A DNA stretch of 64,000 bases. It comes from Thermoanaerobaculia bacterium. GTDB taxonomy: Bacteria > Acidobacteriota > Thermoanaerobaculia > Multivoradales > J023. The stretch lies in NCBI GenBank assembly GCA_030431255.1, contig JAUIJL010000015.1, positions 1 to 64,000 on the forward strand, in the 5' to 3' direction. The notes under the pieces are model-generated. The model did not search any database. It was not told where the DNA came from and saw only the letters and a list, made by a program, of their open reading frames with translations. Positions within the stretch are counted from its first letter, which is position 1, and each line of letters begins with the position of its first letter. Of the stretch, positions 1 through 64,000 are shown piece by piece. Made by a program: the position numbers and the translations under genes.

Positions 1-2962
1 TGGTCAGTAGGCGGCCCGCCGGGTCGTAGGTGTACTTGGTGATCCGGCCCAGCTGGTCGACTGAGGCTACGGTTCGACCCTCCGCGTCGAAGACGTTTCG
101 AGTGTGAGTGCCGTCGGCGTAGATCACTTGAGCCAAGCGACCCTGCTCGTCGTATTCCTGGATGGTCCCGCGGCCCCGCTCGTCGATTTGCTGGGTCACC
201 CGACCCAGCAAATCGTAGACGGTTTTCGTGGAGGTGCCGTCCGGGGCGGTGACGGTGACCACTCGGTCTAAATCATCATATTGGTAGCGGGTGACTAGGG
301 TTTCGAGCTCGCCGTTCCGCAGGGTGCGGGTGGTGGTCGAAGTCAGGCGATTGCCGTGGTCGTCGTAGGTGTGACTGGTGGAATGACCGAGGGCGTCGGT
401 TTCCTTCTCCACGTTGCCGTAGGCGTCGTATTCGAACGAGGTCACCTGGTCCAAGGCGTCGGTGATCGAGCCCAGCTCGCCGCGGCTGGTGTAGCCGAAG
501 TCTGTCTGCACATCCAAGGCGTCGCGCGTCCATTCCAGCTCGCCGTTGGATTTGTAGCGATTGGTGGTCGTGTGATTCAGCGGGTCGGTGATCGTTTCCG
601 GTAGACCGAGGATGTGGTAGGTGAACGACGTGACCTCGTTCAAGGGATTCTTGATCGACTTCAGATCGTTGGAGCCGAAATACTCATAGGTCGTGGTGTG
701 ACCCAGATCGTTCTTTTCCGTGCGCAAGAGATCGCGATCGTAGGTGCGGGTGGTCTTTTCGCCGTTCTCGTTGATTTCGAGCGTCACGTTGCCGCGCGGG
801 TCGTATTCCATCACTCGGGTGAAGCCGAGGCGGTTGGTGATCACCTCGCGACGACCCTCCAGGTCGTGGTCGAAGAGCATTTCGCGGCCTGAGGCGTCGA
901 TCATTTTCACCATGCGGCCGTTTTCGTCGTATTCCGTGCGCACGGCTCGGATGCCGTAGGCGTTGTGGATGTCTTCGAGGTAGTGATTTCGGTAAGTGAA
1001 GCTGGTTTCCGCCTCTGCGCGATCCGTGTGCAGGATTAAGTCGTTATTTCCATCGTAGCTGTAGATGTTGCGGTTGCCTCTGGGATCGACGATTTCTTCA
1101 ATTTCCCCGTCCGCTCCTCGGATGAATTCCACGCCTCGACCGCTGGAGTGGGTGATGCCGTCCGGGGTGATCTCTAGGGTGTTGCCGTGCAGGTCTTCGA
1201 GGTGGGTGACGCCGTCCTGGAGGTCCAGATGGAAGATTCGGCCGTCACGGGTGGTGAGCTTGACGTCGTCGGGCACGAAAGGCTGCTGGGTGTGGCGATC
1301 GAGCACCCCGTCGCTGTTGTTGGGGTAGAAGACCTCGGCATTGCCAAGGATTTCTAGGGTGGTGCCCGGCAGCGGGCCGTCGACCCATTCGAATTCGGCG
1401 TCGGCGATGCAACCGCCGATCAGGGTGCTCGGGCGCTTGAGCACCAGTCGGAAGCGATAGACCTCCTGGTCGGAGAGTCGGACCGTCGTCAAGTGGCTCT
1501 TGGTCTCTTGGACCACCGAGCACGGCAGACCCCACGGACCCGAGGTTGCCGGGATTTGCCAGCCGTCACCCGGCGGACGGTTGTTTTGGTAGAAGCCTTG
1601 GCGGATGTCGAGGGTCCAGCCCACGCCGAAGTCGCCGAGACGTTTGTCGCGGCTGTCGTAGGTGCGGAGGATGCGGATATCGAGGCCCGAAAGCGGGATC
1701 TGCAAGTCTACGAAGCTGAGGGTGAAGTGGCCAATTTTCATCTGCCCGTCGACCACCACAGAGATGCGATCCTCGACGATGCGTCCCAGACTGTCGACCG
1801 CCTCGAGCCTGAGCTCGTGCAGACCGTTGAGCAGCAAGGTGGGGTCGAAGGTGGCGAGCTTTTCACCCGCGCGAGGCTGGGACCCGCGAGCCAGCTCTTG
1901 CCAATCGGTTTGGCCGATCAAGCGTGTTGAAACACGCCAAAAGTCGAGCAGCGGGCTCGACACGTTGCCCAGCAAGTCCGTCGGCTCGGTGACCTCGCTG
2001 AGGTCGATCGGAGCGGCAAACGCCACCGTCGGGGCGTCACCTTGGTTCGGAATCTCCAGAGTCACGTCTTCGGTGACCAAGATCCAATAGCCCTTACCGA
2101 CCTCAAATACCTGAAGGTCGTTGGCCCAATCCGGCACGGTGACGTCGTGGATGGCCCAGGGATCCTCGGTGTCGGACGGGTCGTAGCCGTAGACCATCGA
2201 GTATTTGCCCCGGATGTCTTGAAGAGCGGTCTTGATGTGTCGGTTTTGACTCGCTGGGAAGCCGATCAGGTTCCAGCCCGTGCACAGCTGCCATGAGCTG
2301 GTCGTCGGAAGCTGTCCGGGGGATGGCAAGGCACCGGAAGCTGTGGCGTCGAGCCAGAGGCCTTGGGTTGGGTCGATGGCCGCGAGCGTGGAGCCGGACG
2401 GGTTTGCCGGATCGTAAACCTTCCATTTGTCGGTCGAGGGGGCGCAGGCGTCGTAGAACCAGACCGACGAATAGCTACCGTCGATGGGTGCGAAGACGTC
2501 GGACGGGGTGCTCGGGGTCGGCGTTTCCGGGATCGAGATCAGGTTCCACGAAGGCAGAAAAGGTAATGAGTCCAGGTCAGCTTTGGCGAAGGTCGTCGGT
2601 CCGGTCGGAGTGCGGCCGGCTGAGGTGCCACGCGTCTCAGAGACGGCGAAACTTGGGGGTGATGGTGGTGTCGGTCGGTCCGCCGGTTCTGAGACGGCAC
2701 CGAAAACGATGGGTGCAAGAGCTGCCGGAATGGGTGCCAAGCGTTTCGATGGGGCCACTTTCGACGACGCCGTCTGGTGCTCAGCGAGCTTCTTTAAGAT
2801 CCTCTCTTGCTCCCGCGCCTTTTCGCCGGCCCCGGCTTGCGGACGGGCCTCGGTGGTTCGACGCTCGCCGGCCATTTCCTGAAGAGCGAAGACCGGCGGA
2901 CCGTAGACACACATCCACAGGCAGAAGAGCTGCACGGCAAAACGCTTCAGGCCACGACCCAA
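1..2962 (-). CDS. Secreted RHS/YD-repeat protein, N-terminal ~987 residues (runs off left edge)
   Basis: Only the N-terminal part is visible. The frame stays open to base 1. A TTG at 2962 opens a likely signal peptide (Lys-Arg, then a hydrophobic run ending PPVFALQ). An in-frame ATG at 2914 is the fallback start; it would cut the signal peptide short. After a Pro/Ser/Ala-rich stretch come two copies of a W-N-L-I module (WNLISIPETP, then WNLIGFPAS about 90 residues later). A beta-rich region follows, with an RTYDSRD segment typical of the DUF6531/RHS entry domain. From about 1100 down to base 1 there are serial YD repeats (e.g. LGRITKYTYDPAGRLL). RHS proteins build large extracellular beta-cages and often carry a variable C-terminal effector, which lies outside the window. 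No Tc or T6SS gene is nearby. Confidence 0.85.
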   Translation of the reverse strand, partial: MGRGLKRFAVQLFCLWMCVYGPPVFALQEMAGERRTTEARPQAGAGEKAREQERILKKLAEHQTASSKVAPSKRLAPIPAALAPIVFGAVSEPADRPTPPSPPSFAVSETRGTSAGRTPTGPTTFAKADLDSLPFLPSWNLISIPETPTPSTPSDVFAPIDGSYSSVWFYDACAPSTDKWKVYDPANPSGSTLAAIDPTQGLWLDATASGALPSPGQLPTTSSWQLCTGWNLIGFPASQNRHIKTALQDIRGKYSMVYGYDPSDTEDPWAIHDVTVPDWANDLQVFEVGKGYWILVTEDVTLEIPNQGDAPTVAFAAPIDLSEVTEPTDLLGNVSSPLLDFWRVSTRLIGQTDWQELARGSQPRAGEKLATFDPTLLLNGLHELRLEAVDSLGRIVEDRISVVVDGQMKIGHFTLSFVDLQIPLSGLDIRILRTYDSRDKRLGDFGVGWTLDIRQGFYQNNRPPGDGWQIPATSGPWGLPCSVVQETKSHLTTVRLSDQEVYRFRLVLKRPSTLIGGCIADAEFEWVDGPLPGTTLEILGNAEVFYPNNSDGVLDRHTQQPFVPDDVKLTTRDGRIFHLDLQDGVTHLEDLHGNTLEITPDGITHSSGRGVEFIRGADGEIEEIVDPRGNRNIYSYDGNNDLILHTDRAEAETSFTYRNHYLEDIHNAYGIRAVRTEYDENGRMVKMIDASGREMLFDHDLEGRREVITNRLGFTRVMEYDPRGNVTLEINENGEKTTRTYDRDLLRTEKNDLGHTTTYEYFGSNDLKSIKNPLNEVTSFTYHILGLPETITDPLNHTTTNRYKSNGELEWTRDALDVQTDFGYTSRGELGSITDALDQVTSFEYDAYGNVEKETDALGHSTSHTYDDHGNRLTSTTTRTLRNGELETLVTRYQYDDLDRVVTVTAPDGTSTKTVYDLLGRVTQQIDERGRGTIQEYDEQGRLAQVIYADGTHTRNVFDAEGRTVASVDQLGRITKYTYDPAGRLLT

Positions 2963-3106
2963 GCTTGATACTTCATCTCCGTCTGTGATGCTGTGATGGC
3001 ACAGATTTTCGCATTCTTCAGTGATAGCTCATCCCCTTGAGACCGGAGCAAGGACTTACCCTAAGCTGACTCTTTCGCGTCTGGCTTTAGATGGTCTCGA
3101 CCCCGA

Positions 3107-4378
3107 CTAGGCGTTTTTCAGCTGAGCCCGGAAAGTGAACTTCACTCCGCCGAAGCTGATCAGGTCGCCGTTTTTCAGCTGGGTGATGGAGACGGGTCGT
3201 CCGTTGACGGTGGTGCCGTTGGTGGAAGCTAGGTCTTTCAGGGTGTAGAGCTCGGGACCACCGATGTCCAGCTGGGCGTGTTTTGAGGAGACACGCGGAT
3301 CTCTGATGGCCATGCCGTGATCACCGCGGCCGATCAGCAGCGGCGTTTTGGTGACCATGAATCTCCGGCCGGCTTGGGGGCCTTCGGTCAGCTCGAGGCC
3401 GACCTGAACGTATTGGAACGGGTCGACTGCGGATCGTTGGGAGTGAAAGCCGGCCGCGCCCAAATCGGCGACGGTCATGTCGCCGTCCACTTCATCCAAC
3501 AAGCTGGACGTGCCGCCGAAGGGCTTGGGCGCTGTGCGGACCTCGGCGGCGAGCTCTTGCAGTTGATCGACCCTTGGAGCCCCCATGCCCCGGTGGGGAG
3601 TAGGGTTTGGGCTTTTTGGGCGACCTGTGGCTGGCGAGCTCATGGCGGGCTGAGGTGCGGCCGGCTGAGGTGCGGCCGGCTGAGGCGCGGCCGGCTGAGG
3701 TGCGGCCGGCTGAGGGGTGGCTGCTTGAGGAACGGCCGACTGGGGAGCGGCGGCCCGAGGAGGTCCGCCGGTGATTTCCGACAGGTCTTTGATCGGATTG
3801 CCGGGCATGCTCGAAACGGAGAGCTCCAGCTGGAAGGGTGCCAAGTGGAGCCGGAGGGCCGCGCCCGGTTGGACCTGGGCCGACGGCACAGATTGAGATC
3901 CCACGGGCAGGGCGAATCCCTCCATGCCCGAGACCGCAAAACCGCTATCGTTCCGGCGGACTTCGATGGCATGGATGGGCATCGAGGTGTTGGGCAGCCT
4001 CAGATGGCATGGGCCGCTTCCGATGACGAAGATCTTGGAGCCGAGATCGAAGGTGCCGTTGATTTCCCCGTCCGGCCCTTTGACCACCACGTTGAGGGAG
4101 CTGGGTGTGTGGGCCGGCCGAGCCGGGAGCGGTACTTTTTCGGTGGCCCCGGCCCCAACAGCACGGCCCGTAGGCGCTCCGGTAGCGCTTCGAAACTTTC
4201 TTAGGTCAACCCGCGATGGTGGCAAGCTTCCGCCCGCTTGGGAGCCCGGCATGGGCACCCAAGAGCTACGGCAGGCGGGGCACAGCAGGGTATGGCCCTG
4301 GATGTGGGGTTGGTAGACGTCGGGCACCGAGTAGCGAGCGGCACAGCTAGGGCAGTGGAGCGAGAGAAATTCGGCCAC
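3107..4378 (-). CDS. Zinc-ribbon and FHA-domain protein
   Basis: 423 residues from a GTG start with AGGAG six bases upstream. The N-terminus holds a four-cysteine ribbon (C9-x2-C12 and C33-x2-C36) like the MJ0042-type zinc finger found on many delta-proteobacterial and acidobacterial regulators. Residues ~95-190 resemble a divergent FHA-like beta-sandwich. Residues ~210-245 are a PAAPQ pentapeptide repeat linker. Residues ~335-420 form a canonical FHA domain with the GR-G loop, S-S-K-H and S-T-N-G-T motifs that bind phosphothreonine. The likely role is as a cytoplasmic phosphoprotein adaptor. No Ser/Thr kinase is visible nearby, so the partner is unknown. Confidence 0.85.
   Translation of the reverse strand: MAEFLSLHCPSCAARYSVPDVYQPHIQGHTLLCPACRSSWVPMPGSQAGGSLPPSRVDLRKFRSATGAPTGRAVGAGATEKVPLPARPAHTPSSLNVVVKGPDGEINGTFDLGSKIFVIGSGPCHLRLPNTSMPIHAIEVRRNDSGFAVSGMEGFALPVGSQSVPSAQVQPGAALRLHLAPFQLELSVSSMPGNPIKDLSEITGGPPRAAAPQSAVPQAATPQPAAPQPAAPQPAAPQPAAPQPAMSSPATGRPKSPNPTPHRGMGAPRVDQLQELAAEVRTAPKPFGGTSSLLDEVDGDMTVADLGAAGFHSQRSAVDPFQYVQVGLELTEGPQAGRRFMVTKTPLLIGRGDHGMAIRDPRVSSKHAQLDIGGPELYTLKDLASTNGTTVNGRPVSITQLKNGDLISFGGVKFTFRAQLKNA
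3648..3715. repeat. 15-bp in-frame tandem repeat (PAAPQ linker)
   Basis: About 4.5 copies of a 15-bp unit (GGCTGAGGTGCGGCC on the plus strand, one base varying between copies). They encode the Pro-Ala-Ala-Pro-Gln linker of the FHA protein. The length is a multiple of three, so copy-number change would keep the frame and only alter linker length. Confidence 0.85.
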
Positions 4379-4452
4379 GGGCAGCTCCTGGTCAAGAAAA
4401 GAGATTGGGAATTATAGCCCTATGTCTATCGGAGGAGCGAGCGAGTAAGCCT

Positions 4453-5589
4453 TTAGGAGTCGTTCATGTGCCGGCGAAGCACCTCACGAGCTCGGTCGGC
4501 GATCTTTGGCCAGCGAAATTCCTCGGCCACTGCACGGACGGAGTCGGGACGGAAGGACTGCCGCTGATCTACGAACCGCAGGATGCCCTCGGCAATGGTG
4601 TCCGGAGTGGAGCGGTCGATCAGCAGACCGTTGACCCCGTCTCGTACCGCGTCCGTGGCACCGCCCTCTCGGCTGCAGATCACCGGCGCTCCGCCGGCGG
4701 ATGCCTCCATGTAGACGATGCCGAAGCCTTCGACGTCTTTTTCGGTGGCTCGGGAGGCCAACACGAAGAGGTCGGTGTGGCGATAGGCGGCCAAGAGCTG
4801 CTCGAAGCTGACGCTGCCGGTGAAGGTGACCCGGTCCGCGAGGCCGAGCTCTTGTGCCAGGGCTTCCAATCGTGGGCGATCATCTCCATCTCCGACCACG
4901 GTGTAAGTCCACGGAAACCGGTCGCCGATCTGCTCCAGGGCCCTCAGCACGCCGTCGACATTCTTACGCCGGGTGTGTCGGCTGATCCGAGTGACCGTCA
5001 GGATTCTCAGGGAGGCGTCGGGCGCCGGCTCGTTGGGTTGAAAAAACGCGTCGGCGACGCCGGGAAATACCACCGAGACGCGGTCGCTGGACAACCCCAG
5101 CCGCTCTTCGATCAAAGCCGCGGTTTGATGGCTGTTGGTCAGCACGTGTCGCACCTGGTTGAGGTGGGAGAGAATCGCCCGTCGCCGCAGACGATGGCGG
5201 AGCTCGGCCACGTAAGGTCGCCGAAAGGCTTCGAGCCATCGGGGACCACAGGCGAGCCATGGATTGATGAAATCGTTGCCGTGGAGATAGCAGAAGAACG
5301 GTTTCGTCAGGCGAGACGCCAGTGGAATCAGACCGGCGTTTAAGGCCAGCCACATATCGATTTGCTGCTCATCCGCCGCGAGCAGAGGGAGGTCGCGGTG
5401 GGGCCGACCGGAGATGTTGTCGATGTGGGGGAACGAAAAGGTCGGGGGCTCGGAGGTTTTCCCCCGGCTGTGGAAGGAATAGACCCTGATGTGATCCTGC
5501 GAGGCCAACGACTGGGTCAGCCCTTTAGCCAGCTCCGCCATTCCCCCGAGCATTGGGGGAAACTCAGGGGCGATGACTCCAATTCTCAT
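4453..5589 (-). CDS. GT4-family glycosyltransferase
   Basis: 378 residues, GT-B fold. The N-terminus MRIGVIAPEFPPMLGGMAE is the usual Gly-rich acceptor-side start. The C-terminal half has the GT4 E-x7-E motif (E-GFGIVYM-E) that contacts the nucleotide-sugar. Good SD (AGGAGAGG) before the ATG. It is transcribed away from the polysaccharide operon that begins at 6126 and is probably part of the same biosynthetic locus. Donor and acceptor cannot be told from sequence. Confidence 0.88.
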   Translation of the reverse strand: MRIGVIAPEFPPMLGGMAELAKGLTQSLASQDHIRVYSFHSRGKTSEPPTFSFPHIDNISGRPHRDLPLLAADEQQIDMWLALNAGLIPLASRLTKPFFCYLHGNDFINPWLACGPRWLEAFRRPYVAELRHRLRRRAILSHLNQVRHVLTNSHQTAALIEERLGLSSDRVSVVFPGVADAFFQPNEPAPDASLRILTVTRISRHTRRKNVDGVLRALEQIGDRFPWTYTVVGDGDDRPRLEALAQELGLADRVTFTGSVSFEQLLAAYRHTDLFVLASRATEKDVEGFGIVYMEASAGGAPVICSREGGATDAVRDGVNGLLIDRSTPDTIAEGILRFVDQRQSFRPDSVRAVAEEFRWPKIADRAREVLRRHMNDS

Positions 5590-6125
5590 GGATACCTCTC
5601 CTAGTATGAATCGACAAAAGAGAATGCTAAGCCCGATGTCTCAAAAAGTCCAATAGGAGCCGGCGGCGGGTTTCCGTTCGCCATCTCGGCTCGACGGGCA
5701 AATCGTGTTGCTTCTCGGAACCCGAGGGGATGGAGAGGCCGATCTTCGAACGGCCTTGATCATCGTTCGCCTCGAATTCTGGCCCATGCTAATCTTAATG
5801 CTGCGACTCACTTTTGCTGCGTGCAAGCGGGGGGAGCCGAGTCTCTTGTGACGGTGTGTTTTTCTCGATTTCGCGACAATTCAAGTCGAGCGTCGGGGAG
5901 CCCGGAGGGCCGATTCACGGATGTTGTTTCGTTGACAAGATCGTTGGTTATTCGGTAAATTTTACTGACGTTATTTCTGCTTTCAGGGGTTCTGGACAAT
6001 ATACCGCTTCTTTTTGGACAGTCCATCGGCAGGCTCAAATGCCCAAAGGCAGGGTCGACGGCAGTACGTCGATGGCTTGGAGCGCGCTAAAAGGGCCGGA
6101 GATGTCCGAATCCTAGGTGAATCTG
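5590..6125. other. Intergenic region between divergent sugar genes
   Basis: 536 bp between the leftward GT4 gene and the rightward polysaccharide operon. No convincing ORF. It is less GC-rich at 5920-6010, where a sigma-70-like promoter is visible. The remaining ~150 bp before the first gene is an untranslated leader with no motif I can name. Confidence 0.6.
5932..5961 (+). promoter_or_regulatory. Probable sigma-70 promoter of the polysaccharide operon
   Basis: A perfect -35 TTGACA (5932-5937) is followed after 17-18 bp by GTAAAT/TAAATT. This lies in an AT-rich pocket about 165 bp before the first start codon. Confidence 0.55.
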
Positions 6126-8030
6126 ATGAATGATGCGCGGCGCCAGCTTCTGCACGAGATGTTCAAGCTGGTGGATTTGGTCATCATGATGGTGGCCTTC
6201 GTTTTGGCTGTGTGGGTGTCTCTAAATCCCAGTGCCCCGGAAGTGGTGAGCACGGGCTCGGACGAGGACGTTTTACCCGTGCAGCTCGCCGGCGCCGACG
6301 AGCGGGAGTTTCCATCGGCCGGGTTAGCCGATCTCGATCCCGCGACTGAGCCATCGAGCTCTTCCATGGCCGGCCCACGGTCGGAGACTGAATCGGTTGG
6401 GCCGGAAGACCTCTCGTCGATGAGCTCGGAATCCCGAGAAGCGCCGAGCTCCACTCAGCTCCAGGGTGTTCTTTCCTCGGAGCCCACAGGCGAGCCCGAT
6501 CCGACGGCGTCAAGGGCACCGCCCGCCAACACGCCCACCGAGTCCTTCCTGGTGAATTGGTGGCGTGAGCACGTCAAGAAATACGATCAAGCTGAAGCCG
6601 AGGCCGCGGAGCCGGATCGAGTGGAAGCGGTCTTGCGCCGAATCACCGTCGGCAACGTCTTCTTCGTCATGGCGATGCTGATCGTTTGGCACGCCGCGCT
6701 GAAGGGGCGAAGTCTCTACAACTCTCGCCGCTTGGATTCGACCCTCGGCGAGGTCCTCGACGTTTTGCGCGCCGGGTTTCTAGCCTCTTTGGTGGTCAGC
6801 GCCGTGGCCAATCCGGTCTTGCAAGCCAAGGGTCTGGACATCGATCCCGCCAGCTTCACCGTCCATTTCTTCCTCTTCGCCATCGGCACGACGGTGATCG
6901 TCAGGGTTTTGGTCCGACGTCTACTGGAATATATGCGGCTTCGCGGGCGAAATCTGCGGGCCGTGCTGATCATCGGCACCAACCATCGGGCCTTGCGATT
7001 CGCCAAGGCGATCGAGGCTCGGCCCGAGCTGGGTTATTACGTGGTCGGCTTCGTGGACGAGGAGTGGGACGGCATTGCGGGATTCAAGAAGGGCGGGCAC
7101 AAGCTCGTGGCCGGCCTGAAAGATCTGAGCTCCTACATCGCCAATCATGTGGTGGACGAGGTCGTGGTGGCCCTGCCGGTTTCCAGCGCCTATATCTACT
7201 CGTCGAGAATCGTCAGCCTGTGCCAAGAGCAGGGTTTGACGGTCCGCTTCGTGTCCCAGATTTTCGATTCGAGACTGGCGAAGGGCAAGCTGGACGTCTT
7301 CGACAACGAGCCGATGCTTTCTTTGGAGGGCACTCCCGACGAGAGCTTCAGCAATTTGTTCAAGCGCATGATGGACCGCTTCGCGGCGGCCGTATTGCTC
7401 TTCCTGCTGGCGCCCCTCTTCCTCTTGGTCGCGGCGGTGATCAAGCTGACGTCCAAAGGTCCGGTATTTTTCATCCAGCAGAGGGTGGGCCTGAACAAAC
7501 GCATGTTCGGGGTTTACAAATTCCGAACCATGGTGGAAGACGCCGAGGAGCGGCTGAAGGAGCTCGAGCATTTGAACGAGGTCTCAGGTCCCGTCTTCAA
7601 GTTGGAAAAAGATCCACGGTTGACCCCGATCGGCGATTTCTTGCGACGAACCAGTATCGACGAGCTGCCCCAGCTCATCAACGTGCTTCTGGGTGATATG
7701 AGCTTGGTGGGGCCGCGACCCCTGCCGGAACGCGACTATCGGGGTTTCGACACCGATGCCCATCGGCGCCGCTTGAGCGTGCGGCCCGGCATTACCTGCA
7801 CCTGGCAGGTGTCCGGCCGGAACTCGATTCCCTTTGAGCAGTGGATGCAAATGGACTTGGACTACATCGACAACTGGTCGATCTGGCTGGATTTCAAGCT
7901 GTTGCTACAGACGATTCCGGTGGTCTTGGGACCGTTGCTGTTCTTCCGCAAGGGCGAGTTCATGAAAGGTAAGGATCAAATCCAAGACGCGGAAACGGTG
8001 CCTTCGAATTCCGCGGGACAAGGCAGCTGA
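6126..8030 (+). CDS. Polyprenyl-phosphate hexose-1-phosphate transferase (polysaccharide initiation)
   Basis: 634 residues from ATG 6126, chosen because AGGTGA lies five bases upstream; a GTG at 6117 lacks an SD. It is a WcaJ/EpsE-type initiating enzyme that moves a hexose-1-phosphate from UDP-sugar to undecaprenyl phosphate at the inner membrane. Architecture: TM1 at ~15-35; a ~125-residue acidic Ser/Pro/Glu-rich segment; TM2-4 at ~175-265; a CoA-binding-like Rossmann domain (VLIIGTNHRA); TM5; and a catalytic PHPT domain with KFRTM, VGPRP and GITCTWQVSGRN. The long insertion between TM1 and TM2 is unusual for the family. It heads the operon. Confidence 0.92.
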   Translation: MNDARRQLLHEMFKLVDLVIMMVAFVLAVWVSLNPSAPEVVSTGSDEDVLPVQLAGADEREFPSAGLADLDPATEPSSSSMAGPRSETESVGPEDLSSMSSESREAPSSTQLQGVLSSEPTGEPDPTASRAPPANTPTESFLVNWWREHVKKYDQAEAEAAEPDRVEAVLRRITVGNVFFVMAMLIVWHAALKGRSLYNSRRLDSTLGEVLDVLRAGFLASLVVSAVANPVLQAKGLDIDPASFTVHFFLFAIGTTVIVRVLVRRLLEYMRLRGRNLRAVLIIGTNHRALRFAKAIEARPELGYYVVGFVDEEWDGIAGFKKGGHKLVAGLKDLSSYIANHVVDEVVVALPVSSAYIYSSRIVSLCQEQGLTVRFVSQIFDSRLAKGKLDVFDNEPMLSLEGTPDESFSNLFKRMMDRFAAAVLLFLLAPLFLLVAAVIKLTSKGPVFFIQQRVGLNKRMFGVYKFRTMVEDAEERLKELEHLNEVSGPVFKLEKDPRLTPIGDFLRRTSIDELPQLINVLLGDMSLVGPRPLPERDYRGFDTDAHRRRLSVRPGITCTWQVSGRNSIPFEQWMQMDLDYIDNWSIWLDFKLLLQTIPVVLGPLLFFRKGEFMKGKDQIQDAETVPSNSAGQGS

Positions 8031-8077
8031 CGCTCTAAGAGCCCACTAAAATCACCCCTCGATAGTAGGAGTTTCAT

Positions 8078-9031
8078 ATGCCCATTCCCGAGCTCGATGG
8101 TGTTTCGGTGCTTGTGACCGGAGGCGCCGGCTTCATTGGTGGACATCTGGTGGAAGAGCTGATCCGGTGCGGAGCCAAGGTTAAGGTCCTGGACGACCTG
8201 AGCACCGGCCTGGCCTCGAATTTGGAGTCGGTGCTCGATCAGATCGAATTCATCGAGGGAGACTTGCGGGATCGCTCGGATTGCGCCAAAGCCTGTGACG
8301 GCGTGGATACGATTTTTCATCAAGCGGCTCTGGGCTCGGTGCCTCGATCCGTCAAAGACCCGGCCTTGAGCTTGGCGGTCAATGTGGGTGGGACCTCGAA
8401 TCTATTTACCGCCGCCCGGGATCACGGAGCGCGGCGGATCGTCTTTGCCTCGTCGTCCAGCGTCTACGGTGACACGCCGACCCTGCCGAAGCGAGAAGGC
8501 GAGGAAGGCGACGTGCTCTCGCCTTACGCCATGTCCAAGCTGATGTGCGAGCAACTGGCGGAAATTTTTCAGCGCTGTTATCAGATGGAAATCATCGGTC
8601 TGCGGTACTTCAATGTATTCGGTCCCAGGCAGCGTCCCGACGGCCCCTACGCAGCGGTGATACCTCGCTTTTTCGCGGCCTATCACTCCGGCACCGCACC
8701 CACGATTTTCGGCGACGGCGAGCAAAGCCGTGACTTTACCTATGTCGGTGATGCGGTGCGCGCCAACCTCTTGGCGGCGGGAGCTCCGGCCGAAGCTTGT
8801 GGGCGCTCGTACAATGTGGCGGGCGGAAAGCGGGTGAGCCTCAACCAGCTCTGGAAGCTCATCCGCGACTTGGTGGGCGGTGGCCCCGAGCCGGAATACG
8901 GAGATCCTCGTCCCGGTGATGTCCGCCACTCCCTGGCCGATCTGGAGGCCGTGGGAGCGGGTCTGGGTTTCGAGCCGGAGGTGGGGATCGACCAAGGCCT
9001 GGCCATGACGTCTGAAGGTTACCGGCAGTGA
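8078..9031 (+). CDS. WbpP-like NAD-dependent sugar epimerase
   Basis: 317-residue extended SDR enzyme. The dinucleotide loop is GGAGFIGG at 15-22, the catalytic pair is Tyr150/Lys154 (Y-AMS-K), and the SSSSVYG strand is present. HQAALGSVPRSV is characteristic of UDP-HexNAc C4-epimerases such as WbpP/TviC, so UDP-GlcNAc/UDP-GalNAc (or the uronic acids) are the likely substrates. SD TAGGAG before the ATG. It supplies a nucleotide sugar to the neighbouring transferases. Confidence 0.9.
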   Translation: MPIPELDGVSVLVTGGAGFIGGHLVEELIRCGAKVKVLDDLSTGLASNLESVLDQIEFIEGDLRDRSDCAKACDGVDTIFHQAALGSVPRSVKDPALSLAVNVGGTSNLFTAARDHGARRIVFASSSSVYGDTPTLPKREGEEGDVLSPYAMSKLMCEQLAEIFQRCYQMEIIGLRYFNVFGPRQRPDGPYAAVIPRFFAAYHSGTAPTIFGDGEQSRDFTYVGDAVRANLLAAGAPAEACGRSYNVAGGKRVSLNQLWKLIRDLVGGGPEPEYGDPRPGDVRHSLADLEAVGAGLGFEPEVGIDQGLAMTSEGYRQ

Positions 9032-9111
9032 GCCCGAGCCGCTGATCCTGGATCTGCGCGGATTTGTCGAGTCTTCCGGGCAGGGCACGACAAGGCCCTG
9101 GCTTCAGATGA

Positions 9112-9117
9112 TAGGCT
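9112..9117 (+). promoter_or_regulatory. Possible -10 element of a leaderless transcript
   Basis: TAGGCT lies six bases before the ATG at 9124, which has no SD. The spacing suits transcription starting at the start codon. Single-site evidence only. Confidence 0.25.
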
Positions 9118-9123
9118 AAACTT

Positions 9124-10311
9124 ATGGCGAAAGTTTCAGCTCCGCCGCCCAAGCGGCTGCGGATTGCATTTCTCGGCGCTCGAGGGGTCGTAGGTACCTA
9201 TTCTGGTATCGAGACTTACTACGAAGAAGTCGGATCGAGGTTGGTGCAACGGGGTCATGAGGTGACCGCCTATTGTCGTACCTACTTCACCCCGCCCATG
9301 GACGAGTATCGGGGAGTCCGGGTTCGACGCCTGCCGTGCCTCCAGGGCAAGCACATCGAAACCATGTCCCACAGCCTTTTGGGGACCCTGGATCTGCTCT
9401 TTCGCCGATTCGACATCGTGCAATACCACGCCATCGGATCCGCGCCTCTAGCTTGGATCCCCCGTTTATTCGGCAAAAAGACCGTGGTCTCCGTCAGGGG
9501 GCTGGACTGGCAGCGGGGCAAGTGGGGGCTGCTGGCTCGGTCCTATTTGCAAGCGGGTGAATGGGCGTCCGCCCGCTGCCCTAGCGCTACCTGCGTGGTT
9601 TCGGGGGTCCTACAAGACCACTACGAAAAAACCCACGGCCGCCGTCCGTTCATGATCCAAAACGCCGTCGTGCCGCCGGTGCGCGTTCCGGTAGAGCGCC
9701 TCCATGAGCACGGATTGGGCTCGGGTGATTTCTTGCTCTTCGCAGGACGGTTGTCTCCGGAAAAAGGCGTACACACCTTGTTGGAAGCCCTCCAACCGCT
9801 TTCTGAAGCCGGTATCACCCAGGGCAAGAAGTTGGTCATCGCGGGCGGGACGAGCTTCACAGATTCTTACATCCAGCAGCTTCAAGAGCTCGCGGGTCCG
9901 GACGTGATCTTTCTCGGCCGGGTGGATAGAGATTTCATGCACGAGCTGCTCAGCCATTGCTACGCCTACATACTGCCTTCGGTGATGGAAGGGCTGTCGA
10001 TCGGTTTGTTGGAAGCCCTGAGCTATGGGTTGTGCATTGTGACGACCGCGATTCCCGAGAATCTAGAGGTGGTCGGCGACGTGGCGTTGACCTTTCCTGC
10101 GGGGGATGTCGAAGCTCTTCGGGCGCAGCTCGAAAGAGTCCTGAAAGACTCGGATCTGGCGGAAAGCCATCGCGTGATGGCCGCGGAGCGGGCGGCGAAT
10201 TGGCCGGATTGGGACGGGGTCGCCGAGCTGACGGAATCCCTTTATTTGCAGACCCTCGGTTTGAGTGAGCCGGCCGTCGACGATCCCACCGCCCGAGCCG
10301 AGAGCGCCTAA
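9124..10311 (+). CDS. DUF1972/GT4 glycosyltransferase
   Basis: 395 residues. The N-terminus IAFLGARGVVGTYSGIET is the DUF1972 acceptor domain, seen in rhamnosyl-type transferases such as the Cps2T group. The GT4 donor domain follows, with FAGRLSPEKGVHTLLEAL and the E-x7-E motif (E-GLSIGLL-E). It likely adds the second or a later sugar to the lipid-linked repeat unit at the cytoplasmic face. No SD precedes the ATG. Confidence 0.9.
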   Translation: MAKVSAPPPKRLRIAFLGARGVVGTYSGIETYYEEVGSRLVQRGHEVTAYCRTYFTPPMDEYRGVRVRRLPCLQGKHIETMSHSLLGTLDLLFRRFDIVQYHAIGSAPLAWIPRLFGKKTVVSVRGLDWQRGKWGLLARSYLQAGEWASARCPSATCVVSGVLQDHYEKTHGRRPFMIQNAVVPPVRVPVERLHEHGLGSGDFLLFAGRLSPEKGVHTLLEALQPLSEAGITQGKKLVIAGGTSFTDSYIQQLQELAGPDVIFLGRVDRDFMHELLSHCYAYILPSVMEGLSIGLLEALSYGLCIVTTAIPENLEVVGDVALTFPAGDVEALRAQLERVLKDSDLAESHRVMAAERAANWPDWDGVAELTESLYLQTLGLSEPAVDDPTARAESA

Positions 10312-10318
10312 GAGATCC

Positions 10319-11929
10319 ATGGGCGACAGCATTGTTTCGGACCTTAAGCGGGTCTCGTCGTCGAGCGGTCTTTACGCGGTAGCCAACATGCTACAGCGAG
10401 GGCTGTCGTTCATCCTGCTGCCCGTCTACACCCGATTCCTGGACGTCGCGGAATACGGGATTCTCGACATGTTGAGCGGCCTTTCGGCCATCCTCTTCGG
10501 CCTGCTGCTTTTGGGGATGCCGTCGGCCCTGACCAAGGTCTACCATCGGGACTGTAAGACGCCGGAGGATCAGAAGTCCCTTTTGGTCACGGCTCTGGCC
10601 CTGGATTTACCGCCTCTTCTCGTCGGTGCGGGCAGCTTGTTTATTTTCGCCGAGAAGATCGGAATCTGGATCTTGGGCGAGGCCGGTCGCGCCGATGTGG
10701 TGCGGCTGGCAGTGGTCACCGTGGTTTTTTCCAGCCTGGTGGCGATCGTGCTCTCCAGCTTCCGCACCCGCGAGCGAGCGATTTCCTACGCCTTGCTGAA
10801 TTTCATGCAATTCGGCCTGGGCATGTTGTTGAACATCGCGCTCGTGGTTTGGTTCCGGATGGGAGTCCACGGCGTGCTCTGGGGCAACCTGATTTCGTCC
10901 GTCGCGGCTCTGCCCATCGGTTTGATCATGGCGCGAAAGGACTTCCGGTGGACCTTCGAGGAGCGTCTCGTGCAGCCGTTGTTGCACTTCGGCATCTTGG
11001 TGATTCCGAGCGCGATCACCGGGTGGGTAATCACCATGGCCGATCGATATGTGCTGCGCTACTACGGCAGCCTGGAGGAAGTGGCGGTCTACGGGGTCGG
11101 CTATAAGATCGGCATGATCATGCAGATGGGTTTGGTGTGGCCGTTCCAATTGGCTTGGCCGGCAGTGGCGTTTTCGATTTCCAAGCGCAAGGTTCACCGG
11201 CGCACGTTTGCCCGAGTGCTCACGTATTTGTGTTTCGCCATGACCATCGGCGTGCTGGGTCTCTCCCTTTGCTCCCAAGCGGGGCTGGACGAATTTGCCG
11301 GACCCAGCTACGCCAAATCCTATTCGGTGGTGCCGTTGGTCGCCTTGGCCTATGCCTTCGCCGGGATTCAATTCTGTTTGTCTCCGGGCATTCATATCGC
11401 CGGCAAGACCCGTTACTTGCCGCTCTTTTCCGGCATCGCCGCGACGGTGAACTTGGGCCTGAATTTGTATTGGGTACCCAAATTCGGCATGTTGGGAGCC
11501 ACTTGGGCCACCTCGGTCTCCTATTTTTTGTTGGCTTTCATGACCGCCGCATTGAGCCAGAAGGTGTATTGGTTGCCGCTGGAAAAGGGGCGCCTGGCTC
11601 GCATTGTGTTGGCGGGATCCACAGTCTATTTGCTCGGATCCGCGGTGCCTTTGTGGGATGGGTTGGTCGAAGGGTTGACCTGGGCGCTCTTCCTATCCTG
11701 CGCCGCGTTTCCGGCCTTGCTGCTAGCCACCGGTTTCTTGAGGCCCGGTGAGCGCAAGGTGATCGCGGAGCTGTATAACCGCTACACCCCTTGGACGGTG
11801 GAGGTGCCCAGTGTGGATCCGGAAGTGGATCTAGATGTTTCCGGCACGGATATTCCGATGCCGGACCTATCCCTCTTGAAGCCGCCTGCCGGAGAGGTTG
11901 GAGAAAAAGATGACAGAGACGAGCCCTAG
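10319..11929 (+). CDS. Wzx-type polysaccharide flippase
   Basis: 536 residues from ATG 10319, eight bases after the previous stop. An upstream in-frame GTG (10265) would overlap that gene and add a non-membrane tail, so it was not used. About 12-14 hydrophobic segments run from SGLYAVANMLQRGLSFILL onward, with the N-terminal signature (VYTRFLDVAEYGILDMLS) of the MOP/PST exporters. A charged cytoplasmic tail of ~60 residues ends the protein. It should flip lipid-linked repeat units across the inner membrane. The matching Wzy polymerase and Wza/Wzc exporters are not in the window. Confidence 0.9.
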   Translation: MGDSIVSDLKRVSSSSGLYAVANMLQRGLSFILLPVYTRFLDVAEYGILDMLSGLSAILFGLLLLGMPSALTKVYHRDCKTPEDQKSLLVTALALDLPPLLVGAGSLFIFAEKIGIWILGEAGRADVVRLAVVTVVFSSLVAIVLSSFRTRERAISYALLNFMQFGLGMLLNIALVVWFRMGVHGVLWGNLISSVAALPIGLIMARKDFRWTFEERLVQPLLHFGILVIPSAITGWVITMADRYVLRYYGSLEEVAVYGVGYKIGMIMQMGLVWPFQLAWPAVAFSISKRKVHRRTFARVLTYLCFAMTIGVLGLSLCSQAGLDEFAGPSYAKSYSVVPLVALAYAFAGIQFCLSPGIHIAGKTRYLPLFSGIAATVNLGLNLYWVPKFGMLGATWATSVSYFLLAFMTAALSQKVYWLPLEKGRLARIVLAGSTVYLLGSAVPLWDGLVEGLTWALFLSCAAFPALLLATGFLRPGERKVIAELYNRYTPWTVEVPSVDPEVDLDVSGTDIPMPDLSLLKPPAGEVGEKDDRDEP

Positions 11930-12821
11930 AGCCCTGAGCGAGGACGAGCTCTCCTCGCTGGTCACCCAAAGTGTTCAGTCGACCCTGCTGGAATATCTGA
12001 ATGCGTGTCCCGTCTGTTTCTCCAGCGAGCTGAGGCATTATTGCCGTCGACCGTCACTTTTCAACAAAGGCGAGCACATCGTCTATGAGCATTGCACCGG
12101 CTGCGGGGTGGTGATGCGCAATCCTCGGATGCCGCCCAATCTGAGGCTTTCGATTTATGAGGACAAAATCCTCCCGGACGACCAAAAGCGGCTCCTGCCG
12201 CGCAATCAGCTGCATTACGCCTATATGCTGCGTTGGATCGAACGGTTGTACCCGGCCGACGCTCCGCGCCGTCTCTTCGATTTCGGCTGCGGTGCCGGCG
12301 GATTCTTGTTGGAGGCGCAAAAGGCGGGCTGGGATTGCATGGGTTTGGAGCTGAATAAAGATCTGGCTCGATTCGTGACCGAGACCTACGACATTCCGGT
12401 GTATCAGGGTCTTGTGGACGATGAGTCCTTCGCCCATGAGCGATTCAATATCGTGATTTCCGCCCAGGTCTTCGAGCATCTCCTGGATCCACGTCAAGCC
12501 CTGGTCGATCTCCGAGCTCATCTGGACGATCCGGGATTTGTCTTGATCGAGGTGCCCAACCAGCTTGCGTTCAAGGAACGGCTCAAGCGAGGGCGGACTA
12601 TGGACGATTCCCACCTCTTCTATTTCAGCGCGGCATCGCTTTCGTGGATGATGGAGGACCTTGGATTCGAGGTCTTGCACGTGCAGGAAGGTTTGAGGCC
12701 CTATCGGGCGTTCGCCGGCCTGACGAAGGTTCCACAGCCGTTGATGGAAGCGTGTATCGGTTGGATGGCTAGGATGCAGGTGCGCACCGGTCTTTCGGTG
12801 TTGGCGCGCCTAAAACCTTGA
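11910..12821 (+). CDS. Zinc-ribbon class I methyltransferase
   Basis: 303 residues from ATG 11910 (GGAGA six bases upstream), overlapping the flippase gene by 20 bp. The N-terminus has a four-cysteine ribbon (CPVC, then C-TGC about 27 residues later) of the kind preceding sugar C-methyltransferases. The SAM-binding motif I is FDFGCGAGGFLLEA, followed by an acidic end of strand beta-2 (GLELN). It may methylate the polysaccharide, its lipid-linked precursor or a nucleotide sugar. The acceptor is not deducible. Confidence 0.85.
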   Translation: MTETSPRALSEDELSSLVTQSVQSTLLEYLNACPVCFSSELRHYCRRPSLFNKGEHIVYEHCTGCGVVMRNPRMPPNLRLSIYEDKILPDDQKRLLPRNQLHYAYMLRWIERLYPADAPRRLFDFGCGAGGFLLEAQKAGWDCMGLELNKDLARFVTETYDIPVYQGLVDDESFAHERFNIVISAQVFEHLLDPRQALVDLRAHLDDPGFVLIEVPNQLAFKERLKRGRTMDDSHLFYFSAASLSWMMEDLGFEVLHVQEGLRPYRAFAGLTKVPQPLMEACIGWMARMQVRTGLSVLARLKP

Positions 12822-12839
12822 GCACGAGCGGGGGATACG

Positions 12840-14762
12840 ATGCCTGGTCTATTCGGAATGCTGACCCTCGAGCCGGGGGCGCCGTTGAATCGAGAGAGCC
12901 ACAGTGCTTTGCTCGATGAAATGGCGGATCGGCTTCAGCACGTCGGGCTCGAAAAGATGCAATTGTGGGCGGATTGGCAATCGGGTGTGGCGGTCGCGCG
13001 CATCGGGCCTGCGGAGCTGCTCCATCCGTCCTGGCCCGCTGAGGAGGGTCCTTCGGAGCCCCGATCGTCCGACTCCGATCGCGGAACGCCGCTCTTCTTT
13101 CTCGACGGCGTGTTGCATCCGGACTCGCCGACGCCGCAGGATCTCATTCGCGAGGCGGATCCGAGCGATGCCGAGATCGCCCGACGTCTCGAAGGATTTT
13201 GGAGCGGGGTTTGCTACCGACCCGGCGCCCGCGAGCGCCGACTGAGCGTTTTGGTGGACCGGCGGAGCCAGCGCCAGCTGTTTTGGATCGTCCAGGACGG
13301 GATCTTGTACTTCGCCCCCGAGGTGAAGGCGCTGTTGGCGGTTCCCGGCATCGATCGATCCCCCGATCCCGCGGCCCTGGGTGTCTTCTTCGCCTCCGGA
13401 TTTCTGCTGGCCGATCAAACCTTCTTTCCCGCCGTTCGACGCCTGGAAGGCGGCACCCTGTTGACGGTTGCCGACCACGAGCCGAGGGTCGAGCGATATG
13501 CCGATTATCGATTCACCGTCGAGGGTGACGGCACGCCTTATCCGGAAATCTGCGCGCTGCTCGGTGAGCGCATGCGCGAGGTGGTGGCGCGCAACTACAC
13601 GGATCCCGGCAGGGATTTGGTATTCCTCTCCGGGGGCAAAGATTCGCGCATCATCCTGGCGTCGGCGGTGGGTGCTGCTGGGGATGCGAGCAAGGTGAGG
13701 GCCGTCAGCTGGACTTCCAACGATCCTCAGCCGGGCTCGGACGTCTTCATCGCCCAGCAGCTGGCGTCGGATCTGGGAGTAGACCTGCAAGTCATCCGAC
13801 GGACGACTGATGGCTACCACTCCAAATCCTTGCGTCTGACCTACGTTTTGGATGGTCTGACCGACGTCGGCGCCTTCCACGGTGAAGAGCTGCACCTCAT
13901 GTCCGAGCTGGAGGAGCAGGGCGCCCGCAAGGTGCTGCGCGGGGATCAATGTTTTACTCGGGGTCGCTCCATGCTGAGCCCCGCCTACGCCATCCTGCGC
14001 ATGTGCATTCGCTCCACGTCGGGCCTGGCGGACGGACGGAGCTCGTGGCGGTCCGGAGCCTACGAGAAGATCTGCACGGCGGGAGATGCCCTGCTCGAAG
14101 CCCTGGCGGCTGAATATGCCGACATCCAGGAAGACAACACCGGTGACGAGGTCTATTTCCGCCACCGCTTGCAGGGATACTTAAACTCTGCCGTCTACTT
14201 TAAGTTGCTCTATTTCGACCATCGAAATCCCCTGCTGGACGAGCGCATGCTGCGGCTGATCCAACGCCTGTCGATCGCCGCCAGGAGGGAGCAAAAGGTG
14301 TTGAACGAGGCGGGGGCGCTCGAATTTCCCGAGGTGTGGGGCAAATATCCCTTCGCGGAGCGGTCGAACCTGGAGGACTTCGTGGATCTGTTGGCCAAAG
14401 ACACGCCGGTTCGTCGAGCGGTGCGCGCCGAGCTGGACGATCGGGACAGCGCGGCGTGGGATTTCTTGGACCGCGAGGCCCTCATCCATCGTTTGGAAAG
14501 CCTGCGCTCGAGCGGCGGCTCTGCGGGCTGGAGGTCGAAGCTCAAGAAAGCCGTCAAGAACACCGTGGCCAAAGCGGTTTACGACATTCCCGCCATCGAC
14601 GTGAGATTGCGGGGTCACTATTTGAGACGGGAGACCCGGGACGACGAGGTGTTGTTGCGGGCTCTGACCCTCAAACACGTATTCGACCTCTTCGTCACCG
14701 GCGACGGCTCGCGGGCAGCCTACGAAAGCAAGCTCGCCCGTTTGGAGCACCCCCATGATTGA
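12840..14762 (+). CDS. Asparagine-synthetase-like amide synthetase without the glutaminase cysteine
   Basis: 640 residues with the AsnB layout: an Ntn-type glutamine amidotransferase-like domain (~1-210) and an AMP-forming synthetase domain with the PP-loop SGGKDS near 263-268. The start reads Met-Pro-Gly-Leu-Phe-Gly where active AsnB enzymes have Met-Cys-Gly-Ile-Phe/Ala-Gly. The catalytic Cys is therefore absent and glutamine hydrolysis is not expected. AsnB-like proteins in O-antigen loci (e.g. WbpS) amidate uronic acids. Cys-less members such as beta-lactam synthetase use an internal amine. Here it probably activates a carboxylate for amide formation with ammonia or an amine. It overlaps the next gene by 8 bp. 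Confidence 0.85.
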   Translation: MPGLFGMLTLEPGAPLNRESHSALLDEMADRLQHVGLEKMQLWADWQSGVAVARIGPAELLHPSWPAEEGPSEPRSSDSDRGTPLFFLDGVLHPDSPTPQDLIREADPSDAEIARRLEGFWSGVCYRPGARERRLSVLVDRRSQRQLFWIVQDGILYFAPEVKALLAVPGIDRSPDPAALGVFFASGFLLADQTFFPAVRRLEGGTLLTVADHEPRVERYADYRFTVEGDGTPYPEICALLGERMREVVARNYTDPGRDLVFLSGGKDSRIILASAVGAAGDASKVRAVSWTSNDPQPGSDVFIAQQLASDLGVDLQVIRRTTDGYHSKSLRLTYVLDGLTDVGAFHGEELHLMSELEEQGARKVLRGDQCFTRGRSMLSPAYAILRMCIRSTSGLADGRSSWRSGAYEKICTAGDALLEALAAEYADIQEDNTGDEVYFRHRLQGYLNSAVYFKLLYFDHRNPLLDERMLRLIQRLSIAARREQKVLNEAGALEFPEVWGKYPFAERSNLEDFVDLLAKDTPVRRAVRAELDDRDSAAWDFLDREALIHRLESLRSSGGSAGWRSKLKKAVKNTVAKAVYDIPAIDVRLRGHYLRRETRDDEVLLRALTLKHVFDLFVTGDGSRAAYESKLARLEHPHD

Positions 14763-15945
14763 GAGTCTGGTGGAGGTCCTGAGGTGCCCGGAGAGCGGCA
14801 AAGATCTGACGCTGGCCCATGTCGGTGATTGGTTCGAGCTCAACGGGCAACGTCACGTGGTCGACGGCATCTTGCAGGCCGTCGGCGAGCCCGACAAACG
14901 CTATCCGATTCTCGATGAGATCCCTCACCTGGTGCCCAGGTGGTGGGTCAAAGACGAGGAGCAAGCCTACCTGGATGCCCACCTGGACGACCACCGGCTG
15001 GATTGGAACGAGGAGCGGCGGGTCGAGCCGGAGATCGTCACCGACGAGGATCTGGAGGCTGATATTCGGAATCGGATGGAGAGGCAGTACCAACTGACCG
15101 ACGCGAGCCCGCCGCTGACCCGTCAGCGTTGCGAGGGTGAGATTCGATACATGCTTTCCGAAGCCCGCGGCACTAATAAGCTCAAATATGTGAAGGCTTT
15201 GGCGCCCTATGTGGAACGGGTGGATTCGGTGCTCGAAACCGGTGGGAATTTTCCCGGTCTGACCCGCAATTTGCAGGAAAGGTATCGACCGTCCCTAGCC
15301 GTGGTGGCCAATATTCAGATCCTCTTCCCCAAAGCCTTCAAGACGCCGAATCGGCAAATCGCCGCGGTCCGCGCGGATGTCCAGGCCTTGCCGTTCAAAA
15401 GCGGGAGCTTCGAGCTGGTGGCGTCCGGGTTCATGTTGGAGCATGTTCCCGATTGGAAGGCCGGGTTACGGTGCATGATGGACGTCGGCGAGAAGGTCTT
15501 TCTGGCTTTCGGTCCGAACAAATGGTTCCCCTTCGAGGTCGGCCACATCAACGCGCCCCTAGCGGGAACCCTTCCCAAGCCGATCGCCGCCTATGTCGCC
15601 TGGTTCTGGTTGGCCGCGGTCGGGCGCCGTCGACCCATGCATCGGATTCGGGCTATCTTGGCAGAAGTCTTCCACGTCGGCTCCCGGGCGTTTCGCCGCG
15701 AGGCCGAGCGTCTGGGAGGTATGACGCGCAATCTATTTCCCGAGATCATCGACATCATCGTTCGGGATGCCAACGCCCCGCCCACCGGGCCCCGAAAGGT
15801 GCTCAAGCGGTTTCCCCGCCTAGCGGGATTTTCCGCCCGGCTGCTGACGACCTTGGGTATGGAGCCTCAGATCTACTACCTGATCGATTCCGGCGCGGCT
15901 GCCGGTCACCCCCCGCCATCCAGCGAGCTCAGGATCTCCCGATAG
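14755..15945 (+). CDS. Trm112-like domain fused to a divergent methyltransferase
   Basis: 396 residues, starting inside the previous gene. Residues 1-60 (LVEVLRCPESGKDL ... YPILDEIPHLVP) match the Trm112p/UPF0434 fold, with one Cys kept and the other zinc ligands lost. Residues ~150-260 look like a class I methyltransferase, but motif I reads VLETGGNFPG instead of the usual Asp-x-Gly-x-Gly, so SAM binding may be weak or altered. FELVASGFMLEHVPD is the family's post-motif-II strand and helix. A C-terminal ~130-residue basic/hydrophobic tail is unassigned. It is the last gene of the operon; its 3' end overlaps the convergent alcohol dehydrogenase by 40 bp. Confidence 0.75.
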   Translation: MIESLVEVLRCPESGKDLTLAHVGDWFELNGQRHVVDGILQAVGEPDKRYPILDEIPHLVPRWWVKDEEQAYLDAHLDDHRLDWNEERRVEPEIVTDEDLEADIRNRMERQYQLTDASPPLTRQRCEGEIRYMLSEARGTNKLKYVKALAPYVERVDSVLETGGNFPGLTRNLQERYRPSLAVVANIQILFPKAFKTPNRQIAAVRADVQALPFKSGSFELVASGFMLEHVPDWKAGLRCMMDVGEKVFLAFGPNKWFPFEVGHINAPLAGTLPKPIAAYVAWFWLAAVGRRRPMHRIRAILAEVFHVGSRAFRREAERLGGMTRNLFPEIIDIIVRDANAPPTGPRKVLKRFPRLAGFSARLLTTLGMEPQIYYLIDSGAAAGHPPPSSELRISR

Positions 15946-17087
15946 CTGGTGGGGGACATGGGCTGCGGATTCGAGCGATTGGAGCCGTTGCGGACGGCGG
16001 CGGCGGCGATGGTTTCATGTTCCTCGGTCGGTACTTTCAGGGAATCGAAGCCTGGAATCTCGAGTCGTTTGCACAGATCCTCCAGGTCGCTGAGGAATCG
16101 ATCCGCGCGTTCGCCGTCCGATGGCCCGTCGGCGGAATCCATGGGCTCCAGGGCCGAAGTGCAATGCAGATGTTTGTCGATCCACGCCAAGCGATCCAAG
16201 GCGGCTTGGCGGTGGTATCGCATGACCGGCGCCAGCAGGATGGCGTTGGCCAGCCCGTGGGGCACGTCGTAGAGGCCGCCGAGGGCTTCAGAAAGGCAGT
16301 GAACCGCCGCCACATCGGCGTTTCCGAAGGCCAAGCCCGCCAAGGTCGAGGCTCGCATCACGGCTTCGCGAGCCTCGGTATCGGATTCGATGTCGGCGAC
16401 GGCGCGCGGCAGATATTGAAAGAGCAAGCGAACGGCTTGAATCGCGATGGCGTCGGACACCGCATTGGCCGCCAGGCAGGTGATGCACTCCACGGCGTGG
16501 GTGAGGGCGTCGACCCCGGTCCAGGCGACCATATTCGGGGGCAGGGATTTTAGGAGGTCGGCGTCGACCAGGGCTTGGTCGGGAAACATGGTTTCACCCT
16601 TGACGCTGATTTTGGATCGAGTGGGCTCGTGGGTGAGGACCGAGACCCAGGTGACCTCGGAGCCGGTGCCGCAGGTGGTGGGAATGGCGATGAATGGCTT
16701 TGGTCTTTCCGTGTAGCGATCCTTGCCCTCGTATTGCTCGATGCGCTGGCTGTTGGTGGCGAGCATGGCAGCGGCCTTGGCCGCGTCGATGACGCTGCCG
16801 CCCCCTAAGGCGATCACCCCGTCCAATTGGTCGGCCTTGAGCGCCTCGCTCGCGGCGGTGACCGTGGAAGTCCGCGGATTGGGCTCGACCGCGTCAAATA
16901 CCCTGACCCGGAATCCCGTGGATTCGAGGTTCTCGCAAGCCGACGTCAGCCAGTTGGTGTGATCTCTGATCCCGGGATCGACCACCAAAAGGGCTGATTG
17001 AAGACCGAGCCGCCTGGCGGCTTCGGGAAGCCTTTCAAAGGCTCCCGGCTCGATGTGAACGCGAGTGGGCATTCGAAATCCGATCAT
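15906..17087 (-). CDS. Iron-containing (group III) alcohol dehydrogenase
   Basis: 393 residues, full length for the family. The NAD(P) loop is GVIALGGGSVIDAAKA. Metal-binding histidines lie in AAVHCLSEALGG and DVPHGLANA. It oxidises or reduces a small alcohol/aldehyde in the cytosol. SD AGGA before ATG. It is divergent from the P450 gene across 253 bp and may share a control region with it. Confidence 0.92.
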   Translation of the reverse strand: MIGFRMPTRVHIEPGAFERLPEAARRLGLQSALLVVDPGIRDHTNWLTSACENLESTGFRVRVFDAVEPNPRTSTVTAASEALKADQLDGVIALGGGSVIDAAKAAAMLATNSQRIEQYEGKDRYTERPKPFIAIPTTCGTGSEVTWVSVLTHEPTRSKISVKGETMFPDQALVDADLLKSLPPNMVAWTGVDALTHAVECITCLAANAVSDAIAIQAVRLLFQYLPRAVADIESDTEAREAVMRASTLAGLAFGNADVAAVHCLSEALGGLYDVPHGLANAILLAPVMRYHRQAALDRLAWIDKHLHCTSALEPMDSADGPSDGERADRFLSDLEDLCKRLEIPGFDSLKVPTEEHETIAAAAVRNGSNRSNPQPMSPTSYREILSSLDGGG

Positions 17088-17340
17088 TACAAATCCTCAT
17101 GAAATGGAATCAGCAGGCACCGACCTGCTGGTGACTTTAACCGTTTCGGTGCGGCTTGTCAGCGTTCGGAGGCCGGTGCAGAGCCGCCGCGGGCTGGTTG
17201 GTGTGGCCGGAGGGTCCGCGGTCTGTGGAGCGGGCCCAGGTGCGATAAGATATAGATGGGCTGTCCTGAAGTCGTTGCCTCGAGGCGAGTGTCGGGAGGC
17301 CGGCTCAAAGACGGCCGAATTCTGCATCCGGGAGATCACC

Positions 17341-18789
17341 ATGGCGAAGTCCATTGCGCAAGAATGTCCACACATGAAAGCGGCGGGCTCCGCCCAAAGC
17401 TCGGTTTCGGCAAAGGAATCGGCTTCCCGCGACCTAGCGCCGATGGATCTGCCCGTCCCTTCGATCCCGAAGTGGAAAGCGAATCTGCGCTTCTTGACCC
17501 AGCCGTTCCAGCTGATTTCCGAGGTGAGAGCAGAATGCGGCGACTTGTTTTTGATGGAGCTTCCGGGGCTCGGACGGGTGGTTTTTCTTTGCCGCGCCGA
17601 TCTCTTGCACGAGGTCTACCGCTACGGCGAAGACGAGGTCGTCGCGGGGGAAATGCGAGGTCGTCATCTAGCCGCTCTGATGGGTGACAAGGTCAGCGTC
17701 TGCTTGGACGGTGACGAATTCAAAGATCGCAGGCGGATCATTGCGCCGTATTTGAACGGCAAGCAGGTCGAGCAGTGCTTGCCGCGCATCGTCGGCTACA
17801 CCGAAGAGATGATCGACGAGCTGCGCAGTGGGGCGGAGGAAGAGCTCCAACCGAGATTCGATCATCTGACTCAGCGAACCATCGCGAGCATCCTATTCGG
17901 TGGTCAGCCCCAAGAGAAAGTCGACGAGCTGGCGGTGCTGGCACATCGTTTTCTGGAGGCTTTCCAATGGCGCACGGTGCAAGTGCCTTTCTTGAGGCGA
18001 TCTTTGGGACCCTGGAGCCCTTGGAGCCGTTTTCTCAAACGGAGGGCCGAGTTTTCTCGGGTTCTGGAAGCCGAGGCGAGGCGCGCGGCGGCATCCGGGG
18101 ATACGGAGGCCTCGGATTTGATGTCGGCGATGGTCGTGGCCGGGTTGTACGAGGATCCTGAAGAGGTCATCGATGCGGTGGTGCAGGAGATGATCGGGTT
18201 GGTGGTCGGTGGGGCGGAAACCACTTCCAAGGCTTTGTCCTGGTGTCTGCGCGGGCTGCTGAGCCGTCCGGAGACGAAAGGAAAGCTGCAGGAAGAGCTC
18301 GATCGCTTGCTGGGAGATCGCCCGATGACTGCTCGGGATCTCAAAGATTTACCCTATCTGCATGCGGTCATCCACGAAGGGCTGCGGCACCAGAGCGTTG
18401 GCCCCTTTGCCGGCCCCCGCTTGGCGAAGAAGGAGATCGTGGTGGGTGGTTATCGGATTCCGCCGGAAACCGCCATGGTCCAGGCGTTGCACGAGGTGGG
18501 GCGTGGACCCCATTTTCCGGATTCCGAGAGCTTTGATCCCGAGCACTTCTTCGGCCGCGAGGTGAAGCAACGGGATTGGGTTCCCTTTGGGGGCGGCATT
18601 CGAAAATGCACCGGCATGGGATTGGCGCTGGTCGAGCTCGCCGGGGTGATCGGCACCCTGGTGCAGCGGACGGAGATGGAGCTCGGGAGCGGGTCGATGG
18701 AGCCGATCCAGGCGGGCATCGCCCACAAACCTCGCAACGATATGCGGGTGAAATTTACCGGGCGGAGATCCGGGGCCGACCCGAGCTAG
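17341..18789 (+). CDS. Cytochrome P450 (CYP110-like, soluble)
   Basis: 482 residues from ATG 17341, chosen for the GGGAG seven bases upstream; longer in-frame starts lack an SD. The I-helix [12 protein letters not shown] (~290) has the acid-Thr pair. The K-helix E-x-x-R is in HEGLRH (~345). The heme loop [14 protein letters not shown] carries the axial Cys near 422. There is no membrane anchor. The FGGGIRKC-x-G form is typical of CYP110-like bacterial P450s acting on fatty acids, alkanes or terpenoids. No dedicated ferredoxin or reductase gene is adjacent. Its stop overlaps the convergent adenosyltransferase by 4 bp. Confidence 0.93.
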
Positions 18790-19349
18790 AGTCGGCTATT
18801 CCAGAGCACGTCATCGGCTCCGGATTTTAGATTCTGATATCGCGCCATGACGAAGAGGGTGTCGGAAAGGCGGTTGAGATATCGCACCGTTTCCGGGCCG
18901 ATCGGCTCCTCACGGGCCAACGCCACCACTTCCCGCTCCGCTCTCCGGCACACGGTTCGAGCCACGTGCAGGTGGGCCGCGGCCACGTCTCCACCCGGCA
19001 AAATGAAGTTTTCCAAATAGCCGAGCTCTTCGGTGAAGGAATCCATCCAGCCTTCCAGCATGTCCACGTGCCGGGCCTCGATTCGAGCCACGTTCATCTC
19101 GGCTTTGTCCTCTTCCAAAATGCAGAGGTCCGAGCCGAGATGGAAGAGGTCGTTCTGGATCCGCTCCAGAGGCTGGATCAAAGATTCCGTCACGCCGGTG
19201 GCGAGGGCCACCCCGAGGATGGAGCTCAGCTCGTCGACGGTGCCGTAAGCGGAGACCCGAAGACCGTCCTTCGGCACCCGTTGGCCACCGCCCAATCCGG
19301 TCGTACCGTCGTCGCCGGTACGGGTGTAGACCTTAGTGATTCTCGGCAT
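18786..19349 (-). CDS. pduO: PduO-type ATP:cob(I)alamin adenosyltransferase
   Basis: 187 residues, usual length for the PduO/MMAB family. The N-terminal ATP loop is [17 protein letters not shown] and [11 protein letters not shown] follows. The C-terminal helix carries [13 protein letters not shown] and [14 protein letters not shown], both family hallmarks. It converts cob(I)alamin to adenosylcobalamin. No B12-dependent mutase or dehydratase is in the window. It lies 8 bp downstream of the GAF-GGDEF gene on the same strand and is probably co-transcribed with it. Confidence 0.95.
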
Positions 19350-19357
19350 AGGGGATG

Positions 19358-20500
19358 TCAGTCGGTGGCGGCTTTGCGCCTCGGTATGGGCTCGCCGGCC
19401 ACCGCGGTGCGATTGCGGCCGGTCTTTTTCGCCACGTACATAGCGCTGTCCGCGAGTCGCAACAAGGTGCTCTTACATTCTTCGACGCCCAGCCGAACCT
19501 CCACATGGCGATCCATGGTGGCGACGCCGATCGAGCAGGTGATTCCGGTGAGGCCCAGGGCCTCCCGTTGGATGTCCCCGGGTTTGTCGCAGAATTTCGT
19601 TTGCACGATGTCTTCCCGAATGCCTTCAGCCAGCTCGCAAGCCGCCTCCAAGTGCATATCGGGCACCACGAGCACGAATTCGTCCCCACCGTAGCGAGCC
19701 GGGATTCCGTCGGGGTACGGCCGCATGTGCAGCTTGAGCAGGTGGCCGACCTCCCGCAGCACTTGGCTGCCCGCCAAATGCCCATGGGTGTCGTTGACGC
19801 TCTTGAAGTAGTCCAGATCCATGAAGACCACGGTCAGATCCTGGCTCTCGTCCAAACACGTTTGAATCGTGCGACTGAGCGCCACGTGCAGGTAATGGTC
19901 GTTGAATAAGCCGGTGAGGTTGTCTCGCTTGGCCAGCTCTTGGGCCCGTCGACCATCGAGGATGTTCTGGATCGAAATCGAGATGTATCCGGCGAAGATG
20001 CGCAGGAGATTGCGATCCTCTTCGCTGTATTCCGGTGCGTTGTGCCGGTTGATCAGCTCGAGGACACCACAGACGTCTTGCTCGATGCGGATCGGAATGG
20101 CGACCAGGGAGTGGCTCTCGTATTCCGTCAGCTCATCGACTCCGGCAAAGAAAAACTCGTCGTCGCGGGTGTTGGAGGCGTGGTAGGCCTGCCCTTGATG
20201 GTAGACGTGGCCGGCGATGCCTTGGTCGCCGGGTATTTGACGCCCGATCAGCTCATCTGCTTTGTCTCCGAAGGCGGCCACAAAGGTGAGCATGTTGTCT
20301 TTGCGATCTGACTTTTTGTGGAGTGGGTTGTCCAGCAAGATAGAGCCGGCCGCCGAAGGAACGAACTCATTCGCTTTGCGCAGGATCTCGGCGAGATTCT
20401 CGGCAAGATTCATCTCCTGTGAGAAGGCGAGTGTAGCCCGGCGGCGTTCCAAAAACGCCCCCATTTCCCGAGGTTCTAAGCAGTGGATCTCGACCGTCAA
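19358..20500 (-). CDS. GAF-GGDEF diguanylate cyclase
   Basis: 380 residues from a TTG start with GGAGAGGA seven bases upstream (the ATG at 20464 has no spacer for its SD). A GAF domain at ~25-185 ([14 protein letters not shown] ... [19 protein letters not shown]) is followed by a complete GGDEF domain with the DNLTGLFN entry and an intact active loop RYGGDEF near 271. The upstream product-inhibition site RxxD is not in its usual position (R-PYP-D is one residue longer). It should make c-di-GMP in response to a small ligand or redox signal. Confidence 0.93.
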
Positions 20501-20572
20501 CGAAGGGTCCTCTCCGTGAGACTCATAATGTACGGACTTAAAGTATCAAAAAATAAGGCCGAACTGGAAGTC

Positions 20573-22480
20573 TCATGGGGGATGGACGATCTGCCGTTCC
20601 GCCTGCTCTGCTGGTTTTAACCGAGCAATGCGGTCCCGCAGAGTTTTCGCGGGAGCGTGGTCCGGCTGTTGCTCCAGAGCTCGCCTGTTGAGAGAGCGGG
20701 CTCGATCCAAATCCCCTTGCCCCAGCTGCCACAGCTCAACCTCGGTGACGGCCAGGTTGTGGAGAATGCCGGGGCTCTTCGCGTTGATCGCCAGCGCTTG
20801 CTCGAGATACGGCTTGGCGTCGGCGAATCGTTTTTGGGCCATGTACACGGCGCCTAGATTCAGCTTGACGTCGTCGGAGCTGGGCTCTGAGCTTTCTGCC
20901 TTCTCGAACCAGGACACCGCGGCAGGCCAATCGCCGCGGGCCGCGGCCAGGCGTCCGAGATTCATGGCCGCCAAGAAATGCTCCGGGCTCAGTCTCAGGA
21001 CCTCGCGAAAGTGGGCTTCCGCGGGCTCGGCTTGTTGATTTTGGTGGTAGACGACTCCCAAATTGTAGTGGACCAGATCCATCCTCGGCTCGGGCATGGC
21101 GATGCGAGGCAGCAGCACAGCAGCGCCCAAAAGCAGCGCGCCCAACATCGCAGCCCGTGCTCGGCCCTGCTCGAAGGCCGTGTAGGCATTGCACAGAGGC
21201 ACGGCTGCCAGCAATGCTAGGGCCGGTGCGATGGGTAGCCGATAGCGGGAGAAGATGAAGAAGATCACTGTCGAGCCCATCCAGCCGACGATGAACAGAA
21301 CGATCGGGAAAAACGGTCCGGTCAATCGGTCGCGGGCCTGCCACAAGCCGACACAAGCCAACAGAATCAAGCCGCCGAGCTCAAAAGGAAGGCTAGCCAG
21401 TATGGGTGAGGCTTGGCGGACGAAGTAGTAGTCCACGGCATCCGGCCATTCGTACCAACGCCAGAACATGCCGAGCTTTCTCACTTGCAGCATGAGGAAG
21501 TCGATGGGCTCCTCGGCCGCCCATTCGAGGCTGCGGCCGAGCCAATAGCTCGAGACCTCGGCTGGGGTGAGAGGTCGGCCCATGGCGGCTTCGGCCAAGC
21601 GGATGGGCTCCTGCCGCTCGTAGACCGGAATCTGTTTGCCGGCGACGATGGGTTTGTAGGTGCCGTCGGCTTCCGGATTGTTGCCGATGTAGAAGTTCGT
21701 GCCACCCTGAAAAGTGGTCGGAAGATAGTCGCCCCCGACCCATCCGTTGCGCAGGGCTACCGGCGCCAACACCAGCACGATTCCCCCGACCAACCAAGCA
21801 ATGGCTTGAAGCCCGCTGATCCCGCTCATTTTGTCGGTCCCGTTCTTGGACCGAGACGCGAGATTCAAAGCCGGCAGAGCCAAGAGGGGCAAAACCAGCA
21901 ACATATTTTCCCGCAGCAGGATCAAGACCCCCGCAGCCAGGCCGGCCAAAAACCACGGGCGGGCTTTCCGTTCGCCCACGGCCGCGGTGAGCGCCCAGAG
22001 CAAGAGACAGACTACGGAGACCGCCACGGATTCTTTGAGGATCTGGACGTCGTAGAAAGGCAGCACCGCCAAACCCGTCAGAAGCGCCGCCGCCACCAGC
22101 CCGAGGCGTCGGCCCCCAATCCTCGACCCCGCTCGATACAACCCATAAACACCTATCGAATGGAAAGCGATCTGGAAAAGATAGACGGCATCGTAAGAAC
22201 GTCCGAAGATCGAGTAGAGGGTGGCCAGGAGATAGGGGTAGAGGGGAGCCTGAAAGAAGACCTCGGAGCCGAGCCAATCGCCCTGGAAGATCTCGGTCGC
22301 CCATCGATCATATTCTTGGCTGTCCATGATCAATTGCGCGAAGAAGGGTAGATCCCGCACGGTCCACCAATGGAGAAGCCTGGCGGAAATTCCGACCATG
22401 AGGATCCACCAAAGCGTCTTGGGCACCTGATGGAGGATGCCCGCCGGTCTAACGGCGGCGTTCACGCGGTGAGCTTCCAT
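20573..22480 (-). CDS. GT39/PMT-like membrane glycosyltransferase with C-terminal TPRs
   Basis: 635 residues. About ten membrane segments in residues ~20-450 follow the GT-C plan of the ArnT/PMT superfamily, with an early acidic periplasmic loop (FAQLIMDSQEYDRWA) and the DAVYLFQIAFHSIGV region. Residues ~470-620 are four to five tetratricopeptide repeats (AEAHFREVLRLSPEHFLAAMN; VKLNLGAVYMAQKRF). It likely uses a polyprenyl-phosphate sugar on the periplasmic side; the TPRs would recruit a protein partner or substrate. No clear SD. Confidence 0.88.
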   Translation of the reverse strand: MEAHRVNAAVRPAGILHQVPKTLWWILMVGISARLLHWWTVRDLPFFAQLIMDSQEYDRWATEIFQGDWLGSEVFFQAPLYPYLLATLYSIFGRSYDAVYLFQIAFHSIGVYGLYRAGSRIGGRRLGLVAAALLTGLAVLPFYDVQILKESVAVSVVCLLLWALTAAVGERKARPWFLAGLAAGVLILLRENMLLVLPLLALPALNLASRSKNGTDKMSGISGLQAIAWLVGGIVLVLAPVALRNGWVGGDYLPTTFQGGTNFYIGNNPEADGTYKPIVAGKQIPVYERQEPIRLAEAAMGRPLTPAEVSSYWLGRSLEWAAEEPIDFLMLQVRKLGMFWRWYEWPDAVDYYFVRQASPILASLPFELGGLILLACVGLWQARDRLTGPFFPIVLFIVGWMGSTVIFFIFSRYRLPIAPALALLAAVPLCNAYTAFEQGRARAAMLGALLLGAAVLLPRIAMPEPRMDLVHYNLGVVYHQNQQAEPAEAHFREVLRLSPEHFLAAMNLGRLAAARGDWPAAVSWFEKAESSEPSSDDVKLNLGAVYMAQKRFADAKPYLEQALAINAKSPGILHNLAVTEVELWQLGQGDLDRARSLNRRALEQQPDHAPAKTLRDRIARLKPAEQAERQIVHPP

Positions 22481-23044
22481 GCCGCGATCAGGTGTCTATC
22501 TGTCTGGAGTTGGGCAAAAAGTGTACAGAAAGATAAGTCATTTTGCTCTTCTTTTCGTGAAAGAGTCTGACCATTGTAGGTGAGTTTTCTGGTCATCGAT
22601 AAATATTGCCATTTTGCTAATAGTTTTAAAGCACTCTTTTCGAAGGCTTTCTTTACCGAGAGAGGTCCGTTTTATCCCTGCTCCCACCCGCTATGTTAGG
22701 CCTTTCGGCCATGGCATTTCAAAAGATGGACGTTTGACCTTCTGTCGATCTGCTGGGTATCATCAGCCGATATTGCTTTATTTCTACGGTTTTGCCTGCC
22801 GCTTGAAGCATTCGTTCTAGAGCTCGATACCGTCCAACGGAATTCGAAGCCGCGAACGACGATCAGATCGCAGCAGGAAGCCAAGCCTCACTACACGGTG
22901 CTGATTCGAAGCTGATGGGGAATCCTCCCTTTCGGTATTCCAATCTGGGTGCGTAGGTCGAAGGGCTTTTTAACCCTCCCTACCTTCCAGGATTGCCGGC
23001 CACCGAGCCATCTTGGCTTGCCGGCGGGAAAAGGAGCAGCCACC
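22481..23044. other. 564-bp intergenic region, less GC-rich than its surroundings
   Basis: The half next to the GT39 gene (22500-22830) is clearly AT-richer than flanking DNA and holds no convincing ORF. Candidate -35/-10 pairs (e.g. TTGAAG 22803 with GATACC 22826) are weak. The end next to the small gene contains a hairpin and a strong SD, listed separately. Confidence 0.6.
22995..23025 (+). promoter_or_regulatory. Hairpin just upstream of the small-gene SD
   Basis: GCCGGC (22995-23000) pairs with GCCGGC (23020-23025). A nested AGCC/GGCT stem lies inside. It ends eight bases before GGAG (23033-23036) and could gate ribosome access. Confidence 0.4.
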
Positions 23045-23227
23045 ATGTCGATCAAGGAATTCGAAGACCATCTGCGCCGTTCAGGAGACCATTGTCCCCT
23101 CCGTAGCCTGATGACCGCCGACTATTCTCAAATGGCCGGTGGTGGGGTGGACGGGGATAGCGGCGAGCCCACCCAACAACAAGACGGATGGTGGCCCTGG
23201 ATCGATTCCGGCGGCGGGCCTGATTGA
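23045..23227 (+). CDS. Unrecognised 60-residue protein with Trp-rich tail
   Basis: ATG 23045 is preceded by AAAGGAG with an eight-base spacer, one of the best SDs in the window. The product starts MSIKEFEDHLRRSGDHCPLR, amphipathic and charged with one Cys. It then becomes Gly/Asp/Gln-rich and ends DGWWPWIDSGGGPD. There is no signal peptide or membrane segment. The leader-like head and Gly/aromatic tail recall RiPP precursors, but no maturase, protease or dedicated exporter is adjacent, so that reading is weak. It converges on the receiver gene with four bases between the stops. I do not recognise the family. Confidence 0.6.
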   Translation: MSIKEFEDHLRRSGDHCPLRSLMTADYSQMAGGGVDGDSGEPTQQQDGWWPWIDSGGGPD

Positions 23228-23231
23228 GATC

Positions 23232-23618
23232 TCAGCTTCCTTCGACAGCCCTGCGCACTGTGGAGATCAGGTTTTCCAAGTCGAAGGGCTTCTGCAGGAA
23301 TTCAAAGACGTCCTGCTTGCCCAGGCCGCTGGAAGAATCCATCTCGTTGTAACCGCTGGTCATGACCACCTTGAGATTCGGTCGGATGACTCGCATCTCG
23401 TGAAAGGCTTCTTCTCCACCCATCCTCGGCATCGTTAGATCCATGATCACGAGATCGATCGAATCTCCCTGCTCTCGAATGACGTCGACGGCCTCAACCC
23501 CGTCCGAAGCTCCGAGAACATTCAGGCCGAATTGTGTCAGCATCATCTCTGTGACGTTGCGCACGTGGTCTTCATCGTCGACCACCAAGATGGTGCCGCT
23601 ACCTCGCCAATCGAGCAT
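23232..23618 (-). CDS. Stand-alone response-regulator receiver domain
   Basis: 128 residues from ATG 23618, chosen for GGAG six bases upstream; a TTG at 23687 has no SD. A single CheY-like domain: acidic pair in ILVVDDED, phospho-acceptor Asp in VIMDLTMPRMGGEEAF, Thr/Ser in VVMTSGYNE, and Lys in FLQKPF. The wording (WRGSGTILVVDDE... SGYNE... FLQKPF) is that of the C-terminal receiver of PAS-type hybrid histidine kinases, but no kinase precedes it. It is the last gene of the Bat operon's strand, ~100 bp after batE. Confidence 0.9.
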   Translation of the reverse strand: MLDWRGSGTILVVDDEDHVRNVTEMMLTQFGLNVLGASDGVEAVDVIREQGDSIDLVIMDLTMPRMGGEEAFHEMRVIRPNLKVVMTSGYNEMDSSSGLGKQDVFEFLQKPFDLENLISTVRRAVEGS

Positions 23619-23724
23619 TGGGTTCTCCAGCTGGAAATCGAAGCTTCGTACGTTGACTTGGCCCGCGCCGAGGAGCAGCCGGTCCAATTGGACCGATAAT
23701 ACCTGAAGAGAACCCGGTTGGGGA

Positions 23725-24519
23725 TCAAGGATTCACGAGGCCGAGGGAGCTTTCCGGACAAACGGCGTTCTCCGCGCTCGCGATCTCCCAGCCTTGCTGG
23801 GTTCTCACGGCCCAGGCTTCGGTTCCTGCCGGTAGCTCGACGGATCCGGTCTCGCAATCTTCCAAGAACACCACGGCTTTTGGGGTGCGGGTCGCCGCGA
23901 CCGCCAGAGCCAGATAGAGCAAAGTGCCCATACCTGCGGCGGCCACCGCGGGTCTGAGCCGATTGCCGGGTAAGACGACCGCGCCCAAACATGCCAGCCA
24001 CACCCAAGCCACCAATGCATCGGCGGCCCTGGGGCCATGGGTCACCAGCCAGCCTCGGAAGCCCGTGAGCGGTAGGCGTTGGCTGCCCAAGCTCTTGCGG
24101 GCCAACCAAAGATTCTCTTCAACCCAGGGGTCGTCGGACATGGCACGGCGATACCAGAGGATGGCCTCGGGAAGTCGCTCCGAATGGTGGAGGGCCGTGG
24201 CGAGGTTGTAAGTCAGAGTGAGGTTGGGCTGTCGAGGATCATAGCCCAGTCGGTAGGTGGAGACCGCTCCCGCCAGGTCCCCGGCCTCGAACAAGCGATT
24301 GCCTTCCTGCAGGGCGGAAAGGGCGTCCAGCTTTCCCGGAGAAGGGGCTGCCGACTCCGTTTCATGGACGGCCGGCTCTGACTGATCGGTTTGTAGCGGC
24401 GGCACCGTGGCATCGGCAGAGGCCGGCAAGGATAGACCCGAGATCAGGACGAGCAAGACCGTCGAGGCGATGGCCGCGGACCGTTCGACGCAGGTGATGG
24501 TATTGCTGAGTCTTCGCAT
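23725..24519 (-). CDS. BatE-like TPR membrane protein
   Basis: 264 residues from ATG 24519, two bases after the batD stop (TGATTATG), so translation is coupled. Signal peptide at 1-35 (STVLLVLISGLSLPASA). TPR pair at ~65-135 (ALQEGNRLFEAGDLAGAVSTY; YNLATALHHSERLPEAILWY). Two membrane helices at ~170-215. A ~50-residue C-terminal domain that may be SH3-like (VELPAGTEAWAVRTQQGWEI). This matches BatE: TPRs, TMs and an SH3-like tail. It acts in the envelope with the VWA proteins BatA/B. Confidence 0.82.
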   Translation of the reverse strand: MRRLSNTITCVERSAAIASTVLLVLISGLSLPASADATVPPLQTDQSEPAVHETESAAPSPGKLDALSALQEGNRLFEAGDLAGAVSTYRLGYDPRQPNLTLTYNLATALHHSERLPEAILWYRRAMSDDPWVEENLWLARKSLGSQRLPLTGFRGWLVTHGPRAADALVAWVWLACLGAVVLPGNRLRPAVAAAGMGTLLYLALAVAATRTPKAVVFLEDCETGSVELPAGTEAWAVRTQQGWEIASAENAVCPESSLGLVNP

Positions 24520-24521
24520 AA

Positions 24522-26354
24522 TCAGAGCTTCTTCGACAGGCGTTCTGAACGGGAGAGCAGCTCGGAGCGCATCTCGTCCGTGGACGACAGCTTCGGGGCG
24601 TAGCGCAAATAATGCAGATCTTCCACTAGGCGGACGATGTCTTCCGCCACGGCCGACGATACTTTTTGCTCTTGAAGCAGGGAGCTCCATTGAGAGCTCG
24701 GGGCACCCTTGGGGATATTCCACCTCGATTCAAGGTAGGTCCGCCAGGCATCTTCCACCATGGCGGCGGTTCGCCGCGGTACTTCCTCTTGGCGGGCTGC
24801 CGCCAGCTCCTGCAGCAGCTCGGAGCGCAGGTTTCGACGAGGATTCGAGCCGTCGATGTCGGAGCCTCGATTCCGCCGCGAGAACCAGACTAGCCCAAGC
24901 AGCAACCAGGGCATCAGGATCAAGCCGTGACGCCAGGAGCTACCGAGGTGGGAGAGCGAGCCTCCGCGGACCGACGGCAGCAAAGCCGTACGGATGGAGT
25001 GAAGCTGGACCTCTTGGCCCGACTGTTGGGCCGCTCGGGTGCTGCCTTTGATTTGCAGGTTGAGGCCATCGACGGACGTTTCCTCAAATTGCCGCTTGCG
25101 AGGGTTGAAATAGGTCAGGGAGATGTCGGGGATTTCCAGCGTGCCCGGACGTTGAGGCACCAGCACATAGCTCCAAATGCGCTTTCCATGGACGCGGTGG
25201 CCTTTAAGGCTCTCCTCGCTTTGTTGCTGCGGCGGAAAGACTTGCAGGTCGTCGACCGATGGGATCGTCGGGGGCTGGGCGCCTTGCAAATGACCTTCGC
25301 CGCTCAAAGTCAGGGTCAAGGTGGCGGCGTCACCGATCTCCAGGATCCGAGGCTCCAAACCAGCTTGAAGCTGGACCCGGCCCACGACTCCGGAGAACGC
25401 CTCCGGGGGATTCGGCAGGGGTTGCACGTCCACCGTCAAGGTATTGCTGGTGCGATCGATTTCGCCCATGCGCGGCAGGAGCGAGCCGAAGACGCTCGAA
25501 TCTCGGATGAGGGCGGTCATGGTGGCCTGCACTGGCTCGATTTCCAGCCGACCTTCGCGGCGTGGAAAGAGGGCCCTCTCAAGCAAAACGACCCGCCCGA
25601 TCTCTCGGCCGTCACGGATGACCCGTTCCGGGCGGGTGTCCTCGGGTTGGGGAATCGGCTTCGCCCAGAAGCCTTTGAAGTCCGGTAGCTCGGTCGGCGT
25701 CACCGAGCGCACATTGACGTCGGTGTAGAGGTAGAGAGTGTAGAGGGTCTGTTGACCCACCAGGGGCTGCCGAGGCGAGATTTCAGCTTCCAGGAAGATC
25801 TCTGGGGGCGGAGCCTGGCGCTGTTGCCGACGGGGGCGCTGGCGTGGAAATGTCGAGCCCAGCAGGCTGTCCAGGGGGTCGCGGGAAAAGGGATCCGCGG
25901 ATCGGCTGCGGCGCGGGCGGGGCGGAGGGTTCTCCACCACGGTCATGGTTTGGTCGGCCAGGCTCATGGTCTTGCCGCCGATGTCGAGGCTGATTTGGTG
26001 CACTTTGGCGGGGCCCAGGGCGAGGGGTTGCAGCATCCAGGTGTAGGAAATCGTTTGGGACGATACACCGTTGAAGAATTGCACGCTGGTGCTCTGGGAC
26101 GGCCCTCCCACTACTTTGAGATTCTCCGCCTGAAACACCGGCCGTTGGGTGCCGCGGGGCGGCGATTGAATCTCCACCGTGAGCTGGATGATCTCTTTGA
26201 GGCCGATCTCGCCCCTTGGATCCAGCTCGACACGGACCTCGGGCTCTTGGGCCAGGGCTGGAAACGTGGCGATAAGAGCGACCATGGCCGCCATGGAAAA
26301 GGCTCGAAGGGGCGCGTCGGCGATGGCGGCTTTTATGGGGTGTTGCATGCTCAC
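24522..26354 (-). CDS. batD: BatD-family envelope protein
   Basis: 610 residues from GTG 26354, whose GTGA overlaps the stop of the previous gene; ATG 26348 is an alternative. Signal peptide ends near ALAQ-EP. Several Ig-like beta domains follow (VRVELDPRGEIGLKEIIQLT; QTLYTLYLYTDVNVRSV; LEPRILEIGDAATLTLTL). One TM helix near 470 (HGLILMPWLLLGLVWFSRR) and a cytoplasmic ~120-residue helical tail end it. BatD is thought to scaffold BatA-BatB complexes in the periplasm and affects oxygen tolerance in Bacteroides. Confidence 0.9.
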   Translation of the reverse strand: MSMQHPIKAAIADAPLRAFSMAAMVALIATFPALAQEPEVRVELDPRGEIGLKEIIQLTVEIQSPPRGTQRPVFQAENLKVVGGPSQSTSVQFFNGVSSQTISYTWMLQPLALGPAKVHQISLDIGGKTMSLADQTMTVVENPPPRPRRSRSADPFSRDPLDSLLGSTFPRQRPRRQQRQAPPPEIFLEAEISPRQPLVGQQTLYTLYLYTDVNVRSVTPTELPDFKGFWAKPIPQPEDTRPERVIRDGREIGRVVLLERALFPRREGRLEIEPVQATMTALIRDSSVFGSLLPRMGEIDRTSNTLTVDVQPLPNPPEAFSGVVGRVQLQAGLEPRILEIGDAATLTLTLSGEGHLQGAQPPTIPSVDDLQVFPPQQQSEESLKGHRVHGKRIWSYVLVPQRPGTLEIPDISLTYFNPRKRQFEETSVDGLNLQIKGSTRAAQQSGQEVQLHSIRTALLPSVRGGSLSHLGSSWRHGLILMPWLLLGLVWFSRRNRGSDIDGSNPRRNLRSELLQELAAARQEEVPRRTAAMVEDAWRTYLESRWNIPKGAPSSQWSSLLQEQKVSSAVAEDIVRLVEDLHYLRYAPKLSSTDEMRSELLSRSERLSKKL

Positions 26355-27292
26355 CAGTCCTTCTTGCCGCGGATTCCCGCTTTGGCCGCTTCGAGAGCTT
26401 CTTGACGACGTTGTTCCCGTTCCATGTTTTCAATCGCCTCCAGGATCGCCGCGGCTTCCTCGGCCGTCATGTCCGGGAGGTCCTTGAACTCGGGCAAGGG
26501 CCCTTTTTGGGATTCGGGATTTTCTTGCCCTTGCTGCTCGTCCTGTTGCTGCTGTTGCTGCTCTTGCTGCTGTTGCTGCTCTTGATCCTGGTCTTGCTCG
26601 TCTTGGCCCTGCTGATCTCGGCTTTGTTCGTCCTGGTTTTGCTCGTCTTGGTTCTGCTCTTGATCCTGGTTTTCTTGATCCTGATTCTGCTCTTGATCCT
26701 GGTTTTGCTCGTCTTGGTTCTGCTCTTGATCCTGATTCTGCTCTTGATCCTGGTTTTGCTCGTCTTGGTTTTGCTCGTCTTGGCTTTGCTCGTCCTGATT
26801 CTGTTGCTGCTGCTCTTGTTGCTCCTTGAGTCGCTTTTGGGCCAGCTCCAGGTTGAACTTTGCGTCTTCGAAATCAGGATCTTGCCGCAACGCTTTTTTG
26901 AACGCATCGATGGCGGGCTGGAATTCGCCGGCTTCGAGCAACGAGCTGCCGGCGTTGTAATGCGCCAGGGATTTCAGCTCCCGATCCTGGGACGCGGATC
27001 CAGCCGCTTCCAAGAGCTTTCGCCCTTCCTCCGGGGCGAGCGGTAGGCGGGCGGTTCCGGCGTTGAACTTAGCGGTGGCGTCCTCCGGGGCCAAGCGCAT
27101 GGCCGTGTCCATGGATGCGGCGGCCTGGGAGAAGTCTTTCGACGCTAGGGATTGTTGACCCCGTTGGGTGCGCTCTTCCGCGTTGAAGAGCCAGCGGTCC
27201 ATCCACTGGGGCCAGTCGGCGTGGCTCGGGGGGGCGATGGTAAGCCACGACAGCAGGAGCATCGCGCCGGTGGCGAAGTGCCGGTGGCTCAT
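26351..27292 (-). CDS. BatC-like TPR protein with Asn/Gln/Asp/Glu repeat
   Basis: 313 residues from ATG 27292 (GGAGGAG five bases upstream; ATGA overlap with batB). Signal peptide MSHRHFATGAMLLLSWLTIA. TPR array at ~35-150 (AMRLAPEDATAKFNAGTARL; FQPAIDAFKKALRQDPDFEDAK). A ~105-residue low-complexity run built almost only from Asn, Gln, Asp and Glu follows, then a short conserved tail (PLPEFKDLPDMTAEEAAAIL). BatC proteins commonly carry TPRs and such a run. It is likely a periplasmic adaptor whose acidic tether varies in length. Confidence 0.87.
   Translation of the reverse strand: MSHRHFATGAMLLLSWLTIAPPSHADWPQWMDRWLFNAEERTQRGQQSLASKDFSQAAASMDTAMRLAPEDATAKFNAGTARLPLAPEEGRKLLEAAGSASQDRELKSLAHYNAGSSLLEAGEFQPAIDAFKKALRQDPDFEDAKFNLELAQKRLKEQQEQQQQNQDEQSQDEQNQDEQNQDQEQNQDQEQNQDEQNQDQEQNQDQENQDQEQNQDEQNQDEQSRDQQGQDEQDQDQEQQQQQEQQQQQQDEQQGQENPESQKGPLPEFKDLPDMTAEEAAAILEAIENMEREQRRQEALEAAKAGIRGKKDW
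26535..26825. repeat. Low-complexity codon repeat encoding N/Q/D/E tract
   Basis: Imperfect 12- to 15-bp units on the plus strand (e.g. GATCCTGGTTTTGCTCGTC) are reiterated over ~290 bp. In the minus-strand frame they encode NQDQEQNQDEQ-type sequence, ending in Gln runs. On the plus strand the same DNA reads as poly-Leu/Val, an artefact ORF. Confidence 0.85.
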
Positions 27293-28305
27293 GGTGTCTC
27301 CTCCGTCGACCTGAATAGTCCGGTGCCGAGGTGTAGGGTGAGGAAAAGAGCCGCGGCGGCGATGGGCCATTGAAAGCGTTCTTCCAACAGCTCGACGGTG
27401 TCACTGCCGTAGCTCTTCTTTTCCATAGCTTCGATGCGTTCGAGGATTTGAGAGACGTCGACCGCGGCGCTGGAGGCGCGCATGTAGAGCCCGCCGGTGC
27501 GTCGAGCCAAGGATTCGAGGTTGGTTTCGACCAGTCGGCTGACCACCACCTGATCGTTCTCGTCCCGTTTGTACTCCACCGGTCCGGGGCCGTCGAGCTG
27601 GGGCATTTCCAGGGGTTTGCCGGCTAAAGTGCCGACGCCCACCGCATGCACGATGACACCCTGATCAGCCAAGTCCCTGGCGATGGTCTCCGTGCCCTCA
27701 CCGTGGTCCTCGCCGTCGGAAAGCAGGACGATCACCTGATGTTTACCGGCCTCTTCGGGAAATAGAGCTGCCGCCCGCTCGAGGCAGGGCTCGAGCTCTG
27801 TGCCGGGGGTGGGCAGGGAGCCCGGTTGCACCGCGTCGAGCAAGAGATCGATCACCGCGCCGTCGGTGGTCAGAGGGGCCATCACAACCCCGTCTCCCTC
27901 GGCCTGCACCAGGGCTACTCGATGACCCGGCAGATTCTGGACCAAGGTCCGGATCACGGTTTGGGCCACCCAAAGCCGGGAAGGCTGGAGATCGCGGGTA
28001 GCCATCGACAGCGAGGTGTCGAGCACGAAGACGATGTCGACCCCTTGGCGCTCCACCTGCTGCTCACTCGATCCCCAGCGTGGTTGAGCGAGCGCCAGCA
28101 CGGTGAACGCCAAGCCACCGCACAGGAACGTGACCGAAAGCACCACCCGTTGAACGCTGTGGCTGGGAAAGAGCCGATTCCACAGGCCCTTGGCGGCCCA
28201 CCTTGCCGTGGCTTGCCAGCGCCGGCGCCAGAACCAGGCGGCCAAGAGCGCTGCAGCCGGCACGATGCCCAGGGCCCAGAGCAAATCTGGATGTGCGAGC
28301 TCCAT
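27289..28305 (-). CDS. batB: BatB VWA membrane protein
   Basis: 338 residues, SD GGAGC before ATG. Two N-terminal TM segments (WALGIVPAAALLAAWFW; VVLSVTFLCGGLAFTVLAL). Von Willebrand A domain at ~85-290 with the metal site D-T-S-L-S (VLDTSLSMATRD) and LLSDGEDHG. A third TM lies near the C-terminus (WPIAAAALFLTLHLGTGLF). The VWA face sits in the periplasm and is thought to pair with BatA. Confidence 0.93.
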   Translation of the reverse strand: MELAHPDLLWALGIVPAAALLAAWFWRRRWQATARWAAKGLWNRLFPSHSVQRVVLSVTFLCGGLAFTVLALAQPRWGSSEQQVERQGVDIVFVLDTSLSMATRDLQPSRLWVAQTVIRTLVQNLPGHRVALVQAEGDGVVMAPLTTDGAVIDLLLDAVQPGSLPTPGTELEPCLERAAALFPEEAGKHQVIVLLSDGEDHGEGTETIARDLADQGVIVHAVGVGTLAGKPLEMPQLDGPGPVEYKRDENDQVVVSRLVETNLESLARRTGGLYMRASSAAVDVSQILERIEAMEKKSYGSDTVELLEERFQWPIAAAALFLTLHLGTGLFRSTEETP

Positions 28306-28315
28306 GATCGGCTCC

Positions 28316-29308
28316 TCAGGGTTCCGCCAGCCAACCGAAGGTGGCGGGAAGGAACGGCAGCAGCAAGAGGCCTAGAGCGGCCCAAGCCAGGGGTTGAAAG
28401 GCTTCTTTGTAGCGGATGTACCGCTTTACTTGCATGGGGGTTTTTTCCAGATGATCGATTTCGTCGAAGATACGACGCAGGCTTTCGGGGTCGATGGCTT
28501 GGAAGAATTTTCCTTGGGTCCTTTCGGCGATGCTTTGGAGCAAGGGCTCGTCGACATCCACCTCCATCATGCGGCGCTCGATACGCTCGCGGTTGAAGGC
28601 GTCGACCACTTTCATCGGCACCGGCACCACACCTTTGGTGCCGACCCCGACGGTGTAGACCTTGATCCCGAGCCCCTCACAGACCGCGGCCGCGGATTCG
28701 GGATCGATGGCACCACGGTTGTTGACCCCATCGGTGACCAAGACCACGACCTTGGTTTTTGCCGTGCTGCCGCGGAGTCGGTTGGCGGCGGTCGCCAGGG
28801 CCATGCCGATGGCCGTGCCGTCGGGCAAGGTGTGCAGCTCAATGGAATCCAAGAGCAGCTGCAGCATGGGGTGGTCAGTGGTCAGAGGGGCCTTGGTCAG
28901 CGCTTGACCGGCGAAGACCACGATGCCGACCCGGTCGCCGGTGCGTTTGGCGACGAATTCCTTCATCACGTCTTTGGCCACGGCGAGGCGATTGCGGGGT
29001 TGGAAGTCCTCCGCGGCCATAGAGCCGGAGATATCGAGCACCACTTGGATGTCGATGCCTTCGGTCAAGTTCTCTTCCCGGGAAAATCCGAGCTGGGGGC
29101 GGGCTAGGGCCACGATGAGCAAGCCGAGGGCCAGCAGCCGGCAGTAGAACCCGGCGTGAAGCCGCCAGCTGCCCGAGGGGGCGGAGCCGAGGCTCGAGTA
29201 GGTCAGGGCGCCGTAGGACCGACGACGGTGTCGCAGGAAGGCGAGGATCGGCAGCACCAGGAGCAGCAGCAGAGCCCAAGGATCTTGAAAGCTGGGGCCC
29301 AGATTCAT
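28316..29308 (-). CDS. batA: BatA VWA membrane protein
   Basis: 330 residues; the ATG overlaps the stop of the upstream gene (ATGA), with GGAGG eight bases before. N-terminal TM pair, then a VWA domain with the intact metal-ion site D-I-S-G-S (VVLDISGSMAAEDF, ~90), RTGDRVGIVVFAGQA and VLVTDGVNNRG, and a C-terminal TM (PLAWAALGLLLLPFLPATF). Same architecture as Bacteroides and Leptospira BatA. Confidence 0.94.
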   Translation of the reverse strand: MNLGPSFQDPWALLLLLVLPILAFLRHRRRSYGALTYSSLGSAPSGSWRLHAGFYCRLLALGLLIVALARPQLGFSREENLTEGIDIQVVLDISGSMAAEDFQPRNRLAVAKDVMKEFVAKRTGDRVGIVVFAGQALTKAPLTTDHPMLQLLLDSIELHTLPDGTAIGMALATAANRLRGSTAKTKVVVLVTDGVNNRGAIDPESAAAVCEGLGIKVYTVGVGTKGVVPVPMKVVDAFNRERIERRMMEVDVDEPLLQSIAERTQGKFFQAIDPESLRRIFDEIDHLEKTPMQVKRYIRYKEAFQPLAWAALGLLLLPFLPATFGWLAEP

Positions 29309-30489
29309 GATCGAGCCTCCAGGGACCTCGTGGACGGGCCGGCGTCCGGCGAGCCGTCACCGCTTTCGGGGGCCGGCCGGAATCTTTCTTCCAGACGTTG
29401 CCCGAGCTCGCGGGTGAGACGCACCCTTTCGCGGGTGGTGTCTTCCGTGACGGAGATACCCGCGAATTTCACCATGTCGCAGTCCCGCAGCAGCTGGACG
29501 GTGCGCATGCCCATGTCCGCGGGCAGCATGAGCGGCCGCAGCTTCTCCTGGATTTCGGTGGTGGTGGACTCCACCGCCGAGAATGTGAGTCGGCGACCGA
29601 GGTACCGACGCAGGGCCATGCTGAGCCCGGTATGGGCGGGTTTGACGTAGTCCGGGTCCACTCGATCAAGTCGGGACATCAGCTCTTCCAAGGGCGAAAG
29701 CAGGGTCAGAGGATCGATTTGTCGCTGGAACGGCAGGTGCTCGGCCGGGCTCTGGGCGGCGAGGCGCCGCAACATCAAGTAGAGGCTGAGCAACAACAAA
29801 CCGGTCAGCACCGACGTCGTGACGATGAAGGCGCGGCGTGCGTGGGCCAGCTCGAGGGGGGGGGCCGGCGGCCTGGGTTCCAAGGCCTGGCCCGCGTCTT
29901 CTTCCGCTTGATCGGCCGGCGATCCCGGCGGTGCCTGACCCGGCTGGGCCCTGGGGTCCACCGAGCCGGCTTCGCCTTGCTCGGAAAGATCCGGCAACAC
30001 GGAAACCACCTCGAAGCTCGTGCCGCCTTCACTGCGCAGCTCGAGGGTTTCGTCGCCGAGTGGCAAAGCGATGGTGGCGGTCGGTAGCTTGACCTCGCCG
30101 ACCTCGAAAGACGTGAGCTGTAAAACTTGTTTGAAGATGTGGCGTCCGCTTTGATCTTCGAAGGAGACCGGCTCGGACGCTTCCAGCACCTCCGCGGATC
30201 CCCAGGTTTCCTGCCAAGTGGGGAAGCGGGCCGGCTCCGAGGGTTTGCGCCCCATCCAAACCAAGGTCAGCTCCGCGGTGACCCGGCCGCCGACGGTGAC
30301 CTGCTCCGGCGAGAGGGAGACGGTGACCCTGGCCGGCTGCTGTGGCGATTCCGCGGGATTTGTTGCTCCTTGGGCGGGGTCGGGATCCTGGCCGAAAGAT
30401 GGGCTCGGTAGAGCCGATAGGACGATGGCCATCGAGACCAGGGCCAACCAGAAACGGGATCTCGAAGCGCCGGCGGCAGACGGATTCAT
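29305..30489 (-). CDS. BatD-like/DUF4381-like envelope protein
   Basis: 394 residues from ATG 30489 (GGAGG eight bases upstream, ATGA overlap with the DUF58 gene). The frame is open far upstream, but that part is the antisense of the DUF58 gene. Signal peptide, then one BatD-like Ig domain (RVTVSLSPEQVTVGGRVTAELTLVW). A Pro/Gln/Glu linker and a TM at ~240-262 (FIVTTSVLTGLLLLSLYLML) follow. The cytoplasmic helical domain (MALRRYLGRRLTFSAVESTT ... RDCDMVKFAGI) resembles the tail of DUF4381/BatD proteins. Role inferred from operon membership only. Confidence 0.8.
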   Translation of the reverse strand: MNPSAAGASRSRFWLALVSMAIVLSALPSPSFGQDPDPAQGATNPAESPQQPARVTVSLSPEQVTVGGRVTAELTLVWMGRKPSEPARFPTWQETWGSAEVLEASEPVSFEDQSGRHIFKQVLQLTSFEVGEVKLPTATIALPLGDETLELRSEGGTSFEVVSVLPDLSEQGEAGSVDPRAQPGQAPPGSPADQAEEDAGQALEPRPPAPPLELAHARRAFIVTTSVLTGLLLLSLYLMLRRLAAQSPAEHLPFQRQIDPLTLLSPLEELMSRLDRVDPDYVKPAHTGLSMALRRYLGRRLTFSAVESTTTEIQEKLRPLMLPADMGMRTVQLLRDCDMVKFAGISVTEDTTRERVRLTRELGQRLEERFRPAPESGDGSPDAGPSTRSLEARS

Positions 30490-31424
30490 CGGGAGATCCT
30501 CCGTCGCCGCCGCTGGAAGAAGTCCACCAGCGTGCCGAGGTAGGGGCGATCCGTGCGAATTTCCAGGTGATCGACCCCCAAGCTGCGGATCAAGCGCAGC
30601 AGCTCGGACCGCTGACGGTGGCGCAAGTCCGTTTGGTGGCGCGACCATTTTCGGCCGGTCAAGACCGCGGTTTTGCCGGTTTCGGCGTCGCGCAGCACCA
30701 CAGGTCCGGCCGCCGGAGGCCGATGGTCCAAGGGATCGTAGATCTCCAACACGATGACGTCGTGGCGAGCCGCCGCGGCCTTGAGGGCGGACTCGGGGAT
30801 GGAGTCCAGGAAATCGGAAATGACGAACAATACCGAGCGCTGTTTGAGGGTCTTGAGGGTCGCCCAGAGGGAGGTGTCCAAGTCGGTCCGGCCCCCCGAG
30901 CGCCGCGCCAGAACCTCGCGCACCAAACGCAGCACGTGGGTGCGACGACGGTCCGGGCGTAGGAAGAGCTCGAGGCGATCGGAGATCAGCGCGGCTCCCA
31001 CTCGATCCTGGTTGCCCACCGCGGCAAATGCCAGCAAAGCCGTGAGCTCGGCGGCCAGCTCGCGTTTGAGGATGGCGCGGGAGCCGTAGGCCAAGCTGCC
31101 GGAGACGTCCACGGCGATGAAAACGGTGAGGTCTCTCTCTTCCACGTAGCGCTTGATGTAGGGGTGGCCCATGCGCGCCGTGACGTTCCAATCGATGGTG
31201 CGGATCTCGTCACCGGGCTCGTAGGGACGAACCTCGGAGAATTCCACCCCACGACCCTTGAACGCAGAGTGGTAGTCCCCGGCCACACCTTGATCGACCA
31301 AGCGCTTAGTGGAGATCTCGATGCGGCGTACTTTGCGCATCAGATCCGCCGGCAGGTCCGGTCGATCCGTTTTGGGGGTCGGCTTCGGGGCCGGTTTGGT
31401 GAATCGCAGCAGATGCTTGAGCAA
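30486..31424 (-). CDS. DUF58 (VWA-like) protein
   Basis: 312 residues from TTG 31424 with GGAGGA six bases upstream. It has the signature FKGRGVEFSEVRPYEPGDE followed by RTIDWN, then a VWA-like core with FIAVDVSGSLAYGS. No TM. DUF58 proteins travel with MoxR AAA ATPases and are proposed partners or substrates in metal-dependent assembly of envelope VWA complexes. It lies 22 bp after moxR and overlaps the next gene. Confidence 0.93.
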   Translation of the reverse strand: MLKHLLRFTKPAPKPTPKTDRPDLPADLMRKVRRIEISTKRLVDQGVAGDYHSAFKGRGVEFSEVRPYEPGDEIRTIDWNVTARMGHPYIKRYVEERDLTVFIAVDVSGSLAYGSRAILKRELAAELTALLAFAAVGNQDRVGAALISDRLELFLRPDRRRTHVLRLVREVLARRSGGRTDLDTSLWATLKTLKQRSVLFVISDFLDSIPESALKAAAARHDVIVLEIYDPLDHRPPAAGPVVLRDAETGKTAVLTGRKWSRHQTDLRHRQRSELLRLIRSLGVDHLEIRTDRPYLGTLVDFFQRRRRRISR

Positions 31425-31446
31425 GGCTTCCTCCGCGGCGTCCGGA

Positions 31447-32430
31447 TCAGGGGACGGGAACGCGATCCAACAGACGGCTCACCAATTGGTCGGTCGAGAT
31501 TTCCTCGGCTTCGGCTTCGTAGGTGGGCACGATGCGATGGCGCAAGACGTCGAGGGCGATCTCCTTCACATCTTCCGGAATGACGAACGCGCGACCCCGC
31601 ACCAAAGCCAGGCCCTTGGCCGCCCGAGCGAGGAAGAGGGTGGCTCGGGGGGAAGCGCCGAAGGCGATCAGATCCGCCAAATCGTCAAAGCCCGTGGCCC
31701 GGGGCTCGCGGGTGGCGTGCACGATGTCGATGATGTAGGAGCGCATCTTGGCGTCGAGCAACACCTGATCGGCGGAGGTCCGCAGCTCGAGCAGGCGGGG
31801 GCGATCGATCAGAGTCTCCACATGGATGGGCGCCTCCACCAACATGCGATCGAGGATCTCGCCCTCGTCGGAGCGAGTGGGGTAGGTCAGCTTCAGCTTC
31901 ATCATGAAGCGGTCGACCTGGGCCTCGGCGAGGGGATAGGTGCCCTCTTGCTCGATCGGATTTTGAGTCGCCAAGACCATGAACGGGTCGTCGAGCCGAT
32001 ACGTCGTATCACCCAGGGTCACCTGACGTTCTTCCATGCATTCCAGCAGGGCGGACTGGACTTTGGCCGGGGCGCGGTTGATTTCGTCCGCGAGCACGAT
32101 GTGATTGAAGATCGGCCCTTTTCGCGGTTGGAACTCACCGGTTTTTTGATCGTAGATCAAGGTGCCGATGAGATCCGCGGGCAGCAAATCGGGGGTGAAT
32201 TGAATGCGCTGGAAATCGATGTGCAGGGTCGAAGCCAGGGTCTTCACCGCCAAGGTTTTGGCCAAGCCGGGCACACCCTCGATCAGCAGGTGTCCGCGGG
32301 TCAGCAGACCGACGAGAAGCCGATCGATCAAATAGTCCTGGCCGACGATCACCTTGCGGATTTCGGCCTCGATGCGCTTCAGCTCGTGGGTGTCCCGTTC
32401 CACGTCACGGGTTGCGGGGGTGGCTTCCAT
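31447..32430 (-). CDS. moxR: MoxR-family AAA+ ATPase
   Basis: 327 residues. Walker A is LIEGVPGLAKT (~51-61), Walker B VLADEINRAP, sensor-1 VLATQNPIEQEGTYPLAEAQ, and the C-terminal lid includes GASPRATLFLARAAKG. MoxR proteins are chaperone-like ATPases acting on the VWA proteins encoded in the same operon. First gene of the minus-strand Bat operon. Confidence 0.95.
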   Translation of the reverse strand: MEATPATRDVERDTHELKRIEAEIRKVIVGQDYLIDRLLVGLLTRGHLLIEGVPGLAKTLAVKTLASTLHIDFQRIQFTPDLLPADLIGTLIYDQKTGEFQPRKGPIFNHIVLADEINRAPAKVQSALLECMEERQVTLGDTTYRLDDPFMVLATQNPIEQEGTYPLAEAQVDRFMMKLKLTYPTRSDEGEILDRMLVEAPIHVETLIDRPRLLELRTSADQVLLDAKMRSYIIDIVHATREPRATGFDDLADLIAFGASPRATLFLARAAKGLALVRGRAFVIPEDVKEIALDVLRHRIVPTYEAEAEEISTDQLVSRLLDRVPVP

Positions 32431-32741
32431 CGTTATGCTTCTCCGACTCGAATTCGCTGCCTACGTAAATCCGGGACACAACTATCCCGGGAAGGGCCAC
32501 AGAAGGTGATCGGTTCTGCAAGGCTAATGCCACGGGTCGCTCGGCTCTGAGAGGCCTTCCCGCGTTGGAGCGGATCCAGTCGGGTGCAATTTCGTCAGGG
32601 TGCCGATCGGCGAGGCGCCAATTTGACACTCCTTCTTCCCCGTTGGGGAGGCATGCTCTCCTGCCCTCGAAGCACCGAGCATTCGGCGGAAGCGGCCTCA
32701 TTTCCCGTGGACTTCGGGCGAAGTCGTACTATCCTTCGGCC
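32431..32741. other. Intergenic region between divergent moxR and rsmA
   Basis: 311 bp. Must hold the Bat-operon promoter, but no good minus-strand -35/-10 pair stands out. On the plus strand a TTGACA (32623-32628) has no -10 partner at 16-18 bp. Confidence 0.5.
32727..32732 (+). promoter_or_regulatory. Possible -10 element placing the rsmA start at the 5' end
   Basis: TACTAT (matches TATAAT in four positions) ends nine bases before ATG 32742, which has no SD. This fits a leaderless rsmA transcript. Confidence 0.3.
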
Positions 32742-33566
32742 ATGGGCAATCAGCGTAAGCATCCCGGATACAAAAAGAAATTCGGTCAGCACCACCTCAG
32801 ATCCGGTGAGCTGTGCCGTCCTTTGATCGACTTCCTGCGGCCTCGGGGAGGGTCGGTGGTGGAGATCGGGCCGGGGGGAGGAGTGCTCACCGCGGAGCTG
32901 GTGTCGGCCGGTGCCCGGGTGCTGGCCTTGGAGGTCGATTTGCCCTGGGCGTTTCATCTTCGCAGGGACATCCCGTCTGAGGAGCTGCGGATCGCGGTGA
33001 TGGACGCCCAGCAATTTCCTTGGCAGCGCCTCCGGGAACCAACTTTGATCACCGGCAATCTGCCCTTCAACGTCGGCACCCGTTTGGTGGAGCAAACCCT
33101 CGAGGCGGCGGCCGTCGCGCCTGAAAGATTCCCCCGGCTCGGATATATGTTGCAACAGGAAGTCGCCGATCGCTTGACCGCCCGACCCGGCGAAAAGGCC
33201 TACGGTGCCTTGACGGTGTTGGTCCGTGCCCTGGCCGATGCGATTCCCCTCGGCACCCTGTCCCCGGGCGCTTTTAGGCCGCCACCGAAAGTGTCCGCCG
33301 CCTTTGTCGGCCTGACGCCGCGCTCCCCTGCGGTGCCCTTCGAGCATTGGGCCGCTTTTCGCAAGCTGGTTCACGGCGCCTTCTCCCAACGACGCAAGAC
33401 CCTGCGCAATTCCCTGGGCTCGGCGTTGGGCAAAGAGGAAGCGGCCGCGTTGCTGGATGCGGTGGATCTCGACCCCAGGATCCGCGGTGAAGCCTTGGAT
33501 TTGGGGGATTTTGTCTCGTTATTTGAAGCCTTTTTGCGGCAAGAGTCGCCCACAGGGCCCGATTGA
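32742..33566 (+). CDS. rsmA: 16S rRNA A1518/A1519 dimethyltransferase
   Basis: 274 residues from ATG 32742; longer in-frame starts add non-homologous sequence. KKKFGQHHLRSGELCRPLI is the family N-terminus. Motif I is VVEIGPGGGVLTAELV. Motif IV reads NLPFNVGT; most KsgA proteins have NLPY, and Phe is a conservative but notable change at the base-stacking residue. FSQRRKTLRNSL is the C-terminal signature. It methylates two adenines in helix 45 during 30S maturation. Confidence 0.93.
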   Translation: MGNQRKHPGYKKKFGQHHLRSGELCRPLIDFLRPRGGSVVEIGPGGGVLTAELVSAGARVLALEVDLPWAFHLRRDIPSEELRIAVMDAQQFPWQRLREPTLITGNLPFNVGTRLVEQTLEAAAVAPERFPRLGYMLQQEVADRLTARPGEKAYGALTVLVRALADAIPLGTLSPGAFRPPPKVSAAFVGLTPRSPAVPFEHWAAFRKLVHGAFSQRRKTLRNSLGSALGKEEAAALLDAVDLDPRIRGEALDLGDFVSLFEAFLRQESPTGPD

Positions 33567-33928
33567 CCCCAGCCGACGTCGAATCGACATATCTTCTCAG
33601 TCGCTCATCATGTGGTATTCGAGCGCCTGCTCGACACTAGATGTTGTGTGAAATTCGAATCTCGTCGATTTTCAGCCGGTTCCGGCGACCGGCAATCCGT
33701 GCCATGCGCCTTGGCCCTAGGCCGTTGAAATGCTAGACTTTATGCATAGTTAGCATGACTTTGCTCTAGTGATGCTCTAAATTGAACGGCTTCCTCCGGT
33801 TCTTCCAGGTGTCGGGTGTCCAAGCCGAAATCCGGATCTCAGCTGAAATACCGACCGTCTCAGCTGTGAGCCGAGCTCCACCGGGTCTCTTTTGGGGACT
33901 CGCCTCTTTGGGACTTGAATCGAAAACG
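33567..33928. other. Intergenic/leader region before ftsK
   Basis: 362 bp. The ftsK frame is open from a TTG at 33782, so the coding start is uncertain. A weak promoter pair TTGAAA (33725) / TAGTTA (33747) is the only regulatory candidate. No tRNA: the lone TTCGAATC at ~33655 has no stem around it. Confidence 0.5.
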
Positions 33929-36784
33929 ATGTCGACTGCTTCCGCCACCCGTTCCACGAAGCTTCTTCCGAGGCTGCCGATCTCTTCGGAGAAGGGCAAC
34001 GAAATCCTGGGATTCGTGCTCGGCGCCTTCGTGGTGTTGTTGTTCGGCAGCCTGCTGAGCCACCATCCGAGCGATGCCAGCTGGTTGCACCAAACCCTGG
34101 ACAGCGAATCCGGCCGGGTGCGCAATTTCGTCGGTCCCTTCGGCGCGCAGCTCTCGGCCCTGTGTTTCGCCCTTCTCGGCTTGGCGTCTTTCTTCTTACC
34201 TGTTTTGCTGGCTTTCGAGGCTTGGGCGCGTTTCACCCACCGGGAGCGGTCGGACGTTTCCGGCCGGGGCTTCGGGGTCGGCACGACTCTGGTTTTCTCT
34301 CCGGCCTTGCTGCACCTGCTGCTCGGTTCCGTGACCTGGCGAGGCGTGCCGGTCGACGCGGGCGGGTCTCTGGGATCCGTGCTCTCCGGTCTGCTGGTCT
34401 CCAAGCTCAACGCCGGGGGAGCGTTCGTCGTGTTGGCCGCGGTCCTGCTGGTGGCCGGCAGCTTGGTGGCACAGAGCACGCTCAAAGAAATGATCACGGC
34501 TTGGCGACAACAGGGAGCCGGGGTGTGGCAACGGGGCATCTTGGCCTGGGCCCAACACAGCAAGCGTCGGCGAGAGCGGAATACCCGTCGCCGGGTGCTG
34601 GAGCACCACACCCACGGTGAGATGCACGGCTCGAAACGCACCTTGGAAGACGAGCCGCTTCGCCGGAACCAGGGGCTGAGGGTGCAGCGCCGCGGGGTAG
34701 ATTTCGAAGAATCCGGGATGATCGAGCCGCCGGCGGCCAGGGACGAGCTCGCTGGACGCTCCGTGCCCGCCGTGGTGCAGGCACCAGCCGCCAAAAAGCT
34801 GGATTTGCCGTTGAGGGTGACGGCCAAGAGAGGTGAAGGTCATTTCGCCGTGCGAAAGGTGCGTCTTGGGGCACCCTCGGACCACGGCATGCCGATCTCC
34901 ACCGGCGCCGGCGGTGGTTTCCGACCCGCGGGCGATGGCTCCGGCGCCCTATCTATGGCACCCGGCGGGACGACGTCTATGACGCCCGGTGGGGCAGCGT
35001 CCGGTGTCGAGCCCGCTCCAGCCGCGGCCTTCGAGCCGTTCGGCGGTGCATCGGGCTCGGGTCCTGCCATGCGACAAACCGTCGCGCCTTCGGCTACGGC
35101 GCCTTCGGCCGCCGTGACCGAGCCGCCCTTCTCGTCTCCGGGACCGCCGGCTGCAAACCCACCGGCGGCGAGGACCTCCGCGGTGCAAGAATTTCAGCCG
35201 ATCTCAAGGCCGGCACCGCCACCCTTGGTGTCGGCCGGGCCGCCCAAGGGGCCCGTGGTGCAGGAGGATCTGGGCATCGAGCCGGAGCTGCCGGAGCTGC
35301 CGCCGGTCAACCTCCTGTGCACCGAGAAGCCGGTTCGGCACAGCGACGAGTCCGCGCTGGTGAGACGCGGCGAGGTCATCGAGGAATCCTGTCAGCACTT
35401 CGGGGTTTCCGGTGAGATCGCCGGCATCGGGCCGGGGCCGGTCATCACGGTTTTCGAGTTCCAACCCGCTCCCGGGGTCAAGGTCTCCAAGGTCGTCAAC
35501 CTACAAGACGATCTGGCGCTGGCTTTGAAGGCGGATTCCGTGCGCATCGACCGCATTCCCGGCCGCTCGACCATGGGCATGGAAGTCCCGAACGACAAGC
35601 GCTCGATCATTCATCTCGGGCAGCTGTTGGCCAACGAATCGTTCAAGAAGTCGAAATCCGTGTTGTCCATGGCATTGGGGGTCGATATTCACGGTCGTCC
35701 GGTCTATCAGGATCTGGCCACCATGCCCCACCTGCTGGTGGCCGGTGCGACCGGCGCCGGTAAGTCCGTCGGTTTGCAGAGCATGATCACGTCGATCCTC
35801 TACAAGGCCACTAAAGACGAGGTCAAATTCATCTTCATCGATCCGAAGCGGGTGGAGCTGGGGGTCTACTCGGAAATTCCCCACCTCAAAACCGAGGTGG
35901 TGGTGGAACCCAAAAAAGCGGCCAATGCCCTGCGTTGGGCGGTCTCGGAGATGGAGCGACGTTATCGGTTGCTGGCCGAGGTCCATGTGCGCTCGATCGA
36001 TATCTACAATCGAGCCATTCGCAATCCGGAGGAGCGGCGGCGTCTCACCCTGCATGAAGGGGAGAGCGAATTCGACGCCGCGGACATCAAACCGCTGCCT
36101 TATTACGTGATCATCATCGACGAGCTGGCGGATCTGATGATGGTGGCCTCGTCGGATGTGGAGACGTCGATCGCCCGGCTGGCGCAGATGGCCCGCGCGG
36201 TGGGCATTCACTTGATCGTCGCCACCCAGCGGCCGTCGGTGGACGTGCTGACCGGCACGATCAAGGCCAACTTCCCGTGTCGTTTGGCTTTTGCCACCGC
36301 GACCCGGCACGACTCGAGGACCATTCTCGACCAGGTCGGAGCGGAGAAGCTGCTCGGCAAGGGTGATGCCCTGTTCATGCCGCCCGGCACCTCGCGCATC
36401 ATGCGGCTGCACGGGGCTTATATCAGCGAGCAGGAGACGGCGGCTTTGATCCGTTGGCTCAAGCGGCGGGGCAAGCCGGATCTGGACCCCGATGTGGTCA
36501 AGGCTCCTGAAGAAGAAGCCCAGAGCGGTGGTGGCTCCGGCGGGGGCGACGCCGATCCGCTCTTTGAGGAAGCGGCCCAGCTGGTGGTTCGGGAGCGACA
36601 GGGCTCGGCCAGCTTCCTACAACGTCGGATGCGAGTGGGATTCTCACGGGCCGCCCGTTTGATCGACATGTTGGAAGCCGATGGTCTGCTCGGGCCGGCC
36701 CAGGGCTCGAAGCCTCGGGATGTCCTTGTGCCCGTGGACTTCTTCGATGAAATCAGCGGTCACAAAGACGCGGTAGAGGATTAG
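33929..36784 (+). CDS. ftsK: FtsK/SpoIIIE DNA translocase
   Basis: 951 residues from ATG 33929 (SD weak; TTG 33782 would add 49 residues). Four N-terminal TM segments (GFVLGAFVVLLFGSLL; LCFALLGLASFFLPVLLAF; ...), a ~270-residue basic then Pro/Ala/Gly-rich linker, and the RecA-like motor with Walker A GATGAGKS (~604) and Walker B YYVIIIDELADLMM (~725). Further motor motifs are ATQRPSVDVLTGTIKANFP and DALFMPPGTS. The C-terminal gamma winged helix (SFLQRRMRVGFSRAARLIDM) reads KOPS sites. It pumps chromosomes at the septum. Confidence 0.95.
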   Translation: MSTASATRSTKLLPRLPISSEKGNEILGFVLGAFVVLLFGSLLSHHPSDASWLHQTLDSESGRVRNFVGPFGAQLSALCFALLGLASFFLPVLLAFEAWARFTHRERSDVSGRGFGVGTTLVFSPALLHLLLGSVTWRGVPVDAGGSLGSVLSGLLVSKLNAGGAFVVLAAVLLVAGSLVAQSTLKEMITAWRQQGAGVWQRGILAWAQHSKRRRERNTRRRVLEHHTHGEMHGSKRTLEDEPLRRNQGLRVQRRGVDFEESGMIEPPAARDELAGRSVPAVVQAPAAKKLDLPLRVTAKRGEGHFAVRKVRLGAPSDHGMPISTGAGGGFRPAGDGSGALSMAPGGTTSMTPGGAASGVEPAPAAAFEPFGGASGSGPAMRQTVAPSATAPSAAVTEPPFSSPGPPAANPPAARTSAVQEFQPISRPAPPPLVSAGPPKGPVVQEDLGIEPELPELPPVNLLCTEKPVRHSDESALVRRGEVIEESCQHFGVSGEIAGIGPGPVITVFEFQPAPGVKVSKVVNLQDDLALALKADSVRIDRIPGRSTMGMEVPNDKRSIIHLGQLLANESFKKSKSVLSMALGVDIHGRPVYQDLATMPHLLVAGATGAGKSVGLQSMITSILYKATKDEVKFIFIDPKRVELGVYSEIPHLKTEVVVEPKKAANALRWAVSEMERRYRLLAEVHVRSIDIYNRAIRNPEERRRLTLHEGESEFDAADIKPLPYYVIIIDELADLMMVASSDVETSIARLAQMARAVGIHLIVATQRPSVDVLTGTIKANFPCRLAFATATRHDSRTILDQVGAEKLLGKGDALFMPPGTSRIMRLHGAYISEQETAALIRWLKRRGKPDLDPDVVKAPEEEAQSGGGSGGGDADPLFEEAAQLVVRERQGSASFLQRRMRVGFSRAARLIDMLEADGLLGPAQGSKPRDVLVPVDFFDEISGHKDAVED

Positions 36785-36787
36785 TCG

Positions 36788-37759
36788 TTGAAAGTGATCT
36801 TCTTCGGCACGCCCGACTTTGCCGTGCCGACCTTGGAAGCCCTGGCTGCTGAATCGGACGTTCGGCCTATGTTGGTCGTCAGCCAGCCGTCTCGGCCCGT
36901 GGGCCGCAAGCGTCGGATTCAACCACCGCCGGTGGTGGAAGCCGCGGAGCGCCTGGGCCTGCCGGTGATGCAGCCGGAATCGGTGCGGGATCCCGCGTTT
37001 CTAGACCATTTACGCTCCCTGGAGCCGGACGTGGCCGCGGTCGTGGCCTACGGACAAATCTTTCGGCGTTCCTTGCTCGAATTGCCCCGCTTGGGCTGCG
37101 TCAACTTGCACGGATCTCTATTACCTAAATATCGCGGTGCCGCGCCGATTCAGGCGGCGATCGCCGAAGGTGAGGTGGAGACCGGGGTCACCACCATGCT
37201 CATGGAGCGGGGGCTGGACAGCGGTCCGATGTTGCTGGAGAAGAAACTCGCGATCGGTGAGCTCGAGAAGACACCGGAGCTGGCTCCCCGGCTGGCGGCC
37301 CTAGGAGCGCCGCTGATGGTCGAAACCCTGCGCCGGCTCGATGCGGGCACGGTGGAGCCCAGAGCCCAAGATCACGACGCCGCGACCTTTTCCCCGCGTC
37401 TCGAACGCACCGACGCGGTGGTGGATTGGCGATGGCCGGCCAAGAAAATCTTCGACCGATGGCGTGGCTTCTATCCCTGGCCGGGTCTTTCGAGCACCCT
37501 CACCGGTGAGAGCGTAAAGCTGGTCGATGTCGCGGTGGCCGATGCCGCCTCGGCGGCCGAGGTGCTCGGCTCGAGTGGCATCGCCGCGGAGCCCGGGGTT
37601 TTTCTGGGCCTTCGAGACGGCGCTATGTGTGTCGTATGCGGCAATGCTACGATGTTGCTCATCGAGAGACTGCAACGTCCGGGCAAGAAGCCCCTGGCAG
37701 CCTCGGATTTCACTAACGGCGAAAGACTCTCCGCTGGAGAGCGGTTTTCAAATCCGTGA
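36788..37759 (+). CDS. fmt: Methionyl-tRNA formyltransferase
   Basis: 323 residues from a TTG start, three bases after the ftsK stop, with AGAGGA seven bases upstream. MKVIFFGTPDFAVPTLEAL at the N-terminus and the catalytic block NLHGSLLPKYRGAAPIQAAI are diagnostic. The C-terminal OB-like domain (VDWRWPAKKIFDRWRGFYPW) is complete. It formylates initiator Met-tRNA. No def (deformylase) gene is next to it here. Confidence 0.96.
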   Translation: MKVIFFGTPDFAVPTLEALAAESDVRPMLVVSQPSRPVGRKRRIQPPPVVEAAERLGLPVMQPESVRDPAFLDHLRSLEPDVAAVVAYGQIFRRSLLELPRLGCVNLHGSLLPKYRGAAPIQAAIAEGEVETGVTTMLMERGLDSGPMLLEKKLAIGELEKTPELAPRLAALGAPLMVETLRRLDAGTVEPRAQDHDAATFSPRLERTDAVVDWRWPAKKIFDRWRGFYPWPGLSSTLTGESVKLVDVAVADAASAAEVLGSSGIAAEPGVFLGLRDGAMCVVCGNATMLLIERLQRPGKKPLAASDFTNGERLSAGERFSNP

Positions 37760-39240
37760 CCGAGTCTGTCGTGCCGCACCCCTCACGAGAAATTCGACCG
37801 CGGCGGCGCGGTCCTAGTCTCCGAATCATGAGCAAGCGTCGTTTTCACGCCCAGGCCGGAGGAGCCCGGTCCCGCAAAACCTTCCATGGACGAAGAATGC
37901 GAGAACCGAGAACCCCGGTCGACAATGTCAGGGCAGCGGCGGGATGGGTGGTCGAGAGAACCCTGGCCACCAAGTCTCCGTCGTCTGTTTTTCTGCAAAG
38001 TGCTTTGGCCCGTCTCGACGAGCCCGAGCATGCTTTGCTGCGGGAGCTCGCCCTCGGGACCTTGCGTTGGCTTCGACGTTTGGATCACGTCATCTCCTCG
38101 GCCAGCGACCGGCAGATCGATGCCATCGATCCGGCTTTGCGGACGCCCCTGCGCATCGGCGCCTACCAATTGTTGTTCCTCGATCGCATTCCGCCCCACG
38201 CGGCGGTCCACGAGGCGGTGGAGCACGCTCGGCGCATGACCCACAAAGGGGGCGCGAGCTTCACCAACGCGGTCTTGCGACGGATCGCCCGTGACCGCTC
38301 CCTGTCGGCTTGGGAGGTGCGCGAGAGCGATCCGGTAGAACGTCTGGCCGTGGAGCAGAGCCATCCGACTTTTCTAGTGCGCCGCTGGCTCAAAGTTTTC
38401 GGCGAGCAAGCGACCACAGATCTATTGGCCGCCAACAACCGTCCCAAAGCCATGCAGCTGTTGGCGTTTCGAGATCGGGGCGGGCGAGAGCTGTTGGCGG
38501 AATCCCTGATCGACCAGGGAATCGACGTCGAGCCGTCGACGCTTTCACCCGCGGGTTTGATCGTCCGGCAGGGCAATCCGCTGCACACCGATGATTACCA
38601 TCGGGGTGATTTCTATATTCAAGATGAAGGCAGCCAGGCGGCCGCGCTCCTGCCCCTGCCGCGGCCCGGCGAGCGGATCCTCGATGCCGCCGCGGCCCCG
38701 GGCGGCAAGACGTTTGCCCTGCAAGCGATTCAGCCGGATGTCGACGCGGTGATGGCGGACGTCTCACCGGCACGGGTCAGCACCCTTCGTCGAAATCTGA
38801 AGCGTTTAGGACGTCGGGCTAATCTCTTGGTGGCGGACGCAACCCGGTCGCCCTTCAGCGGCTCCTTCGATCGCGTGGTGCTCGACTTGCCCTGCTCCGG
38901 AACCGGCACCCTGCGTAAGCATCCGGAGCTGAAGTGGCGGATCAGTGAGTCCGAGGTCGGCAGGTTGTCGCGCTTGGCTCGGCGGATTCTAGCCGGCTCC
39001 GCGGAACGGGTGGCGCCGGGTGGTCTATTGGTCGCCATCACCTGCTCGCTCGAGACGGAAGAGAACGAGAGGGTGATCGAGAGCTTTTCAGCCCAGTCGC
39101 CGGAATTCGAGCCGGTGGCGCTCGAAGACGTGCTCGATTTCTCACCGGCTCAGCACGTGATCGGTCCCGGGGCTTGGCGTCTCGTCACCGGCGGCGATCA
39201 CGACGGCTTTACCGCTCACATTCTTCGGCGCCGTCGATAG
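37756..39240 (+). CDS. rsmB: 16S rRNA m5C967 methyltransferase
   Basis: 494 residues if GTG 37756 is used; its GTGA overlaps the fmt stop. The first ~47 residues are Arg-rich and not part of the family, so ATG 37828 or ATG 37898 may be the real start. NusB-like domain at ~55-195, then the SAM domain with AAAAPGGKT, the PCSGTGTLRKHPELKW catalytic loop and the second Cys in ITCSLETEENE. Completes an ftsK-fmt-rsmB operon. Confidence 0.92.
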   Translation: MTESVVPHPSREIRPRRRGPSLRIMSKRRFHAQAGGARSRKTFHGRRMREPRTPVDNVRAAAGWVVERTLATKSPSSVFLQSALARLDEPEHALLRELALGTLRWLRRLDHVISSASDRQIDAIDPALRTPLRIGAYQLLFLDRIPPHAAVHEAVEHARRMTHKGGASFTNAVLRRIARDRSLSAWEVRESDPVERLAVEQSHPTFLVRRWLKVFGEQATTDLLAANNRPKAMQLLAFRDRGGRELLAESLIDQGIDVEPSTLSPAGLIVRQGNPLHTDDYHRGDFYIQDEGSQAAALLPLPRPGERILDAAAAPGGKTFALQAIQPDVDAVMADVSPARVSTLRRNLKRLGRRANLLVADATRSPFSGSFDRVVLDLPCSGTGTLRKHPELKWRISESEVGRLSRLARRILAGSAERVAPGGLLVAITCSLETEENERVIESFSAQSPEFEPVALEDVLDFSPAQHVIGPGAWRLVTGGDHDGFTAHILRRRR

Positions 39241-39674
39241 GCCGAGGGGCCACGGCTCAGCTGAAATTCCTGCCCGCCCGTCGGGTCCAAAAGACCGATA
39301 AGCAGCGCGGGTAGGGAGCCGAGTATCTGCACTCTCTCTCTGTCAGCCGTCAGAGCCCCATTCCAAAGGCCTTTTTCCGCTCTTTCTCCGGAGATTTCGT
39401 GTTGACACCCACCTAGCCTTACCGTATCGTTCGCGAATCGTAACGGCACGGCGCAAGCGGGGTTTCTGAGGATCCGTCCTCCCCTGAAAGCCGAGCCTGC
39501 TACCAGACAGCGACCCCTAAGACCGACGGGAATGATCGATCAAGAATCACCCATCATCGGTTGCCTGGATCCAATCTGCGAAGAGTCGTACGAAAGATTC
39601 TTTTGAGATCGAGCTCGGTCGCTATTCAGAAATGGTCGATAAAAGACCTACCCCAAAGTACAGAAGGAGCAATG
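39241..39674. other. Intergenic region and long leader upstream of the HU gene
   Basis: 434 bp. The first ~160 bp after rsmB holds only weak hairpins. A consensus promoter at 39402-39430 sets a predicted leader of roughly 240 nt before the HU start codon. No ORF in it has an SD. Confidence 0.6.
39402..39430 (+). promoter_or_regulatory. Strong sigma-70 promoter of the HU gene
   Basis: TTGACA (39402-39407), a 17-bp spacer, then TATCGT (39425-39430). Confidence 0.7.
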
Positions 39675-39953
39675 ATGGCTGGCAAAGCTGACATCGTCGA
39701 TCACATCGTGAGTAGTGTTGAAGGTCTGAACAAAAAGCAGGCGAGCGAGGCCCTTGAAGCCCTCATTGGTTACGTCAGTGACCAATTGGTGGGTGGCGAG
39801 CGGGTTCAAATTGCCGGCTTCGGTACCTTCACCGTTTCGGAAAGAGGCGAGCGTCAGGGTCGTAACCCGCAGACCGGCGAGCCGATGACCATCGCGGCTA
39901 GCAAGAACGCCCGGTTCAAGGCTGCTAAAGCTCTCAAAGACGCCCTCAACTGA
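39675..39953 (+). CDS. hup: HU-family DNA-binding protein
   Basis: 92 residues. AAGGAG lies five bases before ATG 39675; the adjacent ATG at 39672 is too close. The dimer core is KADIVDHIVSSVEGLNKKQA; the DNA-binding arm contains GFGTFTVSERGERQGRNPQTGEP in two parts, with Pro at the bend point. It ends in a hydrophobic helix (ARFKAAKALKDALN). A nucleoid-associated bending protein, monocistronic with its own terminator. Confidence 0.96.
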   Translation: MAGKADIVDHIVSSVEGLNKKQASEALEALIGYVSDQLVGGERVQIAGFGTFTVSERGERQGRNPQTGEPMTIAASKNARFKAAKALKDALN

Positions 39954-40046
39954 GGTCGCCCGTTTCCATTCCGCGCCACCTTGGCACGGAAGGTCGGTAC
40001 AGGCCGGTGATCGATGCTAGCCATCACTGCATCACGCCTTCCGACG

Positions 40047-40079
40047 AGCCCCGACGAGCTTCGAGCTCTCGGGGCTTTT
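40047..40079 (+). terminator. Rho-independent terminator of the HU gene
   Basis: AGCCCCGA (40047-40054) pairs with TCGGGGCT (40069-40076), extended inward by GAGC/GCTC, followed by a short T run. Confidence 0.85.
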
Positions 40080-40181
40080 GTCCTTTGTGCCTTTCCGGCT
40101 TTTCTGATTTCGAATCGGGAGGTGGCCCCTTTCCTCCGCCAGATCCCCTGAGGTTTTGGTGGTTGTCGAGCTCTCCCGAGC

Positions 40182-40856
40182 TCAGCGGATCTGCCGGTAG
40201 AGACGGGCAAGCCGTTGGGGCGAGACACCGACGAGAAAAAGAATCCAGATCAACCAATTCCCCGCCACGGTTCGCAAGATGCCTTGGCTCTCGAATCGGC
40301 GGGCCGAAGTGCTCACCGGGGCGTCGAGCACCACGGTTGGGCCGAGCTTTTTGAGCCGTCGGATCAAGTCCAGGTCTTCGAGAATCGGCCAGTCCTGAAA
40401 ACCGCCGAGGGTTTCGAATGCCTCTCGGGTGAGGAATTGGCATTGGTCGCCGAGGGGTGAGCCCGTCATGGATGTACGCCAGCGGATCAATCGATTGCCC
40501 AGGCCGGTCAACCATCGAGAGCCGTGGTCGTAGCGGACGTGGAATCCTCCACCCACCGCCCCGGCGTCGATCGCAGCTTGGATCAGCTCTCGGGAATTCC
40601 GCCGTAGTCGAGAATCGGCGTGCAGAAAAAGCAATACCTCGCCGGAGGTCGCGCGAGCGCCTCGATTGAGCTGCCCCCCGCGTCCCGCCGCACCCTCGAC
40701 TGTTCGGACACCGAGATTTCGCGCGATTTCCAGCGACCGATCGGTGCTGCCACCATCGCTGACGCAGACCTCGTCCCCCAAATCCAGAGCGTGATCGATG
40801 GTGTCGGCTAGGACCGCTTCTTCTTCGAGGGTCGGAATGATGATCGAGAGCTTCAT
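40182..40856 (-). CDS. TIGR04283-type GT2 glycosyltransferase
   Basis: 224 residues from ATG 40856. GT-A fold of the rSAM/selenodomain-associated family: MKLSIIIPTLEEEAVLADTI, SDGGSTDRS, and the D-x-S/D variant LFLHADSRL. A C-terminal hydrophobic helix (WLIWILFLVG) may dock it on the membrane. In other genomes such genes sit with TIGR04282 partners or arsenosugar genes; neither is present here. Divergent from moaC. Confidence 0.88.
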   Translation of the reverse strand: MKLSIIIPTLEEEAVLADTIDHALDLGDEVCVSDGGSTDRSLEIARNLGVRTVEGAAGRGGQLNRGARATSGEVLLFLHADSRLRRNSRELIQAAIDAGAVGGGFHVRYDHGSRWLTGLGNRLIRWRTSMTGSPLGDQCQFLTREAFETLGGFQDWPILEDLDLIRRLKKLGPTVVLDAPVSTSARRFESQGILRTVAGNWLIWILFLVGVSPQRLARLYRQIR

Positions 40857-40956
40857 GGGCCATCTTCGCGCTATCGGGCCGGATGTCCTGCGTCGGCAGG
40901 AGCGGCCCGTGGGGGTTATCATCGGTTCCCTGGAGCCGATTGAAATAGGAGTATAA

Positions 40957-41427
40957 ATGAGCAGTTTCAGCCATCTCGATCAAGAGGGACGAGCTCGAAT
41001 GGTCGACGTCTCGGAGAAAGCGGTGACCCGTCGTGTGGCCCGTGCGTCCTGCCGGGTCTTGCTCGATCCCTCCACCGTCGAGCGTTTGTCGGAGATGCCG
41101 AAAGGAGATGCGGTGGCGGTCGCTCGTCTGGCGGGGATTCAAGCCGCCAAACGGGTCGACGAGCTTATTCCATTGGCGCACACCCTGAACCTGGATCATG
41201 TCAATGTGGAGATCGAGCCCGCCGAAGGAGGGGTCGAGGTCCGCAGCGAGGTGGTGTGCACGGCTCGGACCGGAGCCGAAATCGAAGCCATGTTGGCTTG
41301 CTCCAATGCCGCTCTGGCCCTCTACGACATGGTGAAAGCCGTCGAAAAGGGAGCGGTGATCACCGATCTGAGGCTCGAGGCCAAGAGCGGTGGCCGCAGT
41401 GGTGATTGGCAACGGGGGGTAACGTGA
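40957..41427 (+). CDS. moaC: MoaC-like cyclic pyranopterin monophosphate synthase
   Basis: 156 residues, SD TAGGAG. The MoaC fold is clear (MVDVSEKAVTRRVARAS; GIQAAKRVDELIPLAHTL; ALYDMVKAVEKGAVITDLRL; KSGGRSGDW). The active-site His, the Asp-Met-x-Lys pair and the first Lys are kept. The usual LCHP is LAHT, TGVEMEAL is TGAEIEAM and MCKAV is MVKAV, so it is a divergent member. It would convert 3',8-cyclo-GTP to cPMP for molybdopterin. No other Moco gene is in the window. Confidence 0.87.
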   Translation: MSSFSHLDQEGRARMVDVSEKAVTRRVARASCRVLLDPSTVERLSEMPKGDAVAVARLAGIQAAKRVDELIPLAHTLNLDHVNVEIEPAEGGVEVRSEVVCTARTGAEIEAMLACSNAALALYDMVKAVEKGAVITDLRLEAKSGGRSGDWQRGVT

Positions 41428-42617
41428 TGGCGGCGCCGATTCGTACCGGGTTGGATCGTCTCCTGCGACAGGCCGCGTTGCTGAAAGGCAAACGATACGG
41501 CTTGCTGGCCCACGGCGCGTCGGTCACCGTCGATCTGCGCCCGGCCCATTTGGCCCTGGCGGGCGCTAGTTGTGGTCCGCCGGCAGCCCTCTTCGGTCCG
41601 GAGCACGGCTATTACGGCGTGGAGCAGGATATGGTCGCCAGCCGTGACGAAAAGGATCCTTGGACCGGTGTGCCCATCTTGTCGCTCTACGGTGACGATG
41701 CCGACAGCCTCCAGCCCTCCGCCGATGCATTTGCGGGCTTGGATGTGTTGCTGATCGACCTTCAGGACGTGGGCAGCCGTTACTACACCTACGCGGCGAC
41801 GGCGGTGTGGGCGGCGGAGGTCGCCATTCAAGCCGGGGTCGAGGTGTGGGTCTTGGACCGACCCAACCCCCTGAGCGGTGCCGTGATTGAAGGCAATCGA
41901 CGGGGAGAAGGATTCGAATCGTTTGTCGGTGCCTTCGACATGCCCGTGCGCCACGGCTTGACCCTCGGTGAGATCATGCGTTTCGAAGGAAAACGCCGCC
42001 AGTGGGACGAGCAGGGCCTGCAGGTGTGGACCATGGCCGGTTGGCGTCGGACCCATTTGTGGAGTGATTTGGACCGTCCTTGGATCGCGCCGTCGCCCAA
42101 TATGCCGACCGTGGACACCGCCTACATCTATCCCGGAGGTTGTTTGGTGGAAGGCACCACCCTATCCGAAGGGCGCGGCACGACCCGGCCCTTTTCGCTG
42201 CTGGGAGCGCCTGGAATCGACCCCAAGGCTCTGACGGAAGCCTTGGAGGAACGACGTTTTCCGGGTCTTCGGTTCATCCCCACCTATTTCAAACCGCAGT
42301 TCCAGAAACACGCGGGTGAGGTGTGCGGCGGCATCGAGGTGGTGGTGACGGCCGCCGCGGAGGTCAGATCCTATCGTTGGGGTGTCGAGCTGCTGGCTTT
42401 GATCCGAGAACGGTTTCCCGAGGCCTTCGGCTGGCGCTCGGAGGCCTATGAATTCGTGACCGATCGTCCCGCCATTGATCTCCTGGTCGGCGGCTCCGAA
42501 TATCGCCAAGCCCTCGAGTCGGGAGATCGCGAGGCTTGGCAGGATTGGTTGAGGCAATGGCGCGACGACGAGCAGATCTTCCGTCAGGAGCGCGCCTCGG
42601 TCCTGCTCTACTCCTGA
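41427..42617 (+). CDS. DUF1343 protein, NamZ-like exo-beta-N-acetylmuramidase
   Basis: 396 residues from ATG 41427, which overlaps the moaC stop (TGATG); a TTG at 41406 is less likely. DUF1343 signatures: GLDRLL at the start, LFGPEHGYYGVEQDM, DLQDVGSRYYTYAATAVWAAE, LDRPNPLSG, PSPNMPTVDTAYIYPG and EGRGTTRPF. NamZ (Bacillus) releases MurNAc from the non-reducing end of peptidoglycan chains. There is no signal peptide here, so it may act in cytoplasmic muropeptide recycling. It starts inside moaC but is not functionally related. Confidence 0.87.
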   Translation: MAAPIRTGLDRLLRQAALLKGKRYGLLAHGASVTVDLRPAHLALAGASCGPPAALFGPEHGYYGVEQDMVASRDEKDPWTGVPILSLYGDDADSLQPSADAFAGLDVLLIDLQDVGSRYYTYAATAVWAAEVAIQAGVEVWVLDRPNPLSGAVIEGNRRGEGFESFVGAFDMPVRHGLTLGEIMRFEGKRRQWDEQGLQVWTMAGWRRTHLWSDLDRPWIAPSPNMPTVDTAYIYPGGCLVEGTTLSEGRGTTRPFSLLGAPGIDPKALTEALEERRFPGLRFIPTYFKPQFQKHAGEVCGGIEVVVTAAAEVRSYRWGVELLALIRERFPEAFGWRSEAYEFVTDRPAIDLLVGGSEYRQALESGDREAWQDWLRQWRDDEQIFRQERASVLLYS

Positions 42618-42625
42618 GGCGACCC

Positions 42626-43096
42626 GTGAAACGCATCCACTTACTCAAGACCGAGCTGCAACGATCCGGGCTCGCCGATCTGCTCGCCGCCATGGCAAAT
42701 CTGAGGTTGCGGGCCGGCTGGCTCGACTGGCGTCCGCATGCTGAGCCAGAGACTCTTTCGAATGAGGGCACGCTCCTGGACATGGCCACCGCTCCGGTCC
42801 TACGAGCCGTTGCCGTGGAGTCTCGGAGGGTGACCTCGATCAAACCCATGGTCGGTGACGCCGTGTTTCGCGATGTCCTGCGAGCACACTTCCGGGGCTG
42901 TGCCGTGGTTTTGGTGCGTGTCGTTCCCGGAGCGTCGGAGCCCGACGAGCTGGAGTCGGCACCGGAGCTGGAGGTAGCAGACGGCAAATACGGCGTGGCC
43001 GTCGTCGACGACGGGCCCGCGAAACGGTTCTCGTGGACCGCGGAGGAGCTCGCGGAACGACTGCGACGCCCCCGGCCGTTTTCCGGCGGAGACTGA
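42626..43096 (+). CDS. Unrecognised 156-residue protein
   Basis: GTG 42626 has GAGG six bases upstream and lies 8 bp after the DUF1343 stop. The frame is open further left, but that part is inside the DUF1343 gene. Sequence KRIHLLKTELQRSGLADLLA ... LRAGWLDWRPHAEPETLSNE ... GDAVFRDVLRAHFRGCAVVLVR ... KYGVAVVDDGPAKRFSW. Mixed alpha/beta, soluble, no known motif. The spacing suggests co-translation with the DUF1343 hydrolase. Confidence 0.65.
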   Translation: MKRIHLLKTELQRSGLADLLAAMANLRLRAGWLDWRPHAEPETLSNEGTLLDMATAPVLRAVAVESRRVTSIKPMVGDAVFRDVLRAHFRGCAVVLVRVVPGASEPDELESAPELEVADGKYGVAVVDDGPAKRFSWTAEELAERLRRPRPFSGGD

Positions 43097-43218
43097 CGCG
43101 GGGTCTATCTCTCGGTCCCTTCTCCCAGGCGGCTGAGGATCGGGAAGACGGCGATCCGTCGAGGAAAAGCGCCTGATACGGGGTTTTCGCCTTCACGTCT
43201 CGGATTTCCGGTGTTAAA

Positions 43219-43242
43219 GTGCGGCGTGTTCATTCGCCGCAC
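43219..43242 (+). promoter_or_regulatory. Hairpin in the leader of the aminotransferase gene
   Basis: Perfect 8-bp stem GTGCGGCG (43219-43226) / CGCCGCAC (43235-43242) with an 8-nt loop. No T run follows, so it is not a standard terminator. It may end the upstream operon or regulate the serine genes. Confidence 0.4.
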
Positions 43243-43373
43243 TGCGGCATGCTTCGTATCCCTCTGCTTTCGTGATTCGGGCCCCATCCGGGCCGTCCAG
43301 ATAGGCGGTCGTCGAGCAACCACTCCAAAGCACCCTGTGTGTCGAGCCTGCGGCGATCGGAGACTCTCCATCC

Positions 43374-44447
43374 ATGAGCGAGGAAATCCGCTTTTTTCTG
43401 CCCGGCCCGACGTATGTCCTCGAGGACGTGCGCCAGGCCATGACCCGACCCTCGATCGCCCATCGTGGGTCGGAGTTCAAGACCCTTTACGCCTCCTTTT
43501 GCGAGCGCTTGCCGGCGGTCTTCAAGACGTCGGGCGCGGTGATGGCTATGACCTCCTCGGGCTCGTTGGCCTGGGACGTCATCATCGCCTCGACGATTGA
43601 AAAGAATGTGCTGTGCCTCACCAACGGCGCGTTCTCCGAGCGCTTCCACGCCGTGTGTCACGCCTGGGGCAAAAGCGTCGACGAGCTCAGCGCACCCTGG
43701 GGACGGCCGATCGATCCCGACCAAGTGCGCGCCGCGTTGAGGCGCAAATCCTACGAAGCCGTGACTCTGGCCCACAGTGAGACCTCCACCGGCGTGCTCA
43801 ACCCGCTCGAGGAAATCGCCGGGGTGATCCGGGAGGAGAGCGACGCCTTGATCTGCGTCGACGCCATCTCCTCCTTGGCCGGTGCGGAGGTCCACACCGA
43901 GGCTTGGGGCATCGACTATCTATTTACCGCCAGCCAAAAAGCCCTAGCCCTGCCGCCCGGGCTGTGTTTGATCACCGCGTCGCGAAGGGCGCTGGCCAAA
44001 GCCGAGACGATTCCCCACCGCGGGTATTACACGGATCTGTTGCGCTACTTGGCCAAGCACGAGGCACAGGGCACGATTTCAACTCCGGCCCTACCTCAGC
44101 TTTGGGCCCTCGACAAGCAATTGGACGTGATCCTGGAGGAGGGCATGGAAAACCGTTGGCGGCGGCATTCGGCCCTGCGAGCCCGCACCGAGCAATGGGC
44201 GGCGAGCCGCGGATTTACCTACGCTTCGTCGCCGGACGGCGCCTCGCCCACGGTCTCCTGTCTGCGTCCTCCGGAAGGTGTGGGCGCCCCCGATTTGGTG
44301 AAGTCCCTGGCTGCCGTTGGATTCACCGTGGGTCCGGGTTACGGCCAATTCAAACCGACCACTTTTCGCATTGGCCACATGGGCCAAGTCCAGCTTTCAG
44401 ACCTAGAAGCCCTATTCGACGCCATCGATGAATTGGTGGCCGCCTGA
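43374..44447 (+). CDS. Class V aminotransferase, probable phosphoserine aminotransferase
   Basis: 357 residues, PLP fold-type I, alanine-glyoxylate/serine-pyruvate aminotransferase group. FFLPGPTYVLEDVRQAMTRP at the start, MTSSGSLAWD at the phosphate cup, HSETSTGVLNP, Asp163 (CVDAISSLAG) and the Schiff-base Lys189 in TASQKALALPPG. It stands 71 bp before serA and no classical serC is present, so the likely reaction is glutamate + 3-phosphohydroxypyruvate to phosphoserine, as done by some class V enzymes in archaea and deep-branching bacteria. A serine-glyoxylate activity is the main alternative. Confidence 0.85.
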   Translation: MSEEIRFFLPGPTYVLEDVRQAMTRPSIAHRGSEFKTLYASFCERLPAVFKTSGAVMAMTSSGSLAWDVIIASTIEKNVLCLTNGAFSERFHAVCHAWGKSVDELSAPWGRPIDPDQVRAALRRKSYEAVTLAHSETSTGVLNPLEEIAGVIREESDALICVDAISSLAGAEVHTEAWGIDYLFTASQKALALPPGLCLITASRRALAKAETIPHRGYYTDLLRYLAKHEAQGTISTPALPQLWALDKQLDVILEEGMENRWRRHSALRARTEQWAASRGFTYASSPDGASPTVSCLRPPEGVGAPDLVKSLAAVGFTVGPGYGQFKPTTFRIGHMGQVQLSDLEALFDAIDELVAA

Positions 44448-44518
44448 CCCGGCCCGTCACCGGGCTGAATGGGGCGCAAACTCAGCAATCAACCGAGCAA
44501 GCAACAAGGAATAGATCC

Positions 44519-46099
44519 ATGTACCGCATATTGGTTTCCGATCCGTTGGAGAAAACCGGTCTCGCCGCTTTGAGGGAGTCCGGTCATGAAGTCTATGAGC
44601 TTCCCGCCGAAGAGAAGGGAAAGCTCAACGAGCTGATCGACGGCTACGACGCGTTGGTGGTGCGCTCCGGCACCCAGGTCACCGCCGATCTGTTGAAGGC
44701 CGGAAAATCTCTCAAGGTCGTGGGCCGGGCCGGCATCGGTGTCGACAACGTGGATACCAAAGCCGCCACTGAGCTGGGCATCTTGGTGGTCAATGCGCCT
44801 ACTGCCAATTTGATCTCGGCCACCGAGCACACCTTCGCCCTGCTCTTGGCCCTCGCCCGCAACGTGGGCAAGGCCGACGCCGACATCAAGAGTCATCAGT
44901 GGAATCGCAAGAAATTCGTCGGCACCGAGCTCCAGGGCAAGAAGCTCGGCGTGATCGGCTTCGGCCGCATCGGTCAGCAGGTGGCTCACCGGGCCCGGGC
45001 CTTCGACATGGAGATCCTGGCTTACGATCCCTTCCTGCCCGACGATGTGGTTCGACGGGCCGAGGCGGAGCCCCGCAGCCTGGAGGATCTGATGGCCGAG
45101 GCGGATGTCGTGACCCTGCACATCCCCCTGACCGACGAAACCCGTGGTTTGTTGAACGGCGAGCTGCTGAGGAAAATGAAAAAAGGCGCGCTCTTGGTGA
45201 ATTGTGCCCGGGGCGGCGTCGTGGATGAGGATGTGCTGCTCGAGCTGCTGGATTCCGGGCACCTGGGCGGGGCCGCCCTGGACGTCTTTGCCCAGGAGCC
45301 GCCCGTGGACTATCGATTGGCGGCCCACGATCGCGTGGTTTCGACGCCCCATCTCGGGGCTCAGACTTCTGAAGCCCAGGTTCGCATCTCGACCCAAACC
45401 GCCGACATGGTGCTCAAGGCCCTCGACGGCTCGTTGGCGGTGACGGCGGTCAACCTGCCGTTCCGGCCCGCCGGCGCCTCCGGCGAGCCGTTCCTGCGGT
45501 TGGCGGAAAAGCTCGGCCGCTTGGCGTCCACCTTGGGCTCGGGCTCCCTGGCCAAAGTCGAGGTGGAGCTCCAAGGTCTGGATAAATCCCTGCACGTGCC
45601 GGTGACCATCGCGGCGTTGCGAGGGGCTTTGAGGCGTCCCATGGGCGATTCCGTGAACTACGTCAACGCCGAGATCATCGCCGAGGAGCGGGGCATCGAT
45701 GTCCGCCGGACCGTCAGCGCAGCTCAAGGGGGTTACCCGAATCAGGTGATCGTGCGGTTGAGCTGCGGCGGAGAAGAGGTGGAGATTCGAGGAGCTCTCT
45801 TCCACGGGCACGATGAGCGCATCGTCGGATTGCGGGGCTACCAGCTCGAATTCCGTCCGAAGGGCAATATCCTAGTGGTTCGTAACCACGATATCCCCGG
45901 TGTGGTCGGTCAGCTCGGCACCCGCCTGGGCAACGCCGAGGTCAACATTGCCGAGATCCATCTGGCGCGTCGGCCGGGCACGGATCGGGCGCTCGCCGTG
46001 GTCCGATTGGACCATCAAATCGGTGCCGAGGTGCTGGAGGGCATCCGAGGCATGGAAGCTGTGGACGCGGCCGAGGTCATCGATCTCGGTGACGTCTGA
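44519..46099 (+). CDS. serA: D-3-phosphoglycerate dehydrogenase (long form with ACT domain)
   Basis: 526 residues, SD AAGGA. Catalytic and NAD domains at ~1-310 (VRSGTQVTADLLKA; GVIGFGRIGQQVAHRARAF; CARGGVVDEDVL; His in STPHLGAQT). Then the intervening ASB domain (~320-450) and a C-terminal ACT domain (NILVVRNHDIPGVVGQLGTR ... VNIAEIHLAR) for serine feedback. This is the type 1 (Mycobacterium-like) enzyme. It commits 3-phosphoglycerate to serine. Confidence 0.96.
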   Translation: MYRILVSDPLEKTGLAALRESGHEVYELPAEEKGKLNELIDGYDALVVRSGTQVTADLLKAGKSLKVVGRAGIGVDNVDTKAATELGILVVNAPTANLISATEHTFALLLALARNVGKADADIKSHQWNRKKFVGTELQGKKLGVIGFGRIGQQVAHRARAFDMEILAYDPFLPDDVVRRAEAEPRSLEDLMAEADVVTLHIPLTDETRGLLNGELLRKMKKGALLVNCARGGVVDEDVLLELLDSGHLGGAALDVFAQEPPVDYRLAAHDRVVSTPHLGAQTSEAQVRISTQTADMVLKALDGSLAVTAVNLPFRPAGASGEPFLRLAEKLGRLASTLGSGSLAKVEVELQGLDKSLHVPVTIAALRGALRRPMGDSVNYVNAEIIAEERGIDVRRTVSAAQGGYPNQVIVRLSCGGEEVEIRGALFHGHDERIVGLRGYQLEFRPKGNILVVRNHDIPGVVGQLGTRLGNAEVNIAEIHLARRPGTDRALAVVRLDHQIGAEVLEGIRGMEAVDAAEVIDLGDV

Positions 46100-46127
46100 G
46101 ATCCGGTCGACCCCGGGTTTTAGGCGG

Positions 46128-46150
46128 CGGCGGGCCGAGGCCCGCCGTTT
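46128..46150 (+). terminator. Terminator-like hairpin after serA
   Basis: CGGCGGGC (46128-46135) pairs with GCCCGCCG (46140-46147) around a CGAG loop, followed by TTT. The T tract is short. Confidence 0.6.
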
Positions 46151-46161
46151 CCGGAGCATGA

Positions 46162-46179
46162 ATTTTGATTAATCAAAAT
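46162..46179. promoter_or_regulatory. 18-bp AT-rich palindrome upstream of the ABC export operon
   Basis: ATTTTGATT/AATCAAAAT is a perfect palindrome in otherwise GC-rich DNA, 150 bp before the ATPase start. Candidate dimeric-regulator operator. Confidence 0.45.
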
Positions 46180-46329
46180 AAAAGTAGCGATTAGTTCAAA
46201 ATGCTGTTACCGTTTTCAGTGGGGGGAGCGGGAGAAAAATTGGAAGTTTTGGTCGAATGGATGAATCCCCACCCTTGAGATGCCGTAGTAGCTAATGACG
46301 GGCAAAGACGCTCGGCATGAGGTGAGATC

Positions 46330-47073
46330 GTGATCGAAGTCGAAGCAGCAAGGCAGGGCACCGTGGCTGAAGGGGCGGTTTTCATCGCCCGCGGCATTAC
46401 CAAGATCTACGACATGGGCGAGGTGCAGGTCCACGCCCTGAGGGGAGTCGATCTAGAGCTGGACGGGGGCGAGCTGACCGTCCTGCTCGGGCCGTCGGGC
46501 AGTGGCAAATCGACCCTGCTCAACATCCTGGGTGGGTTGGACGTGCCCACCGCCGGTCAAGTCTTCTATCGCGGTGGCGAGCTGACTGCGGCGGACGAAA
46601 AGGGGCTGACCCGCTACCGCCGCCATCACGTGGGTTTTGTTTTCCAATTCTACAACCTGATCCCGAGTCTCACCGCGCGCGAGAACGTGGCGTTGGTGAC
46701 CGAGATTTCCCCGGATCCACTGAGCCCGGAGGAGGCCTTGGATCTGGTGGGGCTGGGGGATCGCATGGATCATTTTCCGGCCCAGCTTTCCGGTGGCCAG
46801 CAGCAGCGGGTGGCGATTGCGCGAGCCGTGGCCAAGCAGCCCGATGTGCTGCTGTGTGACGAGCCCACCGGCGCGTTGGATATCGAGACCGGGGTTTTGG
46901 TGCTGGAAGCGATCGAGCGGGTGAATCGGGAAATGGGGACCACCACCGCTGTGATCACCCACAATGCCGCCATTGCCGAAATGGCGGATCGTGTGGTTTA
47001 TCTGGCCGATGGCCGGATTGCTCGGGTGGTCAACAACGACTCAAAGAAGGATCCCCGCGAGCTTCGCTGGTAA
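46330..47073 (+). CDS. MacB/LolD-type ABC transporter ATPase
   Basis: 247 residues from GTG 46330 with GAGGTGA upstream. Walker [14 protein letters not shown]-loop [16 protein letters not shown], signature [14 protein letters not shown], Walker [13 protein letters not shown], and the switch His in VITHNAA. The family pairs with FtsX-type permeases for mechanotransmission-driven export of lipoproteins, peptides or drugs. First gene of a three-gene operon with the permease and the membrane-fusion protein. Confidence 0.95.
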
Positions 47074-47111
47074 ACGGCCGGCGGAGCCCATCGGATCGGG
47101 AGCAAACGCTT

Positions 47112-49475
47112 ATGCGCGCCATCCATCGCAAATTGCTGCGGGACCTCTGGCAAATCAAGGGGCAGGTCTTCGCGATCGCGGCCGTGATCGGGGTCGGTGT
47201 GGCGATGTTCGTCGCCTATTTGTCGACCTTCGATTCCCTGAGCGGCACCCAGCGGGCGTACTACGAGCGCTATCGCTTCGGGGATGTATTCGCCAGCCTT
47301 AAGCGGGCTCCGGATTCCTTGCAGGCCCGTTTGGCCGAGATCCCGGGCGTGGCCCAAGTGGAGGCGCGTGTGGTCGCCGAGGTGACCCTCGACGTGGAGG
47401 GCATGACCGAGCCGGTGACCGGGCGGCTGGTGTCGGTTCCGGAGCGCAAGACCGCCATCCTCAACGATCTCTCGATGATCGAAGGGCGCTACATCGAGCC
47501 CGGTCGGGGCAACGAGGTAGTTGTGACCGAAGGTTTCGCCTTGGCCCACGGCCTGGGACCCGGGGATTCGGTGTCCGCCGTCATCAATGGCCGTAGCCGG
47601 GATTTGGAGATCGTCGGCGTCGCCCTTTCACCGGAATTCATCTACACCATCCGGCCCGGGGCCCTGATGCCCGACGACGCCCGTTTCGGCGTCTTTTGGA
47701 TGAGCCGCAAGGCCCTGGCCAACGCCTTCGACATGGAAGGGGGCTTCAACGACGTGGTCCTGCGGCTCCAGCCCGGGGCCTCGGAGGCTGAGATCATCGC
47801 CCGAACCGACGATTTGCTCAAGAAATACGGTGGCCTGGGGGCCATGTCGCGGGATTTCCAGATCTCCAATTGGTATCTGAGCTCGGAGCTCAAACAGCTG
47901 AAGGGCTTCGGCACCGTGGTGCCGTTCATTTTCTTGGGGGTCGCGGCTTTCTTGTTGAACGTGGTCTTGACCCGCATCGTTTCCGTGCAGCGGGAGCAGA
48001 TCGCCGCCTTGAAAGCGTTGGGGTACAGCAATCTCGAGGTGGGATGGCATTACAGCCTGTGGAGCTTGTTGGTGGCGGGCTCCGGTGGCGTGGTGGGAGC
48101 GATGATGGGCCGGAACATGGGGCAGGGCATGCTCAACATGTACAACGGCTATTTTCGCTTTCCGTTCTTGGAGTACCGATTGGCGCCGGACGTGGTCTTG
48201 GGAGCCCTCGGCATCAGCCTGCTGGCGGCCATCGTCGGCGCGTCCCAAGCGGTCAGGGGCGCGGTGAAGCTGCCCCCGGCCGAGGCCATGCGTCCGGAGC
48301 CGCCGGCTCGCTATCGCAAGACTCTGGTCGAAAGACTGGGCACCGAAAAGTGGTTCTCCCAGCCGGCTCGCATGGTGCTGCGGAATTTGGAGCGCCAGCC
48401 ATTGAGGGCGCTGGCTTCGATCATCGGCATCTCTTGCTCGGGCGGATTGTTGGTCATCGGTCTGTTTTTCTTGGACTCCATCGAGGTGCTGCTCGATGTG
48501 CAATTCAACATCGCCCAGCGCCAAGACATCACCCTGACCTTCGTCGAGCCGAGGTCGTCGGGCGCCCTCTTTGAAGTGTCTCGACTGCCCGGCGTGGTCA
48601 GCGCCGAGCCGGCTCGCTCGGTGCCCGTGCGTCTGCGGGCAGGCCACTTGAGCCGCCAAACCGCGGTCACGGGCTTGGTCAACGATCCGCGATTGCAGAG
48701 GGTGGTCAGCTCCGACTATCAACCCGTGGAGCTGCCGCCGGAAGGCGTGCTGATGACCCGCAAGCTGGCGGAGATCCTCGGCTTGCAACAGGGCTCGGTG
48801 CTGACCGTGGAGGTCTTGGAAGGGGCGCGACCCGTCAAGGAAGCGGTCGTTGCCGATTTGGTCGATGAATTCATGGGCACGGCGGTCTACATGGATATGG
48901 ACGCTTTGCACCGTTGGATGCGCGAGGGGTCCAACCTTTCGGGTGCGTATTTGCAAGTGGACTCCTACCATGCAGATGCCCTGTACGCCCATTTGAAGAG
49001 CTTGCCGTCGGTGGCGGGTGTGGCCCTCAAGTCCGCGGCCATCGACGCCTTCAACAATCAAATGGATGAGATGATGGGGGTGTTCATCTTTTTCAACATC
49101 CTCTTCGCGTCGATCATCACCATTGGGGTGGTCTACAACGCGGCGCGGATCTCGCTGTCCGAACGCAGCCGAGAGCTCGCCAGCCTGAGGGTTTTGGGAT
49201 TCACCCGAGGAGAGATTTCATCGATCTTGCTCGGTGAGCTGGCACTGATCACCTTGGTGGCGATTCCCTTGGGGCTGATGGTGGGTTACGGCTTCGCCGC
49301 GCTCATGGTCACGGCTTTCGATACGGAGCTCTATCGTTTTCCGCTGGTGGTTTCCTCGCGCACGTTCGGGGTTTCCGCCCTCGTGGTGGCCCTGGCGGCT
49401 ACGTTTTCGGGTTTGGTCGTCCGGCGACGGCTCGACCATTTGGATTTGGTGGAGGTTTTAAAGACCCGCGAGTGA
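47112..49475 (+). CDS. Two-module FtsX-like ABC permease
   Basis: 787 residues. N-terminal TM (GQVFAIAAVIGVGVAMFVAYL), a periplasmic MacB-like domain, a three-TM FtsX module (~275-400), then a second TM, periplasmic domain and a second FtsX module (~650-785; SELSRELASLRVLGFTRGEI-type motif). Eight TMs are predicted, twice the MacB plan, as in YtrF/DevC-like duplicated permeases. It begins 38 bp after the ATPase. Confidence 0.92.
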   Translation: MRAIHRKLLRDLWQIKGQVFAIAAVIGVGVAMFVAYLSTFDSLSGTQRAYYERYRFGDVFASLKRAPDSLQARLAEIPGVAQVEARVVAEVTLDVEGMTEPVTGRLVSVPERKTAILNDLSMIEGRYIEPGRGNEVVVTEGFALAHGLGPGDSVSAVINGRSRDLEIVGVALSPEFIYTIRPGALMPDDARFGVFWMSRKALANAFDMEGGFNDVVLRLQPGASEAEIIARTDDLLKKYGGLGAMSRDFQISNWYLSSELKQLKGFGTVVPFIFLGVAAFLLNVVLTRIVSVQREQIAALKALGYSNLEVGWHYSLWSLLVAGSGGVVGAMMGRNMGQGMLNMYNGYFRFPFLEYRLAPDVVLGALGISLLAAIVGASQAVRGAVKLPPAEAMRPEPPARYRKTLVERLGTEKWFSQPARMVLRNLERQPLRALASIIGISCSGGLLVIGLFFLDSIEVLLDVQFNIAQRQDITLTFVEPRSSGALFEVSRLPGVVSAEPARSVPVRLRAGHLSRQTAVTGLVNDPRLQRVVSSDYQPVELPPEGVLMTRKLAEILGLQQGSVLTVEVLEGARPVKEAVVADLVDEFMGTAVYMDMDALHRWMREGSNLSGAYLQVDSYHADALYAHLKSLPSVAGVALKSAAIDAFNNQMDEMMGVFIFFNILFASIITIGVVYNAARISLSERSRELASLRVLGFTRGEISSILLGELALITLVAIPLGLMVGYGFAALMVTAFDTELYRFPLVVSSRTFGVSALVVALAATFSGLVVRRRLDHLDLVEVLKTRE

Positions 49476-49498
49476 GTCTCGGAGCTCCCGCACACGTC

Positions 49499-49522
49499 GA
49501 GCCTCGGCCGGGGTCGAGGCTC
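49499..49522 (+). promoter_or_regulatory. Intercistronic hairpin between permease and fusion protein
   Basis: GAGCCTCG (49499-49506) pairs with CGAGGCTC (49515-49522), 8-nt loop, followed by ATTTGG. Weak terminator or mRNA-stability element that could set subunit ratios. Confidence 0.45.
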
Positions 49523-49558
49523 ATTTGGAACTTTGAAGGTTGAGAATGGAGTCACGTT

Positions 49559-50830
49559 GTGGCTGTGCATAAGGAAGGTATCGGCAGCGGTGTTTTGCGC
49601 GGTAAATCCACGCGCGTGGTTTGGGCAGCGGTTCTGGTTTTAGTGCTCGTGGGATTGGTGTTCGTCATCAGCCGGCCCAAATCGATTCCCGCGGACTTGA
49701 CGACCGTCGAGCGCGGGCCGATGGAGGTCACCCTCGACGAAGAAGGCGAGACCCGGGTGCGAGATCGCTTCGTCGTCTCCGCTCCGGTCGCCGGGCGGAT
49801 CTTGCGTATCGAGCTCGAGCCCGGTGATCCGGTGATCGCCGGTGAAACGGTGCTGGCGAGCTTTCAGCCCGTGGAGCCGGGGTTGCTCGACGCGCGCACG
49901 GAAGCAGAGGCCCGGGCCCGTGCTCGCGCCGCCAAAGCGAGCTTGGGTCGGGCGGAAGCCGATCGCAAACGCGCGGAGGCCGAGATGGAATTCGCCCTCC
50001 GGGACCTGGAGCGACAAGAGCGCCTATCCAAGGATCAAGTGGTCGCCGCCGATCGGCTGGATAAGGCCCGTCTCGAAGCTCAACGCACCTCCGATGCCTT
50101 GAGCGCGGCGAAATTCGCGGTAAGGGCGGCGCGCTTCGAGCTCGAAATGGCCGAGGCCAGCTTGATGCACGCGACCGGTGGAGCCTCCGAAGGGAAACCC
50201 CTCTCCCTCACCTCTCCCGTGGACGGGGTGGTGCTGAGCCGCAGCCGCGAGTCGGAAGCGGTGGTGCCGTCCGGCGAGCCGCTCTTGGAGGTGGCCGACC
50301 CCAGCCGCATGGAAATCGTCTCCGACTTCTTGTCCACCGACGCGGTCAAGATCAAACCCGGGCAGCCCGTGCTGATCGAGCAATGGGGTGGCGATCAGCC
50401 GCTGAACGGCGAGGTCCGCCGGGTCGAGCCGTCGGGGTTCACCAAGATCTCGGCTTTGGGAGTCGAGGAGCAGCGGGTGAACGTGATCATCGATTTAATC
50501 GACCCGCGGGAGGTCTGGCAGGCCCTCGGGGACGGGTTCCGGATTGAAGCCCGGGTGGTGGTCTGGCGAGGGGAGGACGTCGTGCGGGTGCCCACCAGCA
50601 CGTTGTTCCGCCATCAACCCGCCGCCGCGGATGCCGGGGCGCAGACGGGCAAAGGCGGCTGGGCGGTGTTCCGGCTGGAAGAAGGCGTCGCGCGGGTCGT
50701 GCCCGTGGACATCGGCCAACGCAACCGCCTCAACGCCGAGGTGGTCTCGGGTCTGGAAGTGGGCGACCGAGTGATCGCCCATCCCTCCGATGACGTCAGT
50801 GACGGGGTACGCATCGCTCCACGGAATTAG
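49559..50830 (+). CDS. HlyD/MacA-like periplasmic membrane-fusion protein
   Basis: 423 residues from GTG 49559 (GGAG upstream). N-terminal anchor VVWAAVLVLVLVGLVFVIS. A lipoyl half-domain (FVVSAPVAGRILRIELEPGD), an alpha-hairpin coiled coil (~105-205; Ala/Glu/Arg-rich), the second lipoyl half (TSPVDGVVLSRSRESEAVVP), then beta-barrel and membrane-proximal domains. It would link the ABC pair to an outer-membrane channel, which is not encoded here. Its last 4 bp overlap the convergent nudC. Confidence 0.92.
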   Translation: MAVHKEGIGSGVLRGKSTRVVWAAVLVLVLVGLVFVISRPKSIPADLTTVERGPMEVTLDEEGETRVRDRFVVSAPVAGRILRIELEPGDPVIAGETVLASFQPVEPGLLDARTEAEARARARAAKASLGRAEADRKRAEAEMEFALRDLERQERLSKDQVVAADRLDKARLEAQRTSDALSAAKFAVRAARFELEMAEASLMHATGGASEGKPLSLTSPVDGVVLSRSRESEAVVPSGEPLLEVADPSRMEIVSDFLSTDAVKIKPGQPVLIEQWGGDQPLNGEVRRVEPSGFTKISALGVEEQRVNVIIDLIDPREVWQALGDGFRIEARVVVWRGEDVVRVPTSTLFRHQPAAADAGAQTGKGGWAVFRLEEGVARVVPVDIGQRNRLNAEVVSGLEVGDRVIAHPSDDVSDGVRIAPRN

Positions 50831-51792
50831 CCCTGCTCCGCGATCCATTGGTCGACCAGGAAGCGGGCGATGGAATCGCGGCGGGGCAGCTTGAGCTGGG
50901 CATCTCGATCGCCCCACTCACCGAAAGCGGACAGCTCTTGGGCGGTGAACCAGCCCGCGTCCGCCAGCTCGTCCGGGTCGAGCCTGAGCTCGGTGGCCCG
51001 GCTGCGGGCTCGGAAACCGAGCATCAGCGATGAAGGAAAGGGCCAAGGTTGGGATCCCCGGTAAGTGATCTGGTCCACGGCCACACCCGCCTCTTCCAGC
51101 ACCTCTCGTGCCACCGCTTGCTCGAGGCTCTCGCCGGGCTCGACGAATCCCGCGAGGGTGGAGAAGGTGCCGGCAGGCCATTTCGGGCCGCGGCCCAGCA
51201 GGCAGCGTCGCGGCCCATCGTCCTCTGGCACGTGCTCCACCAACATGATCACCGCCGGATCCGTTCGGGGAAACGTCTCTTTGCCGCAGTCGGCGGAGCT
51301 ACATCTCCGCAGGTGTCCACCGTGCTCCAGGGTTGTGGGACGCCCGCACCGTCCGCAAAATCCATGGTGACGATGCCAATAGATCATGCCGCGGGCGTAG
51401 GCCAGCACCGAAGCCTCGTCGGCGGCTAGGGAAGGACCGACCCGCCTCAAATCCAGGAATTGCCCCTCGATCCGATCTGCCAGCTCGGACTCGTCGTCGG
51501 CTTCGAGATCGAGGGCGAAGATCGCCGAGCTCTCGTTCAATCCGAGGAAAATCGTCAGGGAGCTCTCGGAAAGCAGGTCGACGGCGGAAGGTTGCTCCAT
51601 GATCACGGCCCGAGGGCCTTCGTCATGCTCGCGAACCGCGTGACGGTAACGCCAATTGGGCAAGAAGCGGCTGGATCGAGAGTGCAGCAAGTCGCGGATC
51701 CACTCGGCATTCTGTCGCCGATCCGACGCCCGGTCGAGCGCGCCCTGGCCGTAGCTCAGGGCTGCGGGAACCGGGTTCACGATGTCGCTCAT
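50827..51792 (-). CDS. nudC: NAD+ diphosphatase / RNA decapping Nudix hydrolase
   Basis: 321 residues from ATG 51792 (GGAG five bases upstream). N-terminal NudC-specific domain, zinc ribbon FCGRCGRPT ... CSSADCGKETFPR, Nudix box GFVEPGESLEQAVAREVLEE, and the NADH-specific SQPWPFPSS motif. It cleaves NAD(H) and NAD-capped RNA. Downstream of and co-directional with the HxlR gene (57-bp gap), so it is likely under that regulator. Confidence 0.95.
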   Translation of the reverse strand: MSDIVNPVPAALSYGQGALDRASDRRQNAEWIRDLLHSRSSRFLPNWRYRHAVREHDEGPRAVIMEQPSAVDLLSESSLTIFLGLNESSAIFALDLEADDESELADRIEGQFLDLRRVGPSLAADEASVLAYARGMIYWHRHHGFCGRCGRPTTLEHGGHLRRCSSADCGKETFPRTDPAVIMLVEHVPEDDGPRRCLLGRGPKWPAGTFSTLAGFVEPGESLEQAVAREVLEEAGVAVDQITYRGSQPWPFPSSLMLGFRARSRATELRLDPDELADAGWFTAQELSAFGEWGDRDAQLKLPRRDSIARFLVDQWIAEQG

Positions 51793-51849
51793 GGTTTCTC
51801 CAATGCGTGGCATCGCCGGGCCGGCCGGCAACGCTTGTCTGGGATGCTT

Positions 51850-52194
51850 TTAGGTCTTCTCAAGGTGCTCGGCCCAGCGCTTCGACCAAACCCCCAGCGG
51901 TCTCAACAGCTCCAACAGCTCCTTGCCCTCGGAGGTCAACACATAACCCCGGCCGGATTTCTCAATCCAACGGGCCTCTTGCAGCTCTTTCAAGCGACGA
52001 TTCAGCACCGTGGGCGAGATGGATTCGCAGCGTTGTTGGAGGGCTCGAAAAGTCGCGGGACCTTCGCCGAGATTCCACACCACTCCCATGGCCCAGCTAC
52101 GGCCCAGGAGGTCGAAGAGGGCCATAATGGGTTTGCCGGTCTTTGAGCCCCGTACGGGGCGGCCGGGTCTGGGAAAGTCGGACTCGGAGGGCAT
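51850..52194 (-). CDS. HxlR-family winged-helix regulator
   Basis: 114 residues, AAAGG seven bases before ATG. HxlR core: LFDLLGRSWAMGVVWNLGEG, FRALQQRCESISPTVLNRRL (recognition helix) and the wing RGYVLTSEGKELL. The N-terminal Cys that senses quinones and aldehydes in YodB/HypR-type members is missing; the only Cys is in the helix before the recognition helix. Two identical-architecture palindromes lie directly upstream, implying autoregulation. Confidence 0.93.
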   Translation of the reverse strand: MPSESDFPRPGRPVRGSKTGKPIMALFDLLGRSWAMGVVWNLGEGPATFRALQQRCESISPTVLNRRLKELQEARWIEKSGRGYVLTSEGKELLELLRPLGVWSKRWAEHLEKT

Positions 52195-52209
52195 GCGGAG
52201 ACCTTTCTT

Positions 52210-52226
52210 GCTACCAAATGCGTAGC
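52210..52226. promoter_or_regulatory. HxlR operator, copy 1
   Basis: GCTAC-N7-GTAGC (52210-52214 / 52222-52226), 16-32 bp upstream of the hxlR start, in the divergent hxlR/acetyltransferase spacer. Confidence 0.65.
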
Positions 52227-52246
52227 GAATGAAGACTAGCAGGTGC

Positions 52247-52263
52247 GCTACGCAATGGGTAGC
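52247..52263. promoter_or_regulatory. HxlR operator, copy 2
   Basis: GCTAC-N7-GTAGC (52247-52251 / 52259-52263), centre 37 bp (about 3.5 turns) from copy 1; the spacers CAAATGC and GCAATGG are also similar. Confidence 0.65.
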
Positions 52264-52360
52264 GTTCCCGCGACGTTTTCAGAAGACGTCGTAGGGGTAG
52301 GACCGGGGCCATGGTGTCGAAACGTTGCAAGGGCAGCCATTCTTTGACAGGTTTCCTTGC

Positions 52361-52945
52361 ATGATCGACTTTAAAGAGCTACCCACCCTCAAAGGTGATC
52401 GGGTGCGGCTGCGGGCCATGCGGGCCGCAGATGCCGGAGCCCTTTTCGAGATTTTTTCCGACAAAGAAGTGGCCCGCTATTGGAGCAGCCCTCCCTGGAC
52501 CGACTCTGCAAAGGCGGACGAGCTGTTGGAATCCGTCCGCCGGGGGCTCGACACCAAAACGCTTCTTCAATGGGGCGTGTGCGCGGCACCGGAGGAGAAG
52601 GTGGTGGGGACTTGTACCCTGTGGCAGATCGACGCGGAGAACCAACGGGCTGAGATCGGCTTTGCCTTGAGCCGCAAGGTCTGGGGTCGGGGTCTCATGA
52701 TCGATGCCTTGACCCTATTGTTGGATTTTTCCTTCAACGAGCTGGGGCTGCGGCGTATGGAAGCCGATGTGGACCCTGAAAACGTGGCGTCGATCGGTTT
52801 GTTGGAGCGTTTGGGTTTCCAGCGGGAGGGTTATCTTCGCGAGCGCTGGTGCGTCGGCGGAAAGGTCACCGATTCGGTCATTCTCGGTCTACTCGGACGC
52901 GAATGGCAGACCGACGGCCGAATCAGCCGTCCATCAAAGGCATGA
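52361..52945 (+). CDS. RimJ/RimL-type GNAT acetyltransferase
   Basis: 194 residues from ATG 52361; SD is weak. GNAT motifs: LRAMRAADAGALFEIFSD, EIGFALSRKVWGRGLMIDAL (acetyl-CoA loop R-x-x-G-x-G/A variant) and ENVASIGLLERLGFQREGYL. Acetylates an N-terminal amine or a small molecule. Divergent from hxlR across the two operators, so it is the best candidate target gene. ATGA overlap with the next gene. Confidence 0.9.
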   Translation: MIDFKELPTLKGDRVRLRAMRAADAGALFEIFSDKEVARYWSSPPWTDSAKADELLESVRRGLDTKTLLQWGVCAAPEEKVVGTCTLWQIDAENQRAEIGFALSRKVWGRGLMIDALTLLLDFSFNELGLRRMEADVDPENVASIGLLERLGFQREGYLRERWCVGGKVTDSVILGLLGREWQTDGRISRPSKA

Positions 52946-53553
52946 GCGAGGACCGGATCGAGGCGGGAGAGGTCCCCGGCTTTTCGAAGGAAGCTTGGCG
53001 GCAGGAGATCCGTGCTCGCCTTCAGAGCTTGGCTCCCGAAGACCGGCTGTCAGCCGCCGAAGCCTTGGCTCATCGGGTCATGGCCTTGCCGGAAATCGAA
53101 TCCGGTCGCGGGGTGCTCGTTTGTTTGTCCTTTGGCGTCGAGATCGATACCTGGGGTCTGGTGGGCCGGCTGCTGTCGGCCGGCAAACGGGTGTATGTGC
53201 CCCGGGCGGTCGGACGCACTAAACAGCTGCATATCCACCCGTACCCCTGTGAGCTCAGGCGTCTTTCGTTCGGCCTCGAGCAACCGAAATCTTCTTGCCC
53301 CGAGCTCGATCCCCAAGAAGTAAACCGCCGAATAGATGTTGCGTTGATCTCAGGGCTGGCTTTTGACGGTCGCGGTTATCGATTGGGTTATGGTGCCGGT
53401 TTCTTCGATCGTTTCTTGGCAGGTCGCCCTTTTTTGAAGGTGGGTTTGGTTTATGACCTACAAATGGTTGAACGGCTTCCCGTGGAGGGCCACGACATCC
53501 CGATGAATGCAGTTATTTCGGATAAATCAATGGTTAGACCTTTGATAAAATGA
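52942..53553 (+). CDS. 5-formyltetrahydrofolate cyclo-ligase
   Basis: 203 residues from ATG 52942, overlapping the acetyltransferase stop. N-terminal helix SKEAWRQEIRARLQSL, the central VLVCLSFGVEIDTWGLVGRL, and the ATP/folate loop GYRLGYGAGFFDRFL are diagnostic of MTHFS/YgfA. It returns 5-formyl-THF to 5,10-methenyl-THF. The usual neighbour (cell-division zapA or 6S RNA) is not visible here. Confidence 0.93.
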   Translation: MSEDRIEAGEVPGFSKEAWRQEIRARLQSLAPEDRLSAAEALAHRVMALPEIESGRGVLVCLSFGVEIDTWGLVGRLLSAGKRVYVPRAVGRTKQLHIHPYPCELRRLSFGLEQPKSSCPELDPQEVNRRIDVALISGLAFDGRGYRLGYGAGFFDRFLAGRPFLKVGLVYDLQMVERLPVEGHDIPMNAVISDKSMVRPLIK

Positions 53554-53611
53554 AGATAAAGAAGGGGCCGGAATCGGTATCTTTCTGATGATTTAAACGC
53601 GGAGATTCATT

Positions 53612-54511
53612 GTGGGCCAAGTGCTTCTCGGAGTGCATCTGGACGGGGTCAAGCTGAGGGTAGCTAGGGTTCGGGGGCAAACCGTCACCCGACGCTTCTA
53701 TCGCACAGTGTCGAATCACGAGTCCGAAAGCCTCGTGCTCCAGCAGGTGTTTTCTCTGATCGACGACGCTTGGGATGACGAGGTGGCAGGCATCGGTTTT
53801 GGTGCTCCGAGTGTCGTCGATACCCGTCGCGGTATTGTTTACCAAACCCAGAACATTCCTTCGTGGCGAGAGGTTCATCTAAAGGATCGGATCGAGTCTC
53901 GCTATGGTCGACCCTGTGTGGTCAATAACGACGCGAATGCTTTCGTCTTGGGGGAGAGGTATTTTGGCGGCGCCCGAGATTGCTCGGACGTCGTGGGGCT
54001 GACCCTCGGCACCGGTTTCGGCATCGGCGTGGTGCTCGAGGGGCGATTGTGCATGGGGGCCAATTGCGGTGTGGGTGAGCTCTGCCATATGCCGTATCTA
54101 AAGCTGACCCTGGAAGACTATTGCTGCCAACGGTTCTTCGACCGGGTGTCGCCGAAGCGAGACGAGCTCTTTCTGAGGAGCAGAGCGATAAGGGGTGACG
54201 AGCAAGCACAGAAGGTTTTCGATGCCTTTGGTCGGCATCTGGGCCACGCGGTATTGATGGTCCTCTATGCCTACGATCCGGAGCTGATCATTCTGGGGGG
54301 ATCGCTGGCCCCTGCCATGCCCTGTTTCGAGAAGGAAATGCGTAGGGTCCTGCAGACGTTCGTCTTTGCACGCAGCCTGGAGCGGCTCCAGATCGTCCGC
54401 AGCACCATGGCCGACAGTGGCCCGCTGGGAGCCGCAGCCCTTTATTTGGATTCGATCTATCGCTCCGGCGGAGACGTGGTGCCGATCGAGCGTCGAGCCC
54501 TTTCCAAGTAG
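53612..54511 (+). CDS. Divergent ROK-family protein
   Basis: 299 residues from GTG 53612 (GGAG eight bases upstream). The ROK fold is clear: VNNDANAFVLGERYFGGARD, LTLGTGFGIGVVLEGRL and the catalytic-side GVGELCHMPY. The phosphate-1 loop that normally reads D-x-G-G-T is LGVHLDGVKLRVARV, with no Gly-Thr, and the Cys-x-Cys zinc motif is reduced to DYCCQRFF. Sugar-kinase activity is therefore doubtful; it may be a sugar sensor or an altered kinase. It has no winged-helix domain, so it is not a NagC-type repressor. Confidence 0.82.
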   Translation: MGQVLLGVHLDGVKLRVARVRGQTVTRRFYRTVSNHESESLVLQQVFSLIDDAWDDEVAGIGFGAPSVVDTRRGIVYQTQNIPSWREVHLKDRIESRYGRPCVVNNDANAFVLGERYFGGARDCSDVVGLTLGTGFGIGVVLEGRLCMGANCGVGELCHMPYLKLTLEDYCCQRFFDRVSPKRDELFLRSRAIRGDEQAQKVFDAFGRHLGHAVLMVLYAYDPELIILGGSLAPAMPCFEKEMRRVLQTFVFARSLERLQIVRSTMADSGPLGAAALYLDSIYRSGGDVVPIERRALSK

Positions 54512-54563
54512 GGGGAGTTTCGCAGTACCATTCCGCCATGGATATAGGAAAATTCCCGGCGCC

Positions 54564-54608
54564 ATGGCATCCAGCACCATGGCATCCAGCACCATGGAAT
54601 TCAGCTCC
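54564..54608 (+). repeat. 15-bp tandem repeat containing three in-frame start codons
   Basis: ATGGCATCCAGCACC occurs twice, followed by a third, diverged unit beginning ATGGAATTCAGCTCC. In frame it encodes (Met-Ala-Ser-Ser-Thr)x2-Met-Glu-Phe-Ser-Ser. Confidence 0.8.
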
Positions 54609-56624
54609 AGGCGACGTTTGAAAGTGGCTCGGAAAAAAAAGAAGAAGGGATCGTCCGGTCTGCCGATCGTCGGTCAAAACACGCGAGCCGCTCACCCACC
54701 CGCGCCGATTGCGAGCTCACCCATGGGAAAAAGAAGAGCCTGGGTGCTGCTCGGGGTCCATCTGCTGATCCTCGGCCACATCGTGCATTGGCGGCTTACC
54801 GGTCAGACTTTGTCGCCCCTGGAACCCTCGGAAGCGATGGAGCTGACCAAGCACGACATGGTGAACGCCGGCGCTTTGTTTTTTGCCGCGGCAATTCTTT
54901 CCACAGCTCTCTTCGGCCGTTTTTTTTGTGGCTGGGGATGCCACATCTTGGCGCTCCAGGATCTTTGCGGGGCTCTGCTCAAGAAAATCGGGATCCGTCC
55001 CCAGCCCTTGAGGTCGCGGGTCTTGATATGGGTTCCTATCCTCGCATTCTTCTACATGTTCCTGTGGCCGGCCCTGTACCGGCTGTGGATCGGAGATGTG
55101 CCGACCCCCAAACATCTCGAGCTCACGACTACTGATTTTTGGGCCACATTTCCCGCCTGGCCCGTAGCTCTCTTGACCTTCTTTGTCTGCGGTTTTGTGA
55201 TCGTCTATTTCCTGGGCCAAAAGGGTTTCTGCACCTACGCCTGTCCGTACGGTGGGATTTTCGGCGCGGTCGATCGATTGGCTCCCCTGAGGATCCGAGT
55301 CAGCGATGCCTGTGAGAGCTGTGGCCATTGCACGGCCGTCTGCACCTCCAATGTGAGGGTGCACGAGGAAGTTCGAGACTATGGATCGGTGGTCGATCCG
55401 GGGTGCATGAAGTGTTTGGACTGTGTGGCCGTCTGCCCGAACGACGCGTTGAGCCTGTCATGGGGGGCTCCGGCGGTCTTCACCTCTCCTCGTCGAGAGG
55501 TTGCGGGCAAGAAACCTCAGCTGCGCTTCTGGGAAGAGGCGGTGCTGGCGATCGCTTTTGTGGCCGCTCTGCTCTCCTTCCGGGGCTTGTACGGCATCTT
55601 CCCCTTCCTCCTGTCTTTGGGCTTGGCGGCGATTTTGTCGTATCTGGTGCTGACCACGATTCGGCTGGTCCGACGCCCGAACCTTCGCCTTCGCCGGACC
55701 CGGCTCAAAGCGGCGGGCCGTCTGACCTCGGGGGGCTGGGCTTTCAGCGGTTTGATGTTGCTGGTGGTCGCCGTCTGGGGCCACAGCGCGTGGATTCAAT
55801 GGCATCTCCACCGTGGCCTGAGGGCCTACGGCGCGGTGGCGGACCTTCAATCCATGGTTTCGGCGCCCGACGTGGAAACCTGGGAGCTGACCGCGACCGA
55901 CCGAAAGGATCTCGAGCAAACGGTGTCCTATTTGTCACCGGTCGCGGATCGGGGACTGCTCAAGCAGGCCGAGCTCGAGCTGCGTTTGGCTTGGATGAAT
56001 CTTCTGTTGGATCACGATCAGGCATTCGATCGCCGTTTGGAACGAGCCGCTAAAAGTGGGGCGGATCCGGCCATCTTGTACTCGCTTAGAGCGCGGCAGC
56101 TGGTCAGGAAGCGTGACTGGGGCCGCGCCGCGCAGGAATACGAGCGGGCGGTGGTCGCGGATCCCAAGCGGCTTTGGCCCCATTTGGGCCTGGGCACCCT
56201 GCTGGCCGGCCTGGGGGATTTGGAGGGAGCATCCGCCGCCTTCGAGCGCGGATTGAGCCACTTACCGGATGAGGCGGACCTGTACTACAATGCAGGCTTA
56301 GCATCGGCATTATCCGGCGATCCCGTGCGGGCGATCCAGCGTTTTGGAGAGGCGTTGGAGCTCAATGCCTCGCACGTGGCGGCGCGGGAGAATCTGGCCG
56401 GTGTCCTGGCCGGTTTGGGTCGCTTTCGTGAGAGTCTCGAGCATTATCGCGAAGCCGTCCGAACGGCCCCTTCCGACGCGGAAACTCGTCTACTGATGGC
56501 TCGTGTCCTCCTGGCCTTGGATAAGCCGGGAGAGGCTGAAGAGCAGGCCCGTCTTGCGGCAGAGCTGGACCCGGAGTCCGTGCAGGCCAAGGAGCTGTTG
56601 CAGAGCATGTCGGCGCAGCCTTGA
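54564..56624 (+). CDS. Membrane polyferredoxin (CcoG/NapH-like) fused to TPRs
   Basis: 686 residues from ATG 54564; ATG 54579 and 54594 are equally usable because the start sits in a 15-bp repeat. Basic N-terminus with a five-Lys run, then ~5 TMs carrying FFCGWGCHILALQDLCG and FCTYACPYGGIFGAVD, the paired Cys loops of CcoG/NapH. Two [4Fe-4S] motifs follow: CESCGHCTAVC and CMKCLDCVAVCP. After three more TMs (~370-460) comes a ~210-residue TPR domain (DWGRAAQEYERAVVADPKRL; DPVRAIQRFGEALELNASHV). Likely an inner-membrane electron-transfer or copper/heme-assembly factor. Confidence 0.88.
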   Translation: MASSTMASSTMEFSSRRRLKVARKKKKKGSSGLPIVGQNTRAAHPPAPIASSPMGKRRAWVLLGVHLLILGHIVHWRLTGQTLSPLEPSEAMELTKHDMVNAGALFFAAAILSTALFGRFFCGWGCHILALQDLCGALLKKIGIRPQPLRSRVLIWVPILAFFYMFLWPALYRLWIGDVPTPKHLELTTTDFWATFPAWPVALLTFFVCGFVIVYFLGQKGFCTYACPYGGIFGAVDRLAPLRIRVSDACESCGHCTAVCTSNVRVHEEVRDYGSVVDPGCMKCLDCVAVCPNDALSLSWGAPAVFTSPRREVAGKKPQLRFWEEAVLAIAFVAALLSFRGLYGIFPFLLSLGLAAILSYLVLTTIRLVRRPNLRLRRTRLKAAGRLTSGGWAFSGLMLLVVAVWGHSAWIQWHLHRGLRAYGAVADLQSMVSAPDVETWELTATDRKDLEQTVSYLSPVADRGLLKQAELELRLAWMNLLLDHDQAFDRRLERAAKSGADPAILYSLRARQLVRKRDWGRAAQEYERAVVADPKRLWPHLGLGTLLAGLGDLEGASAAFERGLSHLPDEADLYYNAGLASALSGDPVRAIQRFGEALELNASHVAARENLAGVLAGLGRFRESLEHYREAVRTAPSDAETRLLMARVLLALDKPGEAEEQARLAAELDPESVQAKELLQSMSAQP

Positions 56625-56648
56625 TGTGGCCCTAAAGATCGTTTAGAG

Positions 56649-56666
56649 AAACGGCGAGCGCCGTTT
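56649..56666 (+). terminator. Terminator after the polyferredoxin-TPR gene
   Basis: AAACGGC (56649-56655), GAGC loop, GCCGTTT (56660-56666), then TCTG. Confidence 0.65.
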
Positions 56667-56842
56667 TCTGATGCCTGGTGCATCGTTTTTAATCAAAGAC
56701 GCGAAGCTTTGCGACCCCTGTGGGCTCAATCTTCGGCTCGTCTCGATCGGCGTGAGCCTTGCCGCTCAGCCCGATCGAATTCGAGCCGATGGGCCGGGTT
56801 CATGAGCAAGGCTCGATCTACCGCGGAAACCCAGGAGACATG

Positions 56843-58120
56843 ATGGAGAAGCGAAAAGTAGTTGTTTGGGCTGCTGTGTTGTTGATGGTCGTTTGTGCAT
56901 GGGTGGGAACCATGGGGGCATCGAGCTCCCGAGACGGTGCCGGCGAAGAAGGCGTTGCGACAGCCTCGCTGGGCGGCAAAATAGGCCCCGACGTCATTGT
57001 CGGTGAGCTGAACGGCGTGTCCCACTACGGTTCCATCGACGGAATCGAGGCCTACGCCGTGGGCACGACCTCTTGCAACAAAGGCGACGACGATCTCCAG
57101 TGGGTCTCGAATACCAATCGCCATCCGGTGATCGCCCAGAATCTGTTCCGGATCAAAGACGGCCGCATGACCCAAATCGGTCAGAGCTGGCTCAAACACG
57201 GTTTTCTCGCTCTGGCTCAAAACGAGTGCAATTTAGGTTGCCAGAATCCTGGTACGGGCTCTTTGCTCGGAGTGGGTTGCTCCGATCCTTATACTTCCGG
57301 CCTCAACGGCTCCCAAGGCGGATTGGGTCCGCGCTATCAGGTGAACGCCGCCACCGGCAATTTCAGCTATCCCTTCGACACTGCGAATCAAACCGGCAAC
57401 ACCATCTACAAGCGTCTCCAGGTCAAAAGCGGCGACGTCGATCCAGCGAGCAATAGTGGCGCCAAATTTTTCGTGGAAGGCCACTATGTGACCCCCGACG
57501 ACGCCGAGGCCGGCAACCAGAACAACAACGCCTCCTATCGCGAGGTCGACGTGCAAAACGATCTCGATCTCACCTTTGCCGGGCCGACGGTTCGCGAGCT
57601 GCCGGCGATCCACGCCTGGCAGGCGGAAGATCCGTCCGTGGCGATCGAGAATGTGGATGTGCCCAACGATGGAAGATTCATCGTAGCGACCAAGGTCACG
57701 GATCAAGGCGGCGGGATCTGGCGTTACGAGTATGCCGTTCACAACTTGAATTCCCACCGAAGTGGTGCGTCGTTCTCGGTGCCGATGGCGGCGGGCACGG
57801 CCATTTCCAATATCGGCTTCCACGATGTGCCCTATCACTCCGGAGAGCCCTACGACAATGAGGACTGGGGCAGCGAGGTCGGGGTCGACAGCATCACCTG
57901 GAGGATTGCTGGGGTCTTCAACGATGACTTCGAGAGCGGCAATACCAATGCCTGGGGGGCAGCCAACATCGAAGAAACCGCCAACGCCATTCGCTGGGGC
58001 ACCATGTACAATTTCTGGTTCGACGCCGACCGGGCACCGAGCTCAAGCAACGGCACCATCGGTCTGTTGCGGTCCGGCACTCCAGCGTCGGTGACCTTTT
58101 CGACCCAAGCGCCCCAATAG
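56843..58120 (+). CDS. Secreted protein with FESG-W module, function unknown
   Basis: 425 residues from ATG 56843 (GGAG five bases upstream; the ATG at 56840 is too close). Signal peptide VVVWAAVLLMVVCAWVGTMG. The first mature half has WVSNTNRHPVIAQNLFRIKD, four Cys in the ~125-155 region (NECNLGCQNPG ... GVGCSDPY) and LGPRYQVNAATGNFSYPF. The second half is a beta-rich domain. Near residue 360, FNDDFESGNTNAWGA is the F-E-S-G-(x)n-W module frequent in secreted proteins of acidobacteria and planctomycetes. No enzymatic motif recognised. Confidence 0.85.
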   Translation: MEKRKVVVWAAVLLMVVCAWVGTMGASSSRDGAGEEGVATASLGGKIGPDVIVGELNGVSHYGSIDGIEAYAVGTTSCNKGDDDLQWVSNTNRHPVIAQNLFRIKDGRMTQIGQSWLKHGFLALAQNECNLGCQNPGTGSLLGVGCSDPYTSGLNGSQGGLGPRYQVNAATGNFSYPFDTANQTGNTIYKRLQVKSGDVDPASNSGAKFFVEGHYVTPDDAEAGNQNNNASYREVDVQNDLDLTFAGPTVRELPAIHAWQAEDPSVAIENVDVPNDGRFIVATKVTDQGGGIWRYEYAVHNLNSHRSGASFSVPMAAGTAISNIGFHDVPYHSGEPYDNEDWGSEVGVDSITWRIAGVFNDDFESGNTNAWGAANIEETANAIRWGTMYNFWFDADRAPSSSNGTIGLLRSGTPASVTFSTQAPQ

Positions 58121-58190
58121 GGCCGGCGCCACGGTCTCTACGGTCCGATTCCCTCGGATCGGCCCGCGAGACATCCCGCGCTCGATCGTT

Positions 58191-58227
58191 GGACGGAGAT
58201 TTCGATTCGGAAATCTCCGTCCTTTTT
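58191..58227 (+). terminator. Strong Rho-independent terminator
   Basis: Perfect 13-bp stem GGACGGAGATTTC (58191-58203) / GAAATCTCCGTCC (58210-58222), 6-nt loop, then TTTTT. Ends the secreted-protein transcript before convergent clpB. Confidence 0.95.
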
Positions 58228-58238
58228 GTTGGCCGCCT

Positions 58239-60902
<2,664 letters not shown>

Positions 60903-61091
60903 GGCTGCTCCTGTAATCTTAGTTGAATATGCTTAGATATTTTCAGAATCTTGAAATCTTAGTGTCGATTCATCAAATAAAACAGGGGCCGACGGCTGGA
61001 TATTCCCGAAATCGAGACGTTGGCTCTTTTTTCGGGGTTCTCCTCCGGCTTTGTCGTGGCTGATGGATTGCCTGGCGACCCAATTCACGAC

Positions 61092-61122
61092 AAAAGGCCC
61101 CGTCGCCGTGACGGGGCCTTTT
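61092..61122 (-). terminator. Terminator downstream of the dnaJ/cbpA gene
   Basis: Perfect 13-bp stem AAAAGGCCCCGTC (61092-61104) / GACGGGGCCTTTT (61110-61122) with a 5-nt loop, 20 bp after the stop. The U run on the transcript is short (TTTTGTC). Confidence 0.9.
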
Positions 61123-61142
61123 GAGACAGGAACGGGATCCGC

Positions 61143-62066
61143 TCAGGATCGAGGTTTGAATTCCGAGGTCTCGGCGAGCTCTTCGAAGAGTCTACGTTCT
61201 TCGTCGGTCAAGGACTCGGGCACCATGATCTTGAGCTCGACGATCAAATCCCCGTCTTGCCCTTTCGGATTCGGATAACCCTTGCTGCGCAGGCGGATCT
61301 TGCGTCCGGAGGACGAGCCCGCCGGGACTTTGACCCGGATGGTGCCGTCGAGGGTGCGGACCGAAGCTTCACCCCCCAAGGCCGCGACCCAGGGGCTGAT
61401 GGGCAAATCCGCTTGTAAGTTGCGGCCGTCGAGCTTGAATTTGGCGTGGGGTCGGAAATCGATCTTCAGGAATAGGTCGCCTTTTTGGCCGTTGGGGCCT
61501 TCCAATCCCTTGCCTTGCAAACGCAGCTTTTGGCCTTCCTTCACCCCGGCGGGCAAATTCACCGAGAACGACTGAGCCTGTCCACTTTGATCTCGAATGG
61601 TGACTTGTCGTTGGCCGCCTTTGGCGGCCTCTTCGAGGGTCAATGCGAGGGTGACTTCTTGGTCGAGATTCGGGCCGCCGAAACCGCCCCCGAACCCACC
61701 GAATCCGCCGAACGGGCCTTGTCCGGGACCCGCGCTCGCACGGCCGGCACCGCCGAAGAGGCTTTCGAAGAAGTCGGAAAATCCGCTGCCCCCGCCACCG
61801 AAATCGAATCCGACATTCTGCCAGCCCGGTGGCGGGCCGCCCCGTTGTTTCCAATTGTGTCCGAATTGATCGTAGGTGCGCCGTTTGTCGGCATCCTTGA
61901 GCACCTCGTAGGCTTCGGTCACTTCTTTGAATTTATCTTCAGCCCCGGTGCTGGTATTCACGTCGGGGTGATATTTTCGCGCCAACTTGCGGTAGGCCTT
62001 TTGGATGTCGTCCTGAGAGGCCTTGCGGTCGACGCCCAAGGTGGCGTAATAGTCTTTATAGTCCAA
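61143..62066 (-). CDS. CbpA-type DnaJ co-chaperone
   Basis: 307 residues from TTG 62066, chosen because GGAGGA lies four bases upstream and the J domain starts at once ([16 protein letters not shown]). HPD is intact in RKYHPDVN. A Gly/Phe-rich linker (~85-130) follows, then the two C-terminal beta domains ([40 protein letters not shown]). The four CxxCxGxG zinc motifs are absent, so it is class II (CbpA-like). It stimulates DnaK and sits beside clpB, fitting a disaggregation module. Confidence 0.94.
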
Positions 62067-62266
62067 TGCATCCTCCGTTTCGGAGCCGAGCACGCCGTGG
62101 TTGAGAGCGGCGGCGGAAATATGAGGGTAGAAATGTGAGTGCGGCTCCCTCATATTTCATAACAAGGCCGAGCCTACTGGCATTCCCGTTTTCGGGCAAG
62201 ACCAGTCATCGACGGTCGCTTTGGATCTCGAATCCTCTGCTTTTTCATCCTGGGGAATCTCACGGC

Positions 62267-63595
62267 ATGCGCCGACTCTTGCTCCCGCTATTGATCGTCT
62301 TCTGTTTTGCCGCGTTCAGCGTGATCCGATCTGAGCCGGCGCCTGGAGCTGCCCTCGATGCGGAGGTCGGATCGACCTCGGGAGCATCGTGGGTGCTCGG
62401 CTCTCGGGTAGCCTTTGCCGTGGTGTTCCTGCTCGCCTGGCGTTTGCGACGGGGGCGGGTCGCCTGGGCGATACTCGCCCTGGCGGCGGTCTGTGAAGGC
62501 TTCGGGCCGGCGACGAGGAGCGGAGCCCGGGCCGACCTGTATCTAGCCGTCGGTCTGGTGTTGCCGGTGGTTCTAGCCGTTTTGGCGTGGTTGAGGGAAT
62601 GGTGGGTCATCTCCCGGGCGGGTTGGATTCGGGGAATAGCCCTGGGGCTCAGTGGTGCCGCCACCTACGCCTTCACCCTGCCCTCGGCCGCACCGTGGCT
62701 GGAGAAAGCTCGGGGCTGGGGGCGTGCTCCTGCCGTGCCCCAGGGAGAGCCCACGACCCAATCCTCTATGTCTTTTTCCAGCCGATTCGGTCAATGGATC
62801 TCGGATCTCGGGTTGGGTGGACCCGGTTCCGGTGGAGCGGCGGGCTCTGGATTGGAGATAGCCCCGGCGGTCGCTTTGGTGTGGATCGTCGCGCTGTTGG
62901 TGGCATTGCTGGCGTTGTGGCGGAAGCGGACCCCGATCGAAGCCGGCATGGTGGGGGTGTTGATCGCCTCGGCATTGGCCTACGCACGCCCCGACCAGCT
63001 CCGTTTCTTTGCCGTGGCCTGCGCCGTGGTGCTCGGAGCCGCCCTGGTGGAGAACGCGTTTACCCTGGCGTTTCACGACGGCCTCACCGGGCTGCCCGCC
63101 CGTCGAGCCTTGGAGGAACGGTTGCAGCAGGTGGGGCGCCACTATTCCTTGGCCATGCTCGATTTGGATAAGTTCAAGCTGCTCAACGACAAACACGGTC
63201 ATGAGGTAGGCGATCAAGTGCTCAAGCTGGTGGCGACCCGCATGCGTGGGGTCACCGGAGGCGGCGAGCCGTTTCGCTACGGCGGCGAAGAGTTCACGGT
63301 GGTCTTCGCGGGTCGGTCCGCCGGCGAGGCCCAAGCCCATATGGACGCCTTGCGCCAGGAAATCGCCGGCCGAAAATTCGTCGTCCGCTCACCGGGCAGG
63401 CCGAAGAAGAAACCCAAAGGCGCGTTGCCGTCCCGTCCGTCGACCATCACCAAAGAGCTGAAGGTCACGGTTTCCGTGGGCATTGCCGAGCGATCCGCCA
63501 AATATTCCACCAAGGATGAGGTTATGAAGGCTGCAGATCAGGCCCTCTATCGCTCGAAGAAGGCGGGGCGGAATCGAGTCACCATCGCCAAGTAA
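62267..63595 (+). CDS. Membrane-bound GGDEF diguanylate cyclase
   Basis: 442 residues from ATG 62267 (SD weak). Seven to eight TM segments in ~1-265, with a ~45-residue loop (SFSSRFGQWISDLGLGGPGS) before the last three. GGDEF domain at ~275-440: HDGLTGLPARRALEERL, MLDLDKFKLLNDKHGHEVGD and the active loop RYGGEEF near 340. There is a Lys/Arg/Pro-rich insertion (SPGRPKKKPKGALPSRP) before the final strand. The RxxD inhibitory site is absent. Makes c-di-GMP; the membrane part is a sensor of unknown ligand. Confidence 0.93.
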   Translation: MRRLLLPLLIVFCFAAFSVIRSEPAPGAALDAEVGSTSGASWVLGSRVAFAVVFLLAWRLRRGRVAWAILALAAVCEGFGPATRSGARADLYLAVGLVLPVVLAVLAWLREWWVISRAGWIRGIALGLSGAATYAFTLPSAAPWLEKARGWGRAPAVPQGEPTTQSSMSFSSRFGQWISDLGLGGPGSGGAAGSGLEIAPAVALVWIVALLVALLALWRKRTPIEAGMVGVLIASALAYARPDQLRFFAVACAVVLGAALVENAFTLAFHDGLTGLPARRALEERLQQVGRHYSLAMLDLDKFKLLNDKHGHEVGDQVLKLVATRMRGVTGGGEPFRYGGEEFTVVFAGRSAGEAQAHMDALRQEIAGRKFVVRSPGRPKKKPKGALPSRPSTITKELKVTVSVGIAERSAKYSTKDEVMKAADQALYRSKKAGRNRVTIAK

Positions 63596-63692
63596 GCTTC
63601 TACGGGCGGATTTCCGGGTTAGACTGACTGCCTATCCGGTCTAGGGCTCATCGGGAAGCAATGTGAGTCTGTAAGAGACGGCTGCGCGAGCC

Positions 63693-63793
63693 CACTGCGG
63701 GAAACGGCTGGTAAACGACTGGGAAACGAGTGCGGGAAACAACTGCGGGAAACAACTGCGGGAAACAACTGCGGGAAACATCTGCGGGAAACG
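63693..63793. repeat. 13-bp tandem repeat upstream of a protease gene
   Basis: Five consecutive GCGGGAAAC copies at exact 13-bp spacing (unit CTGCGGGAAACAA) occupy ~63730-63793. Two diverged copies lie upstream (63693-63727). The array ends three bases before the next start codon. Not CRISPR-like: there are no spacers. Confidence 0.85.
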
Positions 63794-63795
63794 AA

Positions 63796-64000
63796 GTGAA
63801 ACGAGCTCATCTGACCTTGGCGGTGATCTGGGGCATCGTGATCCTGGCGACACCGTGGCCCGGGCAGCCTGCCTTCGCCCAACAAGAGATCAAGGATTTG
63901 GCGCGGAACGCCCGGGGATCCGTGGTGCTGTTGGAGGTGCTCAGCGGCACGGGCCGCGTCCTCAGCTCGGGCACCGGCTTTTTTGTCGGTGCCGAGACCG
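63796..64000 (+). CDS. Secreted trypsin-like (S1C-type) protease, N-terminal fragment
   Basis: 68 residues visible from GTG 63796; runs off the right edge. Signal peptide (LTLAVIWGIVILATPWPGQP-AFAQ), then IKDLARNARGSVVLLEV and SSGTGFFVGAET. The last is the first strand pair of HtrA/trypsin-2 proteases (G-S-G-F-x-V). The catalytic triad lies beyond the window. No normal SD; the preceding 13-bp repeats contain GGGAA. Confidence 0.65.
   Translation, partial: MKRAHLTLAVIWGIVILATPWPGQPAFAQQEIKDLARNARGSVVLLEVLSGTGRVLSSGTGFFVGAET

Follow-up and report, generated by a model that had tools for sequence, protein, structure and literature searches.

Enzymes built like asparagine synthetase B (AsnB) have been described from several systems that bear on the locus reported here. 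Beta-lactam synthetase and carbapenam synthetase belong to antibiotic clusters, act on small-molecule substrates and carry a pseudo-glutaminase domain devoid of the nucleophilic Cys, and lasso peptide cyclases also lack this residue. Some other enzyme families have the glutaminase and the synthetase split into separate proteins. For AsnB itself, R49, N74, G75, E76 and D98 (E. coli numbering) are taken here, with their assumed roles, as the residues of the glutamine pocket, and the Lys of the RxKxGF motif is presumably the catalytic Lys of the enzyme. Within glycan loci, PGN_1234/WbpS of P. gingivalis is an AsnB-like gene connected with uronamide formation through a deletion mutant, and proteins of the WbpS/WbqG/PGN_1234 type amidate the carboxylate of uronic acids (PMC7468200). 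The b-Cool locus includes a putative asparagine synthase and its glycan contains uronamides (PMC12407052), and the AsnB-like enzyme PesC forms nitriles and accepts glutamine or ammonia (PMC13060819).

No characterised Cys-less AsnB of a polysaccharide locus was found in the open-licence PMC literature, and no description of a broad clade with conserved Pro2 and a DSR motif was found there; the branch of the AsnB family with both Pro2 and SGGxDSR is apparently so far unstudied.

Gene and start codon

The window, that is, the whole stretch of DNA that was analysed (64,000 nucleotides), comes from an Acidobacteriota genome of 10.2 Mb. At positions 12840-14762 of the forward strand it contains an intact open reading frame of 640 amino acids, with an ATG at 12840 and a stop codon ending at 14762. 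The product was recognised as AsnB-like from the reading frame, Pfam, an AlphaFold2 model, fold matches and alignment. Its N-terminus reads MPGLFGM, and residue 2 is Pro where AsnB has the nucleophilic Cys2, as the first-pass annotation had claimed. That annotation had also named an upstream start giving Met-Cys-Gly as a possible objection. The nearest in-frame stop on the 5' side of the ATG lies at 12819-12821 and is also the stop codon of the preceding methyltransferase gene; the six codons between them (GCA CGA GCG GGG GAT ACG) include neither a start codon nor a Cys codon. A misread start as the source of Pro2 was rejected, since there is no alternative start codon 5' of the ATG, and the Pro2 start stands.

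The protein comprises a degenerate class II glutaminase domain (residues about 1-210) and a PP-loop synthetase domain (about 211-640). The motif LSGGKDSR occupies residues 263-270 (SGGKDS, 264-269), and RGDQ residues 367-370.

Gene neighbourhood

The AsnB-like gene is part of a tight run of polysaccharide genes on the forward strand at 6117-15945, in agreement with its earlier placement inside a polysaccharide operon. The run opens with a polyprenyl glycosylphosphotransferase, which starts repeat units (6117-8030; TIGR03025, 400.9 bits, cut-off 295.55), and continues with an NAD-dependent sugar epimerase (8078-9031) whose best NCBIfam model is TviC, a UDP-GlcNAcA C4-epimerase, at 266 bits and below the cut-off of 760. 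These are followed by a GT4 glycosyltransferase (9124-10311), a Wzx-like flippase (Polysacc_synt; 10265-11929) and a class I SAM methyltransferase (Methyltransf_23) that carries a Cys-rich stretch, CPVC...CTGC, at its N-terminus (11910-12821; the open reading frame extends from a TTG at 11898, the ATG at 11910 being an alternative start). This first methyltransferase gene ends 18 bases 5' of the AsnB-like gene. The last gene of the run, 14755-15945, encodes a second methyltransferase with a weak Trm112-like N-terminus and overlaps the end of the AsnB-like gene, stop codon included. Used as a marker of orthologous loci, it gave only weak matches, in 3 of 77 genomes of other relatives. Genes for a P450 and an Fe-dependent alcohol dehydrogenase (Fe-ADH) come after the operon.

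No nucleotide-sugar dehydrogenase is encoded within the operon. The host genome has three NDP-sugar dehydrogenases, all outside it, and for this reason the host is probably able to make uronic acids. Eight neighbouring genes were scanned (six with Pfam, two with NCBIfam) and no candidate glutaminase was detected among them.

Predicted fold and family membership

The AlphaFold2 model, obtained with an alignment of 35 sequences, had a pLDDT of 87.7 and a pTM of 0.89 and showed the two-domain AsnB fold. The layout recorded by the first-pass annotation was thus confirmed by the model and by alignment to AsnB-type structures, and the SGGKDS loop that it recorded is present in the sequence. The top full-length PDB matches of the model were TsnB9, AsnB and beta-lactam synthetase, with Z scores of 23-27. 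The nearest solved fold was TsnB9 (7ylz; Z 27.3 over 519 residues, 15% identity), which was also the best PDB match in profile comparisons; unlike the query, TsnB9 starts with MCG, keeping the Cys, and has the loop SGGLDSS. E. coli AsnB (1ct9), with which the query shares the two-domain fold and the SGGxDS PP-loop, gave Z 24.2 over 438 residues, and beta-lactam synthetase (1m1z) Z 23.8 over 419 residues; the range for beta-lactam and carbapenam synthetases together was 21.6-23.8. LarE and QueC-type PP-loop enzymes were also matched in structure and profile comparisons. A phmmer search of the PDB with the AsnB-like protein alone returned nothing credible, and beta-lactam synthetase was reached through profiles and not by the query sequence alone.

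The only Pfam domain was PF00733 (Asn_synthase), a weak match of 22.6 bits against a cut-off of 21, at residues 260-369. Membership of this superfamily is indicated by the gathering score, the SGGxDS PP-loop and the two-domain AsnB fold of the predicted model. For the glutamine-hydrolysing AsnB family (TIGR01536) the query scored 53.1 bits, below the cut-off of 267.1, and both hallmarks of that family, the MCG start and the full glutamine pocket, were absent. Membership of TIGR03108 (WbpS, eps_aminotran_1, XrtA amidotransferase) was rejected at 55.1 bits against a cut-off of 816.9. The query differs from WbpS, WbqG and PGN_1234 in this score and in lacking the Cys, and resembles them in being an AsnB-like gene of a sugar-polymer locus. 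Membership of the lasso peptide cyclases (NF033535) was likewise rejected (21.8 bits, cut-off 525). With Pro2, the query has a Cys-less glutaminase domain as in beta-lactam synthetase, and it carries both marks of the Pro2/SGGxDSR clade, Pro2 and an Arg after the PP-loop.

Glutaminase and synthetase residues

The query and ten relatives were compared site by site with nine Cys2 AsnB proteins from the relatives' loci, E. coli AsnB itself being absent from the set. Relative to these nine proteins, the query lacks the Cys, three of the five pocket residues, the RxKxGF motif and most of GDGGDE. At the columns of R49, N74, G75, E76 and D98 it has R, D, G, V and T, so two of five are kept, the D98 (TDTE) column being poorly aligned. 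None of the 11 non-AsnB rows retains N74. The ten relatives keep the pocket Gly (10/10) and mostly E76 (8/10), have neither the Arg nor the Asn (0/10 each), and have lost the pocket Asp of the TDTE motif except in L145. The decay of the pocket is uneven, because the query retains the R49 that is gone in its relatives and E76 persists in eight of the ten.

In the synthetase domain, GDGGDE is mostly lost and reads RGDQ in the query, and RxKxGF has no counterpart in the clade of the query, where the alignment shows a gap. Since RxKxGF is absent and GDGGDE is shortened to RGDQ, the chemistry may differ from that of AsnB, the loss of RxKxGF being the main warning.

The PP-loop is complete and directly followed by Arg270; the ATP-site signature, whose loss had been named as an objection, is kept. 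Among the aligned proteins of the Pro2 lineages, L263, S264, G265, G266, D268, S269 and R270 are identical in 18/18, R251 and D301 are each kept in 17/18 and D467 in 17/17.

Occurrence of relatives and conservation of Pro2

A search with the C-terminal domain in 72 genomes of the host's order recovered only the query's own gene (1/72) and no ortholog. The same domain searched through the phylum gave matches in 60 of 396 genomes at E values up to 0.05; many of these matches were short PP-loop fragments. A contig scan with the query sequence alone found no relative, and a profile made from the alignment of the query with three Cys-less Acidobacteriota proteins was used instead. Scanning of a named genome collection with this profile yielded 76 loci, which were chosen by patterns including SGG[YK]D[SC]R, so that the DSR motif is largely built into this set.

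The nearest relative, L060, from a gammaproteobacterial MAG, is 31% identical to the query and begins with MPGLFG. Within the same closest clade the starts are MPGLLG (L061), MPGLAG (L063) and VPGFTG (L076), and the six proteins of subgroup B (L064, L065, L068, L072, L075, L099) begin with MPN or VPN. L144 (MPGIAG) and L145 (VPGIFG) came from a profile search through 297 Acidobacteriota genomes, and L187 (MPGIFG) and L196 (MPGILG) from a search of 12 of the genomes bearing the loci. Pro2 was present in 15 of 18 aligned proteins with a full N-terminal domain, the query included, from four deep lineages; this set omits subgroups C, D and E, a partial second copy at L063 (start MPGFAG) and L163. 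The other three proteins are encoded in tandem on a single contig (L062). By conservation, the Pro2 column was tied with four others at places 10-14 of 193 N-domain columns. Pro2 proteins span about eight phyla.

The conserved Pro2 for which the first-pass annotation had proposed a test among orthologues is present in distant relatives, the order itself having no ortholog among the 72 genomes searched. A recent local change from Cys to Pro was rejected, since Pro2 is common to distant relatives, among them L060. Because no start restores the Cys and Pro2 is conserved in distant relatives, a Cys-dependent glutaminase activity of the AsnB-like protein is judged, from these sequences, very unlikely. 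The PP-loop and the conserved Arg, Asp and Pro residues are kept, and the nucleophile and part of the pocket are lost, which argues for a putative ATP-using enzyme that does not split glutamine.

The association of Pro2 with DSR was also followed in 68 proteins that had been collected without use of the loop pattern, a set that represents the top of profile and protein searches and not a random sample. Pro2 with DSR occurred in four and Cys2 with another residue after DS in 57 (55 by text pattern; L016 and L158 read as MCG by eye); the remaining seven had another residue 2 or none readable. Neither crossed combination, Pro2 without DSR or Cys2 with DSR, was seen among the 68. Ordinary AsnB proteins were returned by a relatives search of 98 genomes, and 22 of these 24 (L005-L028) have Cys2, the start being unreadable in L017 and L025. 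Of the 88 pattern-chosen proteins, 65 have DSR with a residue 2 that the text pattern could not read.

In none of 78 pattern-chosen non-AsnB reading frames does Cys come directly after a start codon at a position resembling that of MCG. Four start-Cys pairs occur in them, none of them MCG: those of L082, L084 and L087 are internal, and that of L069, by eye, lies in an unrelated upstream extension. In subgroup E a Cys-Gly pair stands one to three residues further in (L114 MSILCG, L116 MLCG, L084 VSRICG). Subgroup C has Ser, Ala or Thr at position 2 where the start could be read by eye, and its aligned rows are 15-26% identical to the query; the starts of subgroup D are mostly unreadable. The SGGxDSR proteins of Geothrix, Chromohalobacter, Methylobacter, Bacillaceae and other groups resemble the query in their SGGYDSR loop and in that no Met-Cys-Gly start was recognised, and differ in a shorter N-terminal domain; many of them are encoded in polysaccharide loci. 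A relative on a Halorussus plasmid is annotated as 'asparagine synthase-related protein'.

Phylogenetic analysis

In a tree of 91 rows the query paired with L060 (SH-aLRT 99) inside a clade of 43 rows (97), and 12 GDGGDE-type AsnB rows fell on one side of a branch supported at 100. A second tree of 47 rows, which includes only eight rows of subgroup C and omits subgroup D, was rooted on 19 ordinary AsnB proteins and placed the 28 SGGxDSR proteins on the other side (100), the query again pairing with L060 (96). Subgroup E splits first, with weak support (81), and Pro2 appears in four deep branches. The inner branching order is unsure, with long branches and many rows of unusual composition. These trees are most simply read as a single ancient loss of the N-terminal Cys, most full-length lineages having retained Pro2. 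As judged from the alignments and trees, the Pro2/SGGxDSR proteins are an old and widespread branch and not a chance mutation.

Genomic context of the relatives

Gene clusters within up to 10 kb were labelled by eye at 75 of the 76 loci, all except L128, which is a short ORF. One or more clusters labelled as polysaccharide genes occurred at 24 of 33 loci of subgroup C, 18 of 26 of subgroup D, 3 of 6 of subgroup B and 1 of 2 unplaced loci, and at none of the five closest-clade loci (L060, L061, L062, L063 and L076, the last placed in group A by its VPG start) or the three of subgroup E; as some contigs are short, these counts are lower bounds, and they are raw counts uncorrected for background. 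The neighbours of subgroup D include Gfo/Idh proteins (14/26), DegT (14/26), NDP-sugar dehydrogenase (9/26) and 2-epimerase (11/26), which are Wbp-type uronic-acid genes; four representatives of these neighbours were checked, and two of them, the NDP-sugar dehydrogenase and the 2-epimerase, score above their cut-offs. The Acidobacteriota Pro2 loci L144 and L145 lie among glycosyltransferases.

In the closest clade, the neighbours of L060 include a Sortilin/BNR-repeat gene and a molybdopterin oxidoreductase, and those of L061 a PMT_2-like (glycosyltransferase-type) membrane protein. L062 comes after the gene of an FG-GAP repeat protein that bears a T9SS tail, and at L063 related repeat genes are situated further upstream. 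Because the loci of the closest clade show no labelled polysaccharide cluster, the family may not be limited to polysaccharides. The link to a polymer rests mainly on the operon described here, on L144 and L145, and on the sister subgroups.

Proposed function and alternatives

The reading put forward here, with about even confidence, is that of a working ATP-dependent amide ligase in which the glutaminase domain became inactive when the Cys was lost in the distant past, and which would probably join a uronic acid of the operon's polysaccharide to ammonia or an amine. The C-terminal domain would bind Mg-ATP and adenylate a carboxylate, most likely that of a uronic acid carried by a nucleotide sugar or by a lipid-linked repeat unit. 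Free ammonia or a primary amine would then attack the adenylated carboxylate, and the N-terminal domain would be retained as a structural lid or as part of the acceptor site. Adenylation followed by attack of ammonia or an amine is proposed because AsnB-like glycan genes that make uronamides are known and PesC takes ammonia. Several findings count against the amide-ligase reading: the operon is without a nucleotide-sugar dehydrogenase and its epimerase scores below the TviC cut-off, RxKxGF is absent and GDGGDE is reduced to RGDQ, none of the five closest-clade loci has a labelled polysaccharide cluster, and the nearest relative is only 31% identical.

An intramolecular or small-molecule amide or lactam synthetase that works in the manner of beta-lactam synthetase or a lasso cyclase, in which the substrate's own amine would be the nucleophile and the product would lie outside the polymer, is unlikely. 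Those enzymes are Cys-less as well, beta-lactam synthetase matches the fold with a Z of about 23, the tandem genes at L062 and L063 stand downstream of secreted-type repeat proteins and not of sugar genes, and genes for a P450 and an Fe-ADH come after the operon. Against it, the score with the lasso-cyclase model is far below the cut-off, and within the same-strand polysaccharide run the genes on either side overlap this one or almost adjoin it.

A catalytically dead protein, serving as a scaffold or regulatory pseudoenzyme of the polysaccharide machinery, is also unlikely. It would account for the changes in both halves of the protein, in the glutaminase residues as well as in RxKxGF and GDGGDE. 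The near-complete retention of the PP-loop, Arg270, R251, D301 and D467 in the Pro2 lineages is, however, unlike free decay.

Similarly unlikely is a PP-loop chemistry other than amide formation, such as adenylation for thiolation, nitrile dehydration, or hydroxamate or ester formation. The AsnB hallmarks outside the PP-loop are altered, LarE and QueC-type enzymes also match, the nearest fold, TsnB9, is that of a hydroxyamidotransferase, and the AsnB-like PesC makes nitriles (PMC13060819). However, the two-domain AsnB architecture is retained, and neither enzyme offers a direct Cys-less precedent, as TsnB9 keeps Cys2 and PesC uses glutamine or ammonia (PMC13060819).

It is quite improbable that a separate glutaminase or amine-producing partner, encoded elsewhere, feeds ammonia in trans to the Pro2-AsnB proteins; the split systems mentioned above are a precedent, but the eight neighbouring genes scanned include no candidate glutaminase. 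An ordinary glutamine-dependent uronamide synthase of the WbpS type, whose Cys had recently and locally mutated to Pro or whose start had been misread, is highly improbable, for although the context and the fold fit WbpS-like enzymes, there is no other start, the conserved Pro2 contradicts it, three of five pocket residues are lost and the TIGR03108 score falls far short.

If the clade consists of amide ligases, the conserved Pro2 itself admits a speculative and rather improbable role. Removal of Met is usual before Pro, and the resulting prolyl N-terminus, a secondary amine in the position of the former Ntn cysteine, might act as a catalytic base or in imine or amine capture rather than simply occupy a dead pocket, by which amines other than glutamine-derived ammonia would be joined to glycans and perhaps to secreted proteins.

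Implications

Pro2/DSR proteins are easily annotated as asparagine synthase. The absence of Cys2, often with Pro2 in its place, and the DSR after the ATP loop provide a signature by which such genes can be sorted and a tractable member, for instance of Geothrix, Methylobacter or Chromohalobacter, picked for enzymology. Should glutamine cleavage be missing throughout the SGGxDSR clade, many sugar-polymer clusters across numerous phyla would have been misread, and polymers may bear amine-linked substituents that go unsought.

Genes flanking the AsnB-like gene

The glycosylphosphotransferase (window 6117-8030) contains a long Ser/Pro/Glu-rich stretch, flanked by the first hydrophobic segment and by the family match, which begins at about residue 182. 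Methyltransferase 2, the last gene of the polysaccharide operon (window 14755-15945), overlaps with its start the stop of the AsnB-like gene. Its product was weakly Trm112-like at the N-terminus (NF038101, 28.2 bits vs a cut-off of 77), and matches, all weak, were found in only 3 of 77 genomes of other relatives. It is followed (window 15906-18789) by an Fe-containing alcohol dehydrogenase gene on the minus strand, tail to tail with it, and a cytochrome P450 gene on the plus strand.

AsnB relatives in other genomes

The AsnB protein of the Acidobacteriota locus L147 (genome G176) has Ser at position 2 (MSGICG), with a canonical GDGGDE motif and SGGIDSS present; this is perhaps a separate loss of Cys. 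The proteins of loci L084, L114 and L116 form a small subgroup with SGGYDSR and GLGGD motifs, the first to split within the DSR clade (SGGxDSR proteins), with weak support (81). Cys-Gly is kept near their N-terminus, not immediately after the readable start (VSRICG, MSILCG and MLCG, respectively).

Within clade A, the closest to the query, a tandem of three AsnB-like genes (L062:6673-13614) immediately follows, on the downstream side, a gene for an FG-GAP repeat protein that bears a T9SS Por_Secre_tail. In locus L063 (3351-12400) there are two or more copies in tandem, of which the second is partial and starts MPGFAG; related repeat genes are found upstream here too, with a 1040-aa gene in between. 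Both arrangements suggest a role linked to protein, not polymer.
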